Of a DNA stretch of 64,000 bases, positions 1-64,000 are shown one piece after another. A program made the translations under genes and the position numbers. The notes beneath the pieces are model-generated. The model was not told where the DNA came from. It worked only from the letters and a program-made list of their open reading frames with translations, and did no database searches. The stretch's first letter is position 1. Every line of letters begins with the position of its first letter. Source of the stretch: Rhodothermales bacterium (GTDB taxonomy: Bacteria > Bacteroidota > Rhodothermia > Rhodothermales > JANQRZ01); assembly GCA_039944855.1 (NCBI GenBank), contig JBDUXZ010000024.1:186001-250000 (forward strand), given 5' to 3'.

Positions 1-66
1 ATAACATGACCTGCGGCCTCCCGCACGTCCGCGAGACGATCCCCTTCCCGCGCCTCCTCGGCCGGC

Positions 67-471
67 TCAATCCCTGAAGAGCTGGCTCTGTACGGCCTTC
101 ACGAACGTAGAAGCTTCTTGGCGTGTCCAGGGGAAGCCGATCGCCGGTCGGAGGTCGCTCCCTGCTGTATTCAGCACTACGCGGGGGGACCCCCAAAGCA
201 GCAGGACCGCGATGACGATCATCAGCGTGCCGAAGAACGCCTGATCCGCGTTGAACGCGAAGAAACCACCTAATAGCAACAAGAGCCCTAGGAGGACATG
301 GCGATTGATCTCCATGCGAACCGAGGTGATGTGCTTGAGCGGGAGATCTTCCTGAGAGCCGCCGCTGAACCAGCCTTTCTTTGAGCGGAAGACTACCCGG
401 CGGTCCGTGACCGTGCCGTAGCCGGTGGACGCGATCTGTTGTTCGTTTCCATGCAGGATTGACTGAGTCAT
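67..471 (-). CDS. small membrane protein with PH-like fold signature
   Basis: The product is about 134 residues. The N-terminal part (GYGTVTDRRVVF) resembles the start of bacterial PH-like domain proteins. Two adjacent hydrophobic stretches follow at about residues 58-92 (LLGLLLLLGGFFAF, then a second), and a short polar C-terminus ends in KAVQSQLFRD. I chose the ATG at 471 because GAGGAAGG lies just upstream; a TTG at 534 would add 21 residues that do not look like part of the domain. Base composition is less GC-rich than the neighbours. The family assignment rests on a short motif; the function is unknown. Confidence 0.6.
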   Translation of the reverse strand: MTQSILHGNEQQIASTGYGTVTDRRVVFRSKKGWFSGGSQEDLPLKHITSVRMEINRHVLLGLLLLLGGFFAFNADQAFFGTLMIVIAVLLLWGSPRVVLNTAGSDLRPAIGFPWTRQEASTFVKAVQSQLFRD

Positions 472-674
472 GCCTTCCTCGCCGAGTCTTGGTTTATCGT
501 AGAGGATATTATGAATCAAGATTTTATCAGGCAAGAGGAGCGTTATTGGTATCGGCTCTATGCTGCTTGGCGCGAATGGTCGTTATGATGAGATATCAGA
601 ATCGGGTGCGTAGTACGTTATGGAGGACGCGCCGCGTGCGCGCTCCCTCTCGATCAACCCTTTCCCATTTTATC

Positions 675-1400
675 ATGTCTCGCCTCGCCTCCTTCCTCAC
701 CTTCTTGTTGCTCGCCCTGCCAACCATGGCCCAACCCGCTGATCCCGCTCTTTACCATCTCCCGCAGGCGCGCACCGTGACGGTCAGCGGCGTCGGTACG
801 GTGGACGTGGAGCCGGACGAGGCGACGGTCATGTTCGCCGTCGTGACGCGGGCGGAGACGGCGGAGGACGCGCGCCGCCAGAATGCCGAAGCGGCCGAAT
901 CCGCGATGGACGCCGTCCGCGCCCTCGGCATCGCCGACCGCAAAATCCAGCTTCTCAGCCTCCGGCTCGACGAGGAGTGGGACTACCAAAACAACCAACG
1001 CATCCGCAAAGGCTTCATCGCCCGCCGCGACGTGAGAGTGGTGATCGAAGACCTCGACCTCGTGCCCGACCTCGTCGCGACGGTCGTGCAGGAGGGGGCG
1101 AACGAGTTGAACGGGATTCAGTACGGCTTGCAGGACCGCGATGCCGTCGAAGATCAGGCGTTGCAGGCGGCGATCGTTCGGGCGCGGGAGAAAGCGCAAC
1201 TCATGGCCGAGGCGCTCGGGGTCGGGCTCGGCCGCGTCGTGCAGGTCGCCGAAGGCGGTGTGCAGTTCCCGCAGCCGCCGCCGGTGATGTTCGCCCGCGC
1301 TGAGATGGCGATGGACCAGAGCGAGAGCAACCCCGGCGCGTATGCCGCCGGCGAGATCGTCGTCCGCGCCACCGTCACCGTCACGTTCGAACTCGACTAA
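675..1400 (+). CDS. periplasmic SIMPL-domain (DUF541) protein
   Basis: The product is 241 residues. A signal peptide covers residues 1-19 (hydrophobic core LASFLTFLLLALPTMA, cleavage near AQP). The mature part begins with RTVTVSGVGTVDVEPDEATV, the typical opening of the SIMPL/DUF541 family, and the family's even alpha/beta pattern runs to the end. Members are periplasmic or envelope proteins with no agreed biochemical role. The open frame extends upstream to 459, but only the ATG at 675 gives a signal peptide. The deaminase gene follows after 7 nt, so the two are probably cotranscribed. Confidence 0.85.
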   Translation: MSRLASFLTFLLLALPTMAQPADPALYHLPQARTVTVSGVGTVDVEPDEATVMFAVVTRAETAEDARRQNAEAAESAMDAVRALGIADRKIQLLSLRLDEEWDYQNNQRIRKGFIARRDVRVVIEDLDLVPDLVATVVQEGANELNGIQYGLQDRDAVEDQALQAAIVRAREKAQLMAEALGVGLGRVVQVAEGGVQFPQPPPVMFARAEMAMDQSESNPGAYAAGEIVVRATVTVTFELD

Positions 1401-1407
1401 CCCCACT

Positions 1408-1887
1408 ATGGCTGACGCTAGCGACCTCGACTACATGCGCCTCGCCGTCGAGCAGGCCAAGCAGAGCGTCCACGACGGGCAGAGCCCGTTCGGCGCCGTG
1501 ATCGTCAAAGACGGCGAGGTGGTCTGCGCCGTCCACAACGTCGTCTGGGCAACGACCGACATCACGGCGCACGCCGAGGTCCACGCCCTCCGCGTGGCCT
1601 GCGAGCGACTCGGCACGATCGACCTCAGCGGCTGCACGATTTACTCCTCGACCGAGCCCTGCCCGATGTGCTTCGCCGCGATCCACTGGGCGAACTGCGA
1701 CCGCATCGTCTTCGGCACATACATCGCCGACGCCGACGCGGCGGGCTTCCGCGAGCTCTCGATCTCGAACGAGCAGATGCGCACGCTCGGCGGCAGCGAC
1801 GTGGCCGTCGAGGGCGGCGTCCTCCGTGATGAAGCGCAGGAAGCCTTCGACCTCTTCGCCGAGGTCAGCGACGGCAAGCTGTACTGA
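1408..1887 (+). CDS. nucleoside deaminase, guanine-deaminase-like
   Basis: The product is 159 residues and belongs to the zinc-dependent cytidine/deoxycytidylate deaminase fold. The zinc and proton-shuttle motif HAE is at residues 55-57 and the second zinc motif PCPMC at 84-88. The sequence after the second motif (WANCDRIVFGTYIADADAAGF) and the length resemble GuaD-type guanine deaminases more than the tRNA adenosine deaminase TadA, but substrate cannot be fixed by reading. A cytoplasmic role in purine salvage is inferred. It lies 7 nt after the SIMPL gene on the same strand. Confidence 0.85.
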   Translation: MADASDLDYMRLAVEQAKQSVHDGQSPFGAVIVKDGEVVCAVHNVVWATTDITAHAEVHALRVACERLGTIDLSGCTIYSSTEPCPMCFAAIHWANCDRIVFGTYIADADAAGFRELSISNEQMRTLGGSDVAVEGGVLRDEAQEAFDLFAEVSDGKLY

Positions 1888-1903
1888 ACCGTTCTGCCAA
1901 ATT

Positions 1904-1931
1904 GTAGGGGCGCAGCGTGCTGTGCCCCTAC
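1904..1931. repeat. GTAGGGGC-type palindromic repeat, copy 1
   Basis: This 28-bp hairpin has arms GTAGGGGC and GCCCCTAC around GCAGC...GCTGT, with one G.T pair. It lies 17 nt after the deaminase stop and ends 15 nt before the next start codon. Close relatives occur at 9699-9726 and 56579-56606. Confidence 0.85.
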
Positions 1932-1945
1932 GCATCCCCACCGCT

Positions 1946-2614
1946 GTGTCCGAGTTTCCCCACGTCCCGCACCACTTCCGCCTGCTCCCCGAGGAGGAGA
2001 TGGAGGCGCGTGCCGGAGCGTTCTTCCGCGAGATGGACACGCGCCGCTCCACGCGCCACTTCGCCGACAAGCCCGTGCCGCGCCGCCTCATCGAACTCGC
2101 GATCCGCACGGCGAGCACGGCCCCGAGCGGGGCGCACAAGCAGCCGTGGACGTTCGTCGCCGTGAGCGATCCCGAGGTCAAGCGACGCATCCGCGAGGCG
2201 GCTGAGGAGGAGGAGCGCGCGTTCTACGCCGAGCGCGCCACGCCCGAGTGGCTCGAAGCCCTCGCGCCGATCGGGACGGATTGGGAGAAGCCGTTTCTGG
2301 AGACGGTGCCCTACGTCGTCGTCCTCTTCGCGCAGACCACGGGCGTGGACGCGGCGGGGGAGAAGGTCAAGCATTACTACGTGCAGGAGAGCTGCGGCAT
2401 CGCGGCGGGCTTCTTCATCGCCGCGCTCCACCGGATGGGCCTCGCCACGCTCACGCATACGCCGAGCCCGATGAAATTCCTGAACGAGATCCTCGGCCGC
2501 CCCGCGCACGAGCGCCCGTTTATCCTCTTCCCCGTCGGCTATCCGGCGGACGACTCGACGGTGCCAGACCTGAAGCGGAAGGGGTTGGATGACGTGGCGG
2601 TGTGGGTCGAATAA
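1946..2614 (+). CDS. nitroreductase-family FMN protein
   Basis: The product is 222 residues. The sequence RRSTRHFADKPVPRRLIELAIRTASTAPSGAHKQPW is a nitroreductase/iodotyrosine deiodinase-type FMN-binding opening (Arg and Ser that contact FMN phosphate), described here in short form: RRSTRHF near residue 30 and APSGAHKQPW near 56. Later QESCGIAAGFFIAALHRMG and the C-terminal PVGYPADD match the family core. Members reduce nitro compounds or flavins, or remove halogens. GTG at 1946 is the first start past the hairpin repeat that keeps the whole domain; longer reading would translate through the repeat and the deaminase gene. Confidence 0.82.
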   Translation: MSEFPHVPHHFRLLPEEEMEARAGAFFREMDTRRSTRHFADKPVPRRLIELAIRTASTAPSGAHKQPWTFVAVSDPEVKRRIREAAEEEERAFYAERATPEWLEALAPIGTDWEKPFLETVPYVVVLFAQTTGVDAAGEKVKHYYVQESCGIAAGFFIAALHRMGLATLTHTPSPMKFLNEILGRPAHERPFILFPVGYPADDSTVPDLKRKGLDDVAVWVE

Positions 2615-2727
2615 GGTCGCGTCACAGGGCGAGATCGCGTGCGGGGCGTGCAATTCTCATTTGCAGATCGTGCGAAGATGTGGGAGCTTGGGCGGGTCAT
2701 TCTGCCGTGCCCCCAATCCTCACGCTC

Positions 2728-5274
2728 ATGCCTGCTCTCTACCGCTTCACCCTCCTCACCGCGTGCCTGCTGCTCGCGACCGGCCCCGCGCTCGCGCAGC
2801 AACGCGCCGCCGAGCGCCCGGCGACGCAGCGCGCCTCAGACGTCCTCCCGCTCGACCGGATCGCCCGCGTCGAGATGCCCTCGGTCGATAACGACGCGCT
2901 GATCGCGCGCGACGAAGCGACCGCCGCCCGCGCGACGGAGCCCCGCCCGTTCCGCTTCGCCGAGCCGTTCGAGGTAGCCCTCACCACCGGCAGCGCCGGG
3001 ACGTGGGAGACGCTCGACGACGGCACCCGCGTCTGGCGCCTCGTCATCGCCTCCGGCGATGCGTACTCGATCAACCTCGGCTTCAGCCGGTTCCGCCTGC
3101 CCGACGGCGCGGCGCTCTGGCTCTACCCGGCCGGCGAAGCCCCGCATTTCCGCGCCTTCACGGCGGCCGACAACGAGGAGCACGGTGAGCTGTGGTCGCC
3201 GATCATCCGCAGCGATGAGGTCGTCGTCGAACTGAACCTGCCGGCGGCGAAGCCCGGTGCCGAGCCCGACTTCGAACTCGAACTGGCGCAGGTGAACCAT
3301 GCGTACCGCCCGTTCGGCGTGCGCATCGAGACGCCGCAGGATCAGGCCCGCTCCGGCTCCTGCAACGTCGACGTCGTCTGCCCCGAGGGGAACGGCTTCC
3401 GCGACATCATCCGCAGCGTCGGCGCGTACACGCGCGGCGGGGTGGACATCTGCTCGGGCTCGGCGATGAACACCACGGCCGGCGACGGCAGCCCGTACTT
3501 CCTCACGGCCGACCACTGCGGCAACAGCGCGGGCAACGCCCCGAGCGTCGTGATCTACTGGAACTACGAGAACTCGACGTGCCGCCCGCCCGGCTCCCCG
3601 CAGAGCGGCGGCCCCGGCGACGGCCCGCTCGACCAGTTCAGCTCGGGCACGATCTTCCTCGACACCTCCGGCGGCGGCACCTCCGGCGGCCCCGACTGGA
3701 CCCTCCTCGAAACCGACGACCCGATCCCGCCGGAGTACAGCGTGTTCCTCAACGGCTGGGACCGCCGCGATCAGGCGACGAGCAGTGCCATCGCCATCCA
3801 CCACCCGCAGGTGGAGGAGAAGCGGATCTCGTTCGAGAACGATCCGACCTCGATCGACTCCTACCTCGGCAACCCGAACAACCCGGCGAACACCCACATC
3901 AAAGTCACGGACTGGGATCTGGGAACGACCGAAGGCGGCTCGTCGGGCTCGCCGCTCTACAGCCCCGAGAAGCGCGTGATCGGCCAGCTCTCGGGCGGCT
4001 TCGCCTCGTGCACGAGCCAGACGGCGGACTGGTACGGCCGCATGGCCCGTAACATGACGACGGGCCTCGAAGTCTTCCTCGATCCGGGCAACACCGGCGC
4101 CCTCTTCATCGACGGCGCCGAAGCCGGCAACCCGCCCGGCCCGATCCAGCTCCTCGCCGCGATGGACGCCGATCCGATCTCGGTCTCGCCCGGTGGCACG
4201 ACGACGATCTCGGTCGAGGTGTTCAACAATGGGACGGAGACGGGCGAAGCCGTGACGCTCGAGAACGTCCTGCCCGACGACCTCGCCTTCGCGGGCAACC
4301 TCGCGGCGTCGAGCGGCGATGCGTCGGAGAGTGACGGGACGATCTCGTGGACCGTGGACGTCGGCGACGACGGCTCGGAGACGCTCTCGTTCGACGTGAC
4401 GGTGGACGAGAACGCGCCCGGCCTGCCGATCGTGAACACGGCCGTCGTGAACCACCCGAGCCTCAACCTCCCGCTCCAGCCGAGCGTCACGATCGACGTG
4501 TTCGTCGCGCCGGACTTCTTCTACTCCAACGAGACCGGCGTCCCGATCCCCGACAACCAGTGCCCGAGCTTCAGCACGAGCGAGATCGAGGTCACGGACA
4601 CGTTCGAGCCGATCAACATGGAGGTCGGCGTGAACATGCAGCACACGTGGCGGGGCGACCTCATCATCGAGCTGACGAGCCCGGCGGGGACGACCGTCCG
4701 CCTGCTCGAGCGCGTCGGTGGCAGCGCCGACAACCTCGACGCGCTGTTCTCGGACTCCGGTCCATCCAACGCCTTCGGTAGCGGTAATCACGACCCGGCT
4801 GCGCCGTTCTACGACGTGGAAGGCCAAACGCAGGGGGCGAATGTCGGCCCGCTCGCGCTGTTCCTCGGCGAGGACCCGCAGGGCACGTGGACGCTCGGCG
4901 TCTGCGACGGGGCCGGCCAGGACGTGGGGAGCGTCGGGCAGTGGGCGCTCCTGTTTTACACGGAGAACCAGCCGCCCGTCGCGATGGAAGACGCGTCGGC
5001 GATGGCGGCGGCGTACCGGATCGACGCGGCGTACCCGAACCCGTTCGCCGAAGAGTCGGTCGTGCGCTTCGCGGTGCGAGACGCGCAGACCGTCCGGGCC
5101 GAGGTCTACGACGCGCTCGGCCGCCGCGTGCAGGTGCTCCACGACGGCCCCGTCGCGGCCTCGGCCGAGCAGACGCTCCGCATCGATGGGCGCGGGCTCG
5201 CGGGCGGCGTCTACGTCGTCCGGTTCGCAGGCGAGACGTTCACGGCGAGCCAGAAGGTGCTGCTCGTGAAGTAG
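2728..5274 (+). CDS. secreted trypsin-like protease with DUF11, P-domain and T9SS signal
   Basis: The product is 848 residues. A signal peptide covers about 1-23 (ends ALAQ). The peptidase region (about 200-450) resembles lysyl endopeptidase-type S1 proteases: catalytic His263 in TADHC, Asp323 in GGPDWTLLE and Ser406 in GGSSGSP, with several Cys pairs. It is followed by a DUF11-like beta domain (about 475-590), a proprotein-convertase P-domain (about 605-755, HTWRGDLIIELTSP) and a C-terminal sorting domain starting YPNPF near residue 770 and ending in KVLLVK. It should be secreted by T9SS and attached or released at the surface. The start at 2728 gives the signal peptide; the open frame begins at 2602. 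Confidence 0.9.
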   Translation: MPALYRFTLLTACLLLATGPALAQQRAAERPATQRASDVLPLDRIARVEMPSVDNDALIARDEATAARATEPRPFRFAEPFEVALTTGSAGTWETLDDGTRVWRLVIASGDAYSINLGFSRFRLPDGAALWLYPAGEAPHFRAFTAADNEEHGELWSPIIRSDEVVVELNLPAAKPGAEPDFELELAQVNHAYRPFGVRIETPQDQARSGSCNVDVVCPEGNGFRDIIRSVGAYTRGGVDICSGSAMNTTAGDGSPYFLTADHCGNSAGNAPSVVIYWNYENSTCRPPGSPQSGGPGDGPLDQFSSGTIFLDTSGGGTSGGPDWTLLETDDPIPPEYSVFLNGWDRRDQATSSAIAIHHPQVEEKRISFENDPTSIDSYLGNPNNPANTHIKVTDWDLGTTEGGSSGSPLYSPEKRVIGQLSGGFASCTSQTADWYGRMARNMTTGLEVFLDPGNTGALFIDGAEAGNPPGPIQLLAAMDADPISVSPGGTTTISVEVFNNGTETGEAVTLENVLPDDLAFAGNLAASSGDASESDGTISWTVDVGDDGSETLSFDVTVDENAPGLPIVNTAVVNHPSLNLPLQPSVTIDVFVAPDFFYSNETGVPIPDNQCPSFSTSEIEVTDTFEPINMEVGVNMQHTWRGDLIIELTSPAGTTVRLLERVGGSADNLDALFSDSGPSNAFGSGNHDPAAPFYDVEGQTQGANVGPLALFLGEDPQGTWTLGVCDGAGQDVGSVGQWALLFYTENQPPVAMEDASAMAAAYRIDAAYPNPFAEESVVRFAVRDAQTVRAEVYDALGRRVQVLHDGPVAASAEQTLRIDGRGLAGGVYVVRFAGETFTASQKVLLVK

Positions 5275-5289
5275 CGGGCCGTACCCGAC

Positions 5290-5340
5290 GGAAAGATTGA
5301 GGCCCCGACTGCGCGATGCGGTCGGGGCCTCAATCTTTCC
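5290..5340. terminator. bidirectional terminator hairpin
   Basis: A perfect 20-bp inverted repeat (5290-5309 and 5321-5340) with an 11-nt loop sits between two convergent genes. The arms end in GAAAGA and TCTTTC, giving A/U-rich stem bases on both sides, so it can serve both the protease gene and the hydrolase gene. Confidence 0.85.
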
Positions 5341-5352
5341 GCTCTTCCGCCC

Positions 5353-6192
5353 CTAAACGTGCGCGTCGAGCCAGTCGGTGAGGTCGGTGAGGACGCGCTC
5401 GCGGCCGGGCTCGTTGTGGGTCTCATGGTAGAAGCCGTCGTAGAGCGTCAGCGTCTTGTCGTCGGCGGGGGCGCGGTCGTGGAGCAGGCGGCTGCCTTCG
5501 GGGTCGGTGACCTTGTCCGCCGTGCCGTGGTAGAGGTAGAGGGGGAGCGTGAAGGCGTCGGCGTGGGCCTGCACGTGGTCCGTCACGCGGAGGACTTCGG
5601 CTCCGACGCGCGGGCGGATGCCGCCGTGGTAGACGAGCGGGTCCTGTTCGTAGGCGCGGACCACGGCGGGGTCGCGGGAGAGGTCTGCGGTGTCGAGCTT
5701 CGTGGTCGGGAGCTTGGGGACGAAGCGGCTGAGCACGCCGGCCGCTTTCTGCAGGATCGGCGAGAGGTCGGCGGGAATCTTCAGCGCGGCGGAGGAGAGG
5801 ACGAGCCCGGCGAGGCCGTCGGTCCCGCGCTCGGTGACGTAATAGGCCGCGATCGCGCCGCCGAGGGAGTGGCCGTAGAGGAAGAGCGGGAGGCGGGGCG
5901 CGTCGGCGTGGACGTAGTCGAGGAAGAGCGCGAGGTCGTCGGTGTACTCGTCGAACGACTCGACGTAGACGCGGGGCTCGCCCTCGGAGCGGCCGTGGCC
6001 GCGGAGGTCGAAGGCGTGGACGGCGTAGCCGTGGAGCAGGAGGTGGGTGGCGACGTGGGCGTAGCGCCCGCTATGCTCGGCGATGCCGTGGACGAGCGCG
6101 ACGACCGCTTTCGGCCGCCCGCTCGGCGTCCATCGTCGGGTGGCGAGGGTGAGGCCGTCGTCGGTGGTGAGCGTGCTGGCGTCGTGCTGCAT
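5353..6192 (-). CDS. alpha/beta hydrolase, monoacylglycerol-lipase-like
   Basis: The product is 279 residues with no signal peptide. It has the oxyanion-side HG motif (LVHGIAEHSGRY, about 34-44), the nucleophile elbow GHSLGG with Ser109, Asp226 in HGTAD, and His256 in YHETHNE, which complete a serine hydrolase triad. The order and spacing match the Hydrolase_4/monoacylglycerol lipase family, so lipid ester hydrolysis is likely. The ATG at 6192 begins MQHDAS and removes an upstream extension that lacks family features. It converges on the protease gene across a shared terminator. Confidence 0.86.
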   Translation of the reverse strand: MQHDASTLTTDDGLTLATRRWTPSGRPKAVVALVHGIAEHSGRYAHVATHLLLHGYAVHAFDLRGHGRSEGEPRVYVESFDEYTDDLALFLDYVHADAPRLPLFLYGHSLGGAIAAYYVTERGTDGLAGLVLSSAALKIPADLSPILQKAAGVLSRFVPKLPTTKLDTADLSRDPAVVRAYEQDPLVYHGGIRPRVGAEVLRVTDHVQAHADAFTLPLYLYHGTADKVTDPEGSRLLHDRAPADDKTLTLYDGFYHETHNEPGRERVLTDLTDWLDAHV

Positions 6193-6268
6193 GGGCGAGA
6201 GGGGAGGAGGAACGGCGGCGGCGGTGCGTAGTCTATGGTCCCAATCGTAAAGCCCGACCGAAGATCCC

Positions 6269-6556
6269 ATGACCGTCACCGAAACCACCGCCACCGCCGA
6301 GGGCGTGCTCGCGTTCATCGACGAGAGCGTGCGGGCGTTGCAGCAGGACGGGCTGGAGCCGCGCACGATCCTCGTCGGCCCCGATGCCTACGACCTCCTC
6401 CGCCACGCCATCGCCCGCCAGTTCAACCGCTCGCCCGGCCTGTTCGAGACGTACCAGTACCTCGACGTCGTGCTGGACCCGTTCCGCGGCGACGCCGTTT
6501 GCGTGGTGCCGGCCCCGCGCGAGCTCGCCGACGGCGTTCGCCCGGTTCGGATCTAG
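6269..6556 (+). CDS. small hypothetical protein, 95 aa
   Basis: I do not recognise a family. The sequence is acidic to neutral with no signal peptide or membrane segment. The middle part (TILVGPDAYDLLRHAIARQFNRSPGLFETYQYLDVVLDPFRGDAVCVVP) has the look of a compact alpha/beta domain and the codon use is like the neighbours, with high third-position GC, which argues for a real gene. It starts 77 nt from the divergent hydrolase start and ends 49 nt before the DUF427 gene. Confidence 0.6.
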   Translation: MTVTETTATAEGVLAFIDESVRALQQDGLEPRTILVGPDAYDLLRHAIARQFNRSPGLFETYQYLDVVLDPFRGDAVCVVPAPRELADGVRPVRI

Positions 6557-6605
6557 TCCCCGTTGCCCTCCACCCGAGCGATCCGTCGCTCTAACCCGAT
6601 CCCTC

Positions 6606-6887
6606 ATGAAAGCCATCTGGAACGGCGTCGTCATCGCCGAGAGCGACGCGACGCGCAAGGTCGAAGCGAATCACTACTTCCCGCTCGACGCCGTGAACAC
6701 GGAATACCTGAAGCAGAGCGATTACCACACGACGTGCCCGTGGAAGGGGGAGGCGAGCTACTACCACGTCGTCGCCGGCGGCGAGACGAACGAGAACGCG
6801 GCGTGGTTCTATCCCGACCCGTCGGAGAAGGCGTCGGAGATCAAGGACTACGTCGCGTTCTGGCGCGGCGTGAAGGTGACGGAGTGA
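6606..6887 (+). CDS. DUF427 domain protein
   Basis: The product is 93 residues and is a complete single-domain DUF427 protein: MKAIWNGVVIAES opening, the central FPLDAVN..YL, the TTCPWKGEASYYHV segment and the closing WFYPDPSEKASEIKDYVAFW. Family members are small soluble proteins of unknown biochemical role, widespread in bacteria and some fungi. The ATG at 6606 precedes the conserved opening; the open frame upstream has no similarity. Confidence 0.88.
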   Translation: MKAIWNGVVIAESDATRKVEANHYFPLDAVNTEYLKQSDYHTTCPWKGEASYYHVVAGGETNENAAWFYPDPSEKASEIKDYVAFWRGVKVTE

Positions 6888-6950
6888 CCGAGCCGCGGTC
6901 GGGGGACGCGGTCGGGATCGGCAAACTCTGGTGAACTCCGGCGCGCTCCG

Positions 6951-6980
6951 TTGACAGCGGGCGACGGCGACGGTACTTTC
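6951..6980 (+). promoter_or_regulatory. promoter of the 7008 gene
   Basis: TTGACA at 6951-6956 and TACTTT at 6974-6979 are separated by 17 bp, and the box lies 34 bp before the ATG. The second box fits the Bacteroidota -7 pattern TAnnTTTG and the first supplies its upstream TTG. Confidence 0.6.
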
Positions 6981-7007
6981 TGCCGCCTTTTCCCGCCGAC
7001 CCGTTCG

Positions 7008-7550
7008 ATGCGTTTCCTCCGTCACGCCGCCGTGCAGCGCCTTTTCAGCGTCGGGCTCTTGCTGAGCCTCGGGCTGTGGCTCGCCGCGCCCGCCGCCGGC
7101 GCCGACGTCGGCCGCGCGCTCGCGTCGCAGGTCGAGTGGCTCGGCCCCGCACCGCCGACCGTCGAGGCCGCCTTCGAAGAAGCCCTCGTCGCGGCGGCAT
7201 CGCAGGGTGCGCGGACGCCCGAAGCGTTTGCGGCGGCCTTCGCCGATGCGCTCGCCGCGCAGTCGGACCCCGCCCTCGCGCAGTTTCTCGGCTCCGATGC
7301 CGGGGCGGACGCCCTACTGTCCGTGCTCTACGGGCAGCTTCTCCGCGCGTTCAGCCACCACACGGGGCTCGAAGCCGCGCCCGCCCCGCCCGTCGCCTCG
7401 CCGGTGGGCGGCACGTCGTCCGGCCCGCTCGGTCGGCTGATGCGGGCGGAAGCGCCCGCGTCGCTCACGGCTGCCCCAATCCGTCCGGTCCACGACGCGC
7501 CCGTCGTCCCGCTCGCCGAGCGGTCGGCGGCGCAGCCGCTCGGCCCGTAG
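7008..7550 (+). CDS. exported hypothetical protein, Ala-rich
   Basis: The product is 180 residues. Residues 1-32 form a signal peptide (RLFSVGLLLSLGLWLAAPAAGA). The mature part is mainly alanine-rich helix (about 45-125) followed by a proline-rich, probably disordered tail. No family is recognised. It sits just upstream of secD but 178 nt away, with a hairpin repeat between, so it may be a separate unit. Confidence 0.6.
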   Translation: MRFLRHAAVQRLFSVGLLLSLGLWLAAPAAGADVGRALASQVEWLGPAPPTVEAAFEEALVAAASQGARTPEAFAAAFADALAAQSDPALAQFLGSDAGADALLSVLYGQLLRAFSHHTGLEAAPAPPVASPVGGTSSGPLGRLMRAEAPASLTAAPIRPVHDAPVVPLAERSAAQPLGP

Positions 7551-7684
7551 GCCCAGGTTTCCGCCGGCCCGTCTCGCCGGCTCTCGCTCGCCCGCGCGCC
7601 GTCTGCGCGGGCCTCTCGCCATGTCCGCAGGTGCGAACCGCGCGCCTCGGACGCTCAGGCTTCGATCCCCGTACCCCGATCCCC

Positions 7685-7713
7685 GTACAGATGCCCCGCC
7701 GGGGCGTCTCTAC
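7685..7713. repeat. GTA...TAC palindromic repeat with GCCCCGCCGGGGC core
   Basis: A 29-bp imperfect palindrome reads GTACAGATGCCCC on one arm and GGGGCGTCTCTAC on the other. It ends 15 nt before secD. The GTA/TAC ends and G-rich arms link it loosely to the GTAGGGGC family. Confidence 0.6.
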
Positions 7714-7728
7714 CCCGACCCCGATCCC

Positions 7729-9684
<1,956 letters not shown>

Positions 9685-9698
9685 TCCGTCCGTTTTCT

Positions 9699-9726
9699 GT
9701 AGGGGCGCAGCGCGCTGCGCCCCTAC
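9699..9726. repeat. GTAGGGGC-type palindromic repeat, copy 2
   Basis: This copy is a perfect 28-bp palindrome centred on GCGCGC. It occupies most of the 66-nt gap between secD and secF. If transcribed, it would fold into a hairpin inside the secDF message. Confidence 0.9.
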
Positions 9727-9750
9727 CCCCCAATTTGACCGAGAAGCACC

Positions 9751-10665
9751 ATGCGCATCTTTGAAAACACCGACTACAAGTTCATCTCCAAGCGGCGGAC
9801 GGCCTACGTCGTCTCCGGCGTCCTCCTGCTGATGAGCGTGTTCGGGCTCCTCACGCGCGGGCTCGAGACCGGGATCGACTTCCAGGGCGGGACCGAATTC
9901 GTCATCGAGACGGGCGAGGTGCTCCCCATCCCCGGCGTCCGCGACGCGCTCTCCGCCGCCTTCGGCGTGCAGCCCGAGGTGAAGACGTACGACAACGACC
10001 ACACGCTCCTCATCCGCACCACGGCCGGCGGCGACGACATCGACGCCATCCAGCAGAGCGCCGTGACGGCGGTGAGCAGCGCGTTCCCCCAGGCCACCGT
10101 CTCCGTCATCAAGATCGACTCCGTCGGGCCGCGTTTCGCCGAGGACCTCAAGCGGGGCGCGTTCTACGCCGTCATCGCGTCGCTCTTCGTGATCTTCCTC
10201 TACGTCTGGCTCCGGTTCGAGTGGCAGTTCTCGCTCGGTGCCGTGGCCGCGCTCGCGCACGACGTGACGATCACCCTCGGGATCTTCGCCATGTTCCACC
10301 ACCTCCTCCCGTTCTCGCTCCAGATCGACCAGGCCATCATCGCGGCCCTGCTCACGATCGTCGGGTATTCGCTCAACGACACCGTGGTCGTGTTCGACCG
10401 CATCCGCGAGTTCACGAACCTGTTCAAGACGGAGCCCTACGCCGAGATCGTGGACCGCTCGATCAACTCGACGCTCTCGCGCACGCTCGTGACTTCGGGC
10501 ACGACGTTGATCGTCGTGCTGACGCTGTTTATCTTCGGGGGCGAGGTGCTGCGTGGCTTCGCGTTCGCCCTCCTCGTCGGCATTGTCATCGGGACGTACT
10601 CGTCGATCTTCGTAGCGTCGCCGATCCTGGTGGAGCTGAAGACGCGCGCCCTCGCCGCCCGATGA
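9751..10665 (+). CDS. secF: protein translocase subunit SecF
   Basis: The product is 304 residues, the usual SecF length. It has an N-terminal membrane segment (about 18-36), the GIDFQGGTEF motif, a short periplasmic domain, then five membrane segments from about residue 130 that include the conserved IVGYSLNDTVVVFDRIRE. It forms the SecDF proton-driven export motor with the gene upstream. SecD and SecF are separate here, unlike the fused SecDF of many Bacteroidales. Confidence 0.97.
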   Translation: MRIFENTDYKFISKRRTAYVVSGVLLLMSVFGLLTRGLETGIDFQGGTEFVIETGEVLPIPGVRDALSAAFGVQPEVKTYDNDHTLLIRTTAGGDDIDAIQQSAVTAVSSAFPQATVSVIKIDSVGPRFAEDLKRGAFYAVIASLFVIFLYVWLRFEWQFSLGAVAALAHDVTITLGIFAMFHHLLPFSLQIDQAIIAALLTIVGYSLNDTVVVFDRIREFTNLFKTEPYAEIVDRSINSTLSRTLVTSGTTLIVVLTLFIFGGEVLRGFAFALLVGIVIGTYSSIFVASPILVELKTRALAAR

Positions 10666-10670
10666 TCAAT

Positions 10671-10748
10671 GGGTGATTGAGAGCTTCACTGATTGGGTGA
10701 TCCCCTTTCACCCAGTCACCCAATCAGCCATTCACCCAATCACCCAAC
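10671..10748. repeat. CACCCAATC short-repeat cluster
   Basis: The 95-nt gap after secF holds repeated TGGGTGATTG / CACCCAATCA units on both strands. A perfect 12-bp inverted repeat (10689-10700 and 10716-10727) encloses a 15-nt loop, and further copies follow up to 10748. The role is unknown. Confidence 0.7.
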
Positions 10749-10760
10749 AGGAACACCGCC

Positions 10761-11120
10761 ATGCGATTCAAAACAGAAGAGCGCTACAACGCCGTCGTCC
10801 TCCAACTCAAAGGCGACGTGATGGGCGGGCCGGACGGCTCGAAGCTGCACGACCAGCTCCGCGAGATGAAGGAGGCGGGCCAGATGAACGTCGTGATCGA
10901 CCTCTCGAAGGTCCGCTTCATGAACTCCTCCGGCCTCGGCATGCTCATCGGCGGGCTCTCCACGATGCGCAACGCCGGCGGCGACCTCCGCCTCGCGAAC
11001 GCCACCGACCGGATCCAGTCGCTCCTGATGATCGCCAAGCTGCTCACCGTGTTCAAGCACTTCGACTCCGTGGACGAAGCCGTCGAGAGCTACAACGAAG
11101 AGCCGGCTTCTGAGGGTTGA
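10761..11120 (+). CDS. STAS-domain anti-sigma factor antagonist
   Basis: The product is 119 residues and consists of one STAS domain. The phosphorylation site loop FMNSSGLGML (about 53-62) has the serine used by SpoIIAA-type antagonists, which bind an anti-sigma kinase when unphosphorylated. No partner kinase or sigma factor is next to it, so its partner is elsewhere. It lies 95 nt after secF and ends in a strong terminator, so it could be read from the secDF message or alone. Confidence 0.9.
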   Translation: MRFKTEERYNAVVLQLKGDVMGGPDGSKLHDQLREMKEAGQMNVVIDLSKVRFMNSSGLGMLIGGLSTMRNAGGDLRLANATDRIQSLLMIAKLLTVFKHFDSVDEAVESYNEEPASEG

Positions 11121-11137
11121 CGTCTGCCGTGTTTCTC

Positions 11138-11176
11138 ACGAAGGCGGCGGGGCCGGCCCCGCCGCCTTCGTTATTG
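11138..11176 (+). terminator. terminator after the STAS gene
   Basis: A perfect 34-bp palindrome (11138-11171; GC-rich arms of 17 bp) begins 17 nt after the stop codon and runs into TTATT. Confidence 0.85.
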
Positions 11177-11185
11177 CTCTCCGTT

Positions 11186-11329
11186 CCGCCACCGGACCCC
11201 CTGCCACGCTAGCGGTCACTCGCAAGAGCGGTCACTCGCAAGCTCGTTCCCGACTTCGCGTGGCTGTCACCCTCAACGAGGGGGACAGCTTTTCGAGCGA
11301 ATGCGAGAAAAGCAGGGGGTCCGGCGGCA
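11186..11329. repeat. complex inverted-repeat element upstream of purA
   Basis: Outer arms CCGGACCCCCTGC (11192-11204) and GCAGGGGGTCCGG (11312-11324) are perfect. Inside are GCCACGC (11203-11209) / GCGTGGC (11258-11264), a perfect 16-bp tandem duplication (11211-11226 and 11227-11242), and a hairpin with GCTGTC and GACAGC ends (11263-11289). It could be a small mobile repeat or a structured leader. Confidence 0.7.
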
Positions 11330-11375
11330 GTCCGCTCTCGGTGCTCTCTCTGTCCCCTCTGTCATACACCTCTGA

Positions 11376-12671
<1,296 letters not shown>

Positions 12672-12703
12672 TCGGAATTCTTATACCAGAGTCGTGCTCC
12701 AAC

Positions 12704-13087
12704 ATGTCCTTCGACGCTGATGCTGTAGCAGACGAAGTCTTATCGGCCGCTGCCGAGGACTGGCTCGGACTATACGAGGTCGTGTGGTGCCTCAATACAC
12801 TCCAGCCGATGGCAACCGTCACGGAGAAGTATGCTGCGGCTGAGGAGGCAGTCAGGTCGCTGCTTCGTTCCGGCTCTGTCAGTCTCTACCGCCTTCCGTG
12901 GCAGGAGCCTTCAACGGTAGCCGATCTGGTCGAGACGGCAGAGGTAGAGGCAGTTTTAGCGAATCCGCAAAGCTGGTCTCCCAGTCTCGGCACAGACCCG
13001 CCGACTTACATCGGGCTTGCTACGACAGAGGAGGGGGAGCGTGAGCTAGCGCGCCGCGCGGTCGGTGGACCGAAGCAGGGCGAATAG
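12704..13087 (+). CDS. conserved-looking hypothetical protein, 127 aa
   Basis: No family is recognised. The protein is acidic and soluble. A helical N-terminal half (DEVLSAAAEDWLGLYEVVWCLN, then AAAEEAVRSLLRSGSVSLYR) has the look of a small winged-helix-like domain, and the C-terminal part ends with YIGLATTEEGERELARR. Codon use is less GC-biased than in purA, which ends 32 nt upstream. ATG at 12704 is the first start after purA in frame. A palindromic element follows the stop. Confidence 0.65.
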   Translation: MSFDADAVADEVLSAAAEDWLGLYEVVWCLNTLQPMATVTEKYAAAEEAVRSLLRSGSVSLYRLPWQEPSTVADLVETAEVEAVLANPQSWSPSLGTDPPTYIGLATTEEGERELARRAVGGPKQGE

Positions 13088-13094
13088 CTTCTTT

Positions 13095-13193
13095 CTCCCG
13101 ACCATCAAACAAGTCATTCCCGCGTAGGCGGGAACCCACAGGACGTGCTAGCCCGGTGGGTCCCCGATCAAGTCGGGGATGACTTTTCGGGAG
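13095..13193. repeat. nested palindromic intergenic element
   Basis: Outer ends CTCCCG (13095) and CGGGAG (13188) enclose AAGTCATTCCC (13111) and GGGGATGACTT (13175), which in turn enclose two small hairpins, CCCGC/GCGGG and CCCCGA/TCGGGG. It resembles the widespread CATTCCCGCG-type intergenic repeats of many bacteria. Confidence 0.75.
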
Positions 13194-13258
13194 GCGTGAA
13201 ACGATGCAGGCCGTCGTGCCGTGTTGGGCCACCGGTCGAGGAGCGGGAGTCCGTGTTG

Positions 13259-13266
13259 TACCTTCG
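13259..13266 (+). promoter_or_regulatory. -7 box of the 13305 kinase gene
   Basis: TACCTTCG lies 46 bp before the GTG start and fits the TAnnTTTG pattern seen across the window. No clear -33 TTG at the ideal distance. Confidence 0.45.
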
Positions 13267-13304
13267 TCCTCTCGACTCGTGACTCCCGACCCTCGCCGCG
13301 CCGC

Positions 13305-14690
13305 GTGAAAGCCTACCGCACCTCGGTCAAGATCAAGCTCGGCCTCATCGTGGCGGCCGTGCTCATCGCCGTGGCGTCGCTGTGGTACACGAACGACCTC
13401 GCCAACCGGCTGATGCGGCAGGAGCGCTCCGCCATCCAACTCTGGGCACGGGCGCAGGAGTACGTCACGCAGGTCGACGCGACGAACCCCTATCAGGAGG
13501 ACTTCGTCCGGCTCGAACGACTCCTCGAAAGCGCCGGCCCGCTCCCGCGCCGCACGGCCGACTCGCTCCGGCAGGCGCTCCGCTGGGCTCGCTCGATGCC
13601 GGCCTCGGACGAGATCAACTTCGTCTTCAACGAGATCGTCGAGCCCGAGGCGCGCTTCAACGTGCCGGCCATCATCACGGATACGAGCCTGACCACCATC
13701 GTCACGAGCCGGAACGTGGCCGTGGACTCGTCGCAGACGCAGGCCGAGATCGACGCCGACCTCCTCCGCACGGCCGCCGAGATGGACGCGATCCACCCGC
13801 CGATCCGGCTCGACCTCGGCGGCGGCCTCGCCGTCCAACTCATCCACTACGGCGAGAGCGCCACCGTCCGCTCGCTCCGGTGGTTCCCGTTCGTGCAGTT
13901 CGTGTTCGTCGGCCTGTTCATCTTCGTCGGCTACCTCGGCTTCTCGTACGTCCGCCGCAGCGAGCAGTCGAGCCTGTGGGTGGGGATGGCGAAGGAGGCG
14001 GCGCACCAGCTCGGCACGCCGATCTCCAGCATCATGGGCTGGATCGAGCTGCTCCGCGTTGGCGAGAGGGCCGTCGACAACGAGCAGGTGGCGGACGAAC
14101 TGGAGAAAGACGTGGGCCGCCTGCACCGCGTCGCCGATCGGTTTCAGAAGATCGGGTCGGTGCCGACGCTGGAGGCGCAGCGCCTCGCGCCCGTGGCCGA
14201 CTCCGTCGCCGATTACATCCGCCGCCGAATGCCCTCGGCCGGCAACCGCGTCCGCCTCGACGTGGACGTGCCGGCGGACCTCTGGGTCGCGCTCAACCGA
14301 GAGTTGTTCGAGTGGGTCGTCGAGAACCTGCTAAAGAACGCGCTCGACGCGATCGAGGGGCACGGTGTGATCTCGGTGCGGGGGTACCGGACGCCGTCGC
14401 GCTCGGGTCGCGGCGCGGGTGCGGTCACGCTCGACGTGAGCGACACCGGCAAGGGGATCGAGCGGAGCGCGGCCCGCCACATCTTCCGTCCCGGCTTCTC
14501 GACGAAGAAGCGCGGGTGGGGGCTCGGCCTCAGCCTCGCCAAACGCATCGTCGAGGACTACCACGGCGGTACGCTCACGCTTGCCGAGTCGAAGCCGGGG
14601 CAGGGCGCCACGTTCCGCATCACGCTCACCGAAGCGAAGCCGGTGGCCGAGGTGGAGCGGCCGGTCCCCACCCGATTGCAGGAGGCCTGA
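13305..14690 (+). CDS. membrane sensor histidine kinase
   Basis: The product is 461 residues. Membrane segments at about 10-27 and 195-215 flank a periplasmic sensor of about 165 residues that I cannot classify. The kinase part has the phosphoacceptor His234 in AKEAAHQLGTPISS, the N box NLLKNALDAIEG, and ATP-lid motifs DTGKGI and WGLGLSLAKRI. AHQLGTP in place of SHELRTP is a variant H box common in Bacteroidota kinases. No response regulator is adjacent, so it is an orphan. GTG 13305 precedes the first basic residues and membrane helix. The lipoprotein gene follows after 3 nt. Confidence 0.9.
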   Translation: MKAYRTSVKIKLGLIVAAVLIAVASLWYTNDLANRLMRQERSAIQLWARAQEYVTQVDATNPYQEDFVRLERLLESAGPLPRRTADSLRQALRWARSMPASDEINFVFNEIVEPEARFNVPAIITDTSLTTIVTSRNVAVDSSQTQAEIDADLLRTAAEMDAIHPPIRLDLGGGLAVQLIHYGESATVRSLRWFPFVQFVFVGLFIFVGYLGFSYVRRSEQSSLWVGMAKEAAHQLGTPISSIMGWIELLRVGERAVDNEQVADELEKDVGRLHRVADRFQKIGSVPTLEAQRLAPVADSVADYIRRRMPSAGNRVRLDVDVPADLWVALNRELFEWVVENLLKNALDAIEGHGVISVRGYRTPSRSGRGAGAVTLDVSDTGKGIERSAARHIFRPGFSTKKRGWGLGLSLAKRIVEDYHGGTLTLAESKPGQGATFRITLTEAKPVAEVERPVPTRLQEA

Positions 14691-14693
14691 GCG

Positions 14694-15983
14694 ATGCGGT
14701 GTCGATGGGTGCTCATCGTCCTCGTCGGGGCGCTCGGCTGTCAGACGGAGCCGCCGCCGGTCGTCGCGCCCGCTGCCGACGAGGTGTTCCGCGACGTGGC
14801 GACGCCGGCGCGGCCGGGGAGCAGCGTGCCCGGACTGTTCCGTATCGGCAATCGCGTCGCGATGAGTTGGGTGGAGGAGGCAGACGGGCACGCCGCGCTC
14901 CGCTTCGCTGTAAGAGAAGGCGAAAGCTGGTCGGCCCCTCAAACGGTCGCCGAGGGCGACGACTGGTTCGTCAACTGGGCCGACCGGCCGGGCGTCGTCT
15001 CCCTCGGTGACAGCGCGCTCGCGGCGTATTACCTCGTCGAGCACGGTGGCGACAATCCGTACGCCTACGACATCCGGCTCGTCCGTTCCGCCGACGCGGG
15101 GCGGACGTGGAGCGCCCCGATCACGCCGCACCACGACGGCACGCCGACCGAGCACGGATTCGTCGGTGCCGTGCCGCAGCTGGACGGCTCGCTCCTCGTC
15201 GCGTGGCTCGACGGGCGGGGCTACCACCCGGTCCAGCAGGCGCACGATGGGCACGACCACGCGCCGACCGATGAGATGTCGCTGCGCACGGCCACGCTCG
15301 GGCCTGACGGCCAACTCACCGACGAAGCCCAACTCGACCACCGGACGTGCGACTGCTGTCCGACCGCCGCCGTCGCTGTTCCCGGCGGGGCACTCGTCGC
15401 CTACCGCGACCGCTCCGCCGACGAGATCCGCGACATCGCTGTCGTCCGGCGGGAGGGGGACGCGTGGTCCGCGCCCGCGCTCGTCCACGCCGACGGCTGG
15501 CAGATCGATGGCTGCCCCGTCAACGGTCCCGCGCTCGACGCCGCCGGGGAGCGTGTCGCGCTGGCGTGGTTCACGGCTGCGGACGGTGCCGCCCGCGCCC
15601 GCCTCGCGTTCTCCGACGACGCCGGGAAAAGTTGGGGCGAGCCGGTTACGGTCAGCGACGAGCATCCCGTCGGCCGGGTGGAGGTGGTCGCGCTCGGCGA
15701 TGGCGGGGCGCTCGTGAGCTGGATCGAGCAGATTGGCGATGCTGCTGAACTTCGGGTCCGCGCCGTAGCGGAGGACGGGACGCTCGGCGTACCCATCACC
15801 GTGGCTGGCATCGCGGCCGAGCGCGCGTCGGGGATGCCCCGGATGATCCGCGACGGCGAGTGGGTCCTGCTGGCGTGGACGGAGTCTGGCGATGCGTCGC
15901 AGATCCGTGTGCGGGCGGCGCGGCTGGAAGACCTCCGGCCGACGGATGCAGAACTGGATCGGCGTGCCGGGGCCGGAGCATGA
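14694..15983 (+). CDS. BNR-repeat (sialidase-like) lipoprotein
   Basis: The product is 429 residues. A lipoprotein signal ends in LVGALGC, with Cys16 as the likely lipid anchor. Asp-box repeats are seen as RSADAGRTWSAP and FSDDAGKSWGEP, as in BNR/sialidase beta-propellers. A Cys-rich HRTCDCCPTAAV motif in mid-protein is unusual and could bind metal. The enzymatic residues of true sialidases cannot be confirmed by reading, so I call only the fold. It is translationally close to the kinase upstream and overlaps the acyltransferase downstream by 4 nt. Confidence 0.8.
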   Translation: MRCRWVLIVLVGALGCQTEPPPVVAPAADEVFRDVATPARPGSSVPGLFRIGNRVAMSWVEEADGHAALRFAVREGESWSAPQTVAEGDDWFVNWADRPGVVSLGDSALAAYYLVEHGGDNPYAYDIRLVRSADAGRTWSAPITPHHDGTPTEHGFVGAVPQLDGSLLVAWLDGRGYHPVQQAHDGHDHAPTDEMSLRTATLGPDGQLTDEAQLDHRTCDCCPTAAVAVPGGALVAYRDRSADEIRDIAVVRREGDAWSAPALVHADGWQIDGCPVNGPALDAAGERVALAWFTAADGAARARLAFSDDAGKSWGEPVTVSDEHPVGRVEVVALGDGGALVSWIEQIGDAAELRVRAVAEDGTLGVPITVAGIAAERASGMPRMIRDGEWVLLAWTESGDASQIRVRAARLEDLRPTDAELDRRAGAGA

Positions 15984-16807
15984 ACGAATCGAACGAGCCT
16001 GACGAGGCGAACGCTCGCGATCCGCTCGGAAGTCTCGTCGGTGCGGCCCGATTCGCAGCCGCTGGTTTCGTCGTTGTGGTTGGCACCGTGGTCGTACTGG
16101 CGACGGGGTGGGCGCCGCTGCGGGTCCGTGGGGCGCGGCTCGCGGGGTGGGTCGTGACGGGGATGGCGCGCACGGCGACGACGCTCTTCGGCGTCCGCAT
16201 CGTGTGCGATCAGCCCGAGCGGCTCCGGCTCCACCGGGGCTTCGTCTTTCCGAACCACGTCTCGTTCGTCGACATCCTCGTGCTCCTCCACCTCTTCCCG
16301 CTCCGCTTCCTCAGCAACCACGTCGTCGAGCGGACGCTGTTCGTCGGCTGGGTGGCGAAGGCGATCGGGACGGTGTTCGTGGACCGGCGCGATTCGGAGG
16401 CGCGGGCCGAAGCGCGGCGCGAACTTGCCGACGCCCTCGCCGAGCAGGACCACCCGCCGCTCGTGCTCTTCCCCGAGGGGCGGATCGGCGAAGGGGAGGT
16501 GCTGCACCCGCTCCGGCGCGGCGCGTTCGAGGTCGCCGCCGAGGGTGCGATTCCGTACCTCCTCTGCGCGATCCGCTACAGCGACCTCGACGCGGTCCAC
16601 TGGCGGCGGCGCGAGCCGTTCTTCGCCGCGCTCTGGCGGCTGGCCCGGCACCGCGGCCCGCTCACCGCCCGCCTCGTCTTCCTCGGCTCCGTCCACCCCA
16701 CGCCCGCCGACGACCCCGACGCGCTCGTCCGCCACGCCGAATCCCTCCTCGGCGCTGCCATCTCTACTCCTCGTGGCGACGCTACAGCCGGGGCTGCGGG
16801 TCCGTGA
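15980..16807 (+). CDS. 1-acyl-sn-glycerol-3-phosphate acyltransferase family
   Basis: The product is 275 residues. It has an N-terminal membrane segment (about 26-45), the acyltransferase block I NHVSFVD with the HxxxxD pair, and block III FPEGR. These define PlsC-type enzymes that transfer an acyl chain to lysophosphatidate at the membrane; a related acceptor is possible. The ATG overlaps the lipoprotein stop (ATGA), so the two are translationally coupled. Its 3' end overlaps the convergent lipoprotein gene by 26 bp. Confidence 0.88.
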   Translation: MNESNEPDEANARDPLGSLVGAARFAAAGFVVVVGTVVVLATGWAPLRVRGARLAGWVVTGMARTATTLFGVRIVCDQPERLRLHRGFVFPNHVSFVDILVLLHLFPLRFLSNHVVERTLFVGWVAKAIGTVFVDRRDSEARAEARRELADALAEQDHPPLVLFPEGRIGEGEVLHPLRRGAFEVAAEGAIPYLLCAIRYSDLDAVHWRRREPFFAALWRLARHRGPLTARLVFLGSVHPTPADDPDALVRHAESLLGAAISTPRGDATAGAAGP

Positions 16808-17579
16808 AGAGCGTCGAGTCGACCGTCGCGGGGGCCACGAGGTTGTCGGTGAGGATGGCGATGGGACCGCCGATGGCCTGCTTCCGCGCCGAGAGCAGCA
16901 CGCGGCCCTCGGGGCTCTGCAGCGTCTGGTACGCCGTCCACTCGAACGAGCGCGGCGTCGGGTTTCCTTCGAGCACGAACGCCCACTTCGTCAGCCGCCC
17001 CGTCTCGCGGTCGATGAAGAGCCAGTACTGGTCGCCCGGTGTCAGGCCGACGCCGTCGAACGAGAGCCGGATCACGTCGGTCGCGGCGTCGGAGGAGTCG
17101 GGGACGAAGGTGCGGGTGACGCCGTCGTCGAAAAGCTTGAGCGGGGCGAGGAGCCAGTACGTGTCGTTGATGGTGCGGCTGCGGGCGGTCTCCATCGCCT
17201 CGGTCCCAGCTTCACCGTCGAGCGGCGTGCCGTTGACGAAGGCGCGCCCGCTGTCCGGCCATGCCGTGAAGAGCGCGACGTAGGTCGAGTCCGCGCCGCC
17301 GGGCCACTCGACGCGGTAGCGGTTCTGCTGCTTGTCCCAGTAGTGCCGCGCCGCCGTCTGCTGCTGCCCGCCGCGCTCGACGCCGAAGTCGAAGCGGAGC
17401 GCGGGGAGCGCGTTCCACGCATCGAACCCGCCCGATGCGGCGATGGCCTGCAGCGCGACCGAATCGGCGCGCGTCTGGATCGGGACCGGGGCGGACTCGA
17501 CGGGCGGTGCGGCGGGGGCGGGCGCGTCGGCGCACCCGAAGAGGGCAAGGGCGAAGCAGAAGCAGAGAAGGCGGAGCAT
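16782..17579 (-). CDS. lipoprotein of unknown function, DUF6503-like
   Basis: The product is 265 residues. The signal ends ALALFGC with Cys16 as lipid anchor, followed by a proline-rich linker. The mature region (ALQAIAASGGFDAWNALPALRFDF, YWLLAPLKLFDD, DQYWLFIDRETGRLTKW) resembles Bacteroidota outer-membrane lipoproteins of the DUF6503/LolA-like beta fold. Role unknown. The fit to that family is from memory of its pattern and is moderate. Confidence 0.75.
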   Translation of the reverse strand: MLRLLCFCFALALFGCADAPAPAAPPVESAPVPIQTRADSVALQAIAASGGFDAWNALPALRFDFGVERGGQQQTAARHYWDKQQNRYRVEWPGGADSTYVALFTAWPDSGRAFVNGTPLDGEAGTEAMETARSRTINDTYWLLAPLKLFDDGVTRTFVPDSSDAATDVIRLSFDGVGLTPGDQYWLFIDRETGRLTKWAFVLEGNPTPRSFEWTAYQTLQSPEGRVLLSARKQAIGGPIAILTDNLVAPATVDSTLFTDPQPRL

Positions 17580-17602
17580 GGGCGAGGGGGAGGAGGGAAG
17601 AG

Positions 17603-18598
17603 TCAGCGGTCCATCGAGAGGCCGTCGGTGAGCGCGTCCGGCGGCAGGTCGGTGACCGCGACGTAAATGTCGTCGCGGTCACGCCAGAGGATGACGTCGC
17701 CGAGGTCGGTGCCGCGGATGACGGGGCCGCCTTCGGCGAGGTCGTAGTAGTCGTCGCCGGTGAGGCGGAGACGGTCGGGGACCTGGTCGAGCAGGGCGTA
17801 GCTGTAGGCGAAGACGGCGACGTTCCGGTCTTCTTCATCGGCGTAGAGAAACACGGGGACCTCGACGGCCGCCGCCGCCTGCGCGATCGCGACGCCGGTG
17901 AGCGAGACCGCGTCGAAGGTGGGCACGCCGACGCGCCAGCCGAATTCCTCGCGGACGAACTGCCGCGCCTCGGCGGGCACGTCCGTCCGCAGGAGCAGCC
18001 GGAGGTTGCCCGCGGCCTCGACCGAGCGGGCGAGCGCGTCGGGTTCGTCGGAGCCCTCGTCGGTCGTCGAGAGGACGTAGCCGATCATGCCGGCGGCGGC
18101 GATGAGGAGGATGGCGAGGATAGCCCGCTGCAACGGCGGGCGCTTCGGTACGGGCACCGGCTCGGGTAGGGGAGCCGGCGGGGGCTCCACAGCGCGCGGG
18201 GTGTCGCGGGACGGCGCCGCAGCGGGCTCCCACGCGGAGTCGGGCGAGGGATCGGACGCGGGCGATGGGATAGCCTCCGGCTGCGGAGGGCTCATCTCCA
18301 ACGAGGATGGCGGGGTAATCTCGGGCTGATTGGGCGGGGGAATCTCCGGCGCGGACGGAGGCGCAATCTCCGGCGCGGACGGAGGCGCGATCTCTGGTTG
18401 ATCGGGCGGCGTGATCTCCGGCTGCTCGGGTGGCGTGATCTCGGGCGAGGGCGGGGCCGTCGGGTCCGGCATATCTGGAAGGTCCGGGACGCCCGGCTCG
18501 ATCTCCGGCGTTACATCCAGGCGGGGCGAGGGGTCGGGCGCGTCGTCGGCGTCGGGGCGGCTCGGGACGTCGGACAGGGCGAGGGCGAACGGGATCAT
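17603..18598 (-). CDS. single-pass membrane protein, Pro-rich N-terminus, anti-sigma-like C-terminus
   Basis: The product is 331 residues. The first 140 or so are acidic, low complexity, with about seven tandem PPxxPEI units. One membrane segment follows (about 163-180, AILAILLIAAAGMIGYVL). The periplasmic C-terminus contains REEFGWRVGVPTFDAVSLTGV, VPVFLYADEEDRNVAVFAY and DVILWRDRDDIYVAVTDLPPDAL, a pattern I know from membrane anti-sigma factors. No zinc-finger motif is seen at the N-terminus and no sigma factor is adjacent, so an anti-sigma role is a weak inference. It starts 24 nt upstream of the lipoprotein gene on the same strand. Confidence 0.65.
   Translation of the reverse strand: MIPFALALSDVPSRPDADDAPDPSPRLDVTPEIEPGVPDLPDMPDPTAPPSPEITPPEQPEITPPDQPEIAPPSAPEIAPPSAPEIPPPNQPEITPPSSLEMSPPQPEAIPSPASDPSPDSAWEPAAAPSRDTPRAVEPPPAPLPEPVPVPKRPPLQRAILAILLIAAAGMIGYVLSTTDEGSDEPDALARSVEAAGNLRLLLRTDVPAEARQFVREEFGWRVGVPTFDAVSLTGVAIAQAAAAVEVPVFLYADEEDRNVAVFAYSYALLDQVPDRLRLTGDDYYDLAEGGPVIRGTDLGDVILWRDRDDIYVAVTDLPPDALTDGLSMDR
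18300..18440. repeat. tandem repeat encoding PPxxPEI units
   Basis: Repeats of about 24-27 nt containing (A/G)ATCTC(C/G)GG(C/T) encode the proline-rich units of the 17603-18598 protein. Two neighbouring units (GCGCGGACGGAGGCGC type) are almost identical, a sign of recent expansion. Confidence 0.7.
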
Positions 18599-18647
18599 AG
18601 CGGTCGGGCCAGCAGGGGGAGGGACGTCCGGAGGCGCGTGGCGCGGC

Positions 18648-18655
18648 GCAAGATA
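18648..18655 (-). promoter_or_regulatory. -7 box of the 18598 gene
   Basis: On the minus strand this reads TATCTTGC, 50 bp before the ATG at 18598. Confidence 0.45.
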
Positions 18656-18661
18656 CCAGGC

Positions 18662-19459
18662 CTACTCGCGATCACCGAATACGACGTTGATGGCGCCGCC
18701 GTTCGGGATGCTCAGCAATTGCGCCGCATTCCCGCCACGGACGCCCACCTCCAGGAAGCCCGACGAGCCGACGAGCACGACGGGCTCGCCCGCCTCGACG
18801 TCGGCGTACGTCCGGTGGATGCCGGTGAGGATCGTCGAGCCGACGTAGCACTTCACGCTGCGGTCGGCTCGGTGCTCGGCGAGGAGAGCGGCGGGGATGT
18901 TCGTGATCGCGTTTCCGAAGCGGTCGACGTGGACGATCCAGCCACGGATGCCCTGCTCGTCGGCGAGGGGTTGGACCCAGTGGAGCCGTTTGATCTCGTC
19001 GGTCGGCGAGCCGATCTCGGCGAGGGCACGGCCGGCGGCGAGGTGGGCGGCGGCGGGGGCGAAGATGTCGCGGCCGTGGAAAGTCGCGCTCGGCGTCGGG
19101 GTGCGCCAGAACGCGGGGCGGTCGAGCACGACGATGGCGTCGGGCTGCACGCCGTCGAGGAGGAGCGAGAAGAGCCCGTTATCCGGCCCCACGAAGAACT
19201 GCTCGCCGATGCGGAGCGCGAGCGCGCGGCGCTCGGTCCCCACGCCGGGGTCGACGACGGCGAGATGGACCGTGCCGGCGGGGAAGAGCGGCGCGGCCTC
19301 GCGGAGCACGAACGCCGCGCCCATCACGTCCTGCGGGCCGACCCCGTGGGAGAGGTCGACGAGGCGGAGCCCGGCGTCGATGGAGAGGGCGACGCCCTTC
19401 ATCGCGGCGACGTAGGCGTCGTTCAGGCCGAAGTCAGTCGTGAGGGTGAGGAGGCGCAC
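18662..19459 (-). CDS. SAM hydrolase / SAM-dependent halogenase family (DUF62)
   Basis: The product is 265 residues. The N-terminal LLTLTTDFGLNDAYVAAMKG and PGVGTERRALAL, with VGPDNGLFSLLL, are signature blocks of the S-adenosyl-L-methionine hydroxide adenosyltransferase family. These enzymes split SAM to adenosine and methionine with water; a chlorinase or fluorinase would need an extra loop that I do not see. GTG at 19459 starts exactly at the conserved opening. It is divergent from the GbsR-type regulator. Confidence 0.88.
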   Translation of the reverse strand: MRLLTLTTDFGLNDAYVAAMKGVALSIDAGLRLVDLSHGVGPQDVMGAAFVLREAAPLFPAGTVHLAVVDPGVGTERRALALRIGEQFFVGPDNGLFSLLLDGVQPDAIVVLDRPAFWRTPTPSATFHGRDIFAPAAAHLAAGRALAEIGSPTDEIKRLHWVQPLADEQGIRGWIVHVDRFGNAITNIPAALLAEHRADRSVKCYVGSTILTGIHRTYADVEAGEPVVLVGSSGFLEVGVRGGNAAQLLSIPNGGAINVVFGDRE

Positions 19460-19486
19460 GGCGGGAGCGGATGGGGGAGGACGCGC

Positions 19487-19494
19487 GGAATATA
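19487..19494 (-). promoter_or_regulatory. -7 box of the SAM hydrolase gene
   Basis: On the minus strand this reads TATATTCC, 28 bp before the GTG at 19459. Confidence 0.45.
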
Positions 19495-19554
19495 GGGGCG
19501 ACGGCGGTGGCCGGACCGTGCAGATTGGGGACGGCACGCCGCGCCGAATCGTCC

Positions 19555-19562
19555 TATCTTCC
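19555..19562 (+). promoter_or_regulatory. -7 box of the 19596 regulator gene
   Basis: TATCTTCC lies 41 bp before the ATG; TTG at 19525 is 30 bp upstream, slightly far for a -33 element. Confidence 0.5.
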
Positions 19563-19595
19563 AGCGTTCGTGTCCCCCACGCCCTAGCCTCCCCG

Positions 19596-20210
19596 ATGCC
19601 CGCCGATTCCCGCGACTCCTCCGCTTCCGACGGGGCCGATGCCCTGAGCGAGCGTCACCACCAAGCCCTCCAGCAGTTCATCCTGCTCTGGGGCGAGATG
19701 GCGACGTACTGGGGCATCAACCGGACGATGGCGCAGATCCACGCCCTCCTCTACGCCGTGGAGCGCCCGCTCGACACCGACGAGATCATGGAGCGGCTCC
19801 AGATCAGCCGGGGCAACGCGAACATGAACCTCCGCTCGCTCGTCGACTGGAACCTCGTCCGCAAGACGCACCAGCTCGGCAGCCGGAAGGATTTCTACGT
19901 TGCGGAAAAGGACATCTGGAAGATCACGACGACGATCATCCAGGAGCGCCAGCGCCGCGAGATCGCGCCCGTCGAGGAGGCTCTCACGTCGTGCATCGCC
20001 GAGATGCAGGGCGGCGGCGCGCTCTCCGACGAGGAGGCGCGCTTCCTCGAGCGGATGGAGAACATGCAGGAGTTCATGCGGGTCTTCGACGAGTTCACCG
20101 AGGCGCTCCTCCCGTTCCTCCACGAGCGCAACGCGCGGAAGGTGCAGAAGCTCACCGGCTTCGCCGCCCGCCTCGGCCAGAAGAAACCGGCGAACGGCGA
20201 CCATGGCTGA
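19596..20210 (+). CDS. GbsR/MarR-family transcriptional regulator
   Basis: The product is 204 residues. A winged helix occupies about 25-110 (WGEMATYWGINRTMAQIHALLY, then EIMERLQISRGNANMNLRSLVDWNLV), matching the GbsR subgroup of MarR regulators. The C-terminal helices (about 115-190) form the dimer part. GbsR-type proteins repress osmolyte genes in some bacteria; here no such gene is adjacent, so the target is unknown. It overlaps the YraN gene by 8 nt. Confidence 0.88.
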   Translation: MPADSRDSSASDGADALSERHHQALQQFILLWGEMATYWGINRTMAQIHALLYAVERPLDTDEIMERLQISRGNANMNLRSLVDWNLVRKTHQLGSRKDFYVAEKDIWKITTTIIQERQRREIAPVEEALTSCIAEMQGGGALSDEEARFLERMENMQEFMRVFDEFTEALLPFLHERNARKVQKLTGFAARLGQKKPANGDHG

Positions 20211-20595
20211 GGTGACGACGAAGGACACGGGCGACCACGGTGAGAACCTCGCGGCGGATTATCTCGAAGCGAAGGGCTACCGCATCCTCGAACGCAACTA
20301 CCGCTTCAACCGCGAGGAGGTGGACCTCGTCTGCTTCCAGCCCTACGACGACTACACGCAGGGCGGCGAGCTCGTCTTCGTCGAGGTGAAGGCGCGGCGT
20401 GGGCTCGGCTACGGACGGCCCGAGGCGGCGGTGACGCGCGACAAGCAGGAGGCCATCATGCGCGTCGCCGAAGCCTACCTCCACGAGACCCGGCTCGAAG
20501 GCGCCCTCGCCCGCTTCGACGTGATCGCCGTCCTTCTCGGCGGGCGGGAGCCCGAGATCGAGCACTTCGAGAACGCCTTCGGGATGTTCGGATGA
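20203..20595 (+). CDS. YraN/UPF0102 endonuclease-like protein
   Basis: The product is 130 residues, the family's usual size. The conserved blocks are GENLAADYLEAKGYRILERNYR, REEVDLVC and ELVFVEVKAR, together giving the E-x-D-x-E-x-K arrangement of a restriction-endonuclease-like fold. Biochemical role is not established. It overlaps the regulator upstream and, through ATGA, the peptidase downstream, so all three are one operon. Confidence 0.9.
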   Translation: MAEVTTKDTGDHGENLAADYLEAKGYRILERNYRFNREEVDLVCFQPYDDYTQGGELVFVEVKARRGLGYGRPEAAVTRDKQEAIMRVAEAYLHETRLEGALARFDVIAVLLGGREPEIEHFENAFGMFG

Positions 20596-21572
20596 GCGCG
20601 CCACGTGCCGCGTCCGTCGATCCGCCCGAGCCGGGGCGACCCGCGCTCCTCGTCCACGGCGGCGCATGGGACATTCCCCAGGACGAGACGGCGGCGCACG
20701 TCGAGGGGCTGACGCAGGCGCTCGCCCGCGGACGCTCGCTTCTCGAAGCCGGGGCATCAGCGCTGGAAACGGTCGTCGAAACCGTCGCGGTGCTGGAGGC
20801 GCATCCGGCGTTCGACGCGGGCCACGGCGCCGTCCTCGACCGCTCCGGCCGGGCGCAGCTCGACGCCGGGCTGATGTGCGGCGCAACGCATCGCTGGGGC
20901 GCGGTGGCGAACGTCCGCCGGATCGCGCACCCCGTCCGCGTCGCCCACCGGCTGCTCGACGGCGATGGGCAGGAACGCTTGCTCGTCGGCCCCGGCGCCG
21001 AAGCCTTCGCCGAAGAAGCCGGCTTCAATCTCGTCGACAACGACGCGCTCGTCGTCGAACGCGAGCGTGAGCGGTTCGCCCGGCTGAAGGACGAGGCCGC
21101 GTTCCACACGAGCCGCGCGTTTTCGGGCGAGGGGAGTGCGCCGCGCGGCACCGTCGGCTGCGTCGCGCTCGACAGCGCCGGCCGCCTCGCCGCCGCCACC
21201 TCGACCGGCGGTGCCCCGTTCACCCGGCCGGGCCGCGTCGGCGACTCGCCCCTCGTGGGCTCGGGCTATTTCGCTGACACCGACGCCGCGGCGAGCGCGA
21301 CGGGCTGGGGCGAGGCGATCGCCGCCGTGCTCCTCTGCGGACGGGCCGTGGATGCCGTCGCCGCCGGCGCGACGCCCGACGCGGCGGCATCGGCCGGGCT
21401 GGACCGGATGCGGCGCGACGTGCAGGGTCCGGGCGAGCGCGGCGTGGCCGGCCCTGCCACCGGCGGCCTCATCGTGCTCGACCGCCACGGCCGCGGCGGC
21501 TGGGCGTTCACGACCCCGCGCATGGCCCGCGGCGGCTGGCGCCACGGCTCCGACCCGTGGACGCTGCTGTGA
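20592..21572 (+). CDS. isoaspartyl peptidase / L-asparaginase (Ntn hydrolase)
   Basis: The product is 326 residues. It has the opening ALLVHGGAW, GASALETVVETVAVLE and the autocleavage site GTVGCVALD, in which the Thr becomes the N-terminal nucleophile after the proprotein splits. GRVGDSPLVGSGYFAD, the substrate region, is also conserved. Members hydrolyse isoaspartyl dipeptides and asparagine. No signal peptide is visible, so it is cytoplasmic. Last gene of the three-gene operon. Confidence 0.9.
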   Translation: MSAPRAASVDPPEPGRPALLVHGGAWDIPQDETAAHVEGLTQALARGRSLLEAGASALETVVETVAVLEAHPAFDAGHGAVLDRSGRAQLDAGLMCGATHRWGAVANVRRIAHPVRVAHRLLDGDGQERLLVGPGAEAFAEEAGFNLVDNDALVVERERERFARLKDEAAFHTSRAFSGEGSAPRGTVGCVALDSAGRLAAATSTGGAPFTRPGRVGDSPLVGSGYFADTDAAASATGWGEAIAAVLLCGRAVDAVAAGATPDAAASAGLDRMRRDVQGPGERGVAGPATGGLIVLDRHGRGGWAFTTPRMARGGWRHGSDPWTLL

Positions 21573-21573
21573 C

Positions 21574-22863
21574 TCACCAGCCCGTGCGGATCGTCGGGGC
21601 GGAGGCTGGGCGCTCAGAGGCGGTGGGGAGGACGGGGATCGGTTCGACCGGAACAGAGCGGGTGCGGGTGGCGGGGCGGACCGCGTCGGCGTAGGCCGGG
21701 GCATCGGTCGTGACGGCGGCGAAGGGGGCGAGGCGGGCCCCGCCGAAGTAGAACGCGAGGATGTCGCGGTAGCTGTAGCCCTGTCTCGCCTGTTCGCGCG
21801 CGCCGTACTGGCTCATCCCGACGCCGTGGCCGAAGCCGCGCCCCTCGAACACGTAGCGGTCGCCGCGCCGCTCGACCGAGACGAACGTGCTGCGCATCAG
21901 CCGGGACCCGAGCGCGTTGTTGATGGCGAGCCGGACCGCGTTCGCCTGCACCGTACGCGGGCGGCTCCCGAGGAGGCGGAACGTGCGGACGCGCCCCTCG
22001 CGGCTCCGGTCGCCGACCTCGAGCCCGGTCACGGCCGTGCCGAAGTGGCTGGAGAGGGCGCGCAGCAGGCGCCCGCGCTCGACCTCCGTCCGCCACCGGT
22101 GGTCCGGCGCGGCGCGGTCGAACGGGTCGTCGCGGCCCCGGAGGTAGGGGAGCGGCGGGCCGTCCCAGATCGACTCGTTGTCGGCGGTGTGGCCGCCGGA
22201 GGACGAGGAGTAGACGGCCTCGACGAGTCCGCCCGCGTACGTCAGGACTTCGCCGCGCGTGGCCTCGGCGGCGCGGCGGGCAGCGGGCGTCTCGCTCCCG
22301 ATGCCCCGGTAGACCTGCGAGCCGACGTGGTCGACGAGGTCGTAGCCGCCGTACTTGCCGCGCGCTTTGAGCGCGTACGTTCGTGCGAGCACGGCCTGCG
22401 CCTTCACGCCCTCGATCTCCTCGAACGGATACTCCGACGACACCACGCTCGCCACGTAATCGGCGAGTTCGACGGTGTTGACGAGGCGGAGCGGGGCGCG
22501 CCCGCCCCGGCCGTCGGCGGAGACGGCGAGGCTGCCGTGATACGTCCGGTCCACGGAGCCCGCGCGGAGGCGGAGGTGCGTGCCGCGGAGCGGGACGAAG
22601 TCCACGGTTGGGACCGTCTCGATGACGGAGAGGAAACGGACCGTCACCGCGCCGCGCGCCGACTCGATCGTCGCCGCATTCCCGGGCGTGAGCGTGCCGA
22701 GGAGGGCGTCGCCGACGCGGACCTGCAGCGGGCCGCCCTCGGCGCTCACCGTCACCGTCGTCGGCGCCTGCCGTTCGAGGAGGCGGACGCGCACCGTCGT
22801 CCCCTGCGCCGAAGCGTCGAGGCCGAACGCGAAGAGGAGGAAGAGGGTAGCGAATGCGCGCAT
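21574..22863 (-). CDS. SpoIID/LytB-domain exported protein
   Basis: The product is 429 residues. A signal peptide covers 1-19 (ends DASAQ). The SpoIID core is present: LVNTVELADYVASVVSSEYP, EGVKAQAVLARTYAL, SSSSGGHTAD and the closing FEGRGFGHGVGMSQYGA. SpoIID of Bacillus is a peptidoglycan lytic transglycosylase; outside spore formers these proteins probably also remodel cell wall. A disordered, threonine/proline-rich tail follows. It converges with the isoaspartyl peptidase gene with a 1-nt gap. Confidence 0.9.
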   Translation of the reverse strand: MRAFATLFLLFAFGLDASAQGTTVRVRLLERQAPTTVTVSAEGGPLQVRVGDALLGTLTPGNAATIESARGAVTVRFLSVIETVPTVDFVPLRGTHLRLRAGSVDRTYHGSLAVSADGRGGRAPLRLVNTVELADYVASVVSSEYPFEEIEGVKAQAVLARTYALKARGKYGGYDLVDHVGSQVYRGIGSETPAARRAAEATRGEVLTYAGGLVEAVYSSSSGGHTADNESIWDGPPLPYLRGRDDPFDRAAPDHRWRTEVERGRLLRALSSHFGTAVTGLEVGDRSREGRVRTFRLLGSRPRTVQANAVRLAINNALGSRLMRSTFVSVERRGDRYVFEGRGFGHGVGMSQYGAREQARQGYSYRDILAFYFGGARLAPFAAVTTDAPAYADAVRPATRTRSVPVEPIPVLPTASERPASAPTIRTGW

Positions 22864-22897
22864 AGACGCTGGGAAACAGGGAATGGACGGCGAAAGC

Positions 22898-22905
22898 GAA
22901 GGATA
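22898..22905 (-). promoter_or_regulatory. -7 box of the SpoIID gene
   Basis: On the minus strand this reads TATCCTTC, 35 bp before the ATG at 22863. Confidence 0.45.
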
Positions 22906-22919
22906 CTGCGAATCGACGA

Positions 22920-23762
22920 TCAGAGACTCAGCCGGTCGCGGAGTTCTTTCGAGCGGCTGCGGCTGGCGATGACCTCGTGTCCGCCGGTGAGCACGAGCTT
23001 GTAGCGCCCGCTGAACCACTGGATCATCTCGCGGATGTGGTCGAGTTGTACTATCGACGATCGGTGGACGCGCATAAAGCGCTCGGGGTCGAGCCGGCGT
23101 TCGAGGGCGTCGAGCGTGTGGGAGACGATGTGGCGGCCGACCTGCGGCGTGCGGCCGGGCGTCGTGCCGGGCGGCCCGCTCGGGGCGTCGTTGAGGACGT
23201 AGAGCCGCGTGATGCCCTCCTCCACTTCGGCCGCGAGGAGTTGGTCGACGGAGACGATCGTGAGGCGGTCCGCGCCGGGGATCGAGAGCTGCTTGAGGTA
23301 ATCGGCGGGCTCCGGGGCGGGTTTCTGCACGGCCTGCCGGTCGAGGTATTCGAGGAGCTCGCCGAGGCGGTCGTCGCCGTCGCGCCGAGCCCCATCGGTC
23401 AGCTTCTCGGCGCGCTCCACGGCGGCGGCGAGGCGGTCCTCGCGGATCGGCTTGAGGAGGTAGTCGACGGCGCTCGCCTCGAAGGCGCGGAGGGCGTAGG
23501 CGTCGTGCGCCGTCGTGAAAACGACGACGGGGCGGCGCTCCGGCGGCAGCCGGTCGAGCACGTCGAACCCGTCGAGCCCCGGCATCTGGATGTCGAGCAG
23601 GAGGAGGTCCACGTCCTCGTCCCCGAGGAGGTCGAGCGCCTCGACCCCGTCCGCCGCCTCGCCGACGATGCGGACGCGCCCGGCGTCGACGAATGGCTGG
23701 AGGAGGCGAGCGAGCCGGCTGCGAGCCGGCGCTTCGTCGTCGACGAGGAGGGTGCGCAGCAT
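22920..23762 (-). CDS. LytTR-family response regulator
   Basis: The product is 280 residues. An N-terminal receiver domain has the acidic pair in VDDEAP and phosphoacceptor Asp57 in LLLLDIQMPGLDG, with Thr and Lys at FTTAHD and LLKP. The C-terminal LytTR DNA-binding domain (about 175-280) contains RFMRVHRSSIVQLDHI. It is the cognate partner of the LytS-type kinase whose gene ends just upstream (40 nt), and the pair is expected to control a small set of genes. The neighbouring SpoIID gene could be a target, which is a guess. Confidence 0.93.
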   Translation of the reverse strand: MLRTLLVDDEAPARSRLARLLQPFVDAGRVRIVGEAADGVEALDLLGDEDVDLLLLDIQMPGLDGFDVLDRLPPERRPVVVFTTAHDAYALRAFEASAVDYLLKPIREDRLAAAVERAEKLTDGARRDGDDRLGELLEYLDRQAVQKPAPEPADYLKQLSIPGADRLTIVSVDQLLAAEVEEGITRLYVLNDAPSGPPGTTPGRTPQVGRHIVSHTLDALERRLDPERFMRVHRSSIVQLDHIREMIQWFSGRYKLVLTGGHEVIASRSRSKELRDRLSL

Positions 23763-23796
23763 CAGGTGGGGCGGTGAGTCACGAGGAGCAGGAAGC

Positions 23797-23804
23797 GAAG
23801 TTTA
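23797..23804 (-). promoter_or_regulatory. possible internal -7 box before the LytTR regulator
   Basis: On the minus strand this reads TAAACTTC, 35 bp before the regulator ATG and overlapping the end of the kinase gene. Confidence 0.3.
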
Positions 23805-26378
23805 CGACGAGGCCCGGGACACACCCTCCATCGGGATCAGCAGGCGGGCCGTCGTGCCCGACTCGGGCGTGCTCGCTAGCTGGAGCAGGTCGCTCCGCCC
23901 GTAGAGCCGTTCGAGCCGGGCGGCGACGTTGCGCAGGCCGATCCCGTAGAAATCCGGCGGGTCGAGGGGGACGGCTGTGTCGGCGGGCACCGCGACGCCG
24001 TCGCCGCCGGCGAAGAGGGCGGGGATGCCGAGGCCTGTGTCCACGACGCGGATCTCGGCGAGAGCCTGGTCCGAGGCAGGGTAGGTGAGGAGGCGGGAGG
24101 AGAGAGCGAGCGTGCCGCCGCCGCGCTTCCGCTCGATCCCGTGCTTGACGGCGTTCTCGACGAGCGTTTGCAGCGCGAAGGCGGGCACCGGGAGGTCGGT
24201 GAGGGCCGGGTCCCACGCGCGCTCGACCGTCAGCTTGTCGCCGAAGCGGACCTGCTCGATGGCGAGGTAGTCGTCGACGAGGCGGACCTCGTCGGCGAGG
24301 GGGACGAAGGGGTGGCCGCCGGTGCGGAGGACGTGGCGGAAGATGCTGGCGAGGCGCTCGACGGTGCCCTCGGCCTCGCGCGGCATCTCCTCGATGAGCG
24401 CGGCGATCGTGTTGAGCGCGTTGAAGAGGAAGTGCGGGTTGATCTGCGCGCGGAGGGCGACGAGTTGGGCCTCGGCGCTCTCCTTCGCGAGCGCCTTCTC
24501 GCGCTCGATGAGGGCGAGGCGTTCGGCGGCGAGGGCGAGCTGGCCGCAGAGGCTCCGCAGCATCGCCACGTCTTCGAGGTTATAGACGGCCCGCCGCCGC
24601 TCCTTCCGCCCGAGCACGAGCAGCCCCGCCGGCTCCGTCTCGCCCCCCGCGACGGGGACGGCGAGCGCGACGCCGTAGCTGGTGAGGAGCCGGTCGTCCT
24701 CGGGCCCGAGGTCGCTCTCGTCGAGCTCGGCGTTGCGTGCCCAGACGGTGCCCTGGTGCTGGATCGCGTTCCACACGCGGCGGAGCTCGGCCTCGGTGAA
24801 GAGCGGCGGCTCGGCGCGGTAGCGGGCCTGCGTCCACGGATCGCCGCTTTGGGTGGGCACGGCGTCGGGCAGGCGGAGGAAGAGGACGGCCGAGCGGGCG
24901 CCGAGCGCGTCGCCCGCCGTCTCGACAGTCTCTTCGGCGAGACGCTGCGGGTCGAGGATGAGCCGCATCCGCTCGCTGAAGTCGCGGAGCCGGGCGCGGG
25001 CGCGCTGTCGGTCCGTCACGAAGAGGTTGCCGACGCGCTGCCGAAGCGGCCCGGCAAGCCGCTCGGCCACGAAGAGGAGGAACACGACGTAGAGCCCCGC
25101 GATGATCGAGCGCGGCCAGCGCGTCGTCTCCGGGGGGAGCGCCCGTCCGAGCACGATCAGCCCGCCCGCCACGACGAAGAACACGAGGCCGTAGACGGCG
25201 ACGTACGCCAGCGCCCGCGTCACGACGGTGTCGGCCCGCCCGTGCCGCAGCGTGGCGACCGAGGCGAGGCCGACGGGGGCCAGCGAGAGGAGCTGGATGA
25301 GGACGATGAGCCCACCCACGGTCGCGTCGGAGACGGCGCCGGGCACGGGCACGATGCCGTAGACCGAGAGCGCCCCGAGCGCGGCAATCGCAAACACGGC
25401 AGCGCTGCCCGCCCGGCTCCACGCCGTCGAGGCGGGGACGGCGTCGCCCTCCGGCGTCACGGCCGGGACGCGGACGGCGAGCGTGAGCCCTGTCGCTGCC
25501 GCGACGTAGCAGCAAACGTAGAACAGGATCGGCGCGATGAGCGCGTCGAGCGTGAGCGGCCCGATCGACCCGGCGAAGACGGCGACGCCGACCGCGCCGC
25601 CGAGCACGAGCGCGGGGAGGAAGATCGCGGCGACGAAGGGGAACGGCCGCAGCCGGCCGAGGTCGGCGAGCACGGTGCGCAGGAGGAGGGCCGGGAAGAG
25701 GATCCATCCGCCGAGGGCGACGAGCGTCAGCGCCTGGAAGAACGTCGCGTACGCCCCGTCCATCGGCGGGCCGAGAAGCGTCAGGCTCAGCAAACGGACG
25801 AGGTTGCCGAAGACCCACAGCGAGGCCGCCGCGAAGAGCGCGAACGACCGCCTGGCGCGGGGGCTCCGCCACACCAGCGGTGCGACGATGATGAGCCCGA
25901 GCAGGTGGAGGAACGCGACGACGGCGAACCCCCACAGCGATAGCTGCCACAGCATCCCGCTGAGCGGGTAGAGGAACGTCGGGTAGCGTGTGATCCCGAT
26001 CTCGAACGACTGGAGCTGCCCGTACTGCGCCACGTCGTAGACGAGCACGTCGCCCGGCACGACGCCCTCGACGGCGCGCTTCACGTCCTCGGCCGAGAAG
26101 AACTGCTGGAACTCCCACTGGTAGAGCACGGCGTCCTCACGGAGCCCGGCGGCGTAGGCCGTCCCGCCGGGGTAGACGTAGACCGCCACGATCTCGCCGT
26201 CGCGGTCCTGCCACTGCACCCAGTCGAACCCGCGCGGGGCGGAGGCGCTCGGCGCCTCGCCCGTCACGCGCGCGATCTCCATCCAGTCCGCCACGAGCCG
26301 CCCCAGCATCAGGAGCGACACGAGCGGGACGAGCACGACGAACGCCCGCAGGGCGATGGAGGACGCGCGAGAGGGCAC
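23802..26378 (-). CDS. LytS-type sensor histidine kinase with PDZ-like, multi-TM and GAF regions
   Basis: The product is 858 residues. After a first membrane segment (about 10-28) comes an extracytoplasmic PDZ-like stretch (about 40-140; GTAYAAGLREDAVLYQW, GDVLVYDV). Then about nine membrane segments (about 145-440), a GAF-like domain (about 465-630) and a HisKA-less kinase of the LytS family with LRAQINPHFLFNALN (His649), ENAVKHG and DTGLGIP/GIGLRNV. GTG at 26378 is chosen because a TACTTTAC box lies 36 bp upstream. The adjacent LytTR regulator is its partner. Confidence 0.9.
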   Translation of the reverse strand: MPSRASSIALRAFVVLVPLVSLLMLGRLVADWMEIARVTGEAPSASAPRGFDWVQWQDRDGEIVAVYVYPGGTAYAAGLREDAVLYQWEFQQFFSAEDVKRAVEGVVPGDVLVYDVAQYGQLQSFEIGITRYPTFLYPLSGMLWQLSLWGFAVVAFLHLLGLIIVAPLVWRSPRARRSFALFAAASLWVFGNLVRLLSLTLLGPPMDGAYATFFQALTLVALGGWILFPALLLRTVLADLGRLRPFPFVAAIFLPALVLGGAVGVAVFAGSIGPLTLDALIAPILFYVCCYVAAATGLTLAVRVPAVTPEGDAVPASTAWSRAGSAAVFAIAALGALSVYGIVPVPGAVSDATVGGLIVLIQLLSLAPVGLASVATLRHGRADTVVTRALAYVAVYGLVFFVVAGGLIVLGRALPPETTRWPRSIIAGLYVVFLLFVAERLAGPLRQRVGNLFVTDRQRARARLRDFSERMRLILDPQRLAEETVETAGDALGARSAVLFLRLPDAVPTQSGDPWTQARYRAEPPLFTEAELRRVWNAIQHQGTVWARNAELDESDLGPEDDRLLTSYGVALAVPVAGGETEPAGLLVLGRKERRRAVYNLEDVAMLRSLCGQLALAAERLALIEREKALAKESAEAQLVALRAQINPHFLFNALNTIAALIEEMPREAEGTVERLASIFRHVLRTGGHPFVPLADEVRLVDDYLAIEQVRFGDKLTVERAWDPALTDLPVPAFALQTLVENAVKHGIERKRGGGTLALSSRLLTYPASDQALAEIRVVDTGLGIPALFAGGDGVAVPADTAVPLDPPDFYGIGLRNVAARLERLYGRSDLLQLASTPESGTTARLLIPMEGVSRASS

Positions 26379-26413
26379 GGGGGAGAGCGGGAGGGCGAAC
26401 CGGAACGGGAGGC

Positions 26414-26421
26414 GTAAAGTA
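26414..26421 (-). promoter_or_regulatory. -7 box of the LytS kinase gene
   Basis: On the minus strand this reads TACTTTAC, 36 bp before the GTG at 26378. Confidence 0.5.
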
Positions 26422-26490
26422 GAGCCGATATTGCCTCCGGCGAAAGTCGCCCCCGCGCCCCTCCGTGCCCGCCCATTCCCCGCCCATCCC

Positions 26491-27306
26491 GTGCCCCTCC
26501 TCGACACCCACGCCCACGTCTACCTCGACCGCTTCACCGCCGACCTCGACGCCGTCGTCGAGCGCGCCCGCGCGGCGGGCGTCGAAGCCGTCGTGCTCCC
26601 CGCCATCGACGTGCCCTCGATCCACGCCGCGCTCGACCTCTGCGCCCGCTACCCCGGCTATTTCTACGCGATGGCGGCCCTCCACCCGTCCGAAGTGAAA
26701 GACGCGACGGACGCCGACTTCGAGGAGGTGAGGGCGCTCTGCGACCGGCCCGAGGTCGTGGCCGTCGGCGAGAGCGGGCTGGACTATTACTGGGACCGCT
26801 CGTTCAACCCCAAGCAGCACGATTACCTCCGCCGCCACGCCCGCCTCGCCATCGACACCGACCTCCCGCTCGTGCTCCACAACCGAGATCAGAAGGGGAG
26901 CGAGGCGTCGTCGCGCGACCTCGTCGAGATTCTAACGGAGGAGCGTGACCGGCACCCCGAGGGCGAGCGGCTGCGCGGCGTCTTCCACTGCTTCGGCGGC
27001 CCGGCGTGGCTGGCCGAGGCGGCGCTCGACCTCGGCTTCCACGTCGGACTCGGGGGGACGCTCACGTTCAAGAACGGCGGCGTGCCGGAGGTGATCGACG
27101 CCGTGCCGCTGGAGCGGGTCGTGCTGGAGACGGACGCGCCCTACCTCTCCCCGGAACCGCACCGGGGCAAGCGGAACGAGCCCGCCTACGTCCGCCACGT
27201 CGCCGAACGCCTCGCCGAAGTGAAGGGCGTCCCGCTCGATGAGGTGGAGGCCGTGACGACGGCGAACGCGCGGACGCTCTTCAGGCTGCCCGGCCCCGTG
27301 GCTTGA
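26491..27306 (+). CDS. TatD-family metal-dependent hydrolase/DNase
   Basis: The product is 271 residues. Metal-binding HAHV (residues 7-10, LLDTHAHVYLDRF), the glutamate in VGESGLDYYW, the histidines in VLHNRD and VFHCFGG, and the aspartate in LETDAPYLSP follow the TatD order. Members are 3'-5' exonucleases acting on DNA, or related esterases. GTG 26491 begins at the conserved opening. It is divergent from the LytS kinase with a 112-bp shared region. Confidence 0.9.
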   Translation: MPLLDTHAHVYLDRFTADLDAVVERARAAGVEAVVLPAIDVPSIHAALDLCARYPGYFYAMAALHPSEVKDATDADFEEVRALCDRPEVVAVGESGLDYYWDRSFNPKQHDYLRRHARLAIDTDLPLVLHNRDQKGSEASSRDLVEILTEERDRHPEGERLRGVFHCFGGPAWLAEAALDLGFHVGLGGTLTFKNGGVPEVIDAVPLERVVLETDAPYLSPEPHRGKRNEPAYVRHVAERLAEVKGVPLDEVEAVTTANARTLFRLPGPVA

Positions 27307-27319
27307 TCTGCCGCCTCGA

Positions 27320-27327
27320 TACGTTTG
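27320..27327 (+). promoter_or_regulatory. consensus -7 box of the 27390 gene
   Basis: TACGTTTG is an exact match to TAnnTTTG, 70 bp before the ATG at 27390. Confidence 0.55.
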
Positions 27328-27389
27328 GAATCGGCCGTTGCACGCTGTACCATGAGAAACACGAACGTCGCACGTTAGAGGCTGAGCCT

Positions 27390-28199
27390 ATGAGACGCGC
27401 CCGCTACGCCCTCCCGCTGCTCTTCGCTGTGGCGCCGGCGCTCGCCCACGCACAACTGGTGCTCGACAGTGTTCACGTTGAGGTGGCGGACGGCGTGTAT
27501 CCGAGTTACGTCTACTCCGAAGTCACGATCCCCGACACACTGGGGCCGATTCCGCTGGTGCTCGTCGAAGGCGATGGGACGACGGCACCGCCTTCCCACG
27601 GCTGCGACCCCCTCGTTAACGCCGACGAGGTGGCGGACGCCATCGCCCTTGTCGAGCGCGGGACCTGCGCGTTTCTGACTAAGGTGCAACGAGCAGTCGA
27701 CGCCGGGGCCGTGGCTGTGGTCATCGCCCTCAACGGTACGGCCGACCCCGACTACATTGGTCCGCCTGTGCTCTGTGGGGACTGCCCCCCTTGGGAGGCC
27801 GCCGGGCCCTTACTCCTCGTCTCGTACAATAGCGGGCAGGCGATCCTCGCCGAGCTAGCGTCCGGTCCCACAGACGTCACTCTCGTCCCCGTTCGCGTCG
27901 CCTCCCCGGTCGCCGTAGAGGAGACCACGCAGGCGGGGGCCTTCGTGCTGCCCCCGGTCTATCCCAATCCGCTCGCCTCGCACGCGACGATCGGGCTCAA
28001 CCTGCCGACGGCGCAGGCGGTCCGCGTGGCGGTGTTCGACGTGCTCGGGCGCGAGGTCGCCGTGGTGCACGACGGGCCGCTTGCGGCGGGCCGTCACGAC
28101 CTCGCGCTCGACGCCTCGGCGCTGCCGAGCGGGGTGTACATCGTGCGGGTGGAGGCGGGATCAGCGCGGCTCGCGCAGCCGCTCACCGTCGTCCGCTGA
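27390..28199 (+). CDS. secreted PA-domain protein with T9SS signal, paralogue A
   Basis: The product is 269 residues. A signal peptide covers 1-22 (ends AHAQ). A protease-associated (PA) domain follows (about 50-165; [41 protein letters not shown]), then a C-terminal sorting domain from YPNPL near residue 190 to the end. There is no peptidase domain, so it is a PA-only secreted protein. It is a paralogue of the next gene: they share order, length and a nearly identical sorting-domain DNA sequence. Confidence 0.85.
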
Positions 28200-28236
28200 C
28201 GCGCGCCCTCCGAATCCTCCTGAAGGAGTCCATGCC

Positions 28237-29049
28237 ATGAAACCCGGCCGCTACGTCTCGCTGCTCCTTGCCCTCATGCCGGCATTCACGCTTGCGCAGG
28301 AGGTGCCCGACAGCCTCCACGTCGAGGTGGCTGGCGTGGCGTATCCCGCCTACGGTGCTGTCTTCGGGGCGCGATTCTCCGCGGATATGTCTCTCGGTCC
28401 GCTCCCCATCGTACGAGTTGAAGGGACGGGCGAGACAGCACCTCCGTCGGAAGGGTGCGACCCGCTCGTGAATGCCGACGAGGTCGCCGGCAACATCGCC
28501 TTTATTCGTCGTGGACGCTGCTCTTTCGTGGACAAGGTGGAGAATGCCTTGGCAGCCGGGGCGATTGCAGTCGTCGTTTACAACGATGCGTTCGAGCCGG
28601 ATAATGAGTTCATCCTCCCGATGGCTGGAGACTGCGAACCCGACATCTGCTCGATCCCGTCCGCATTCGTCTCGCGCGTTAGCGGAGACGCCATCCTCGA
28701 GGAGATCGCGGCGGGCCCCACGGACGCGACGCTCATCCCCATCCGAATCGCGTCCCCGGTCACCGTTGAGGAGGACACCGAGGCGAGGGCCTTCGTGCTG
28801 CATCCGGTCTATCCCAATCCGCTCGCCTCGCACGCGACGGTTGTGATCAACCTGCCGACGGCGCAGGCGGTCCGCGTAGCGGTGTTCGATTTGCTCGGGC
28901 GGGAGGTGGCAGTGCTCCACGACGGGTCGCTTCCGGCAGGCCCGCATACGCTGACGCTCGATGCGACGCGACTGCCGGCAGGGCTGTACCTCGTCCGGGC
29001 AACGGGCGCGGGGCACCGCGCGACGCGGAAGCTGATGATTACCCGATAG
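28237..29049 (+). CDS. secreted PA-domain protein with T9SS signal, paralogue B
   Basis: The product is 270 residues with the same layout as the gene 37 nt upstream: signal peptide (1-20, ends TLAQ), PA domain ([45 protein letters not shown]) and T9SS sorting domain ([11 protein letters not shown] to KLMITR). An AAGGAG sequence 10-15 nt before the ATG is one of few Shine-Dalgarno-like sites in the window, and it is part of a small CTCC/GGAG hairpin. Tandem duplication is evident; PA-domain halves have diverged more than the C-terminal halves. Confidence 0.85.
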
Positions 29050-29086
29050 AATCCAAGGCAGTAAGAGTGCGGCGGCTGAGCGCGGT

Positions 29087-29103
29087 GTAGGGATCGCCCC
29101 TAC
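29087..29103. repeat. short GTAGGG...CCCCTAC palindrome
   Basis: A 17-bp imperfect palindrome with GTAGGG and CCCCTAC ends lies between the paralogue pair and ppdK. It looks like a shortened member of the GTAGGGGC family. Confidence 0.5.
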
Positions 29104-29149
29104 CGGCCGGGGCGGAGGTGTCGGGTAGCGCGCCGGAAGCGCGGCCGAA

Positions 29150-29157
29150 TACTTTGG
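29150..29157 (+). promoter_or_regulatory. -7 box of ppdK
   Basis: TACTTTGG lies 41 bp before the ATG. Confidence 0.5.
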
Positions 29158-29190
29158 GGGCATCACATTCGTCACCATCCTCCTTCCGTC

Positions 29191-31878
<2,688 letters not shown>

Positions 31879-31879
31879 C

Positions 31880-32581
31880 TCAGCGCACGCGGTCGGCGAC
31901 GAGCGTGCTCACGGCGTTCTGCACCGTGAGCCGCCCGTCGCCGAACGTGAGGAGCACCGAGGGTGTGCCCGCCGCGTCGAGCACCGCGTAGCGGCGGGCG
32001 TCGCCCTCGACCGGGAGCGCCGTCACGCTCGGGAGCACGCCGCGCGTGACGAGGGCGAGGTGCCCGTCGCGCCACTTCAGCTTGAGGACTTCTTCGCCGT
32101 CGGCGAACGTCACGCGGACGAACGTTGCGGCCATCCCGGCGGCCTCGTCCGCGGTGCCGAGCGCGCGGACGGACTGCACGGCGCCGCGCCGATCTGTGAG
32201 GGCGTCGAGGATGCGGGTGAAGTCGCGCGTCCCGGCCTCGCGGCGGTGCTCGGGGAGGGCGGCGGCGAGGCGGTCCGTCGAGCCGGCGAAGGCGTCGCGG
32301 AGGAGGGCTTCGGCGCGGGCGTTGAACGCCGGGTCGCCCGGCGCGTCGGCGAAGGCGTCGAAGGCGGGCTGGCCGGTGAGCGTCAGCACGAGGGCGCGTC
32401 CGTCGCGGACGACGGCGAGCCAGGCATCGGCGGACTCGTAGGCGCCGGGGAGCGGCGCGGCGCTCGGCGCTTCGTCCTGCACGACGAGTGCGGCGACGCG
32501 GAACGAGTCGGTCGGCTGCGCGGAGAGGGCAGCGGGGAAGAGGAAGGCGGCGAGGAGAGCGGCGGAGAGGAGGGAGCGCAT
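31880..32581 (-). CDS. exported hypothetical protein controlled by a TGTCAC array
   Basis: The product is 233 residues with a signal peptide at 1-21 (ends ALSAQP). No family is recognised. The mature protein is alanine/aspartate-rich with alternating helices and a C-terminal beta-rich part (EEVLKLKWRDGHLALVTRGVLPSVTALPVEGDARRYAVLD). It ends one nt from the convergent ppdK stop. A -7 box (TAGCCTGG, 32620-32613) and a six-unit TGTCAC array lie upstream, shared in design with the next two minus-strand promoters. Confidence 0.7.
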   Translation of the reverse strand: MRSLLSAALLAAFLFPAALSAQPTDSFRVAALVVQDEAPSAAPLPGAYESADAWLAVVRDGRALVLTLTGQPAFDAFADAPGDPAFNARAEALLRDAFAGSTDRLAAALPEHRREAGTRDFTRILDALTDRRGAVQSVRALGTADEAAGMAATFVRVTFADGEEVLKLKWRDGHLALVTRGVLPSVTALPVEGDARRYAVLDAAGTPSVLLTFGDGRLTVQNAVSTLVADRVR

Positions 32582-32612
32582 GGCGGCAGCGGGGTTGGGG
32601 TGAGGTTCTGTC

Positions 32613-32698
32613 CCAGGCTACGGAGCCCCCCGGGGCGGGTTGTCACCCGGTCGTCGCGGCCTGTCACGAGGCCGTCGGGAGTTGTCACCGCTTGTCAC
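32613..32698 (-). promoter_or_regulatory. -7 box plus six-unit phased TGTCAC operator array, promoter of the 32581 gene
   Basis: On the plus strand TGTCAC occurs at 32641, 32662, 32683 and 32693, with the degenerate units TCGTCG at 32651 and CCGTCG at 32672. Steps are 10, 11, 10, 11 and 10 bp. A minus-strand box TAGCCTGG (32620-32613) lies 20 bp from the first unit and 32 bp before the start codon. Confidence 0.65.
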
Positions 32699-32722
32699 CC
32701 GCGCCGAGCGGCCGCGCCGGCC

Positions 32723-33733
32723 TCAGCCGTCGAGGCGGAAGAAGGAGCGGAGCCGGTCGATCAGGCCGCCGCCCGACTGCCAGCGGTCGAACGCGGCCTC
32801 GGTCATCACGCCGACGGGGCCGTCGTAAATGCCGCCCTCGTACCCGGCGTCGTAGACCCGGACGACGATCTCGTTCTTTTCGCGGAGTGGGACGTCGTCG
32901 AGCCGGTACGCGCGGAGCGCTTTCCACTCCGTCCCGCGCACGGCCCGCGCGTCCATCCCGCCCGACCCGCCGAGGCGGCGGCCGTTGAGCGTCGCCTCGT
33001 GGAGGTCGTCGATGCGGCCGAGCACGAGCACGAGCGATTCGCTGCGGAGCCGGTCGGGGAGCGTGAACGAGCGGCGGTACCACGCGTAGCCGTCGAGGCG
33101 GGGGAAGCCCTGCGGCTCCCACCGCGCCGGGACCGTCAGCGTGGTCCACCCGCTCCGAGGAAGCGAGCGGGTGTCGTCGCCGGGCCGGAAGTCCCACGCG
33201 CCGGCGAGGTCCACGGCGAGGTCGGGGCCGTTCGTAAGGGCGTAGACGCCGATCCGCCCTTCGAGGAGCCCGCCGTCGAGCCCGTCGTCGTAGACCCGCA
33301 CGGCGACGACGTTCGCGCCCGCGCGGAGGTACTCGGCGGGGACCGGGTAGACGCGGTCCGCGAAGTAGGCCGACTCGTAGCCCGACTCGGGGAACCTGCC
33401 GGTGGAGCCGACGAAGTGCCCGTTCACCCACACCTGATCGGCGTCGTCGACGCGGCCGAGGTGGAGGTAGAGCGGGCGGTCGAGGTCGCGCTTCGAGAGC
33501 CCGAAAGTCCGGCGGTACCACGCGGTCCCGTCGTAGCCCCAGAACCCCTCGTCCTCCCACGCGGCGGGCACGGAAATCGACTCCCAGGCCTCGTCGTCGT
33601 AGCCGGCGCGGGCGCGGTCGAGGTCGTCGCCGAGGTGGAAGCGCCACGCACCGCGGAGGTCCACGACGCGCTCCCACGCCGGGTCGGCATCGGCGGCGGG
33701 AAACAGGGCGAGAGCGAGGAGGAGCAGGAGCAT
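32723..33733 (-). CDS. secreted tandem GH2-type jelly-roll protein without catalytic domain
   Basis: The product is 336 residues with a hydrophobic N-terminus (1-17, likely signal). Two consecutive galactose-binding-like domains of the glycosyl hydrolase 2 sugar-binding type are seen (about 22-165 and 170-310), each with a WYRR(T/S)F core, an LHLGR(V/I)DD-type loop and VRVYD(D/A)G. No TIM barrel follows, so it is a carbohydrate-binding or adaptor protein rather than a beta-galactosidase. A short helix with RLRSFFRLDG ends the protein. Its promoter carries the same TGTCAC array as its neighbours. Confidence 0.82.
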   Translation of the reverse strand: MLLLLLALALFPAADADPAWERVVDLRGAWRFHLGDDLDRARAGYDDEAWESISVPAAWEDEGFWGYDGTAWYRRTFGLSKRDLDRPLYLHLGRVDDADQVWVNGHFVGSTGRFPESGYESAYFADRVYPVPAEYLRAGANVVAVRVYDDGLDGGLLEGRIGVYALTNGPDLAVDLAGAWDFRPGDDTRSLPRSGWTTLTVPARWEPQGFPRLDGYAWYRRSFTLPDRLRSESLVLVLGRIDDLHEATLNGRRLGGSGGMDARAVRGTEWKALRAYRLDDVPLREKNEIVVRVYDAGYEGGIYDGPVGVMTEAAFDRWQSGGGLIDRLRSFFRLDG

Positions 33734-33758
33734 CAGGCGGGGGACGAGGAGAGCAGGA

Positions 33759-33835
33759 TCAAGCTAGTCGGTGCGCGCGGCGGCTTTGTCACGAGCCCGT
33801 CGCGAGGTGTCACCGTCTGTCACGGCATCGGTCAC
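33759..33835 (-). promoter_or_regulatory. -7 box plus phased TGTCAC operator array, promoter of the 33733 gene
   Basis: TGTCAC at 33787, 33808 and 33818, CCGTCG at 33797 and GGTCAC at 33830 follow steps of 10, 11, 10 and 12 bp. The minus-strand box TAGCTTGA (33766-33759) lies 20 bp from the first unit, the same gap as at the 32581 promoter, and 26 bp before the start codon. Confidence 0.65.
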
Positions 33836-34536
33836 GGGACGAGCTTGTAGCCGACGCCGTGGACGGTGAGGAGGTGGCGCGGGCGCGACGGGTCGGGCTC
33901 CAGCTTTTGCCGCAGCTTGAGGACGAAGTTGTCGACGGTCCGCGTCGTCGGCTGGTCCTCGTAGCCCCACACCTCGGAGAGGAGGTCGTCGCGGCTGACG
34001 GCGGCGTGGGGGCGCGCGGCGAGGTAGCGGAGGACTTCGAGTTCGAGGTGCGTCATCGGCACATCCGCGCCGTCGCGCGTGGCCGTGTGCGTGCGGAAGT
34101 CGACGGCGAGCCGGCCGAGCTGTGTCGGCCCATCGGCAGCGGGCGCGTCGGGCGCGCCGCGGCGGAGGACGGCTTTGATGCGGGCGAGGAGTTCGCGGAG
34201 GCTGAACGGCTTGACCACGTAGTCGTCGGCGCCGAGCTCGAGGCCGAGCACCTTGTCGAACTCCTCGCCTTTCGCCGTGAGGAAGATGATCGGCGTCGTG
34301 ACGCCCTCGCGCCGGGCGAGCTTGCAGACGTCGAGGCCGGAGCGACGCGGCATCATCACGTCGAGGAGGACGAGGTCGTACGCGCCGGCGAGCAGCTTCC
34401 GCAAGCCTTCCTCGCCGTCGGCGGCTTCGTCGACGGTGTAGCCCTCGAACTCCAGGTTGTCGCGGAGGCCGAGGCGCATCGCGGGCTCGTCTTCGACGAC
34501 GAGGAGGTGGGGAGGTCGGTCGGGGGCGTCGGTCAT
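33832..34536 (-). CDS. OmpR-family response regulator
   Basis: The product is 234 residues. Receiver domain: acidic pair in VVEDEP, phosphoacceptor Asp59 in LVLLDVMMP, Thr in FLTAKG and Lys in VVKPF. The C-terminal winged helix (about 130-234) has the LTHLE-like MTHLELEVLRYLAARP and TRTVDNFVLKLRQKLE, with VHGVGYKL at the end. OmpR-family regulators bind short direct repeats at about 11-bp spacing, as the three TGTCAC arrays around this gene show. It follows the kinase gene by 10 nt and is cotranscribed with it. Confidence 0.95.
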   Translation of the reverse strand: MTDAPDRPPHLLVVEDEPAMRLGLRDNLEFEGYTVDEAADGEEGLRKLLAGAYDLVLLDVMMPRRSGLDVCKLARREGVTTPIIFLTAKGEEFDKVLGLELGADDYVVKPFSLRELLARIKAVLRRGAPDAPAADGPTQLGRLAVDFRTHTATRDGADVPMTHLELEVLRYLAARPHAAVSRDDLLSEVWGYEDQPTTRTVDNFVLKLRQKLEPDPSRPRHLLTVHGVGYKLVP

Positions 34537-34546
34537 CGGGCGGGCG

Positions 34547-36190
34547 TCAGGCGGTGGGGAGGGCGGGGACGGCGTGCGGCACGGGCGCGGCGGGGAGCGC
34601 GAGGCGGAACGTGCTTCCGTGACCGGGCGCGCTGCGGACGGTGACGCGCCCGCCCTGCGCTTCGGCGAGGTGCTTCACGAGGGCGAGCCCGAGCCCGGTC
34701 CCCTTCGCGTTGTGGACGGCGCCCGTCGGCACCCGGTAGAACTCGTCGAAGATCCGCTTCTGCTCGCGGAGTGCGATGCCGGGGCCGCGGTCCTGCACCT
34801 CGACCCACACCGCGCCGTCGTCCGTGCCCGTGGCGACGGTGAGGTGCCGCTCGGCCTCGCTGTACTTCACCGCGTTGTCGATGAGGTTGAGGAGTGCCTC
34901 GCTCGTCGCCTCGCGGTCGCCGAGGGCGACGGGCGGCGGTTCGGCGAGCGCGGAGTCGACGGCGAACCCCTCGCTGTCGAGGTGGAAGCGGTAGAGGGCG
35001 AGGGCGTCGGCGGCGAGGGCGTTGAGGTCGAACGGCGCGGCGGCGACCTCCTTCCGCCCGGACTCGATGCGGGAGAAGTTGAGGATGTTGTTGACGAGGC
35101 GGGTGAGGCGGCCGGCCTCCTGCGCGATCGTCCGCACGTAGTCACGCTGCCGCGCCTCGGGCACGCGGCCGAGTTCGAGCGTCTCGGCGTACATCCGGAT
35201 GAGCGCGAGCGGCGTCCGCAGCTCGTGGCTGACGTTTTGGACGAAGACGGCCTTCGCCTGCCCGAGCTCGACCTGCCGGCGGATCGTGCGGAAGAGGAAC
35301 GCAGCGCCGACGGCGAGCGCGAGGGCGAGGAGCCCGACGAGCAGCAGGCTCCGCTGCGTCCGGTCGGCGACGATCGATCCGATCGTCGTGCCTGCGGGGC
35401 GGATGCGGAGGGTGGCGTTGGGGAACACCCAGAGGGCCCGCTCTTGCACGTCCGGCCCGCCGAGCAAGTGGGCGGCGGCGGTCGTCGGCGGGCCGCCGAA
35501 GCCGTCGCTGAGCGGGACGCCGGCCGTCGCGGGGGCCTCGGCGTAGCGCACCTCGTCGTCGACGGCGATGCCGACGACGAAGTGCTCCTTCGCCACCTCG
35601 CGCAGCTTCGGCGTCAGTTCGGACTCGATGCAGGTCCACGCGTCGAGGACGAAGCCCGCGACGCGGAGGTCGTTGCCGGAGCCGGTCACGAAGGCGAGCG
35701 CGACCGTCGCGTTCGGGTGTTCGGCGTAGAGCGGGATCGGGAGGAGGCGGCGGTAGCCCGCCGTGCGGTCGGCGAGGAGGCGGCGGGCGTGCGTCGGGCG
35801 GAGGGCGAGGGCCCGCTCCACGCTCGGCACCCCGCCGCGCGCCGCACGGCGTACCGCCTCGGGCGAGGCGGCGAGGGCCTGCAACGCCGCAGCCGTGTCG
35901 GCGACGAACGCGGCCTCTACCGAGGGATGCGCCGCGACGAACTCGGCGAGCGCGGCGTCGGCGTCGGCGCCGTCGGCGAGGCGGCGGCCGAGGTCGTCGG
36001 CCCACTCGTTCGCCACGGTCCACACGTGCTGGTTGATGCCGGAGAGGACGGTCTCGACGTGGCGGTCGTAGATCTCACGCAGCACCCGCTCGTTCTCGCC
36101 GAGCGCGGCGAGCTCCGCGAACGCCACCACGCCCACAGGCACGGCGACGAAGACGAGGAGGAGCAGGCCGATCTTGCGGAGTGGGGGCAC
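34547..36190 (-). CDS. sensor histidine kinase, partner of the OmpR-type regulator
   Basis: The product is 547 residues. Membrane segments at about 8-28 and 282-300 flank a large periplasmic sensor (about 30-280) that I cannot assign. HisKA has SHELRTPL with His322; the ATPase has NLIDNAVKYSEAE, DRGPGI and GTGLGLALVKHLAEAQGG. Start is GTG at 36190; a consensus -7 box TAAGTTTG lies 23 bp upstream. It is the first gene of the operon, before the regulator, the reverse of the usual order, and its promoter has a TGTCAC array, so autoregulation is likely. Confidence 0.93.
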   Translation of the reverse strand: MPPLRKIGLLLLVFVAVPVGVVAFAELAALGENERVLREIYDRHVETVLSGINQHVWTVANEWADDLGRRLADGADADAALAEFVAAHPSVEAAFVADTAAALQALAASPEAVRRAARGGVPSVERALALRPTHARRLLADRTAGYRRLLPIPLYAEHPNATVALAFVTGSGNDLRVAGFVLDAWTCIESELTPKLREVAKEHFVVGIAVDDEVRYAEAPATAGVPLSDGFGGPPTTAAAHLLGGPDVQERALWVFPNATLRIRPAGTTIGSIVADRTQRSLLLVGLLALALAVGAAFLFRTIRRQVELGQAKAVFVQNVSHELRTPLALIRMYAETLELGRVPEARQRDYVRTIAQEAGRLTRLVNNILNFSRIESGRKEVAAAPFDLNALAADALALYRFHLDSEGFAVDSALAEPPPVALGDREATSEALLNLIDNAVKYSEAERHLTVATGTDDGAVWVEVQDRGPGIALREQKRIFDEFYRVPTGAVHNAKGTGLGLALVKHLAEAQGGRVTVRSAPGHGSTFRLALPAAPVPHAVPALPTA

Positions 36191-36212
36191 GGCAACGCGG
36201 GGGCGAGACCGA

Positions 36213-36267
36213 CAAACTTAGCACGGAAGCGCGTCGCCCGGCGTCACGCGATGTCACGAGTTGTCAC
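36213..36267 (-). promoter_or_regulatory. -7 box plus phased TGTCAC operator array, promoter of the kinase-regulator operon
   Basis: The minus-strand box TAAGTTTG (36220-36213) is an exact TAnnTTTG match. CGTCAC at 36242 and TGTCAC at 36252 and 36262 follow, with steps of 10 bp; a weak GCGTCG unit is at 36231. The gap from box to the first strong unit is 21 bp. Confidence 0.6.
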
Positions 36268-36366
36268 GCGGCCTGCCTCGCCCGCCGTGTTGGAGCCCCC
36301 TGCGGTACAGCGGGAACGCGGCCCGATACCGTGGTTTAAGGGAGATCAAACCAAGCGATCTACCCT

Positions 36367-36783
36367 ATGAGACTGCCCGTGATACCGCTCTTCCTGCTCC
36401 TCCTTTCGTGGACCGCCTGCGACAGCGCGCCCGACCGGGACACGTTCCGCGTCACGCTCTCGGACGCGAGCGGGGAGGCCGTATACATCGGCGAACTCGA
36501 ACTCGCGATCGAGCCCCCGGGGCCGGCGGATGAGCCGGGCGAGGTAACCGGCCGCTGGCAACTCGACGGCGTGGGTGGGACGCCCGACCCGACGCCAACC
36601 TCGGGTGCCGTGGTCGGAAGTACGGCGGAGGGGACCATCAACTTCGTGCTGGACATGGACGCCTCCGACACCGGGTTTTTGCTGTGGGGGCGGTACGAGG
36701 TCGACCAGATGACGGGGACGTGGGAGACGATCACGATCGCCGGGCCGGTTCCGAGCGGCACGTTCGAGGCCGTGCGCGAGTAG
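36367..36783 (+). CDS. small lipoprotein of unknown function
   Basis: The product is 138 residues. The signal ends LLLLSWTAC, with Cys18 as the lipid anchor. The mature part alternates beta strands (FRVTLSDASGEAVYIGELELAIEP, GRWQLDGVG, TINFVLDMD, LLWGRYEVDQMTGTWETITIAG) and resembles small beta-sandwich lipoproteins of Bacteroidota. It is divergent from the kinase operon and its start is 177 bp from that of the kinase, so the TGTCAC array lies between them. Confidence 0.75.
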   Translation: MRLPVIPLFLLLLSWTACDSAPDRDTFRVTLSDASGEAVYIGELELAIEPPGPADEPGEVTGRWQLDGVGGTPDPTPTSGAVVGSTAEGTINFVLDMDASDTGFLLWGRYEVDQMTGTWETITIAGPVPSGTFEAVRE

Positions 36784-36842
36784 GGCAGGCTGGAAACTTC
36801 GTCCCCCTCCGACGACGGTCGCTCCGACGACCGTACCGTCGC

Positions 36843-36850
36843 TACCTTGG
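36843..36850 (+). promoter_or_regulatory. -7 box of the 36874 gene
   Basis: TACCTTGG lies 31 bp before the ATG at 36874. Confidence 0.5.
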
Positions 36851-36873
36851 CACCTCACCTCTCGACCGGCCGC

Positions 36874-38031
36874 ATGCGCATTCGCACGCTCGAAAACGCC
36901 TCCTTCCTGGCGCTCGTCGTCCTCGTCACGATCGCCTTCACGCTGATCATCGGCGTGTTTCTGGAGCCGGTGTTCTGGGCCATCGTGCTCGCCATCCTCT
37001 TTGGGCCGACGCACCAAAAGGTCCGCCGGTGGTTCGGCGGGCGGGAGACGCTGGCGGCCGTGGTATCGCTGCTCGCCGTCCTGCTCCTCGTGATCCTCCC
37101 CCTCGTCGGGATCGGCGCGGCGGTGACGGGCGAGGCGACGACGCTCTACGCCCGCATCGCGAGCGGCGAGATCGACGTGGCGGCGGGGCTCCACACCGTC
37201 GAGCAGTGGGTGCCCCGTGCCACGGGCCTGCTCGAAGGACTGCAGATCGACCTCGACCGCGTGCGCGAGGGGCTCTCGAACGCGGCCGTCACGATCAGCC
37301 AGTTCGCCGCGTCGCAGGCGATCGTGCTCGGGCAGAGCGCGATCAGCGTGATGGTCCTCTTCATCCTCACGCTCTACCTCCTGTTCTTCTTCCTCCGCGA
37401 CGGCGACCGGATCATCGAGGGGCTCATCCGCGCGATGCCGCTCGGCGACCCGCGCGAGCGCCGGCTGTTCTCCCGCTTCGCCCAAGTCTCCCGCGCCACC
37501 GTCAAGGGCACGCTCGTCGTCGGGATCGTGCAGGGGACGATGGGGGGGCTGGCGTTCTGGATCCTCGGGCTCAACGCGCCGGTGCTGTGGGGCGTCGTGA
37601 TGGCGGTGCTCTCAATGCTGCCGGCCGTCGGCTCGTTCGTGATCTGGGGGCCGGCGGCGGTCTACCTCTTCGCGACGGGCGCGATCGTGAAGGGGATCGT
37701 GCTCGTCGTGCTCGGCGCGCTCCTCATCGGAACCGTCGACAACGTGCTGCGCCCGCTCCTCGTCGGGCGCGACACGCAGATGCCGGACTACCTCATCCTG
37801 CTCTCGACGCTCGGCGGTATCGTGATCTTCGGGCTCTCCGGCTTCGTGATCGGCCCCATCATCGCCGCCCTGTTCATCACGGTCTGGGAGATGTTCGTCG
37901 AGGAGTTCGGCGGGCTCGACGACGCGGGAATGCCGGAAAATGCCTCGCCGGGCATTCCGGGCGAGCGCCCGCCGGTGCCCTCGGTCGAAGCCACGCCGCC
38001 GATCATTGAGGAATCGACCTCGTCGGAGTAG
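36874..38031 (+). CDS. AI-2E/PerM-family membrane permease
   Basis: The product is 385 residues. About eight membrane segments are seen in the family pattern: two at the N-terminus (about 10-42), a central cytosolic/periplasmic helix region, then LFILTLYLLFFFLRDG and the conserved SMLPAVGSFVIWGPAAVYLF and DNVLRPLLVGRDTQMPDYLILLSTLGG. Substrates differ across the family and none can be named here. The C-terminus is a disordered Pro/Glu tail, and its stop codon lies inside a palindromic repeat. Confidence 0.9.
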   Translation: MRIRTLENASFLALVVLVTIAFTLIIGVFLEPVFWAIVLAILFGPTHQKVRRWFGGRETLAAVVSLLAVLLLVILPLVGIGAAVTGEATTLYARIASGEIDVAAGLHTVEQWVPRATGLLEGLQIDLDRVREGLSNAAVTISQFAASQAIVLGQSAISVMVLFILTLYLLFFFLRDGDRIIEGLIRAMPLGDPRERRLFSRFAQVSRATVKGTLVVGIVQGTMGGLAFWILGLNAPVLWGVVMAVLSMLPAVGSFVIWGPAAVYLFATGAIVKGIVLVVLGALLIGTVDNVLRPLLVGRDTQMPDYLILLSTLGGIVIFGLSGFVIGPIIAALFITVWEMFVEEFGGLDDAGMPENASPGIPGERPPVPSVEATPPIIEESTSSE

Positions 38032-38053
38032 ACGCAGCATGCTGCGTCGCTAC
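38028..38053. repeat. GTAG...CTAC palindromic repeat with GCAGCATGCTGC core
   Basis: This 26-bp palindrome has GTAGACGCAGC and GCTGCGTCGCTAC arms around CATG. It contains the stop codon (38029-38031) of the AI-2E-family gene. The core matches that of the GTAGGGGC copy at 56579. Confidence 0.7.
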
Positions 38054-38083
38054 GGGATGGCGCTTCGTTCGGACTCCAATAAA

Positions 38084-38130
38084 GAAGCCCCGGCCGCCGT
38101 GCTCGGATTCGAGCGGGCAGCCGGGGCTTC
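38084..38130 (-). terminator. dnaK terminator
   Basis: An 11-bp perfect stem (38084-38094 and 38120-38130, GAAGCCCCGGC arm) lies downstream of dnaK. On the minus strand it is followed by TTTATT, as a rho-independent terminator should be. Confidence 0.75.
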
Positions 38131-38156
38131 CGGTTGGGTCGAGGGCTGGCGCGAGG

Positions 38157-40163
<2,007 letters not shown>

Positions 40164-40173
40164 TCACTCTATT

Positions 40174-40179
40174 TGTCAA
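40174..40179 (-). promoter_or_regulatory. possible -35 element of a dnaK promoter
   Basis: On the minus strand this reads TTGACA about 110 bp before the dnaK start; another TTGACA lies at 40100-40095. The -10 partner is unclear for either. Confidence 0.25.
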
Positions 40180-40288
40180 GAACGGTGCCATCTCCGGGCC
40201 TCGGCCAGAATGGCAGGCGAGCACGCGGGCGCTCGCTCCGAACACGCCGGGCCGGCGGATTGCTTCCCTGACGAACGGCGGTCTCCGC

Positions 40289-40297
40289 TATATTTAG
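40289..40297 (+). promoter_or_regulatory. -7 box of the pgsA-pyrE operon
   Basis: TATATTTAG lies 26 bp before the ATG at 40315; TTG at 40260 is 29 bp upstream. Confidence 0.5.
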
Positions 40298-40314
40298 GGT
40301 TCAGCCACGCCTCG

Positions 40315-40935
40315 ATGAAACACGTCCCCAACGCCCTTACCATCGGCCGGATCGTCGTCACGCCGATCTTCCTCGTCCTCCTTCTCTCGGGGACATTGAC
40401 GGGGCAGTTCGTCGCGGCCATCCTCTTCATCGCTGCCGCGATCTCCGACTACTGGGACGGCCGGCTCGCACGGCAGTACGGCGTCGGCTCGCGGCTCGGG
40501 CAGTTCCTCGATCCGCTCGCGGACAAGGTGCTCGTGCTGGGCGCGTTCTTCGCGTTCCTCTTCCTCCCACCCGATGCGGAGGGCCGGGTGCTGATGGAGC
40601 CGTGGTGGTGGTGGGCCGTCGGGCTCATCGCTTTCCGTGACGTGGCCGTGACCGTGCTCCGGTCGTGGGCCGAGCGGAAGGGCCGGCCGATCCAGACGCG
40701 TTACGCGGCGAAGATCAAAACCGCCGTCCAACTCACCTTCCTCATCGCGGCGCAGGTGTTCCTCGTCGTCTCCAAGCTCAACGGGTTCGAGGGGTGGGTC
40801 GGGCAGGTCGGCACGTTCGCTGGCGCCGCGCTCTACAGCCCTGCCACGTCGATCCTGCTGATCATCACCGTCGCCCTGACGTTGTGGACGGGCGCGCTCT
40901 ATTTCACCCGCCAACGCCCCGCCACCGCGCTGTGA
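40315..40935 (+). CDS. pgsA: CDP-diacylglycerol--glycerol-3-phosphate phosphatidyltransferase
   Basis: The product is 206 residues with about five membrane segments. The CDP-alcohol phosphotransferase signature is complete: DxxDGxxAR...GxxxDxxxD at SDYWDGRLAR to GQFLDPLADK. With the PNALTIGRI opening this identifies PgsA, which makes phosphatidylglycerol phosphate at the membrane. It overlaps pyrE by 4 nt, so pgsA and pyrE are translationally coupled. Confidence 0.93.
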   Translation: MKHVPNALTIGRIVVTPIFLVLLLSGTLTGQFVAAILFIAAAISDYWDGRLARQYGVGSRLGQFLDPLADKVLVLGAFFAFLFLPPDAEGRVLMEPWWWWAVGLIAFRDVAVTVLRSWAERKGRPIQTRYAAKIKTAVQLTFLIAAQVFLVVSKLNGFEGWVGQVGTFAGAALYSPATSILLIITVALTLWTGALYFTRQRPATAL

Positions 40936-41615
40936 ACGCCACACCCGAAATCGATTCGCTGACCACGCTCCGCGAGCAGATCGCGTCCGACCTGCTCGAA
41001 ATCGGCGCGGTGTCGCTCCGACCCAACGACCCGTTCACGTGGGCCTCGGGGCTGCGCTCGCCGGTGTACTGCGACAACCGGCTCACGCTGGCGCACCCTG
41101 CCGTCCGCTCCCGCGTCACGGCGGGGTACGAGGAACTGATCGGGCGGGGCGGTTATGCGCCGGATCTGGTGGCGGGCGTGGCGACGGCGGGCATCCCGCA
41201 GGCCGCGCTCGTGGCCGACCGGCGCGGGCTCCCGCTCGCCTACGTCCGCTCGGCGGCGAAGGGACACGGGAAAGGCAACCGGATCGAGGGGCGCGTCAAG
41301 GCAGGGCAGCGCGTCGTGATCATCGAAGACTTGATCTCGACGGGTGGCTCGTCGGTGGCGGCGGCGGAGGCGTTGCGCGAGGCTGGGGCTGAACCCGTCG
41401 TCGTGCTCGCGACGTTCGCGTACGGCCTCGTCGAGGCGACGCAGCGGTTCGAGGAGGCCGGGCTGGCGTACGCCACGCTCACCGACTTCGCGACGCTGAT
41501 CCGCGTCGCCGAGCGCGTCGGCGTGATCGAGCCGTCGTCGCTCGGGACGCTCCGCGACTGGCGGGCCGATCCGGCTGCGTGGAGCGAGAAACATCCGGGC
41601 GGCGGGGGATCGTAG
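40932..41615 (+). CDS. pyrE: orotate phosphoribosyltransferase
   Basis: The product is 227 residues. SGLRSPVYCDNR and the PRPP loop VVIIEDLISTGGSS identify PyrE, which makes OMP from orotate and PRPP. GTG 40932 overlaps the pgsA stop. The C-terminal 15 residues are a short poorly conserved tail. Confidence 0.94.
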   Translation: MNATPEIDSLTTLREQIASDLLEIGAVSLRPNDPFTWASGLRSPVYCDNRLTLAHPAVRSRVTAGYEELIGRGGYAPDLVAGVATAGIPQAALVADRRGLPLAYVRSAAKGHGKGNRIEGRVKAGQRVVIIEDLISTGGSSVAAAEALREAGAEPVVVLATFAYGLVEATQRFEEAGLAYATLTDFATLIRVAERVGVIEPSSLGTLRDWRADPAAWSEKHPGGGGS

Positions 41616-41675
41616 CACGGAGGGATCGCGTTGCTGCAACACGCTTCCTATCCCGTCCGACTACCCCCTCACCCC

Positions 41676-42962
41676 ATGAACGCCACGCTCCTCACGATCG
41701 GCGACGAACTGCTCATCGGGCAGGTCGTCAACACGAACGTCGCCCGGCTCGGCGAGCAGCTCAGCGCGCTCGGGGTGACGGTCCGCCGCACGGCCGTCGT
41801 CGGCGACGAGATGGCCGATATCCGGGGCGAGCTCCGCCGCTCGCTCGGCACCTCCGACCTCGTCCTCGTCACGGGCGGGCTCGGGCCGACGCACGACGAC
41901 ATCACGAAGAAGGCGATTGCCGACGAACTCGGCCGCCCGCTCGAATTTCACGAGGACCTGCTCGCTGAGCTGAAGCAGAAGTTCGACGCGCGTGGCCGGC
42001 CGATGGCGGAGCGCAACCGCGTGCAGGCTGAGGTGCCCGCCGGGTTCGAGGCCCTGCACAATCCCGTCGGCACGGCGCCGGGGCTGTGGTTCGCGGGCGA
42101 GATCGACGGCGTGGAACGCGTGATCGTCGTGCTGCCGGGCGTGCCGCACGAGATGGAGGCGCTCATGCGCGAGGCCGTGCTCCCACGCCTCGCCGCGCGC
42201 AACGGCGAGGCCGCGATCGCGCAGAAGACCCTCCTCACCGTCGGCATTGGCGAGTCCGACCTCGCCGACGCCCTCGGCGATTTCTCGGACCGAATCGGGC
42301 CGGACCTCCACCTCGCGTTCCTCCCGAGCTACGGCGTCGTCCGCCTCCGCATCACCGCGTTCGGCGCGGCGCGGGCCGTGGCCGAAGCGCGGCTCGCCGA
42401 CTTCGAGGACTACGTCCGCTCCCACGTCGAGGAGTACGTCTTCGGCGAGGACGACGACACGCTCGAAGCGGCGATTGGCCGGATGCTGCGCGAGCGCGGG
42501 CTGACGCTCGCCACGGCGGAGAGCTGCACGGGCGGTCTCCTCAGCCACCGACTCACGAATATCCCCGGGTCGTCGGACTACTACTGCGGCGGGGCCGTGG
42601 TCTACGGCAACACGCAGAAGATCGAACTCCTCAAGGTGGATACCGAGATGATGGCGACGTATGGGGCGGTGAGCGACCCCGTGGCGCGGCAGATGGCCGA
42701 GGGCGTTCGTATCCGCCTCAACGCAGACCTCGGGATCTCGACGACGGGGATCGCGGGCCCGGGCGGCGGTACGCCCGAGAAGCCCGTCGGGACCGTGTGG
42801 ATCGGCTACGCAGACGCGAATGGGACGCACGCCGTCCACCTCCGCCTCACGAACGACCGGCTGCTGAACAAGCGGCTCTCCGTCACGGCCGGGCTCGGCC
42901 TCATCCGCCGCCAACTCCTTCGTCGCGACCGGCTCGCGGCGGAGCCAGCGGACCCGGCGTAG
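41676..42962 (+). CDS. cinA: CinA-family protein (competence/damage-inducible)
   Basis: The product is 428 residues. The N-terminal COG1058 domain (LLTIGDELLIGQVVNTN, LVLVTGGLGPTHDDIT) is of the molybdopterin-binding fold; the C-terminal CinA domain (AESCTGGLLSHRLTNIPGSS, GIAGPGGGTPEKPVGTVWIG) is an NMN amidohydrolase in other species. The role is pyridine-nucleotide repair, with a link to competence in some bacteria. recA follows 567 bp later, with the GIY-YIG gene between; in other genomes cinA and recA are often direct neighbours. Confidence 0.93.
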   Translation: MNATLLTIGDELLIGQVVNTNVARLGEQLSALGVTVRRTAVVGDEMADIRGELRRSLGTSDLVLVTGGLGPTHDDITKKAIADELGRPLEFHEDLLAELKQKFDARGRPMAERNRVQAEVPAGFEALHNPVGTAPGLWFAGEIDGVERVIVVLPGVPHEMEALMREAVLPRLAARNGEAAIAQKTLLTVGIGESDLADALGDFSDRIGPDLHLAFLPSYGVVRLRITAFGAARAVAEARLADFEDYVRSHVEEYVFGEDDDTLEAAIGRMLRERGLTLATAESCTGGLLSHRLTNIPGSSDYYCGGAVVYGNTQKIELLKVDTEMMATYGAVSDPVARQMAEGVRIRLNADLGISTTGIAGPGGGTPEKPVGTVWIGYADANGTHAVHLRLTNDRLLNKRLSVTAGLGLIRRQLLRRDRLAAEPADPA

Positions 42963-43019
42963 CGCTCGGCATGGGGAGATGGGCTTCGCCGAGCCTTCGG
43001 GACGAGTCCCTTCGGGTTC

Positions 43020-43040
43020 TTCGCTGCGCTCAGGATGACA
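43020..43040. repeat. TGTCATCCTGAG repeat, left inverted copy
   Basis: On the minus strand this reads TGTCATCCTGAGCGCAGCGA. It ends 8 nt before the GIY-YIG start codon. A copy in the opposite orientation (19 of 20 bases the same) begins 14 nt after the GIY-YIG stop. Confidence 0.8.
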
Positions 43041-43048
43041 CGAGGAGG

Positions 43049-43330
43049 ATGAAACAGTATTGGGTGTACGTCCTCACGAACCGATCGGGCACGCTGTACA
43101 TCGGGATGACGAACGACCTCGTCCGGCGCGTCCGCGAGCACAAAGCGAAGCGGGTGCCGGGATTCACGCGACGGTACAACGTAGATCGGCTCGTGTACTT
43201 CGAAGAGTTCGGTGAGGTTCGAGACGCCATTCAGCGCGAGAAGCAACTCAAAGGATGGCTACGCACGAAGAAGATCGAACTGATAGAGCAGGCAAATCCG
43301 AGATGGGACGACTTGGGTAGCGCCCTGTAA
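43049..43330 (+). CDS. standalone GIY-YIG endonuclease-fold protein
   Basis: The product is 93 residues, one full GIY-YIG domain: YVLTNRSGTLYIGMTND (the GIY and YIG strands, here VYV and YIG), catalytic Arg in DLVRRVREH, and the closing Glu/Lys in REKQLKGW. It is the small YhbQ/UPF0213-like type found in many copies in Bacteroidota. DNA cleavage is inferred from the fold. It lies between inverted TGTCATCCTGAG repeats, between cinA and recA. Confidence 0.88.
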   Translation: MKQYWVYVLTNRSGTLYIGMTNDLVRRVREHKAKRVPGFTRRYNVDRLVYFEEFGEVRDAIQREKQLKGWLRTKKIELIEQANPRWDDLGSAL

Positions 43331-43343
43331 GACCGCCCACGAA

Positions 43344-43461
43344 GTGTCATCCTGAGTGCAGCGAGGGATCTCCCGAGACACGAGAACACGTTTCCGTAGA
43401 CGAGAGGACACGACAGTAGAGTTACGCCGCTGGATTTCTCGTGTCTTAACGAGGGTGACAC
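43344..43461. repeat. 118-bp palindromic element with GTGTCATCC / GGGTGACAC ends
   Basis: The element begins with the right TGTCATCCTGAG copy (43345-43364). A GAGACACGAGAA segment (43375-43386) is matched by TTCTCGTGTCTT (43436-43447), and the end GGGTGACAC pairs with the start GTGTCATCC. It resembles a MITE-like unit and lies 68 nt before recA. Confidence 0.65.
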
Positions 43462-43529
43462 GGGGCTGACAGCGAGCGCTCGTATCATGGCGGACCAGCT
43501 CTCATTACTCAGGGGAACACACAACCATC

Positions 43530-44621
43530 ATGGCTAAAGACGCGACGCAGGAGGGGGCCCGCCAGAAGGCGCTCGACCTCGCCCTCAAACAGATCGAGAA
43601 GCAGTTCGGCAAGGGCTCCGTGATGAAGCTCGGCGATGCCCCGCCGGTGCTCATCGACGCGATCCCGACGGGCAGCCTTGCCCTCGACCACGCCCTCGGC
43701 ATCGGCGGCGTCCCGCGCGGCCGCGTCGTCGAGATCTACGGGCCGGAGTCGTCGGGTAAGACGACGCTCGCCACCCAGATCATCGGCGAGGCCCAGAAGC
43801 TCGGCGGGACGTGCGCGATGATCGACGCCGAGAACGCCTTCGACGCGGGCTACGCCCAAAAGCTCGGCGTCGACACCGACAACCTCCTCGTCTCGCAGCC
43901 GGACACCGGCGAGCAAGCGCTCGAGATCGTCGACATGCTCACACGTTCGGGCGCGCTCGACGTGATCGTCGTGGACTCGGTGGCGGCGCTCGTGCCGCGC
44001 GCCGAGATCGAAGGCGAGATGGGCGACAGCCACGTCGGCCTCCAGGCCCGCCTCATGAGCCAGGCGCTCCGCAAGCTCACCGGCACGATCAACCGGACGG
44101 GGACCTGCCTCATCTTCATCAACCAGATCCGCGAGAAGATCGGCGTCTCGTGGGGCTCGCCCGAGACGACGCCGGGCGGCCGGGCGCTGAAGTTTTACTG
44201 CTCGGTGCGGATGGACATCCGTCGCATCGGCGCGGTGAAGGACGGCACCGACATCGTCGGCAACCGGACGCGCGTGAAGGTGGTGAAGAACAAGGTGGCC
44301 CCGCCGTTCCGCCAGGCCGAGTTCGACATCATCTACAACGAGGGCGTCTCGTCGCTCGGTGAGCTCGTCGACATGGCCGTGGACGCGGACATCATCAAGA
44401 AGGCCGGGTCGTGGTTCTCGTACGAGGGCAACAACATCGGGCAGGGCCGCGACGCGACGAAGCAGTGGCTCCGCGAGAACGCGGAGATGCGCGCTGAAGT
44501 CATGCACCGCGTGAAGGTCGAGCTCGGCATGATCCCCGCGCCCGCGTCCGACGACGACGACGCGCCCGACCTTACGGACGAGCAGAAGGACGGCTCCTCC
44601 GCCGAGGTCTTCGGCGTGTAG
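43530..44621 (+). CDS. recA: recombinase RecA
   Basis: The product is 363 residues. Walker [10 protein letters not shown], Walker [11 protein letters not shown], loop L1 [16 protein letters not shown] and loop L2 with [15 protein letters not shown] are intact. The usual IDAEHALD motif reads IDAENAFD. It forms filaments on single-stranded DNA and drives recombination and the SOS response. The acidic C-terminal tail is typical. No clear SOS box was found upstream. Confidence 0.98.
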
Positions 44622-44644
44622 TCGGATTGGCAGGAAAAAGATCG

Positions 44645-44686
44645 CGCAGCGCCGCCGGGCTTCGGCTCGGCGGCGCTGCGTATTTT
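44645..44686 (+). terminator. recA terminator
   Basis: A perfect 13-bp stem (44645-44657 and 44668-44680) closes a 10-nt loop and is followed by TATTTTC, 24 nt after the recA stop. Confidence 0.85.
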
Positions 44687-44701
44687 CACGTCCGCCGGCC
44701 C

Positions 44702-44709
44702 TATCTTCG
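44702..44709 (+). promoter_or_regulatory. -7 box of the PAP2 gene
   Basis: TATCTTCG lies 35 bp before the GTG start at 44737. Confidence 0.5.
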
Positions 44710-44736
44710 CCCCGCTCTTCACCTCGCTCCTCTCCC

Positions 44737-45483
44737 GTGCTGTCGCGTCCGCTCCCCCTCCTCGCCGTTCTCCTGCTCCTATGCGCCGCGCCGGTCGAGG
44801 CGCAGGACGCCCCGATCGACACGACCGTCGTCGCCGAGGACCCGCCCACGACGCGGGATATCATCCTGCTCCACAAGATCTACAACTTCGAGGAGCCGGC
44901 CTTCACGTCCCTCATGCGGGGGGCCGACTGGACCTCACTCAAAACGTTTTATACCGCCGCCCCTGCCCTATGGCTCGGCACCCTGCTCCTCGACGACGAG
45001 CACGACTATAAGCCGGCCTACCTGCTGACGCTGACGGAAGCGGCCACGGTCGGGACCGTTTTCGCGCTAAAGACGATCGTGAAGCGGCCCCGCCCGTACG
45101 CTTCGCTGTCGAGCATCGCCTCCCGGTCCCGAGGCTACAGTGAGGACGACGAGGTGTTCGACCCCCACTCGTTCCCATCGGGGCACGCCGCGACGTCGTT
45201 CGCGATCGCGACCTCGTTGAGCCTATCGTTCCCCGAGTGGTACGTGATCGCGCCGGCTACGCTCTGGGCCACGGCCGTGACGATCAGCCGACCCTGGCTC
45301 GGCGTTCACTATCCCACGGACATCGCCGTGGGGGCGGCGCTCGGGGTCGGGGCGGCGTTTGCTGTTCACGCGCTCGGCGAAATCATCACGCCGGATGCGC
45401 TGCGCGGCGACGCCGATGACGAGGACGAAATGATGGCACGCCCGGCTCCGCCGGCGGTCCGTTTCGTGATCCCGCTCCGATGA
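44737..45483 (+). CDS. PAP2-family phosphatase
   Basis: The product is 248 residues with a signal peptide or first membrane helix at 1-22. The three phosphatase motifs are present: KTIVKRPRP, PSGH (in HSFPSGHAATSF) and SRPWLGVHYPTD. Substrates of membrane PAP2 enzymes are lipid phosphates such as phosphatidate or undecaprenyl pyrophosphate. Its stop overlaps the ATG of the GDPD gene, so the two are coupled. Confidence 0.9.
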   Translation: MLSRPLPLLAVLLLLCAAPVEAQDAPIDTTVVAEDPPTTRDIILLHKIYNFEEPAFTSLMRGADWTSLKTFYTAAPALWLGTLLLDDEHDYKPAYLLTLTEAATVGTVFALKTIVKRPRPYASLSSIASRSRGYSEDDEVFDPHSFPSGHAATSFAIATSLSLSFPEWYVIAPATLWATAVTISRPWLGVHYPTDIAVGAALGVGAAFAVHALGEIITPDALRGDADDEDEMMARPAPPAVRFVIPLR

Positions 45484-46328
45484 CGGTGCCGCCGGGTTTC
45501 GACGTGCAGGGCCACCGGGGCGCGCGCGGCCTCGCCCCCGAGAACACGCTGCCGGCCTTCCGCCGCGCCCTCGAACTCGGCGTGACCACGCTCGAACTCG
45601 ACACCGTCGTCTCAGCCGACAGCCAGGTCGTGGTCTCGCACGACCCCGTGATGTCGGACGTGTTCTGCACGCACCCCGACGGGCGGCTCGTCGCGCCGGG
45701 CGAAGAGATCGTGCTCTTCGACCTCCCGTACGCAGAGATCGCCCGCTTTGACTGCGGCAGCCGGCCAAACCCGCGCTTCCCCGAGCAGGCGTTGGAGTCG
45801 GTGCCGAAGCCGCTCCTCCGCGACGTGGTCCGGTTCGCCGAGGCGTGGGCGCGCGAGCACGACCGTCCCGTGTTTTACAACGTCGAGACGAAGTCGACGC
45901 CGGCGGGGGACGGGCGGCTGCACCCGCCGCCGGCGGAGTTCGTTGATCTTATTTGGGACGTGGTCGAGGCGGAGGGCGTGGCCGAGCGGTTTACGCTGCA
46001 ATCGTTCGACGTGCGAACGTTGCAGGCGGCGCGCGAGCGGGCGCTGCCGATCCGCCTCGCCCTCCTCGTCGCCGATGTCCACCTCGACTCGGACCGCTCG
46101 GCCCTCCGGTATCTCGACGACGGGCTCGACGTGCTCGGGTTCGTGCCGGAGATCTACAGCCCGGAGCACACGCTCGTCACGGCGCCCGTCGTGGAGGCGG
46201 CGCACACGCTCGGGATGGCGGTGATTCCGTGGACGGTGAACGAGCGCGCCGCGATGGAGCGGCTCGTCGGGCTCGGCGTGGATGGGCTGATCACGGACTA
46301 CCCGGACCGCGCCGCCGGCCTGCGGTGA
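45480..46328 (+). CDS. glycerophosphodiester phosphodiesterase
   Basis: The product is 282 residues. The GDPD signature opens with VQGHRGARGLAPENTLPAF (catalytic His), followed by LELDTVVSADSQVVVSHDP with the metal-binding acidic residues and the second His. The C-terminal half contains TVNERAAMERLVGLGVDGLITDYPD. No signal peptide, so it is probably cytoplasmic. It cleaves glycerophosphodiesters to glycerol 3-phosphate and alcohol. It is the second gene of the PAP2 unit. Confidence 0.92.
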   Translation: MTVPPGFDVQGHRGARGLAPENTLPAFRRALELGVTTLELDTVVSADSQVVVSHDPVMSDVFCTHPDGRLVAPGEEIVLFDLPYAEIARFDCGSRPNPRFPEQALESVPKPLLRDVVRFAEAWAREHDRPVFYNVETKSTPAGDGRLHPPPAEFVDLIWDVVEAEGVAERFTLQSFDVRTLQAARERALPIRLALLVADVHLDSDRSALRYLDDGLDVLGFVPEIYSPEHTLVTAPVVEAAHTLGMAVIPWTVNERAAMERLVGLGVDGLITDYPDRAAGLR

Positions 46329-46376
46329 CGAATCCCGGATCGGTTCACTTTTGGAGCGCGGTCGCGAGCCGTCACC

Positions 46377-46402
46377 GTGAGCGAGGCATGCCTCGCCCCT
46401 AC
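46377..46402. repeat. GAGGCATGCCTC palindrome with GCCCCTAC end
   Basis: A 26-bp imperfect palindrome centred on GCATGC ends in CGCCCCTAC; its left end GTGAGCGAG has drifted. It is a likely decayed member of the GTAGGGGC family, upstream of the S46 peptidase gene. Confidence 0.5.
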
Positions 46403-46450
46403 GGACGGGAGGATCGGCATGGCTGCGGCGCGGCGGGGGAGCGGTCGGTG

Positions 46451-46458
46451 TATTTTCG
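46451..46458 (+). promoter_or_regulatory. -7 box of the S46 peptidase gene
   Basis: TATTTTCG lies 48 bp before the ATG at 46499. Confidence 0.45.
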
Positions 46459-46498
46459 GTGGCTCGTCACCCCATCCCCTTTCTCTTGCCGATCCGCG

Positions 46499-48613
46499 AT
46501 GCTCAACCGATTCTGCCTGCTCTGCGCCCTCCTCGTTTTCGCCGCGCCATCCGCCTTCGCTCAAGAGGCCGACGTGATGCGCGCCGGACCGCTCGACAAC
46601 GGCAAGATGTGGCTGTTCGAGAACCCGCCCGTCGAGTACCTCGCCGATACGTACGACTTCCGACCTGACGCGGCGTGGTTCGAGCGCGCCCGCCTCGCGG
46701 CGCTCCGCTTGCCCGGCTGCTCGGCCTCGTTCGTCTCCTCGGACGGCCTGATCGCCACGAACCACCACTGCGTCCGCGGCTCGATCGTCGACGTGTCGCA
46801 GCCCGACGAGCGTCTCGCCGACGAGGGGTTCTTTGCCCGTTCGATGGAGGAGGAGCGCGCCGTGCCCGGCCTCTATGTGGACCAACTCGTCGCGATCACC
46901 GACGTGACGAACCGCATCGAGGCCGCCGTCGCCGAGGCGGAGACGGACGCCGAGCGGGCCGAGGCCCGTCGCGCCGAAGTCGAGGCGGTGGAAGCGGAGA
47001 TGGCAGCGGGGGAGGAGGGGATGACGGTGCAGGTCGTCTCGCTCTACAACGGCGGGAAATACTCCGCGTACACCTTCCGCCGCTACGACGATCTCCGGCT
47101 CGTAGCCGCGCCCGAGACCGCGCTCGGCTTCTTCGGCGGCGACGCCGACAACTTCACGTACCCCAGGTATGCGCTCGACTTCGCGTTCCTCCGCGCCTAC
47201 GACGACGCGGGCCGCCCGCTCGACACGTCGGCCTTCTACTTCCCGTGGAGCACGGAGGGCACCGAGCCCGGCGACCTCATCTTCGTCATCGGCAATCCCG
47301 GCTCGACGGATCGCGGCGACACCTTCGCCCAGCTCGAATGGCGGCGCGACGTGCAGATCCCGAGCCTGCTCGAATACCTCGGAGGCCGGATCGACGCGCT
47401 CGACGTGTACCTCGCCGCGAACCCCGACGACGCAGCGGTGCGGAACCAGCGCTTCGGGCTGAGTAACGCGTTTAAAGCGTACACGGGGCGGCAGGACGCC
47501 CTCGCGAACGAGATCATCACCTCCCGGCGCCGTGACTCCGAGCGCCAGTTCCGCGCTGCCATCGACGCAGACCCGGCGCTCCGCGCGGAGTACGGCGACC
47601 TCTTCGGCCGGATGACCGACCTCCAGCGGGCGAAGCGCGAACTCGCCCCGGCGTACGGTGCATTCGCCGGGATCACGAATGCGCGGTACGGCTCCGCGCC
47701 GCTTCTCCGGGGCTACCTCGTCGCCCAGCTTCTCGGGGCACAGCAGGCCGGGGCGGACGATGCCGCCGCCGGGCTTCGCGGGACGATCGCCTCCATCGAA
47801 GACAAGCCCAGCGACATAGATGAGCGCTACCTCGCCGCCCAGCTCCGGCAGTTCGAGCGGTTCCTCGAACCGGCGCTCGTGAACCCGGTCCTGCGCGGGC
47901 GGACGCCCGCCGAGGCTGCCGCCGACATCGTTGCCGAGTCGGCGCTCGCGACGGCCGAGGGCACGCAGCAGGCGCTCGCCGCCGGCACGCTCGGCCCCGA
48001 CGATCCGGCCGTCGCGCTCGCGCTCGCCGTCGCGTCGCGCTACGCCGATTATCAGAGTGCGAGCGCGGCGCTCGACGAGCAGGAAGGCGAAGTCGCACGC
48101 CGGCTCGGGCAGGCGCGGTTCGCCGTCTACGGCACCGCCGTTCCCCCCGACGCCACGTTCTCGCCCCGCTTCACCGACGGCGTCGTGCGGCCCTACGAGT
48201 ACAACGGCACCGTCGCCCCGCCGTACACCACGCTGTTCGGGCTCTACGACCGCAACGCCTCGTTCGGGCAGGACTCGGAGTGGGCGCTCCCCGACACGTG
48301 GCTCCCCGCGCCGCCCGACCTCGACCGCTCGACCCCGCTCAACTTCGTCTCGACCTCCGACACGATTGGCGGCAACTCCGGCTCGCCCGCCGTGGACCGC
48401 GACCTCCGCCTCGTCGGGCTCAACTTCGACCGGACGATCGAGGGCCTCAGCCGCGACTACATCTATTTCGCCGACCGGGGCCGGAACGTGATGGTCGATG
48501 CCCGCGCCGTCATCGAGTCGCTCGACACCGTGTACGACCTCGACCGCATCGTGCAGGAGCTGCGGACGGGCGAGGCCGTCGCGACCGAGGCCGAAGCTGA
48601 CGCGCGACCGTAG
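46499..48613 (+). CDS. S46-family dipeptidyl peptidase
   Basis: The product is 704 residues with a signal peptide at 1-21 (ends AFAQ). The S46 triad is visible: His in GLIATNHHC, Asp in GGDADNFTYPR and Ser in GGNSGSP. The DPP7/DPP11 family splits dipeptides from peptide N-termini in the periplasm and feeds peptide growth. Length and order match DPP7/11; specificity depends on a residue near the nucleophile I cannot place with confidence. Its stop is 2 nt from the stop of the convergent MFS gene. Confidence 0.94.
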   Translation: MLNRFCLLCALLVFAAPSAFAQEADVMRAGPLDNGKMWLFENPPVEYLADTYDFRPDAAWFERARLAALRLPGCSASFVSSDGLIATNHHCVRGSIVDVSQPDERLADEGFFARSMEEERAVPGLYVDQLVAITDVTNRIEAAVAEAETDAERAEARRAEVEAVEAEMAAGEEGMTVQVVSLYNGGKYSAYTFRRYDDLRLVAAPETALGFFGGDADNFTYPRYALDFAFLRAYDDAGRPLDTSAFYFPWSTEGTEPGDLIFVIGNPGSTDRGDTFAQLEWRRDVQIPSLLEYLGGRIDALDVYLAANPDDAAVRNQRFGLSNAFKAYTGRQDALANEIITSRRRDSERQFRAAIDADPALRAEYGDLFGRMTDLQRAKRELAPAYGAFAGITNARYGSAPLLRGYLVAQLLGAQQAGADDAAAGLRGTIASIEDKPSDIDERYLAAQLRQFERFLEPALVNPVLRGRTPAEAAADIVAESALATAEGTQQALAAGTLGPDDPAVALALAVASRYADYQSASAALDEQEGEVARRLGQARFAVYGTAVPPDATFSPRFTDGVVRPYEYNGTVAPPYTTLFGLYDRNASFGQDSEWALPDTWLPAPPDLDRSTPLNFVSTSDTIGGNSGSPAVDRDLRLVGLNFDRTIEGLSRDYIYFADRGRNVMVDARAVIESLDTVYDLDRIVQELRTGEAVATEAEADARP

Positions 48614-48615
48614 GG

Positions 48616-50070
48616 CTAGCGAACGGCTCCGGTGCGGTGCGCGCGCCGGAGCCGTCGCCAGCGGCGGGCGAGGCTCTTCGGCCCGGCCGAGGCCGTGGCG
48701 AAGGCGTGGAGGAGCGGGCTGAACCCCTGCATCGGGTTGAATGTGCGGGCCGTGTCGCGGATGATGTAGGCGACGCGGAGGTGGGGCCGCGCGCTCGGCT
48801 CCGGCACCCGGCTCAGCAGCATCCACCCCCCGAGCCGGAGCGCGGCGCTCACGACGAACACCACCTTCAGCGTGGATGGGAGCACGGAGCCCAGCAGGCC
48901 CGCCGTCACGGCTTCGGCCAGCGCGCCTCCCACGAGCGGGCCGAGTGCTCCGGCCACGCCGACGAGGGCTGCCTGAACGGCGAAGAACGAGGTCTTCCCG
49001 GAGTCCGGGGCTAACCGCATCATGAGGTTGCCGGTCGCGAGCGCCTGCCCGCCCCACACGAACCCCCCGCTGAAGCTCGCCGCGAGCATCACGCCGAGGC
49101 CGAACGCCGAGGGGCCGGCCGCCAGCCACCAGATGGGTTGGAGCGTGATCGCCAGCCCGACGGCGCGGAGCACCTGCCGCTCGCCGTAGCGGTCGGCCAG
49201 CGGCCCCCACACCCGCTGCCCGAGCAGGTTCGAGCCCGTGCTCACCGCCGTCAGCAGCATGGCCGTGCCCGGACCGAAGCCGGCCTCGCGGATCGTGAAC
49301 ACGGTGAAGAACGGCGAGGCCACCTGCACGGCGAACCCGAAGAGCGCCGCGTACGCGACGTAGCGGCGGAAGCCGGGGTCGCGGAGGGGCGGGGCGAACT
49401 GCGCGAAGAACCCGCCCTCGGCCGGCTGCGCGGGGCGCGGCTCCGGCTGGCGCGCGAGGAAGGCGATGCTGGCGAATCGCGCCAGGACCCCGACGCCGAT
49501 CGCGATGAGATAGAGCGGGAGGGGATCCGCGGAGCGGCCGATGAGGTGGCCGGCGGCGAGGGCCGTCACGGCGGCGAGCCCGTTGCACGCGACGTTGCGC
49601 GCCCCGAAGTACCGCCCGCGCAGACGCTGCGGGATGAGGTCGCTGATCCAACTCGTCCAGCCTACTGCGACGAGGGCCGTCGGGATCTGCTGGAGCGCGA
49701 GCACGCCGAGCACGACGAGGAGCGCCGTCGGTCGGTCGATCCACACGACGGCGGCGGCGCTGAGGGCCCAGAGGAGCGCGTCGGCCACCGCGCCGGCTAC
49801 GACGACCGGCTTCCGCCAGCCCCCGCGACGGCGGACGGCTTCGGCACCGAGGGGTTGGAGGAGCTGGCCGAGGAGCGGGAGCGCCGCCACGAGCCCGACC
49901 TCGAAGTCCGCCGCGCCGAGGGCGAGGAGGAACGTGACGAGGAGCGGTCCGCCCGTCAGCGTCACGTACTGCGTGGCGAAGACGCCGTCGAGCGTGCTGA
50001 GGCGCATGGTCCGGCGCGTTTGCTGCGCGCGGGACGAGGTGGCGTGGGGAAGGGGGTGGCGGGAAAGCAT
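48616..50070 (-). CDS. MFS transporter
   Basis: The product is 484 residues with about 12 membrane segments from residue 30 on, the loop 2-3 motif region LGAEAVRRRGGWRKP, and DRYGER later. The C-terminal end is a basic tail RRWRRLRRAHRTG. Start at 50070 is supported by a TAGCGTTG box 22 bp upstream; the ATG at 50007 (MRLSTLDGVF) is the alternative. Substrate is unknown. Confidence 0.88.
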   Translation of the reverse strand: MLSRHPLPHATSSRAQQTRRTMRLSTLDGVFATQYVTLTGGPLLVTFLLALGAADFEVGLVAALPLLGQLLQPLGAEAVRRRGGWRKPVVVAGAVADALLWALSAAAVVWIDRPTALLVVLGVLALQQIPTALVAVGWTSWISDLIPQRLRGRYFGARNVACNGLAAVTALAAGHLIGRSADPLPLYLIAIGVGVLARFASIAFLARQPEPRPAQPAEGGFFAQFAPPLRDPGFRRYVAYAALFGFAVQVASPFFTVFTIREAGFGPGTAMLLTAVSTGSNLLGQRVWGPLADRYGERQVLRAVGLAITLQPIWWLAAGPSAFGLGVMLAASFSGGFVWGGQALATGNLMMRLAPDSGKTSFFAVQAALVGVAGALGPLVGGALAEAVTAGLLGSVLPSTLKVVFVVSAALRLGGWMLLSRVPEPSARPHLRVAYIIRDTARTFNPMQGFSPLLHAFATASAGPKSLARRWRRLRRAHRTGAVR

Positions 50071-50091
50071 GGGTGAGGGGAGAAGGGCCGT

Positions 50092-50099
50092 CAACGCTA
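50092..50099 (-). promoter_or_regulatory. -7 box of the MFS gene
   Basis: On the minus strand this reads TAGCGTTG, 22 bp before the ATG at 50070. Confidence 0.4.
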
Positions 50100-50134
50100 C
50101 CGACGAGGGGCGGCAGTGCGCCGGGCCCGCGCGT

Positions 50135-50142
50135 TACTTTCT
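50135..50142 (+). promoter_or_regulatory. possible -7 box upstream of msrA
   Basis: TACTTTCT lies 119 bp before the msrA start, which would give a leader of about 105 nt. Confidence 0.3.
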
Positions 50143-50253
50143 CGTGAACCTCTCATCCTCCTTCGCTCCGGCGGTGTGGAGCGGCGTGGCGATGGAGCTT
50201 CAGGCAGGATTGTGCGTTGGAACGAGCACTTCCCCCAACCGAGCCCCATCCCC

Positions 50254-50802
50254 ATGTCTGATCTCTCCACGGCCACCCTCGGCGGCGGCTGCTTCTGGTG
50301 CGTCGAAGCCGTCATGCAGCCGCTGCGCGGCGTCCACCGCGTCGTCTCCGGTTACATGGGCGGCAGCGTCGACAACCCGACGTACCACGCCGTATGCACC
50401 GGCAGCACCGGCCACGCCGAAGTTGTGCAAGTCCATTTCGACCCCGACGTCGTGAGCTACCGCGACCTCCTGTACGTCTTCTTCGCCACGCACGACCCGA
50501 CGACGCTGAACCGGCAGGGCGCCGACACCGGCACGCAATACCGCTCCGTCGTCTTCACGCATGACGACGAGCAGCGGCGCGTCGCCGACGAGGTCATCGC
50601 CGACCTCACCGAGCAGAACGTGTTCGGCCGCCCGATCGTGACCGAGGTGACGGAGGCGGAGACGTTCTTCGAGGCCGAGGCCTACCATCAGGACTACTTC
50701 GCCAACAACCCGCGCCAGCCGTACTGTCAGGCCGTCATCGCGCCGAAGGTGGCGAAGCTGCGCAAGCACTACCTCGACCGGCTGAAGTCGGAAGCGGCCT
50801 GA
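50254..50802 (+). CDS. msrA: peptide methionine sulfoxide reductase MsrA
   Basis: The product is 182 residues. The catalytic Cys13 lies in GGGCFWC, followed by the family's [21 protein letters not shown] and the C-terminal [14 protein letters not shown] second Cys16 follows two residues on, and Cys in RQPYCQ may act in recycling. It reduces the S form of methionine sulfoxide in proteins. The start at 50254 matches the usual MsrA opening. ppc follows after 67 nt with its own box. Confidence 0.95.
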
Positions 50803-50838
50803 GGATCGGGGAGCGCGCGGACGTTCGGGCGGGCGGGC

Positions 50839-50846
50839 TATCTTGT
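50839..50846 (+). promoter_or_regulatory. -7 box of ppc
   Basis: TATCTTGT lies 31 bp before the GTG at 50870. Confidence 0.5.
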
Positions 50847-50869
50847 CCGTCCACTCACTTCCTCCGCCC

Positions 50870-53689
50870 GTGTCCATCCCCACCGCGCTCCCCGGCGGTC
50901 TCGATGTCGAGGCCGAAGGGTCCGGCATCTCCGCCCCGCTCTCCCGCCACGTCAACCTCCTCGGCGCGCTCCTCGGCCGTGCCGTCCGCGAGCGCTACGG
51001 CGACGCCACGTTCGACCTCATCGAACGGCTCCGCGCGCTCTGCCGCGACGCGGACGCGGGGCCGCAGCAGCTCGACGAGGCCGCGCGCCTCGTCGCCGAG
51101 CAGCCGCTGGAGCGGCTGAGCGCGCTGCTCCGCGCGTTTACGACGTTTTTCCACCTCGTCAACAAAGCCGAGCAGCTCGAAATCCTCCGCATCAACCGCG
51201 AGCGGGCGCGGTCCGCCGACGCCGAGCACCCGCGTGGCGAGTCCGTCGCCGAAGTCGTCCACCGGCTCCGTGCCGAGGGCCGCTCGCTCGACGACGTGCT
51301 CGCGCTCGTCGGCCGGCTCGACATCCAGCCGACGCTGACGGCGCACCCGACCGAGGCCCGCCGCCGCAGCATCCTCTACCACCAGCAGCGCATCGCCGAG
51401 CTCCTCGAAGGGCTCCGCGCGGCGGACACGACGCCGGCCGAAGAGGACGCGCTCGTGCGCGAGATCGAGAACGCGATCCGCCTCCTCCTCGCCACCGACG
51501 AGATCCGGCCCGCCGCCGTGACCGTCGAGGACGAGGTGCGGAATGGGCTCTACTTCGTCGCCACGAGCATCTGGCAGACGATCCCGCGCATCCACGCCGA
51601 CCTCCGCCGCTCGCTCCGCGCCGAGTTCGGCGACGAGGCGGAGGGTGCCGATATCCCGCCGTTCCTCCGCTACCGCTCGTGGATCGGCGGCGACCGCGAC
51701 GGGAATCCCCGCGTCACGGCCGACGTGACGGCGTGGACGCTGCGGGCCCACCGCGAGGACGCCCTCCGCCTCCACCGCCGCGCCCTCGACGACCTCCGCC
51801 TCGTCCTCTCCGTCTCCGACCGGCAGGCCAGCGGCTTCGACGCCCTCCGCGCATCCATCGACGCCGACCGCGCCCTCGTGGACCTCGACGAGCGGCGGTG
51901 GCGGCAGAACGCGCACGAGCCCGTGCGCCTAAAGATCTCGCTGATGGAGGCCAAGCTCGACCGGCTCCTCGCCGAGTCCCAGGCGCCCGCCGCCGAGCCG
52001 CTCGCCTACAGCGCCGCCGACTTCCGTGCCGACCTCGGCCTCCTCGCCGGCGCCCTCCGCGCCGCCGGGCTCGACGCGCTCGCCGACGACGGCCCGCTCG
52101 CCGACCTCATCGTGCAAGCCGAGACGTTCGGCTTCCACCTCGCCGCGCTCGACCTCCGCCAGCACAGCCGCGTCCACGAAGCCGCCGTCGCCGACCTCCT
52201 CCGCCTCGCCGGCGTCGAGGACGACTACGCCGCGCTCGGTGAGGACGCCCGGCTGGAGGTGCTGGCGCAGGAACTGCGAAACCCGCGCCCGCTCCTCCCG
52301 AGCGGGGCCGACCTCGGGAAGGAGACACGCGACGTGCTCGACGTGCTCGCGGTGGCGCGGCGCGCGCTCGACCGCGAGCCGGAGAGCATCGGCTCGTACA
52401 TCATCTCGATGACCGACGCCGTGAGCGACGTGCTCGAAGTCCTCCTCCTGCTCCAAGAGGCGGGGCTGTGGCGGATGCAGCGCGACGGCGCCGTGACGTG
52501 CCCCGTCGATGTCGTTCCGCTCCTTGAAACGATCGCCGATCTGGAGCATGGCGAGGCCCTGCTCGCGAAGCTTTTCAGCCACCCGATCTACGTCCGCCAG
52601 CTCGTCGCGCGCGGGCGGATGCAGGAGGTGATGCTCGGCTACTCGGACTCGAACAAGGACGGCGGCTACTGGCAGGCGAACTGGGCGCTGCACAAGGCGC
52701 AGGGCGCGATCTCCCGCGTGTGTCACCGCTTCGGGCTCGACCTCCGGCTGTTCCACGGGCGAGGCGGGACCGTCGGGCGCGGCGGCGGCCGGGCGAACCA
52801 GGCGATCCGCGCGATGCCGCCCGAGTCGCAGAGCGGCCGGATCCGCTTCACCGAGCAGGGCGAAGTGATCTCGTTCCGCTACGCCCTCCCCGGCATCGCC
52901 CGGCGCCACCTCGAGCAGATCGTCCACGCCCAACTCGGCGCCCTCGCCGACGCGCCGCCCGCCGACTCCCCCGTCTTCGCCGGCCCGACAAATGACGACC
53001 GCCGCGCCTTCATGCACACGTCTGCCAGAGCGTCGATGCGTGCCTACCGCGATCTCATCGACGCGCCGGAGTTCTGGCCGTGGTACCTCGCTGCGACGCC
53101 CATCGAGCACATCGCCGGGCTCCCGATGGCCTCGCGCCCGATCTCGCGCAAGGCCGCCAGCGAGGTCGATTTCGACGGCCTCCGCGCGATCCCGTGGGTG
53201 TTCGCATGGACGCAGCCGCGCTACGGCGTTCCCGGCTGGTACGGCGTCGGGACGGCGTTCGAGGAAGCGCTCGGCGCGGGCGATGTGGACGTCGACCGGC
53301 TCCGCGCGATCCACGCCGAGTGGCCGTTCTTCCAGGCCGTCGTGGCGAACGCGCTCCGCGAGATGGCGCGGGCCCGCCTCGTGATTGCCGCCCGCTACGC
53401 CGCGCTCGCCGACGAGCCCGTGCACAAGCGCATCAACGCCGAGTTCGAGCGGACGGAGCGCGCGCTCCTCGCCGTCGCCGGGCAGGACGACTTGCTCAGC
53501 CACAGCCCCGTCATCGAGAAGTCGATCCGCTTGCGGAACCCGTACACCGACGTGTTGAACCTGGTCCAACTCGAACTCATGCAGCGCTGGCGCGGCGGTG
53601 GAGCCACGGGCGACGACGCCGAGGCGTTGCGCGAGGCGCTCTTCGTCTCCGTTAACGGCATCGCCGCCGCCATGCAGAGCACGGGGTAG
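50870..53689 (+). CDS. ppc: phosphoenolpyruvate carboxylase
   Basis: The product is 939 residues, standard PEPC length. Signatures: VLTAHPTEARRRSI-type motif (TLTAHPTEARRR), GYSDSNKDGGYWQA and FHGRGGTVGRGGG. It makes oxaloacetate from PEP and bicarbonate and replenishes the TCA cycle. GTG 50870 is chosen over the TTG at 50843, which overlaps the promoter box. It is a single-gene unit, with ppdK elsewhere in the window. Confidence 0.97.
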   Translation: MSIPTALPGGLDVEAEGSGISAPLSRHVNLLGALLGRAVRERYGDATFDLIERLRALCRDADAGPQQLDEAARLVAEQPLERLSALLRAFTTFFHLVNKAEQLEILRINRERARSADAEHPRGESVAEVVHRLRAEGRSLDDVLALVGRLDIQPTLTAHPTEARRRSILYHQQRIAELLEGLRAADTTPAEEDALVREIENAIRLLLATDEIRPAAVTVEDEVRNGLYFVATSIWQTIPRIHADLRRSLRAEFGDEAEGADIPPFLRYRSWIGGDRDGNPRVTADVTAWTLRAHREDALRLHRRALDDLRLVLSVSDRQASGFDALRASIDADRALVDLDERRWRQNAHEPVRLKISLMEAKLDRLLAESQAPAAEPLAYSAADFRADLGLLAGALRAAGLDALADDGPLADLIVQAETFGFHLAALDLRQHSRVHEAAVADLLRLAGVEDDYAALGEDARLEVLAQELRNPRPLLPSGADLGKETRDVLDVLAVARRALDREPESIGSYIISMTDAVSDVLEVLLLLQEAGLWRMQRDGAVTCPVDVVPLLETIADLEHGEALLAKLFSHPIYVRQLVARGRMQEVMLGYSDSNKDGGYWQANWALHKAQGAISRVCHRFGLDLRLFHGRGGTVGRGGGRANQAIRAMPPESQSGRIRFTEQGEVISFRYALPGIARRHLEQIVHAQLGALADAPPADSPVFAGPTNDDRRAFMHTSARASMRAYRDLIDAPEFWPWYLAATPIEHIAGLPMASRPISRKAASEVDFDGLRAIPWVFAWTQPRYGVPGWYGVGTAFEEALGAGDVDVDRLRAIHAEWPFFQAVVANALREMARARLVIAARYAALADEPVHKRINAEFERTERALLAVAGQDDLLSHSPVIEKSIRLRNPYTDVLNLVQLELMQRWRGGGATGDDAEALREALFVSVNGIAAAMQSTG

Positions 53690-53783
53690 GGGAGGACCGG
53701 CGAATCGAACGCCACCGTGTGGCGACGCGATGACGAAAACCGAGGGGTGGGCATGTCGAGGCTAACGATGAGTAGCGCGGACG

Positions 53784-53791
53784 TATCTTCG
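53784..53791 (+). promoter_or_regulatory. -7 box of the 53815 gene
   Basis: TATCTTCG lies 31 bp before the ATG. Confidence 0.5.
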
Positions 53792-53814
53792 CGGGCTCAC
53801 GGTTTCATCCCCCT

Positions 53815-54831
53815 ATGCCTCGCCTCCTCATGGTACCGCGTTCGTCTGTCGGCCTCGCTGTCTTCGCGCTGATCACTGCGCTCACCGTTCCCGCTTCGGC
53901 CCAGCCGGACACGACCACGACCTCGCCCGAGGTCGTCATCGGGAAAGTGGTCGCGCCGCCGAGCGTTGCGCCTGTGGCGGTTGCCGTCGTCGCCTACTGG
54001 GAGAAGGGAAGCGAGCGGACTGTGGTGGTCGAGCAGGGTAAAAACCACTACGCGAATGGGGCTCTCGTTTCGGCCGACTCCTCCACGATGACGTATCGCG
54101 TCGTGGTCGAGGCGGAGGCGACGGATCACTACCTCGTCCGCTGGATCCCCGTGGCCTACGCCTCCTCCGATCCCGTGGACGATATGCTACGCGACGTGGA
54201 CGCCGAACTCGTGGCCCAGCTCGACGAGGAGGGCTACCTCATTCGCACCAACGAACTGGGGACGTTCGAGGCGCTCGAAAACATCGAGACGGTGCGGGCG
54301 CTTTCGGCCTCGGTGCTCGATGCCCTCACGCAGGGTGAGGAAGATCCTGAGATACGGGACAAGATGCGCGAGTTCATGGACAAGCTAGGCGGCGCCGAGT
54401 TCGTGATGCAGAAGACGATCGAGCCCATCCTTCTTTACTACCAGCCCTATGGCTACGAGTGGTCGACGGCCTCGCAAGCGTACCATGAGGAGCTCCCGAT
54501 GCCCGGTGGGGGCGGGACCGTCGCCGCGCCCGGGACGGTGAAGGCGACGGACGTAGATGAGGAGAAGGGCACGTTCCGGCTCACGAACCGCATCGTCGCC
54601 GATCCGCAGTCGCTCCGCGAAGGCGTCATCGATCTGCTCGCCCTGGCGGGCACCCCGCGTGAGGACCTCGTGCGTGAGATGGAGGGGTACCGGTTCGATA
54701 TGCGCGACGAGAACGTGTTCGTAATCGACTACGTCGATGGGATCGTGCAGACGCTCGATCGGATGCGGATCGTGGAGGTTGCAGGCGACCGTCGTGAGCA
54801 GTTCGTCACCGTCCGGGTCATCAGCGAGTAG
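53815..54831 (+). CDS. exported hypothetical protein, 338 aa
   Basis: I do not recognise a family. A signal peptide covers about 1-29 (ends VPASAQ). The mature part contains a beta-rich segment (PEVVIGKVVAPPSVAPVAVAVVAYWEKG, TMTYRVVVEAEATDHYLVRWIPV), a helical middle (VDDMLRDVDAELVAQLDEEGYL, VLDALTQGEEDPEIRDKMREFMDKLGGAEFVMQ) and a further beta region. It stands alone between ppc and the helicase leader. An envelope role is likely from the signal only. Confidence 0.7.
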   Translation: MPRLLMVPRSSVGLAVFALITALTVPASAQPDTTTTSPEVVIGKVVAPPSVAPVAVAVVAYWEKGSERTVVVEQGKNHYANGALVSADSSTMTYRVVVEAEATDHYLVRWIPVAYASSDPVDDMLRDVDAELVAQLDEEGYLIRTNELGTFEALENIETVRALSASVLDALTQGEEDPEIRDKMREFMDKLGGAEFVMQKTIEPILLYYQPYGYEWSTASQAYHEELPMPGGGGTVAAPGTVKATDVDEEKGTFRLTNRIVADPQSLREGVIDLLALAGTPREDLVREMEGYRFDMRDENVFVIDYVDGIVQTLDRMRIVEVAGDRREQFVTVRVISE

Positions 54832-55248
54832 ACGCTCGGGCGGGCCTGGGAGGACGGTCGGGCATGCGTGGGCGCGCATAAACGACGCGGCGAGTTCGCG
54901 CCATCTTCCGTCGCGTCGTATAGGCGATGTGCAAGCGGGCACGTACTTTGCCTGTACGTGATTCCCACGCCGTTCCCGGTTCATCTCTCGTCTCGGAAGC
55001 GGAAATTTTTAGACTCGCTTCTCGAGATCGCCCCCTCTGGCTCTCCCTGAGCCCCGGCCCCTCTACTCCGGGATCCCTGCACCGTGTTGAGCACCGTGCA
55101 GGCACGCCCGCCGATCTGGCAGAGATTATCTCGCGCAGATCGAGAGGTTCGTACCCCTGATTTCAGGCTCGTACGACGTCCCCGACAGCGCAGCTTTGCT
55201 CGCGAAGCCCCGGCTCAAGCCGCACGCCTTCGCATCAGCCCTCTTTGT
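54832..55248 (+). promoter_or_regulatory. 417-nt non-coding region, probable long leader of the helicase gene
   Basis: The only promoter-like box is TACTTTGC at 54944-54951, which would give a leader of about 290 nt. The leader holds an A/T-rich GAAATTTTTAG stretch near 55000 and a hairpin with CTGCAC and GTGCAG arms near 55078-55103. A 77-codon frame at 54927 has no coding features. Long structured leaders are typical of cold-induced DEAD-box helicase genes. Confidence 0.45.
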
Positions 55249-56517
55249 ATGACCACGTTCCACTCGCTCGGCCTCTCCGACTCCCTCCTTCGCGGCGTCG
55301 TCGACGCCGGCTACACCACGCCCACGCCGATCCAGGCAGCGGCGATTCCTACGGCCCTCTCCGGTAGAGATCTCACCGGCTGCGCGCAGACCGGAACCGG
55401 CAAGACCGCTGCCTTCGTGCTGCCGATGCTCGACCGTCTCGCGGCGAATCCTTCTCAGGCGAAGCGGCGGCCCGTCCGCGCCCTCGTCGTCGCCCCGACG
55501 CGCGAGCTCGCGCTGCAGGTCGAAGCGGCCGTCCGCACCTACGGCAAGTTCACGGGCCTCCGCAGCGTCGCCATCTTCGGCGGCGTCGGAATGGGGCCGC
55601 AACTCCAAGCCTTGCAGCGCGGCGTCGACATCGTCAGCGCGACGCCGGGCCGCCTGCTCGACCACATCGGGCGCGGTACGCTCGACCTCTCCCGTGTCGA
55701 GGTTCTCGTACTCGACGAGGCCGACCGGATGTTCGACATGGGCTTCATCAACGACGTGCGGAAGATCGTCGCGAAACTCCCGCGCGAGCGGCAGACGCTG
55801 CTGTTCTCGGCGACGATGCCGCCCGCGATTCAGGAGCTCGCCGCGAGCATCCAGCGCAAGCCCGAGTTCGTCGAGGTCGGCCAGCGGCGGAACCCGGCGG
55901 AGTCGGTCACGCAGTACATCTACCCCGTCGCGCAGACGCAGAAGATGGACCTCCTGCTCCACGTCCTCCAGACCGAGGCCGTCGAGAACGTGCTCGTGTT
56001 CTCGCGGACGAAGCACCGCGCCAACCGGATCACGAAGAAGCTCGAGCAGCGCGGCTTCGCTGCCGCCGCGATTCACTCGAACCGCTCGCAGAACCAGCGC
56101 CAGCGCGCCCTCGCCGACTTCAAGCGCGGCGACGTCAAAGTCCTTGTGGCTACCGACATCGCCGCCCGTGGGATCGATGTGGACGGGATCTCGCACGTGG
56201 TCAACTTCGACACGCCGAACATGGCCGAGGATTACATCCACCGCATCGGCCGCACCGGCCGCGCCGACGCCACGGGCGACGCGCTCACGTTCGTCTCGGC
56301 CGACGAGGAGGACTACCTCCGCAACATCGAGAAGCACACCGGCCGCCGCTTCGAGCGCAGCACCTACGCCGACTTCGACTACACCGCGCGCGGCGAGGCC
56401 GAGCCGCCCCCGGCTCGCTCCAGCAACGGGCGCGGCGGATCGTCCTCCCGCAACGGGGGCCGTCCAAAGTCGCAGGGCGGCGGGCAGCCGAAGTCGAAGC
56501 AGCGCCGCCGGCGGTAG
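55249..56517 (+). CDS. rhlE: DEAD-box RNA helicase, RhlE type
   Basis: The product is 422 residues. Motifs: Q motif (FHSLGLSDSLLRGV, TPTPIQAAAIP), AQTGTGKT, PTRELALQ, DEAD, SAT, and HRIGRTGRAD. The C-terminus is a basic, low-complexity tail (SSNGRGG..., KSKQRRRR) for RNA binding. It unwinds RNA structure, often in ribosome assembly or cold adaptation. ATG 55249 is chosen because the upstream part of the open frame (from 55084) has no helicase features. Confidence 0.94.
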   Translation: MTTFHSLGLSDSLLRGVVDAGYTTPTPIQAAAIPTALSGRDLTGCAQTGTGKTAAFVLPMLDRLAANPSQAKRRPVRALVVAPTRELALQVEAAVRTYGKFTGLRSVAIFGGVGMGPQLQALQRGVDIVSATPGRLLDHIGRGTLDLSRVEVLVLDEADRMFDMGFINDVRKIVAKLPRERQTLLFSATMPPAIQELAASIQRKPEFVEVGQRRNPAESVTQYIYPVAQTQKMDLLLHVLQTEAVENVLVFSRTKHRANRITKKLEQRGFAAAAIHSNRSQNQRQRALADFKRGDVKVLVATDIAARGIDVDGISHVVNFDTPNMAEDYIHRIGRTGRADATGDALTFVSADEEDYLRNIEKHTGRRFERSTYADFDYTARGEAEPPPARSSNGRGGSSSRNGGRPKSQGGGQPKSKQRRRR

Positions 56518-56560
56518 CGGGTTTCGCCGAGGATTCCCGACGCTCGGCCCGCGGCCTTCG

Positions 56561-56570
56561 TACCTTTTTG
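56561..56570 (+). promoter_or_regulatory. -7-like box upstream of ettA
   Basis: TACCTTTTTG lies 73 bp before the GTG start; a palindromic repeat lies between. Confidence 0.35.
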
Positions 56571-56578
56571 CACCGTCC

Positions 56579-56606
56579 GTAGGGGCGCAGCATGCTGTGC
56601 CCCTAC
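56579..56606. repeat. GTAGGGGC-type palindromic repeat, copy 3
   Basis: This 28-bp hairpin has a CATG centre. An ATG at 56592 inside it is in frame with ettA, so the repeat offers a spurious alternative start. Confidence 0.85.
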
Positions 56607-56633
56607 GCCATTTCCACCGACCCCGACCCCGAC

Positions 56634-58304
56634 GTGAGCGACCAGAAAATCATCTTCTCCGCCGTCGGCGTGAGCAAGAGCTACCGCCCCGGCCAGTACG
56701 TCCTCAAGGACATCTACCTCTCCTTCTTCTACGGCGCCAAGATCGGCGTGCTCGGGCTCAACGGCGCGGGCAAGTCGTCGCTCCTCCGCATCATCGCGGG
56801 GCTCGACCCGAAGTATGACGGGACGATTCAGTCGGACAAGGGCATCACGTTCGGCTACCTCCCGCAGGAGCCGGAGCTCGACGCGGCGAAGACCGTCCGC
56901 GAGGTCGTCGAGGAAGGGGCGAAAGAGGCCGTCGGGCTGATGAAGGCCTATGAGGCCGTGAGCGCCCGCTTCGCCGAGGAGGACGCCGACTTCGACGCCC
57001 TCATGGAGGAGCAGGGCAAGCTGCAGGAGAAGATCGACCACCTCGACGCGTGGGACATCGACTCCAAACTGGAGATGGCGATGGACGCGCTCCGCTGCCC
57101 GCCGCCCGAGACGCCGATTCCCGTCCTCTCCGGCGGCGAGCGACGCCGCGTCGCGCTCGTCCGCCTCCTCCTCCAACGGCCCGACGTGCTCCTGCTCGAC
57201 GAGCCGACGAACCACCTCGATGCCGAGAGCGTGGCGTGGCTCGAAGGCCACCTCGAGCAGTACGAAGGCACCGTCATCGCCGTGACGCACGACCGCTACT
57301 TCCTCGACAACGTCGCCGGCTGGATCCTCGAACTCGATCGCGGCAAGGGCATCCCGTTCGAGGGCAACTACTCGTCGTGGCTGGAGCAGAAGCAGGGCCG
57401 GCTCGCCATCGAAGAGAAGCAGGCGTCGAAGCGGCAGAAGGCGCTCCAGCGCGAACTCGAATGGGTGCGGCAGAACGCGAAGGGCCGCCGCGCCAAGAGC
57501 AAAGCCCGCATCGCGAACTACGAGCAGATGCTCCAAGAGCAGCAGGAGGGCCGCCACGAAGACGTCGAGATCTTCATCCCGCCGGGTCCCCGGCTCGGCG
57601 ACATCGTCGTCGAGGCGAAGGACGTGGCGAAGGGGTTCGGCGACCGGCTGCTCTACGAGGATCTTACCTTCAGCCTCCCGCCCGGCGGCATCGTCGGCAT
57701 CATCGGGCCGAACGGCGCGGGCAAGACGACGCTGTTCCGCATGATCACCGGGCAGGAAGAGCCGGACTCCGGCACGTTCAAAATCGGCGACACCGTCGAG
57801 CTCGGCTACATTGACCAGGACCGCCCGCTCGACCCGGAGAAGACGGTGTATCAGGAGATCACGGGCGGGACGGAGTTCATCCAGCTCGGCAACCGCGAGG
57901 TCAACGCCCGCGCCTACGTCGGCCGGTTCAACTTCGCAGGGCAGGACCAGCAGAAGAAGACGACGGAGCTCTCCGGCGGTGAGCGCAACCGCGTCCACCT
58001 CGCGAAGATGCTGAAGGAGGGCGCCAACGTCCTCCTCCTCGACGAGCCGACGAACGACCTCGACGTGAATACACTCCGCGCGCTCGAGGAGGCCCTCCTC
58101 AACTTCGCCGGCTGCGCCGTCGTGATCTCGCACGATCGCTGGTTCCTCGACCGCGTCGCCACGCACATCCTCGCGTTCGAGGGCGACAGCGAGGTCCGCT
58201 GGTTCCCCGGCAACTACTCGGAGTACGAAGAGGACCGCCACGCGCGACTCGGCTCGGCGGCCGACATCCCGAAACGGATCAAGTACCGCCAGCTCACGCG
58301 GTAA
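56634..58304 (+). CDS. ettA: ABC-F protein EttA, energy-dependent translational throttle
   Basis: The product is 556 residues, EttA length. Two ABC domains lack membrane parts: Walker A GLNGAGKSS and GPNGAGKTT, signature LSGGERRRVAL and LSGGERNRVHL, Walker B LLLLDEPTNHLD and LLLLDEPTNDLD. The opening DQKIIFSAVGVSKSY and VLKDIYLSFFYGAKIGVLGLNG is that of EttA. It binds the ribosomal E site and gates translation in response to ATP/ADP ratio. The GTG at 56634 gives the family N-terminus (MSDQKII). Confidence 0.95.
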   Translation: MSDQKIIFSAVGVSKSYRPGQYVLKDIYLSFFYGAKIGVLGLNGAGKSSLLRIIAGLDPKYDGTIQSDKGITFGYLPQEPELDAAKTVREVVEEGAKEAVGLMKAYEAVSARFAEEDADFDALMEEQGKLQEKIDHLDAWDIDSKLEMAMDALRCPPPETPIPVLSGGERRRVALVRLLLQRPDVLLLDEPTNHLDAESVAWLEGHLEQYEGTVIAVTHDRYFLDNVAGWILELDRGKGIPFEGNYSSWLEQKQGRLAIEEKQASKRQKALQRELEWVRQNAKGRRAKSKARIANYEQMLQEQQEGRHEDVEIFIPPGPRLGDIVVEAKDVAKGFGDRLLYEDLTFSLPPGGIVGIIGPNGAGKTTLFRMITGQEEPDSGTFKIGDTVELGYIDQDRPLDPEKTVYQEITGGTEFIQLGNREVNARAYVGRFNFAGQDQQKKTTELSGGERNRVHLAKMLKEGANVLLLDEPTNDLDVNTLRALEEALLNFAGCAVVISHDRWFLDRVATHILAFEGDSEVRWFPGNYSEYEEDRHARLGSAADIPKRIKYRQLTR

Positions 58305-58320
58305 TCAGCGCGGCGAACGA

Positions 58321-58362
58321 AACGAGCGGCCACGGGGGATTCCTTCCGTGGCCGCTCTCGTT
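58321..58362 (+). terminator. ettA terminator
   Basis: A stem pairing AACGA and GCGGCCACGG (58321-58335) with CCGTGGCCGC and TCGTT (58346-58362), with a 2-nt bulge, begins 17 nt after the ettA stop. Confidence 0.7.
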
Positions 58363-58398
58363 CATGCCCGTTGTGGTCGGGGTAAAGCGCGTGCGCCG

Positions 58399-58406
58399 TA
58401 TGCTTA
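58399..58406 (+). promoter_or_regulatory. -7-like box of the amine oxidase gene
   Basis: TATGCTTA lies 32 bp before the ATG. Confidence 0.3.
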
Positions 58407-58430
58407 CGAGGTCACCCGACTCCGACGCTC

Positions 58431-59792
58431 ATGGACACCTCGCTCTCGCGCCGCGCGTTCCTCAAGCACGCCGGCATGGCCGCCGCCGCGGCCCCGCTCC
58501 TGCTCCGTTCCCCGTTCATGGTGCGCAAGCCGCACGGCGTCGTCATCGGAGCGGGGCTGTCCGGGCTGGCGGCGGCGCACACGCTGCGCCGGGCCGGGTG
58601 GGACGTCACGGTGCTCGACGCGCGCAACCGGATTGGAGGGCGCGTCTTCTCCCACCGCTTCGCCGAAGCGCCCGACCTCGTCTGCGAACTCGGCGGAGAG
58701 TGGATCGGGTTGAGCCACGAGCGGATGCAATCGCTCTGTCACGAGTTTGGGCTCGACTTGAAGGATCACCGCTTCACCTTCTCCCTCATGCAGAACGGGA
58801 GTGTGCGTCGGCCCGACGCGTGGGGCTTCTCGCCGGAGGCCGTTGCCGCGTTCGAGCGGCTCCGCCACACCTTCGAGGGGCTCGACGAGGCGAGCGCGGC
58901 AGCGATGGACCGGGTCGATTGGTGGACGCTGCTCCAGGAAATCGGCTTTTCCCAAGATGACCTGCTCCTGCGCGACCTCATGGACTCGACCGACTTCGGC
59001 GAGTCGATCCGCCACGTCTCGGCCTATGCGGCGGCGGCCGAGTACTTCGAGTCGAGCCCGGACAACGAGATGGACTTCAAGATCGTCGGTGGCAACAGCC
59101 GGATCGTGAATGCCCTCGCGGACCGGGTCGGACGGGAGGCGATCCAACTAGGCCGATTCGTCACCGCGATCCGGCAGCGGGACGGGGGCGTGGAGGTGAC
59201 GGCAGGAGATAGGACCTTCACCGGCGATGCGTGTGTCTGCACGGTGCCGGCGCGGATGCTGACGGACATCGTATTCGATCCGCCGCTGCCCGAGGCGCAG
59301 ATTCAGGCCGCGCGGGCGTTGCAGTATGCTCGCATCGTCAAGAACCAGGTCCTCTTCGCCGAGCGGTTCTGGGGATCGGAGCCCTTCTCGCTCGTCAGCG
59401 ACGTCACCTCGCACTACTACTTCCACAGCACGAACGGGCAGGCGGGAGAGGCCGGCATCCTGTGTAGCTACGCCGTCGGCGAGAAGGCCGATCTCCTCGC
59501 CTCGCAGGGCGACGCACGCCGCCAGGCCATCATCACCGGGGAACTGATCCCGCTGGAGCCTCGGGCACCCGAACTGGCGCGCGGCATCGCCTCGTACGCG
59601 TGGCAGCGCGACCCGTACACGCGGGGCGCCTATGCCCTCTACCGGCCGGGGCAGTGGTTCACGGTGCGGCCTCTCCTGGCAGAGCCGCACGGCAAAGTCG
59701 TCTTCGCGGGCGAGCACCTCGCGGACTGGCAGGGCTTCATGGAAGGGGCCGTCAACACCGGCGAGGACGCCGCTACGATGCTACTCGACTGA
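58431..59792 (+). CDS. Tat-exported flavin monoamine oxidase family protein
   Basis: The product is 453 residues. A twin-arginine signal SRRAFLKHAG with an Ala-rich core starts the protein, so it is exported folded with FAD. The Rossmann motif VVIGAGLSGLAAAHTLRRAG and the RIGGRVF follow-up, and the C-terminal FAGEHLADWQGFMEGAVNTGEDAA, define the amine oxidase family. Substrate is unknown; the family oxidises amines, polyamines or amino acids. Confidence 0.92.
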   Translation: MDTSLSRRAFLKHAGMAAAAAPLLLRSPFMVRKPHGVVIGAGLSGLAAAHTLRRAGWDVTVLDARNRIGGRVFSHRFAEAPDLVCELGGEWIGLSHERMQSLCHEFGLDLKDHRFTFSLMQNGSVRRPDAWGFSPEAVAAFERLRHTFEGLDEASAAAMDRVDWWTLLQEIGFSQDDLLLRDLMDSTDFGESIRHVSAYAAAAEYFESSPDNEMDFKIVGGNSRIVNALADRVGREAIQLGRFVTAIRQRDGGVEVTAGDRTFTGDACVCTVPARMLTDIVFDPPLPEAQIQAARALQYARIVKNQVLFAERFWGSEPFSLVSDVTSHYYFHSTNGQAGEAGILCSYAVGEKADLLASQGDARRQAIITGELIPLEPRAPELARGIASYAWQRDPYTRGAYALYRPGQWFTVRPLLAEPHGKVVFAGEHLADWQGFMEGAVNTGEDAATMLLD

Positions 59793-59816
59793 CTCGACCC
59801 CGTCTGAGCGGTGGGG

Positions 59817-60470
59817 CTAGCCGGCTGTGAAACCAATGGCGCGGTGCGTGCCGTCGCAGAAGGGCTTGTTCTTCGACGCGCCGCACCGGCAGAGCGCGAG
59901 TTTGACGCCGTGGCCCGTCGCGCCGTCAGCCGCCGTCACCGTTGCCGGCCCTTCGACGACGAACGGGCCGTCTTTGAGCGCCGTCACGCGGAGAGGCGTG
60001 CCCGGCGTCGGCGCATCGGCGAGGAGAGCGCCGGACGTGCCGAGGGCGCCGGGGTCTTCGAACGCATCGAGGTGACTGTTGTCGCAGAGCGGTTTGTTAG
60101 TGGAGCGACCGCAGCGGCAGAGCGCGACGCGCGTGTCGTGGAGCACCTCGTTGCCGTCGGCGTCGATAAGTGTCACATCGCCGTGGAGGTAGAGCGGGCC
60201 GTCGGCGGCGACGGTGATCGCGTTGTGCTCGGGCACGGATTCCTCGGGGCCGCCGTCGTGTCGCGCGTAGTGGAGCGCCCCGGTCGGGCATCGCTCGACG
60301 ACTTCCGCGACGGCGTCCGCCCCGGCCTGCTCGGGCTCGATCCACGGTCGGCGTCCGGGGTTGAACACGCGGGGTAAACCGTGGACGCAGGCCTCGACGT
60401 GGATGCACCGTTTCCCATCCCACGTCACGGTGAGTTGGTCGCCGTCGAACGTGTAAACCTTCGTTTTCAT
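59817..60470 (-). CDS. iron-sulfur protein: Fer4_19-type domain plus two CDGSH domains
   Basis: The product is 217 residues. The N-terminal half (MKTKVYTFDGDQLTVTWDGKRCIHVEACVHGLPRVFNPGRRPWI, ERCPTGALHY) fits a small divergent 4Fe-4S domain (DUF1271/Fer4_19). Two CDGSH motifs follow, CRCGRSTNKPLCDNSH and CRCGASKNKPFCDGTH, each with the three Cys and one His that hold a 2Fe-2S cluster. Electron transfer or cluster handling is likely. Start ATG 60470 is preceded by TACCTTAG on the minus strand. Confidence 0.93.
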   Translation of the reverse strand: MKTKVYTFDGDQLTVTWDGKRCIHVEACVHGLPRVFNPGRRPWIEPEQAGADAVAEVVERCPTGALHYARHDGGPEESVPEHNAITVAADGPLYLHGDVTLIDADGNEVLHDTRVALCRCGRSTNKPLCDNSHLDAFEDPGALGTSGALLADAPTPGTPLRVTALKDGPFVVEGPATVTAADGATGHGVKLALCRCGASKNKPFCDGTHRAIGFTAG

Positions 60471-60510
60471 AGTAGGCAGGGGCCGGGTGAATACGGTGCG
60501 GAGCGCGGCT

Positions 60511-60518
60511 CTAAGGTA
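60511..60518 (-). promoter_or_regulatory. -7 box of the CDGSH gene
   Basis: On the minus strand this reads TACCTTAG, 41 bp before the ATG at 60470. Confidence 0.45.
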
Positions 60519-60678
60519 GGGGAGACGCCTCCATCGCGCATGCTCCGCCGGGTCCGATATGCGGAAGGCCGATTCAGCGGAATCGACGGGGTGACGCAAA
60601 GCTGTCACGGGGACTTCGTAGGCTGCGCGTACCGGTGGGAGCCTCCCGCCACACGTATCCCATTAGCCGTCAATCGCC

Positions 60679-61695
60679 ATGACCCGCCGCATCAACCCGC
60701 TCAGCCGCCGCCCCCAGCAGCGCCGCCTCGTGATGGCCGTTCGCGGCGCCGCCGGCGCTGGCAAGAGCGTTTTCGCCGCCTCCCTCGCCGACGCCGACCT
60801 CGGCCGCCTCTGCTTCTTCGACACGGAACGGAAAGGCCGCCTCCTCCCCGGCGCCGACGGCTCCGCGTTCGACGCCATCGAAGTTCGCCACCCCGACGAA
60901 CTGCCCGAGTTCATCGACTGGGCCCTCGACGGCGAAGGCCGCGAGCAGGGCTACGGCTGCTACGCCCTCGACTCGTGGGCGATGTACTTCGGACGCAAGC
61001 ACCGGCAGACGATCCAGGCCGTACGCGCCCGAACCGACGATCCGACGGCGCAGCCCTCCGCCGAAGAGCTGCAGTCCGACCAGCTCGTGCTTCAAGAAGT
61101 GCTCCGCCGCCTCTGCGTCGACTCCGGTGCCTGCGTTGTGATCACGGATCAGATCGCGGCGAAGGGGAAGGAGGAACAGGAGGAGAACCAGCTAGGCCGC
61201 GTGCTGCCGCTCACCACGGGCGGGCTCGAGTATTTCGTCGACGTGATGGTGGAGCTGTCCCTCCGCGTGGATGGGTTCGAGCAGGTTCGCGTGGCGACCG
61301 TCGTGAAGTCGAACGTGCCGGCGCTGCCGGTCGGGCTCGAAGTCGTGAATCCCACGTTCCGCGCCTTCCTCGATCTCGTCGGCGAGGGGCCGCAACCGCA
61401 GGAGAGCGAGCAGCCCGAACTGCTGGACGAAGCGGCCCCCGTCGTCGCTCCGGCCGGCCCGACTGTGGACGACCTCCTCGCTGCCGCGGCATCGTGTGGC
61501 GTGGACCGCGCCGCGCTCCTCGTCGCCGCCCGCCACTACTGCGGCGTCGCCGATCTCGACCGGCTCACGCCGGAGCAGGTCGCGAGTCTGCTCGACCGGA
61601 TGCGGTCACGCTACGGTGCCGGCGGCGATTCGGCCGGGGTGTCCGGGGACGACGTGGAGGTCAGCGCTCCGAAGCGGAGAAGCCGAGCCGCATAG
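60679..61695 (+). CDS. phage-like RecA-fold ATPase (AAA_24/Sak4-like)
   Basis: The product is 338 residues. The Walker A VRGAAGAGKSVFAAS is at about residues 22-36; CYALDSW around residue 96 is a likely Walker B, and VVITDQIAAKGKEEQEENQ resembles the hydrophobic strand plus sensor region of compact phage RecA-core proteins. The C-terminal half carries a helical extension with an acidic linker. Phage Sak4-like annealing factors share this architecture. No other phage gene is adjacent, so it is an orphan. Confidence 0.6.
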   Translation: MTRRINPLSRRPQQRRLVMAVRGAAGAGKSVFAASLADADLGRLCFFDTERKGRLLPGADGSAFDAIEVRHPDELPEFIDWALDGEGREQGYGCYALDSWAMYFGRKHRQTIQAVRARTDDPTAQPSAEELQSDQLVLQEVLRRLCVDSGACVVITDQIAAKGKEEQEENQLGRVLPLTTGGLEYFVDVMVELSLRVDGFEQVRVATVVKSNVPALPVGLEVVNPTFRAFLDLVGEGPQPQESEQPELLDEAAPVVAPAGPTVDDLLAAAASCGVDRAALLVAARHYCGVADLDRLTPEQVASLLDRMRSRYGAGGDSAGVSGDDVEVSAPKRRSRAA

Positions 61696-61746
61696 TCGGC
61701 GAGCGCTCGCGGCGTCGGCGCGACAAAACGAGGAGGAAATATCAAC

Positions 61747-61791
61747 GGGTGCGAGCGGGGCGACACTATTCTGTCCCGCTCGTACCCGTCG
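61747..61791. other. strong stem-loop before the 57-aa ORF
   Basis: Arms ACGGGTGCGAGCGGG (61747-61761) and CCCGCTCGTACCCGT (61777-61791) pair with one G.U; inside, GACA and TGTC also pair around CTATTC with a 2-nt bulge. It may terminate the ATPase gene or lead the small gene. It has no U tail. Confidence 0.6.
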
Positions 61792-61821
61792 GGGGCTTGC
61801 ACGCATCAGCATCCACCCCCG

Positions 61822-61995
61822 ATGAAGAAGTACCTCCGTCAAATGCTCGGCCTCCGCTCGCTTGTGCTGTCCGTGCTTGCGGCGTACTTGCTGCTCTCGC
61901 TCAGCGTCCGAGCGGCGCAGTACATGACCTTGGCTCCCGAAGGAACCCTTGTCGAGCTCGTCGTCGGCCGCGTCGTGCCAGGGCTGATGAAGTAA
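61822..61995 (+). CDS. 57-residue membrane protein
   Basis: The protein starts MKKYLRQMLG, has one membrane segment (about 12-28, LRSLVLSVLAAYLLLSL), and ends VVPGLMK. Basic residues at the N-terminus suggest the N-terminus stays inside. No family is recognised. Codon use and the clear hydrophobic/charged pattern favour a real gene; it starts 126 nt after the ATPase stop, with the stem-loop between. Confidence 0.5.
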   Translation: MKKYLRQMLGLRSLVLSVLAAYLLLSLSVRAAQYMTLAPEGTLVELVVGRVVPGLMK

Positions 61996-62010
61996 GAGAA
62001 CGCGTGCCCC

Positions 62011-62352
62011 TCACGAACTGCTCTCCGCGCGGAAGCGCGGGGTTGAGAACGACCCGCTGCGATGGGAGGAGGGTAGGGGTGGCGCTTCGTTCTCACTGAA
62101 GCGCGTGGCGGTCGCAGCCTCATAGCGCGACATCGCTTCGCGGTAGGACCTCATCGCGTCCTCCATTCGGTCGGAGAGGCGCGCGAGCTCCTGACGCAGA
62201 AGGTCGTGATCTCTCACACGCTCGTGCATCGTGCGTGCGTGCACGGAGCGGAGGTGCACTTGAGCGACCTGCAGCTCGTGGTACGCGACTTCGAGGTCTC
62301 GGTATGCCGACGCGATCTCGACCCCAGGGCCTGGTAAGGTGGTGTAAGCCAT
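62011..62352 (-). CDS. small coiled-coil hypothetical protein
   Basis: The product is about 113 residues if it starts at ATG 62352 (MAYTTLPGPG). The middle is one long amphipathic helix (VEIASAYRDLEVAYHELQVAQVHLRSVHARTMHERVRDHDLLRQELARLSDRMEDAMRSYREAMSRYEAA), a likely coiled coil, followed by a Ser/Pro-rich tail. ATG 62376 (MRHQASI) and ATG 62508 are alternatives. Direct repeats lie upstream at 62431-62460. Function unknown. Confidence 0.55.
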   Translation of the reverse strand: MAYTTLPGPGVEIASAYRDLEVAYHELQVAQVHLRSVHARTMHERVRDHDLLRQELARLSDRMEDAMRSYREAMSRYEAATATRFSENEAPPLPSSHRSGSFSTPRFRAESSS

Positions 62353-62430
62353 AGCAATGGAGGCTTGGTGTCTCATTAATCTAACCCGAAGCCATACCGA
62401 TTGATAGGGCAAGTCGTTGTACTGAACCCT

Positions 62431-62460
62431 GGGGGATTCCCCGTATGTACCTAGGGGGAT
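62431..62460. promoter_or_regulatory. GGGGGAT direct repeats upstream of the coiled-coil gene
   Basis: GGGGGAT occurs at 62431-62437 and 62454-62460, 23 bp apart, within an A/T-richer stretch that also includes TTCCCC and CCTAGG. It may be an operator; the start codon is 79-110 bp away. Confidence 0.35.
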
Positions 62461-62558
62461 AGCACTAGAAATAGAGTCGCCATAAGCGCCGCGGTGGCTC
62501 GTCGGCATGATGTGCCGTGGGAAAACGGCTGCTGAATGCGACGACGGCGAGTTATAGA

Positions 62559-62590
62559 CAGGGCCACCCGATGGTGGCCGGGTGGCCCTG
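62559..62590 (-). terminator. dps terminator
   Basis: A perfect 12-bp stem (CAGGGCCACCCG and CGGGTGGCCCTG, 62559-62570 and 62579-62590) lies downstream of dps on the minus strand and is followed by TCTATAAC. A second GCCCGGC hairpin lies closer to the gene. Confidence 0.7.
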
Positions 62591-62642
62591 AAGCCCGGCC
62601 GGTGGGGCGCCGGGCATATCGGTACGAGGCAAGCGCTCGGTG

Positions 62643-63215
62643 CTACTTCGGATCGGCACCGTCGTTGGGGAGGCCACCGTTGTAGCGCTGCATGTGTGCC
62701 TCGATGAACCACAGCCCTCGGTCGGCGACGTGCGTGATTTGGTCGTAGAGGTCGGTCGTGCCGGGGTCTCCGATCTCGTCGGCCTTGCCGTTGTCGGTAC
62801 GGATGTGCTTCGCGTACTCGGCCCAGCGGTCGGCGAGCGTCGTCATGAACGAGGGGTCGTCGGGGGCGTTGTCACTCTCGTCGGCGCCGGGGAAGGGGGA
62901 GATCCGGGAGTCCTGGGCGGCCATGCGGACGGTGCCGCGGGCGTAGCCGCCGAGGAGGGCGACGCGCTCGGCGACGAGGTCGGCGGGCTCTTCGAGCTTC
63001 TCGGCCAGTTCGTCGTAGAGGAGGTGGAGTTGGTAGAAGTCCTTGCCCTTGACGTTCCAGTGCGCCTGCTTCGTCTGCGAGTAAAGGTCGCTGGTGTCGG
63101 CGAGGGTCTGGTTCAGAAGGCCGATGAGCTTGTGCCGCTTCGCTTCGGAGATGTCGATGCGGGTGGTGTACGGCGTCGCGCTCGCCGCTTTCTTGCCGTT
63201 GGTCTTGGTAGCCAT
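62643..63215 (-). CDS. dps: Dps-family ferritin-like DNA-binding protein
   Basis: The product is 190 residues. The Dps ferroxidase signature QAHWNVKGKDFYQLHLLYDELAEKL is complete, with the His, Asp and Glu ligands shared between subunits. A short Lys-rich N-terminus (MATKTNGKKAA) can bind DNA. Dps forms 12-subunit shells that store iron and protect DNA from oxidative stress. ATG 63215 is the natural start. It is a single-gene unit. Confidence 0.95.
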   Translation of the reverse strand: MATKTNGKKAASATPYTTRIDISEAKRHKLIGLLNQTLADTSDLYSQTKQAHWNVKGKDFYQLHLLYDELAEKLEEPADLVAERVALLGGYARGTVRMAAQDSRISPFPGADESDNAPDDPSFMTTLADRWAEYAKHIRTDNGKADEIGDPGTTDLYDQITHVADRGLWFIEAHMQRYNGGLPNDGADPK

Positions 63216-63269
63216 GGGGGAGAGGAGATCGGTGAACAGAAGGGAGGCGCGGCGTAACGCAGCCGCAGG

Positions 63270-63277
63270 GTTGTATA
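63270..63277 (-). promoter_or_regulatory. possible -10 box of dps
   Basis: On the minus strand this reads TATACAAC, about 55 bp before the dps start. Fit to TAnnTTTG is poor. Confidence 0.3.
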
Positions 63278-63576
63278 GCGCCGAGGCCCGACGAGCGTTC
63301 CGCCTCGCGCGAGGTCTTAGTACCGAATCCACGGGAGTTGCTACTGCTTCGGCGCGAGGCCGCGAAGCGCCGGCGGAGCACTGGCCAGTGCCGCGCCGAC
63401 ATCAGCATGGAGCCGGTCGCCGAAACGGGCGGCCGAGCCGATCATGGGCAGGTGGGAATCGGGTCACGTTCGGTACACAGGGTCAGCATTTAAGGAGGGC
63501 TGAAAAATGGCGGATACATACATGACCCCTGCCGGCAGGGGCGCTTCCCTGCGCTGCCTGATTCCCCGTACGGCTG
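63278..63576. other. intergenic region between dps and the 63577 gene
   Basis: About 300 bp without a convincing gene. A perfect 16-bp palindrome (CCCCTGCC/GGCAGGGG) lies at 63526-63541. AAGGAGG at about 63493 precedes an ATG at 63507, but the frame it opens runs in a different frame through the real gene. Confidence 0.5.
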
Positions 63577-64000
63577 ATGATCCCTCAAAGCGTGACCCCA
63601 TTCGGGCATTGGAACGGCCTCGCCGAGGTCCACCGCGACACGTACCGCGTCTTCTGCGTGATCGCAGGGGTGCTGAACCCCGTGTTCGGACTCGTCTATC
63701 AGGTCACCGATCCCGGTGCGATCGATCCGCTCTGGGGCCGGTTCGCGCTCTCGGCCCTCTCGCTCCTCCTGCTGTCGCTCTCGTACATGGTGCCGTGGGT
63801 GGAGGCGAACTTCATCGTCCTCGTCCGCGGGTACTTCTACGTGCTGATGGCCAACATCGTCGGGCTGACGATGTTGAACGGCTTCTCTTACCAGTACGCG
63901 CTGGGGATGCTGTTCGGGTTCACCGCGATGGGCGTGGCGTTTGGACTCGGCCTGAGTAAGCGCGCGGCGCCCCTCGTACGGTTCCTCGTCACGGTCGTCG
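63577..64000 (+). CDS. multi-pass membrane protein N-terminus, cut by the window edge
   Basis: The first 141 residues are visible. MIPQSVTPFGHWNGLAEVHRD opens the protein, followed by at least four membrane segments (about 25-45, 55-70, 80-100, 105-125). This looks like the membrane sensor module at the N-terminus of Rhodothermales PAS/GAF sensor kinases, though the output domain is outside the window. No ORF end is visible. Confidence 0.6.
   Translation, partial: MIPQSVTPFGHWNGLAEVHRDTYRVFCVIAGVLNPVFGLVYQVTDPGAIDPLWGRFALSALSLLLLSLSYMVPWVEANFIVLVRGYFYVLMANIVGLTMLNGFSYQYALGMLFGFTAMGVAFGLGLSKRAAPLVRFLVTVV

Follow-up and report, generated by a model that had tools for sequence, protein, structure and literature searches.

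Two exported proteins as the probable private output of an OmpR-type two-component system in Rhodothermales and related bacteria

Two exported proteins encoded next to a two-component system in a Rhodothermales bacterium very probably (roughly 85%, judging from gene and promoter sequences) represent the private, activated output of a dedicated signalling module. That they would be a private output had been proposed from the letters of the window (the 64,000-nucleotide stretch of DNA analysed here). This proposal is now strongly supported by co-conservation of the genes, by exclusivity of the promoter arrays that precede them, by co-occurrence of array and sensor across genomes, and by blind prediction of distant targets.

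The locus consists of four genes on the minus strand. A sensor histidine kinase (547 aa, GTG start; 34547..36190) is followed by an OmpR/PhoB-type response regulator (234 aa; 33832..34536), and directly downstream of these lie the genes for GH2N, an exported 336-aa protein with two tandem GH2-N-like jelly-roll domains (32723..33733), and for EXP, an exported 233-aa protein with a hydrophobic N-terminus (31880..32581). Both of the latter open reading frames lie where the original prediction had put them, directly downstream of the regulator gene. Pfam matches give the system the make-up of the OmpR family, with a receiver (Response_reg) and a winged-helix Trans_reg_C domain in the regulator, and HisKA and HATPase_c in the kinase. 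According to Pfam and an AF2 model the kinase is ordered as a transmembrane helix, an extracytoplasmic sensor (about residues 31-270), a second transmembrane helix, HisKA and HATPase_c. The sensor had no Pfam domain match at E up to 1, Cache profiles included; EXP had no match in Pfam (E up to 1) or NCBIfam, and the regulator fell below every NCBIfam cut-off shown. GH2N had been described as a tandem jelly-roll protein, and indeed Glyco_hydro_2_N (E 1.8e-16; PF02837, 61 bits against a cut-off of 28) matches it in two stretches, with no catalytic domain among the matches; the two N-type domains fill the 336 residues, and the catalytic TIM barrel is absent.

The array promoter reported before GH2N and EXP proved to be real, and a further array was found before the kinase gene. 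All three arrays read on the minus strand. Before EXP (32641..32698) the coding strand shows TGACA 116, 106, 85 and 64 bp ahead of the start codon; before GH2N (33787..33835) TGAC appears at 101, 89, 79 and 58 bp, the distal half-site overlapping the stop codon of the regulator; and before the kinase (36242..36267) three half-sites stand at 76, 66 and 56 bp. On the plus strand these appear as TGTCAC at 32641, 32662, 32683 and 32693 (EXP), at 33787, 33808 and 33818 (GH2N), and at 36252 and 36262 (kinase), with CGTCAC at 36242. Half-sites in the window are spaced by 10 or 21, with one spacing of 12 in the GH2N array, and no array lies directly before the regulator gene. Each array is followed on the same strand by a -7-like element: TAGCCTGG (32613..32620), 25 bp from the start of the last half-site and 39 bp before the EXP start codon; TAGCTTGA (33759..33766), 25 bp from the last half-site start and 33 bp before the GH2N start codon; and TAAGTTTG (36213..36220), 26 bp from the last half-site start and 30 bp before the kinase start codon. 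Divergent from the kinase gene is a lipoprotein-like 138-aa ORF (36367-36783, plus strand) that has no family match and was not found in the relatives examined. It was set aside as a target of the kinase array, since one relative (L024) keeps the array before the kinase and has a different neighbour there.

The arrays are nearly exclusive to this locus. In the 4.6-Mb genome from which the window comes, TGTCACN4TGTCAC has three exact copies, before the kinase, GH2N and EXP genes; with one mismatch allowed five more places appear (the kinase array itself and four elsewhere), and the reversed control gives three matches. The general array pattern matches twice in this genome, both times at the locus, and its control not at all. 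Across relatives the array follows the consensus TGACA-N5-TKACA-N4-TTTAC-N7-TGACA, found at 17 or more of 20 letters in 68 of 85 loci, a count in which some loci are one contig counted twice. It is kept across phyla before GH2N or a small secreted gene, and 57 of the 62 arrays with at least 18 of 20 letters point directly at one of these; the other five were scored as "far" where ORF calling had missed or mis-started GH2N, the match to which begins about 100-175 bp past the array start. Outside Rhodothermales, TGTCAC ranked first among 180 half-site permutations for spaced pairs upstream of module genes.

The distance from array to promoter is also conserved: of 129 distinct arrays, 77 have TAnn[TC]T at offset 56, as compared to a median of 1 at other offsets. 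The -7 element of Bacteroidota promoters is TAnnTTTG. The motif downstream of the arrays appears to match this element, and the last half-site would occupy the -33 place. Such a fixed geometry between array and -7 element suggests that the arrays serve to activate transcription.

Within the order, the kinase sensor is found in 8 of 114 genomes, and an EXP profile built from five of the eight retrieves these same eight (E 7e-7 or lower), with weak matches (E 8.5e-4 to 7.3e-3) in three other genomes of the order. Regulator and GH2N adjoin the kinase in each of the first five relatives examined and in both later ones. EXP lies beside the locus in four of the five first relatives and in G003, and on another contig in the fragmented assembly of G072; a congener of a positive genome (G002) has neither sensor nor EXP. 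Co-conservation of the four genes, one of the two points on which the original prediction was to stand or fall, was looked for across relatives and found. In Roseithermus EXP is absent from the locus, where an alpha/beta-hydrolase-like ORF (identified by eye) follows GH2N. The gene for an exported protein of 327 aa that comprises two EXP-like units (E 4e-17; 96% probability) lies 1.49 Mb away behind an array, and the same gene was found by an EXP profile built without that genome.

Beyond the order, a search with a GH2N alignment gave 455 relatives in named genomes, and we studied the loci of the best 80 of these, which belong to Bacteroidota, Ignavibacteria, Calditrichota, KSB1 and other groups, keeping all 80 in the synteny count, misses included. 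The regulator (E <1e-60) was present at 65 of these 80 loci, the kinase at 62 and its sensor part at 59, and in five of the 15 loci without regulator GH2N starts less than 1.2 kb from a contig end. For 17 genomes with no clear kinase or regulator at the GH2N locus, the sensor was found elsewhere in 13 and was absent in four. A small secreted protein often sits between regulator and GH2N, and these proteins fall into separate families: HEAT-like at 24 of 85 loci, beta-sandwich-like at six, another family at four Labilibaculum-type loci, and, once (L048), an aspartyl-protease-like protein. EXP is just the Rhodothermales version of a small partner, in a slot that unrelated small secreted proteins fill elsewhere.

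Sensor and array also co-occur at the level of whole genomes. Among 395 sampled genomes of the phylum, 39 gave strong sensor matches (E 4.3e-58 or better) and five gave weak ones; the array was present in 32 of the 39 strong-sensor genomes as compared to 7 of the 356 others (Fisher p 1.6e-33, with genomes treated as unrelated). These seven genomes hold eight matches, which are at chance level because all of them carry two mismatches and the 395-genome scan returned ten reversed-control matches. None of the eight precedes GH2N or the small secreted family in the reading direction; one of them (L275) lies opposite a distant GH2-like gene. In seven of the 39 strong-sensor genomes no array appears even with two mismatches allowed, perhaps due to a diverged site. 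Four of the seven form one family (L243-L246, in G165, G169, G161 and G157), which has kept kinase and regulator, and two genomes of this family carry GH2N elsewhere (L085, L099). A kinase-first sample, which partly overlaps the GH2N-derived set and is not fully independent of it, covered 36 of the 39 strong loci and four of the five weak ones, the other three strong loci being Rhodothermales examined already. The regulator was found in 39 of these 40; GH2N and array were both present in 21 of the 36 strong loci and both absent from the stretch in 15, and one weak locus had GH2N alone.

The availability of a defined array allowed us to search for distant targets. In 32 genomes there were 46 array matches and no reversed-control match; 39 were on contigs of known loci, and the seven elsewhere precede the Roseithermus EXP gene, four HEAT-like genes, one MacB/FtsX permease pair and one SusD-type region, the last of which looks like chance. 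In one Calditrichaceae genome (G140) three scattered HEAT-like genes (L149, L150, L151) each have a mismatch-free array, besides the main locus. The MacB/FtsX-like permease pair (L152, G142:C200; genes 3251-5761) follows an array at 3165 with no mismatch and is the only clear target other than a secreted protein, indicating that the output does not always consist of secreted proteins alone. The 15 strong-sensor genomes without GH2N in the stretch yielded 17 array matches in nine genomes, with one reversed-control match. All 17 of these distant arrays precede GH2N or a member of the small secreted family, and their contigs, judged by length, are different from those on which the motif had been defined. 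Another three distant arrays, with no more than one mismatch, lie ahead of two HEAT-like members and one small exported 197-aa protein.

We propose the following circuit. The kinase would sense conditions outside the cytoplasm through its sensor, and the phosphorylated regulator would bind the tandem TGACA half-sites, which lie about one helical turn apart. With the last half-site in the -33 place of a Bacteroidota promoter, the bound regulator would activate transcription of GH2N and of its small exported partner (EXP in Rhodothermales, mostly HEAT-like elsewhere), and in Rhodothermales the kinase gene itself would be switched on too. Most likely, both products would then stay in the periplasm, where they might report on or protect the envelope, and would feed back on the kinase. 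CpxP, LuxP and YycH/YycI, which are extracytoplasmic accessory proteins of kinases, act in such a manner.

The sensor model (AF2; pLDDT 89.2, 53 sequences) has a predicted two-lobed, tandem-Cache-like fold, resembling KinD (4jgo; Z 11.7, rmsd 5.1, 188 aligned), Tlp3 (Z 10.7) and LuxQ (3c30; Z 10.4, rmsd 4.1, 193 aligned), in a comparison where long-helix models give middling Z easily. Structure prediction had been suggested for the 233-aa protein, and the AF2 model of EXP (pLDDT 84.5, 8 sequences; first 40 residues unreliable) contains an NTF2-like/DUF3887-like domain (about 83-182) inserted between strands of a small beta-barrel. Residues 83-180 match the DUF3887 protein 4hyz (Z 11.2, rmsd 2.7, 98 aligned; Foldseek E 0.059), and the barrel resembles PliC (4mir, Z 7.8) and part of a penicillin-binding-protein homologue (2qmi, Z 9.0). 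The predicted folds of EXP and sensor point to no ligand.

GH2N and EXP are probably periplasmic, alongside the sensor, because in the window both are without the type IX sorting domain that is present in two nearby proteins, and because GH2N relatives end a median of 29 residues past the last domain motif. The two nearby proteins are tandem paralogues (27393-28199 and 28234-29049, plus strand), both of which combine a PA domain with a type IX secretion C-terminal sorting domain. Lipid anchoring was rejected as a general trait of GH2N, with lipoboxes in just 6 of 93.

It had been suggested that the secreted proteins work with the kinase's sensor and that a carbohydrate or surface is what is sensed, and both may be so. 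The main rival differs from the proposed circuit solely in the last step: the secreted proteins would be plain effectors, such as periplasmic glycan binders or envelope protectants, which never touch the kinase, and the loop would close through the signal. Contact is not required to explain exclusivity and co-inheritance, different lineages fill the partner slot with non-homologous proteins, and among solved structures GH2N is closest to sialate O-acetylesterases (7kmm, E 1.4e-26), followed by GH2 enzymes. Co-evolution is not specific to the sensor either. In the 51 of 82 loci with usable kinase, regulator and GH2N genes, the partial r of GH2N co-variation is 0.44 for the kinase core and lower, 0.27, for the sensor, and contact with the sensor is therefore not singled out; this distance-matrix comparison reflects common inheritance and not sensor contact. 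On the other hand, plain effectors would lead one to expect an enzyme or transporter in the regulon, of which one case was found (the permease pair), and GH2N accompanies the kinase across groups. We give plain effectors a little under an even chance, and consider the choice between them and feedback on the kinase to be close to even.

More tentatively, the catalytically empty tandem jelly-roll protein could be a glycan-binding co-receptor of the tandem-Cache kinase, with an exchangeable small partner (HEAT-like, NTF2-like, others), across the Fibrobacteres-Chlorobi-Bacteroidetes group, in a circuit regulating almost only its own sensor parts. We regard this as a rather unlikely extension; a match to a jelly-roll family would not by itself establish sugar binding by GH2N.

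The module shares its domain make-up, and tandem direct half-sites about one turn apart, with PhoB/WalR/MtrA regulators and their PhoR/WalK kinases. In PhoB promoters the proximal site replaces the -35/-33 element, and the proximal site of the module likewise lies in that place. The system might then be a local PhoB-PhoR or WalR-WalK, the arrays being Pho or Wal boxes and GH2N and EXP minor members of a large regulon. Its best NCBIfam models are indeed of the MtrA, YycF/WalR, RpaB, PhoB and PnpS/PhoR/WalK class, and TGTCA resembles the half-sites of Pho and Wal. However, the scores are far below the curated cut-offs, both for PhoB-PhoR (PhoB 192.3 against 296.2; Bacteroidota PhoB NF053854, 191 against 270; PhoR 181.3 against 334.2) and for WalR-WalK (YycF 203.8 against 340; WalK 162.1 against 725), and in genome scans hardly any array precedes anything other than GH2N and small secreted genes. 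A phosphate or cell-wall regulon was rejected in view of these scores and array targets, and we find a local version of either system highly improbable. The module departs from this class in its tandem-Cache-like sensor and in a regulon almost restricted to extracytoplasmic proteins.

A chance or dispersed-repeat origin of the arrays would be conceivable for short half-sites in a G+C-rich genome (0.69). At the sequence level it is refuted by the permutation, pattern and reversed-pattern controls, the fixed -7 distance and the cross-phylum conservation, and can be dismissed.

Among known systems, LuxQ-LuxP, CpxA-CpxP and WalK-YycH/YycI likewise combine an extracytoplasmic-sensor kinase with exported proteins encoded alongside, and the sensor model itself resembles LuxQ. 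In contrast to LuxP, CpxP and YycH/YycI, GH2N is a jelly-roll protein, the small partner varies by lineage, and contact with the kinase is putative. The jelly-roll domains of GH2N are related to those of GH2 glycosidases and sialate O-acetylesterases, but GH2N has two such domains and neither a TIM barrel nor an esterase domain among its matches. Extracytoplasmic sensing with a carbohydrate-type domain nearby is shared with the hybrid systems of Bacteroides polysaccharide loci, whereas kinase and regulator of the module are separate genes and no SusC/SusD pair is among the accepted targets. We found no description of the module in the open-access literature (most subscription papers and all bioRxiv preprints were outside the scope of this search), and passages of PMC5342196 and PMC7409140 are not about it. 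It is apparently an undescribed two-component system of the OmpR type, unusual in that its regulon is extracytoplasmic and nearly private.

Roughly a tenth of the sampled genomes of the phylum (39 of 395) carry the module, which recurs in several deep bacterial groups. Its promoter architecture is base-precise and its output tiny, and the array reveals this output in a genome, and the non-homologous partners in one slot offer a natural series for the evolution of kinases and exported partner proteins. For the 455 relatives carrying a "GH2 sugar-binding domain", function becomes testable, and many would be parts of signalling loops rather than enzymes. Two tandem jelly-roll relatives, L113 (Verrucomicrobiae DG1235) and L116, come from genomes without the kinase sensor, and may reflect transfer, mis-binning or a different use.
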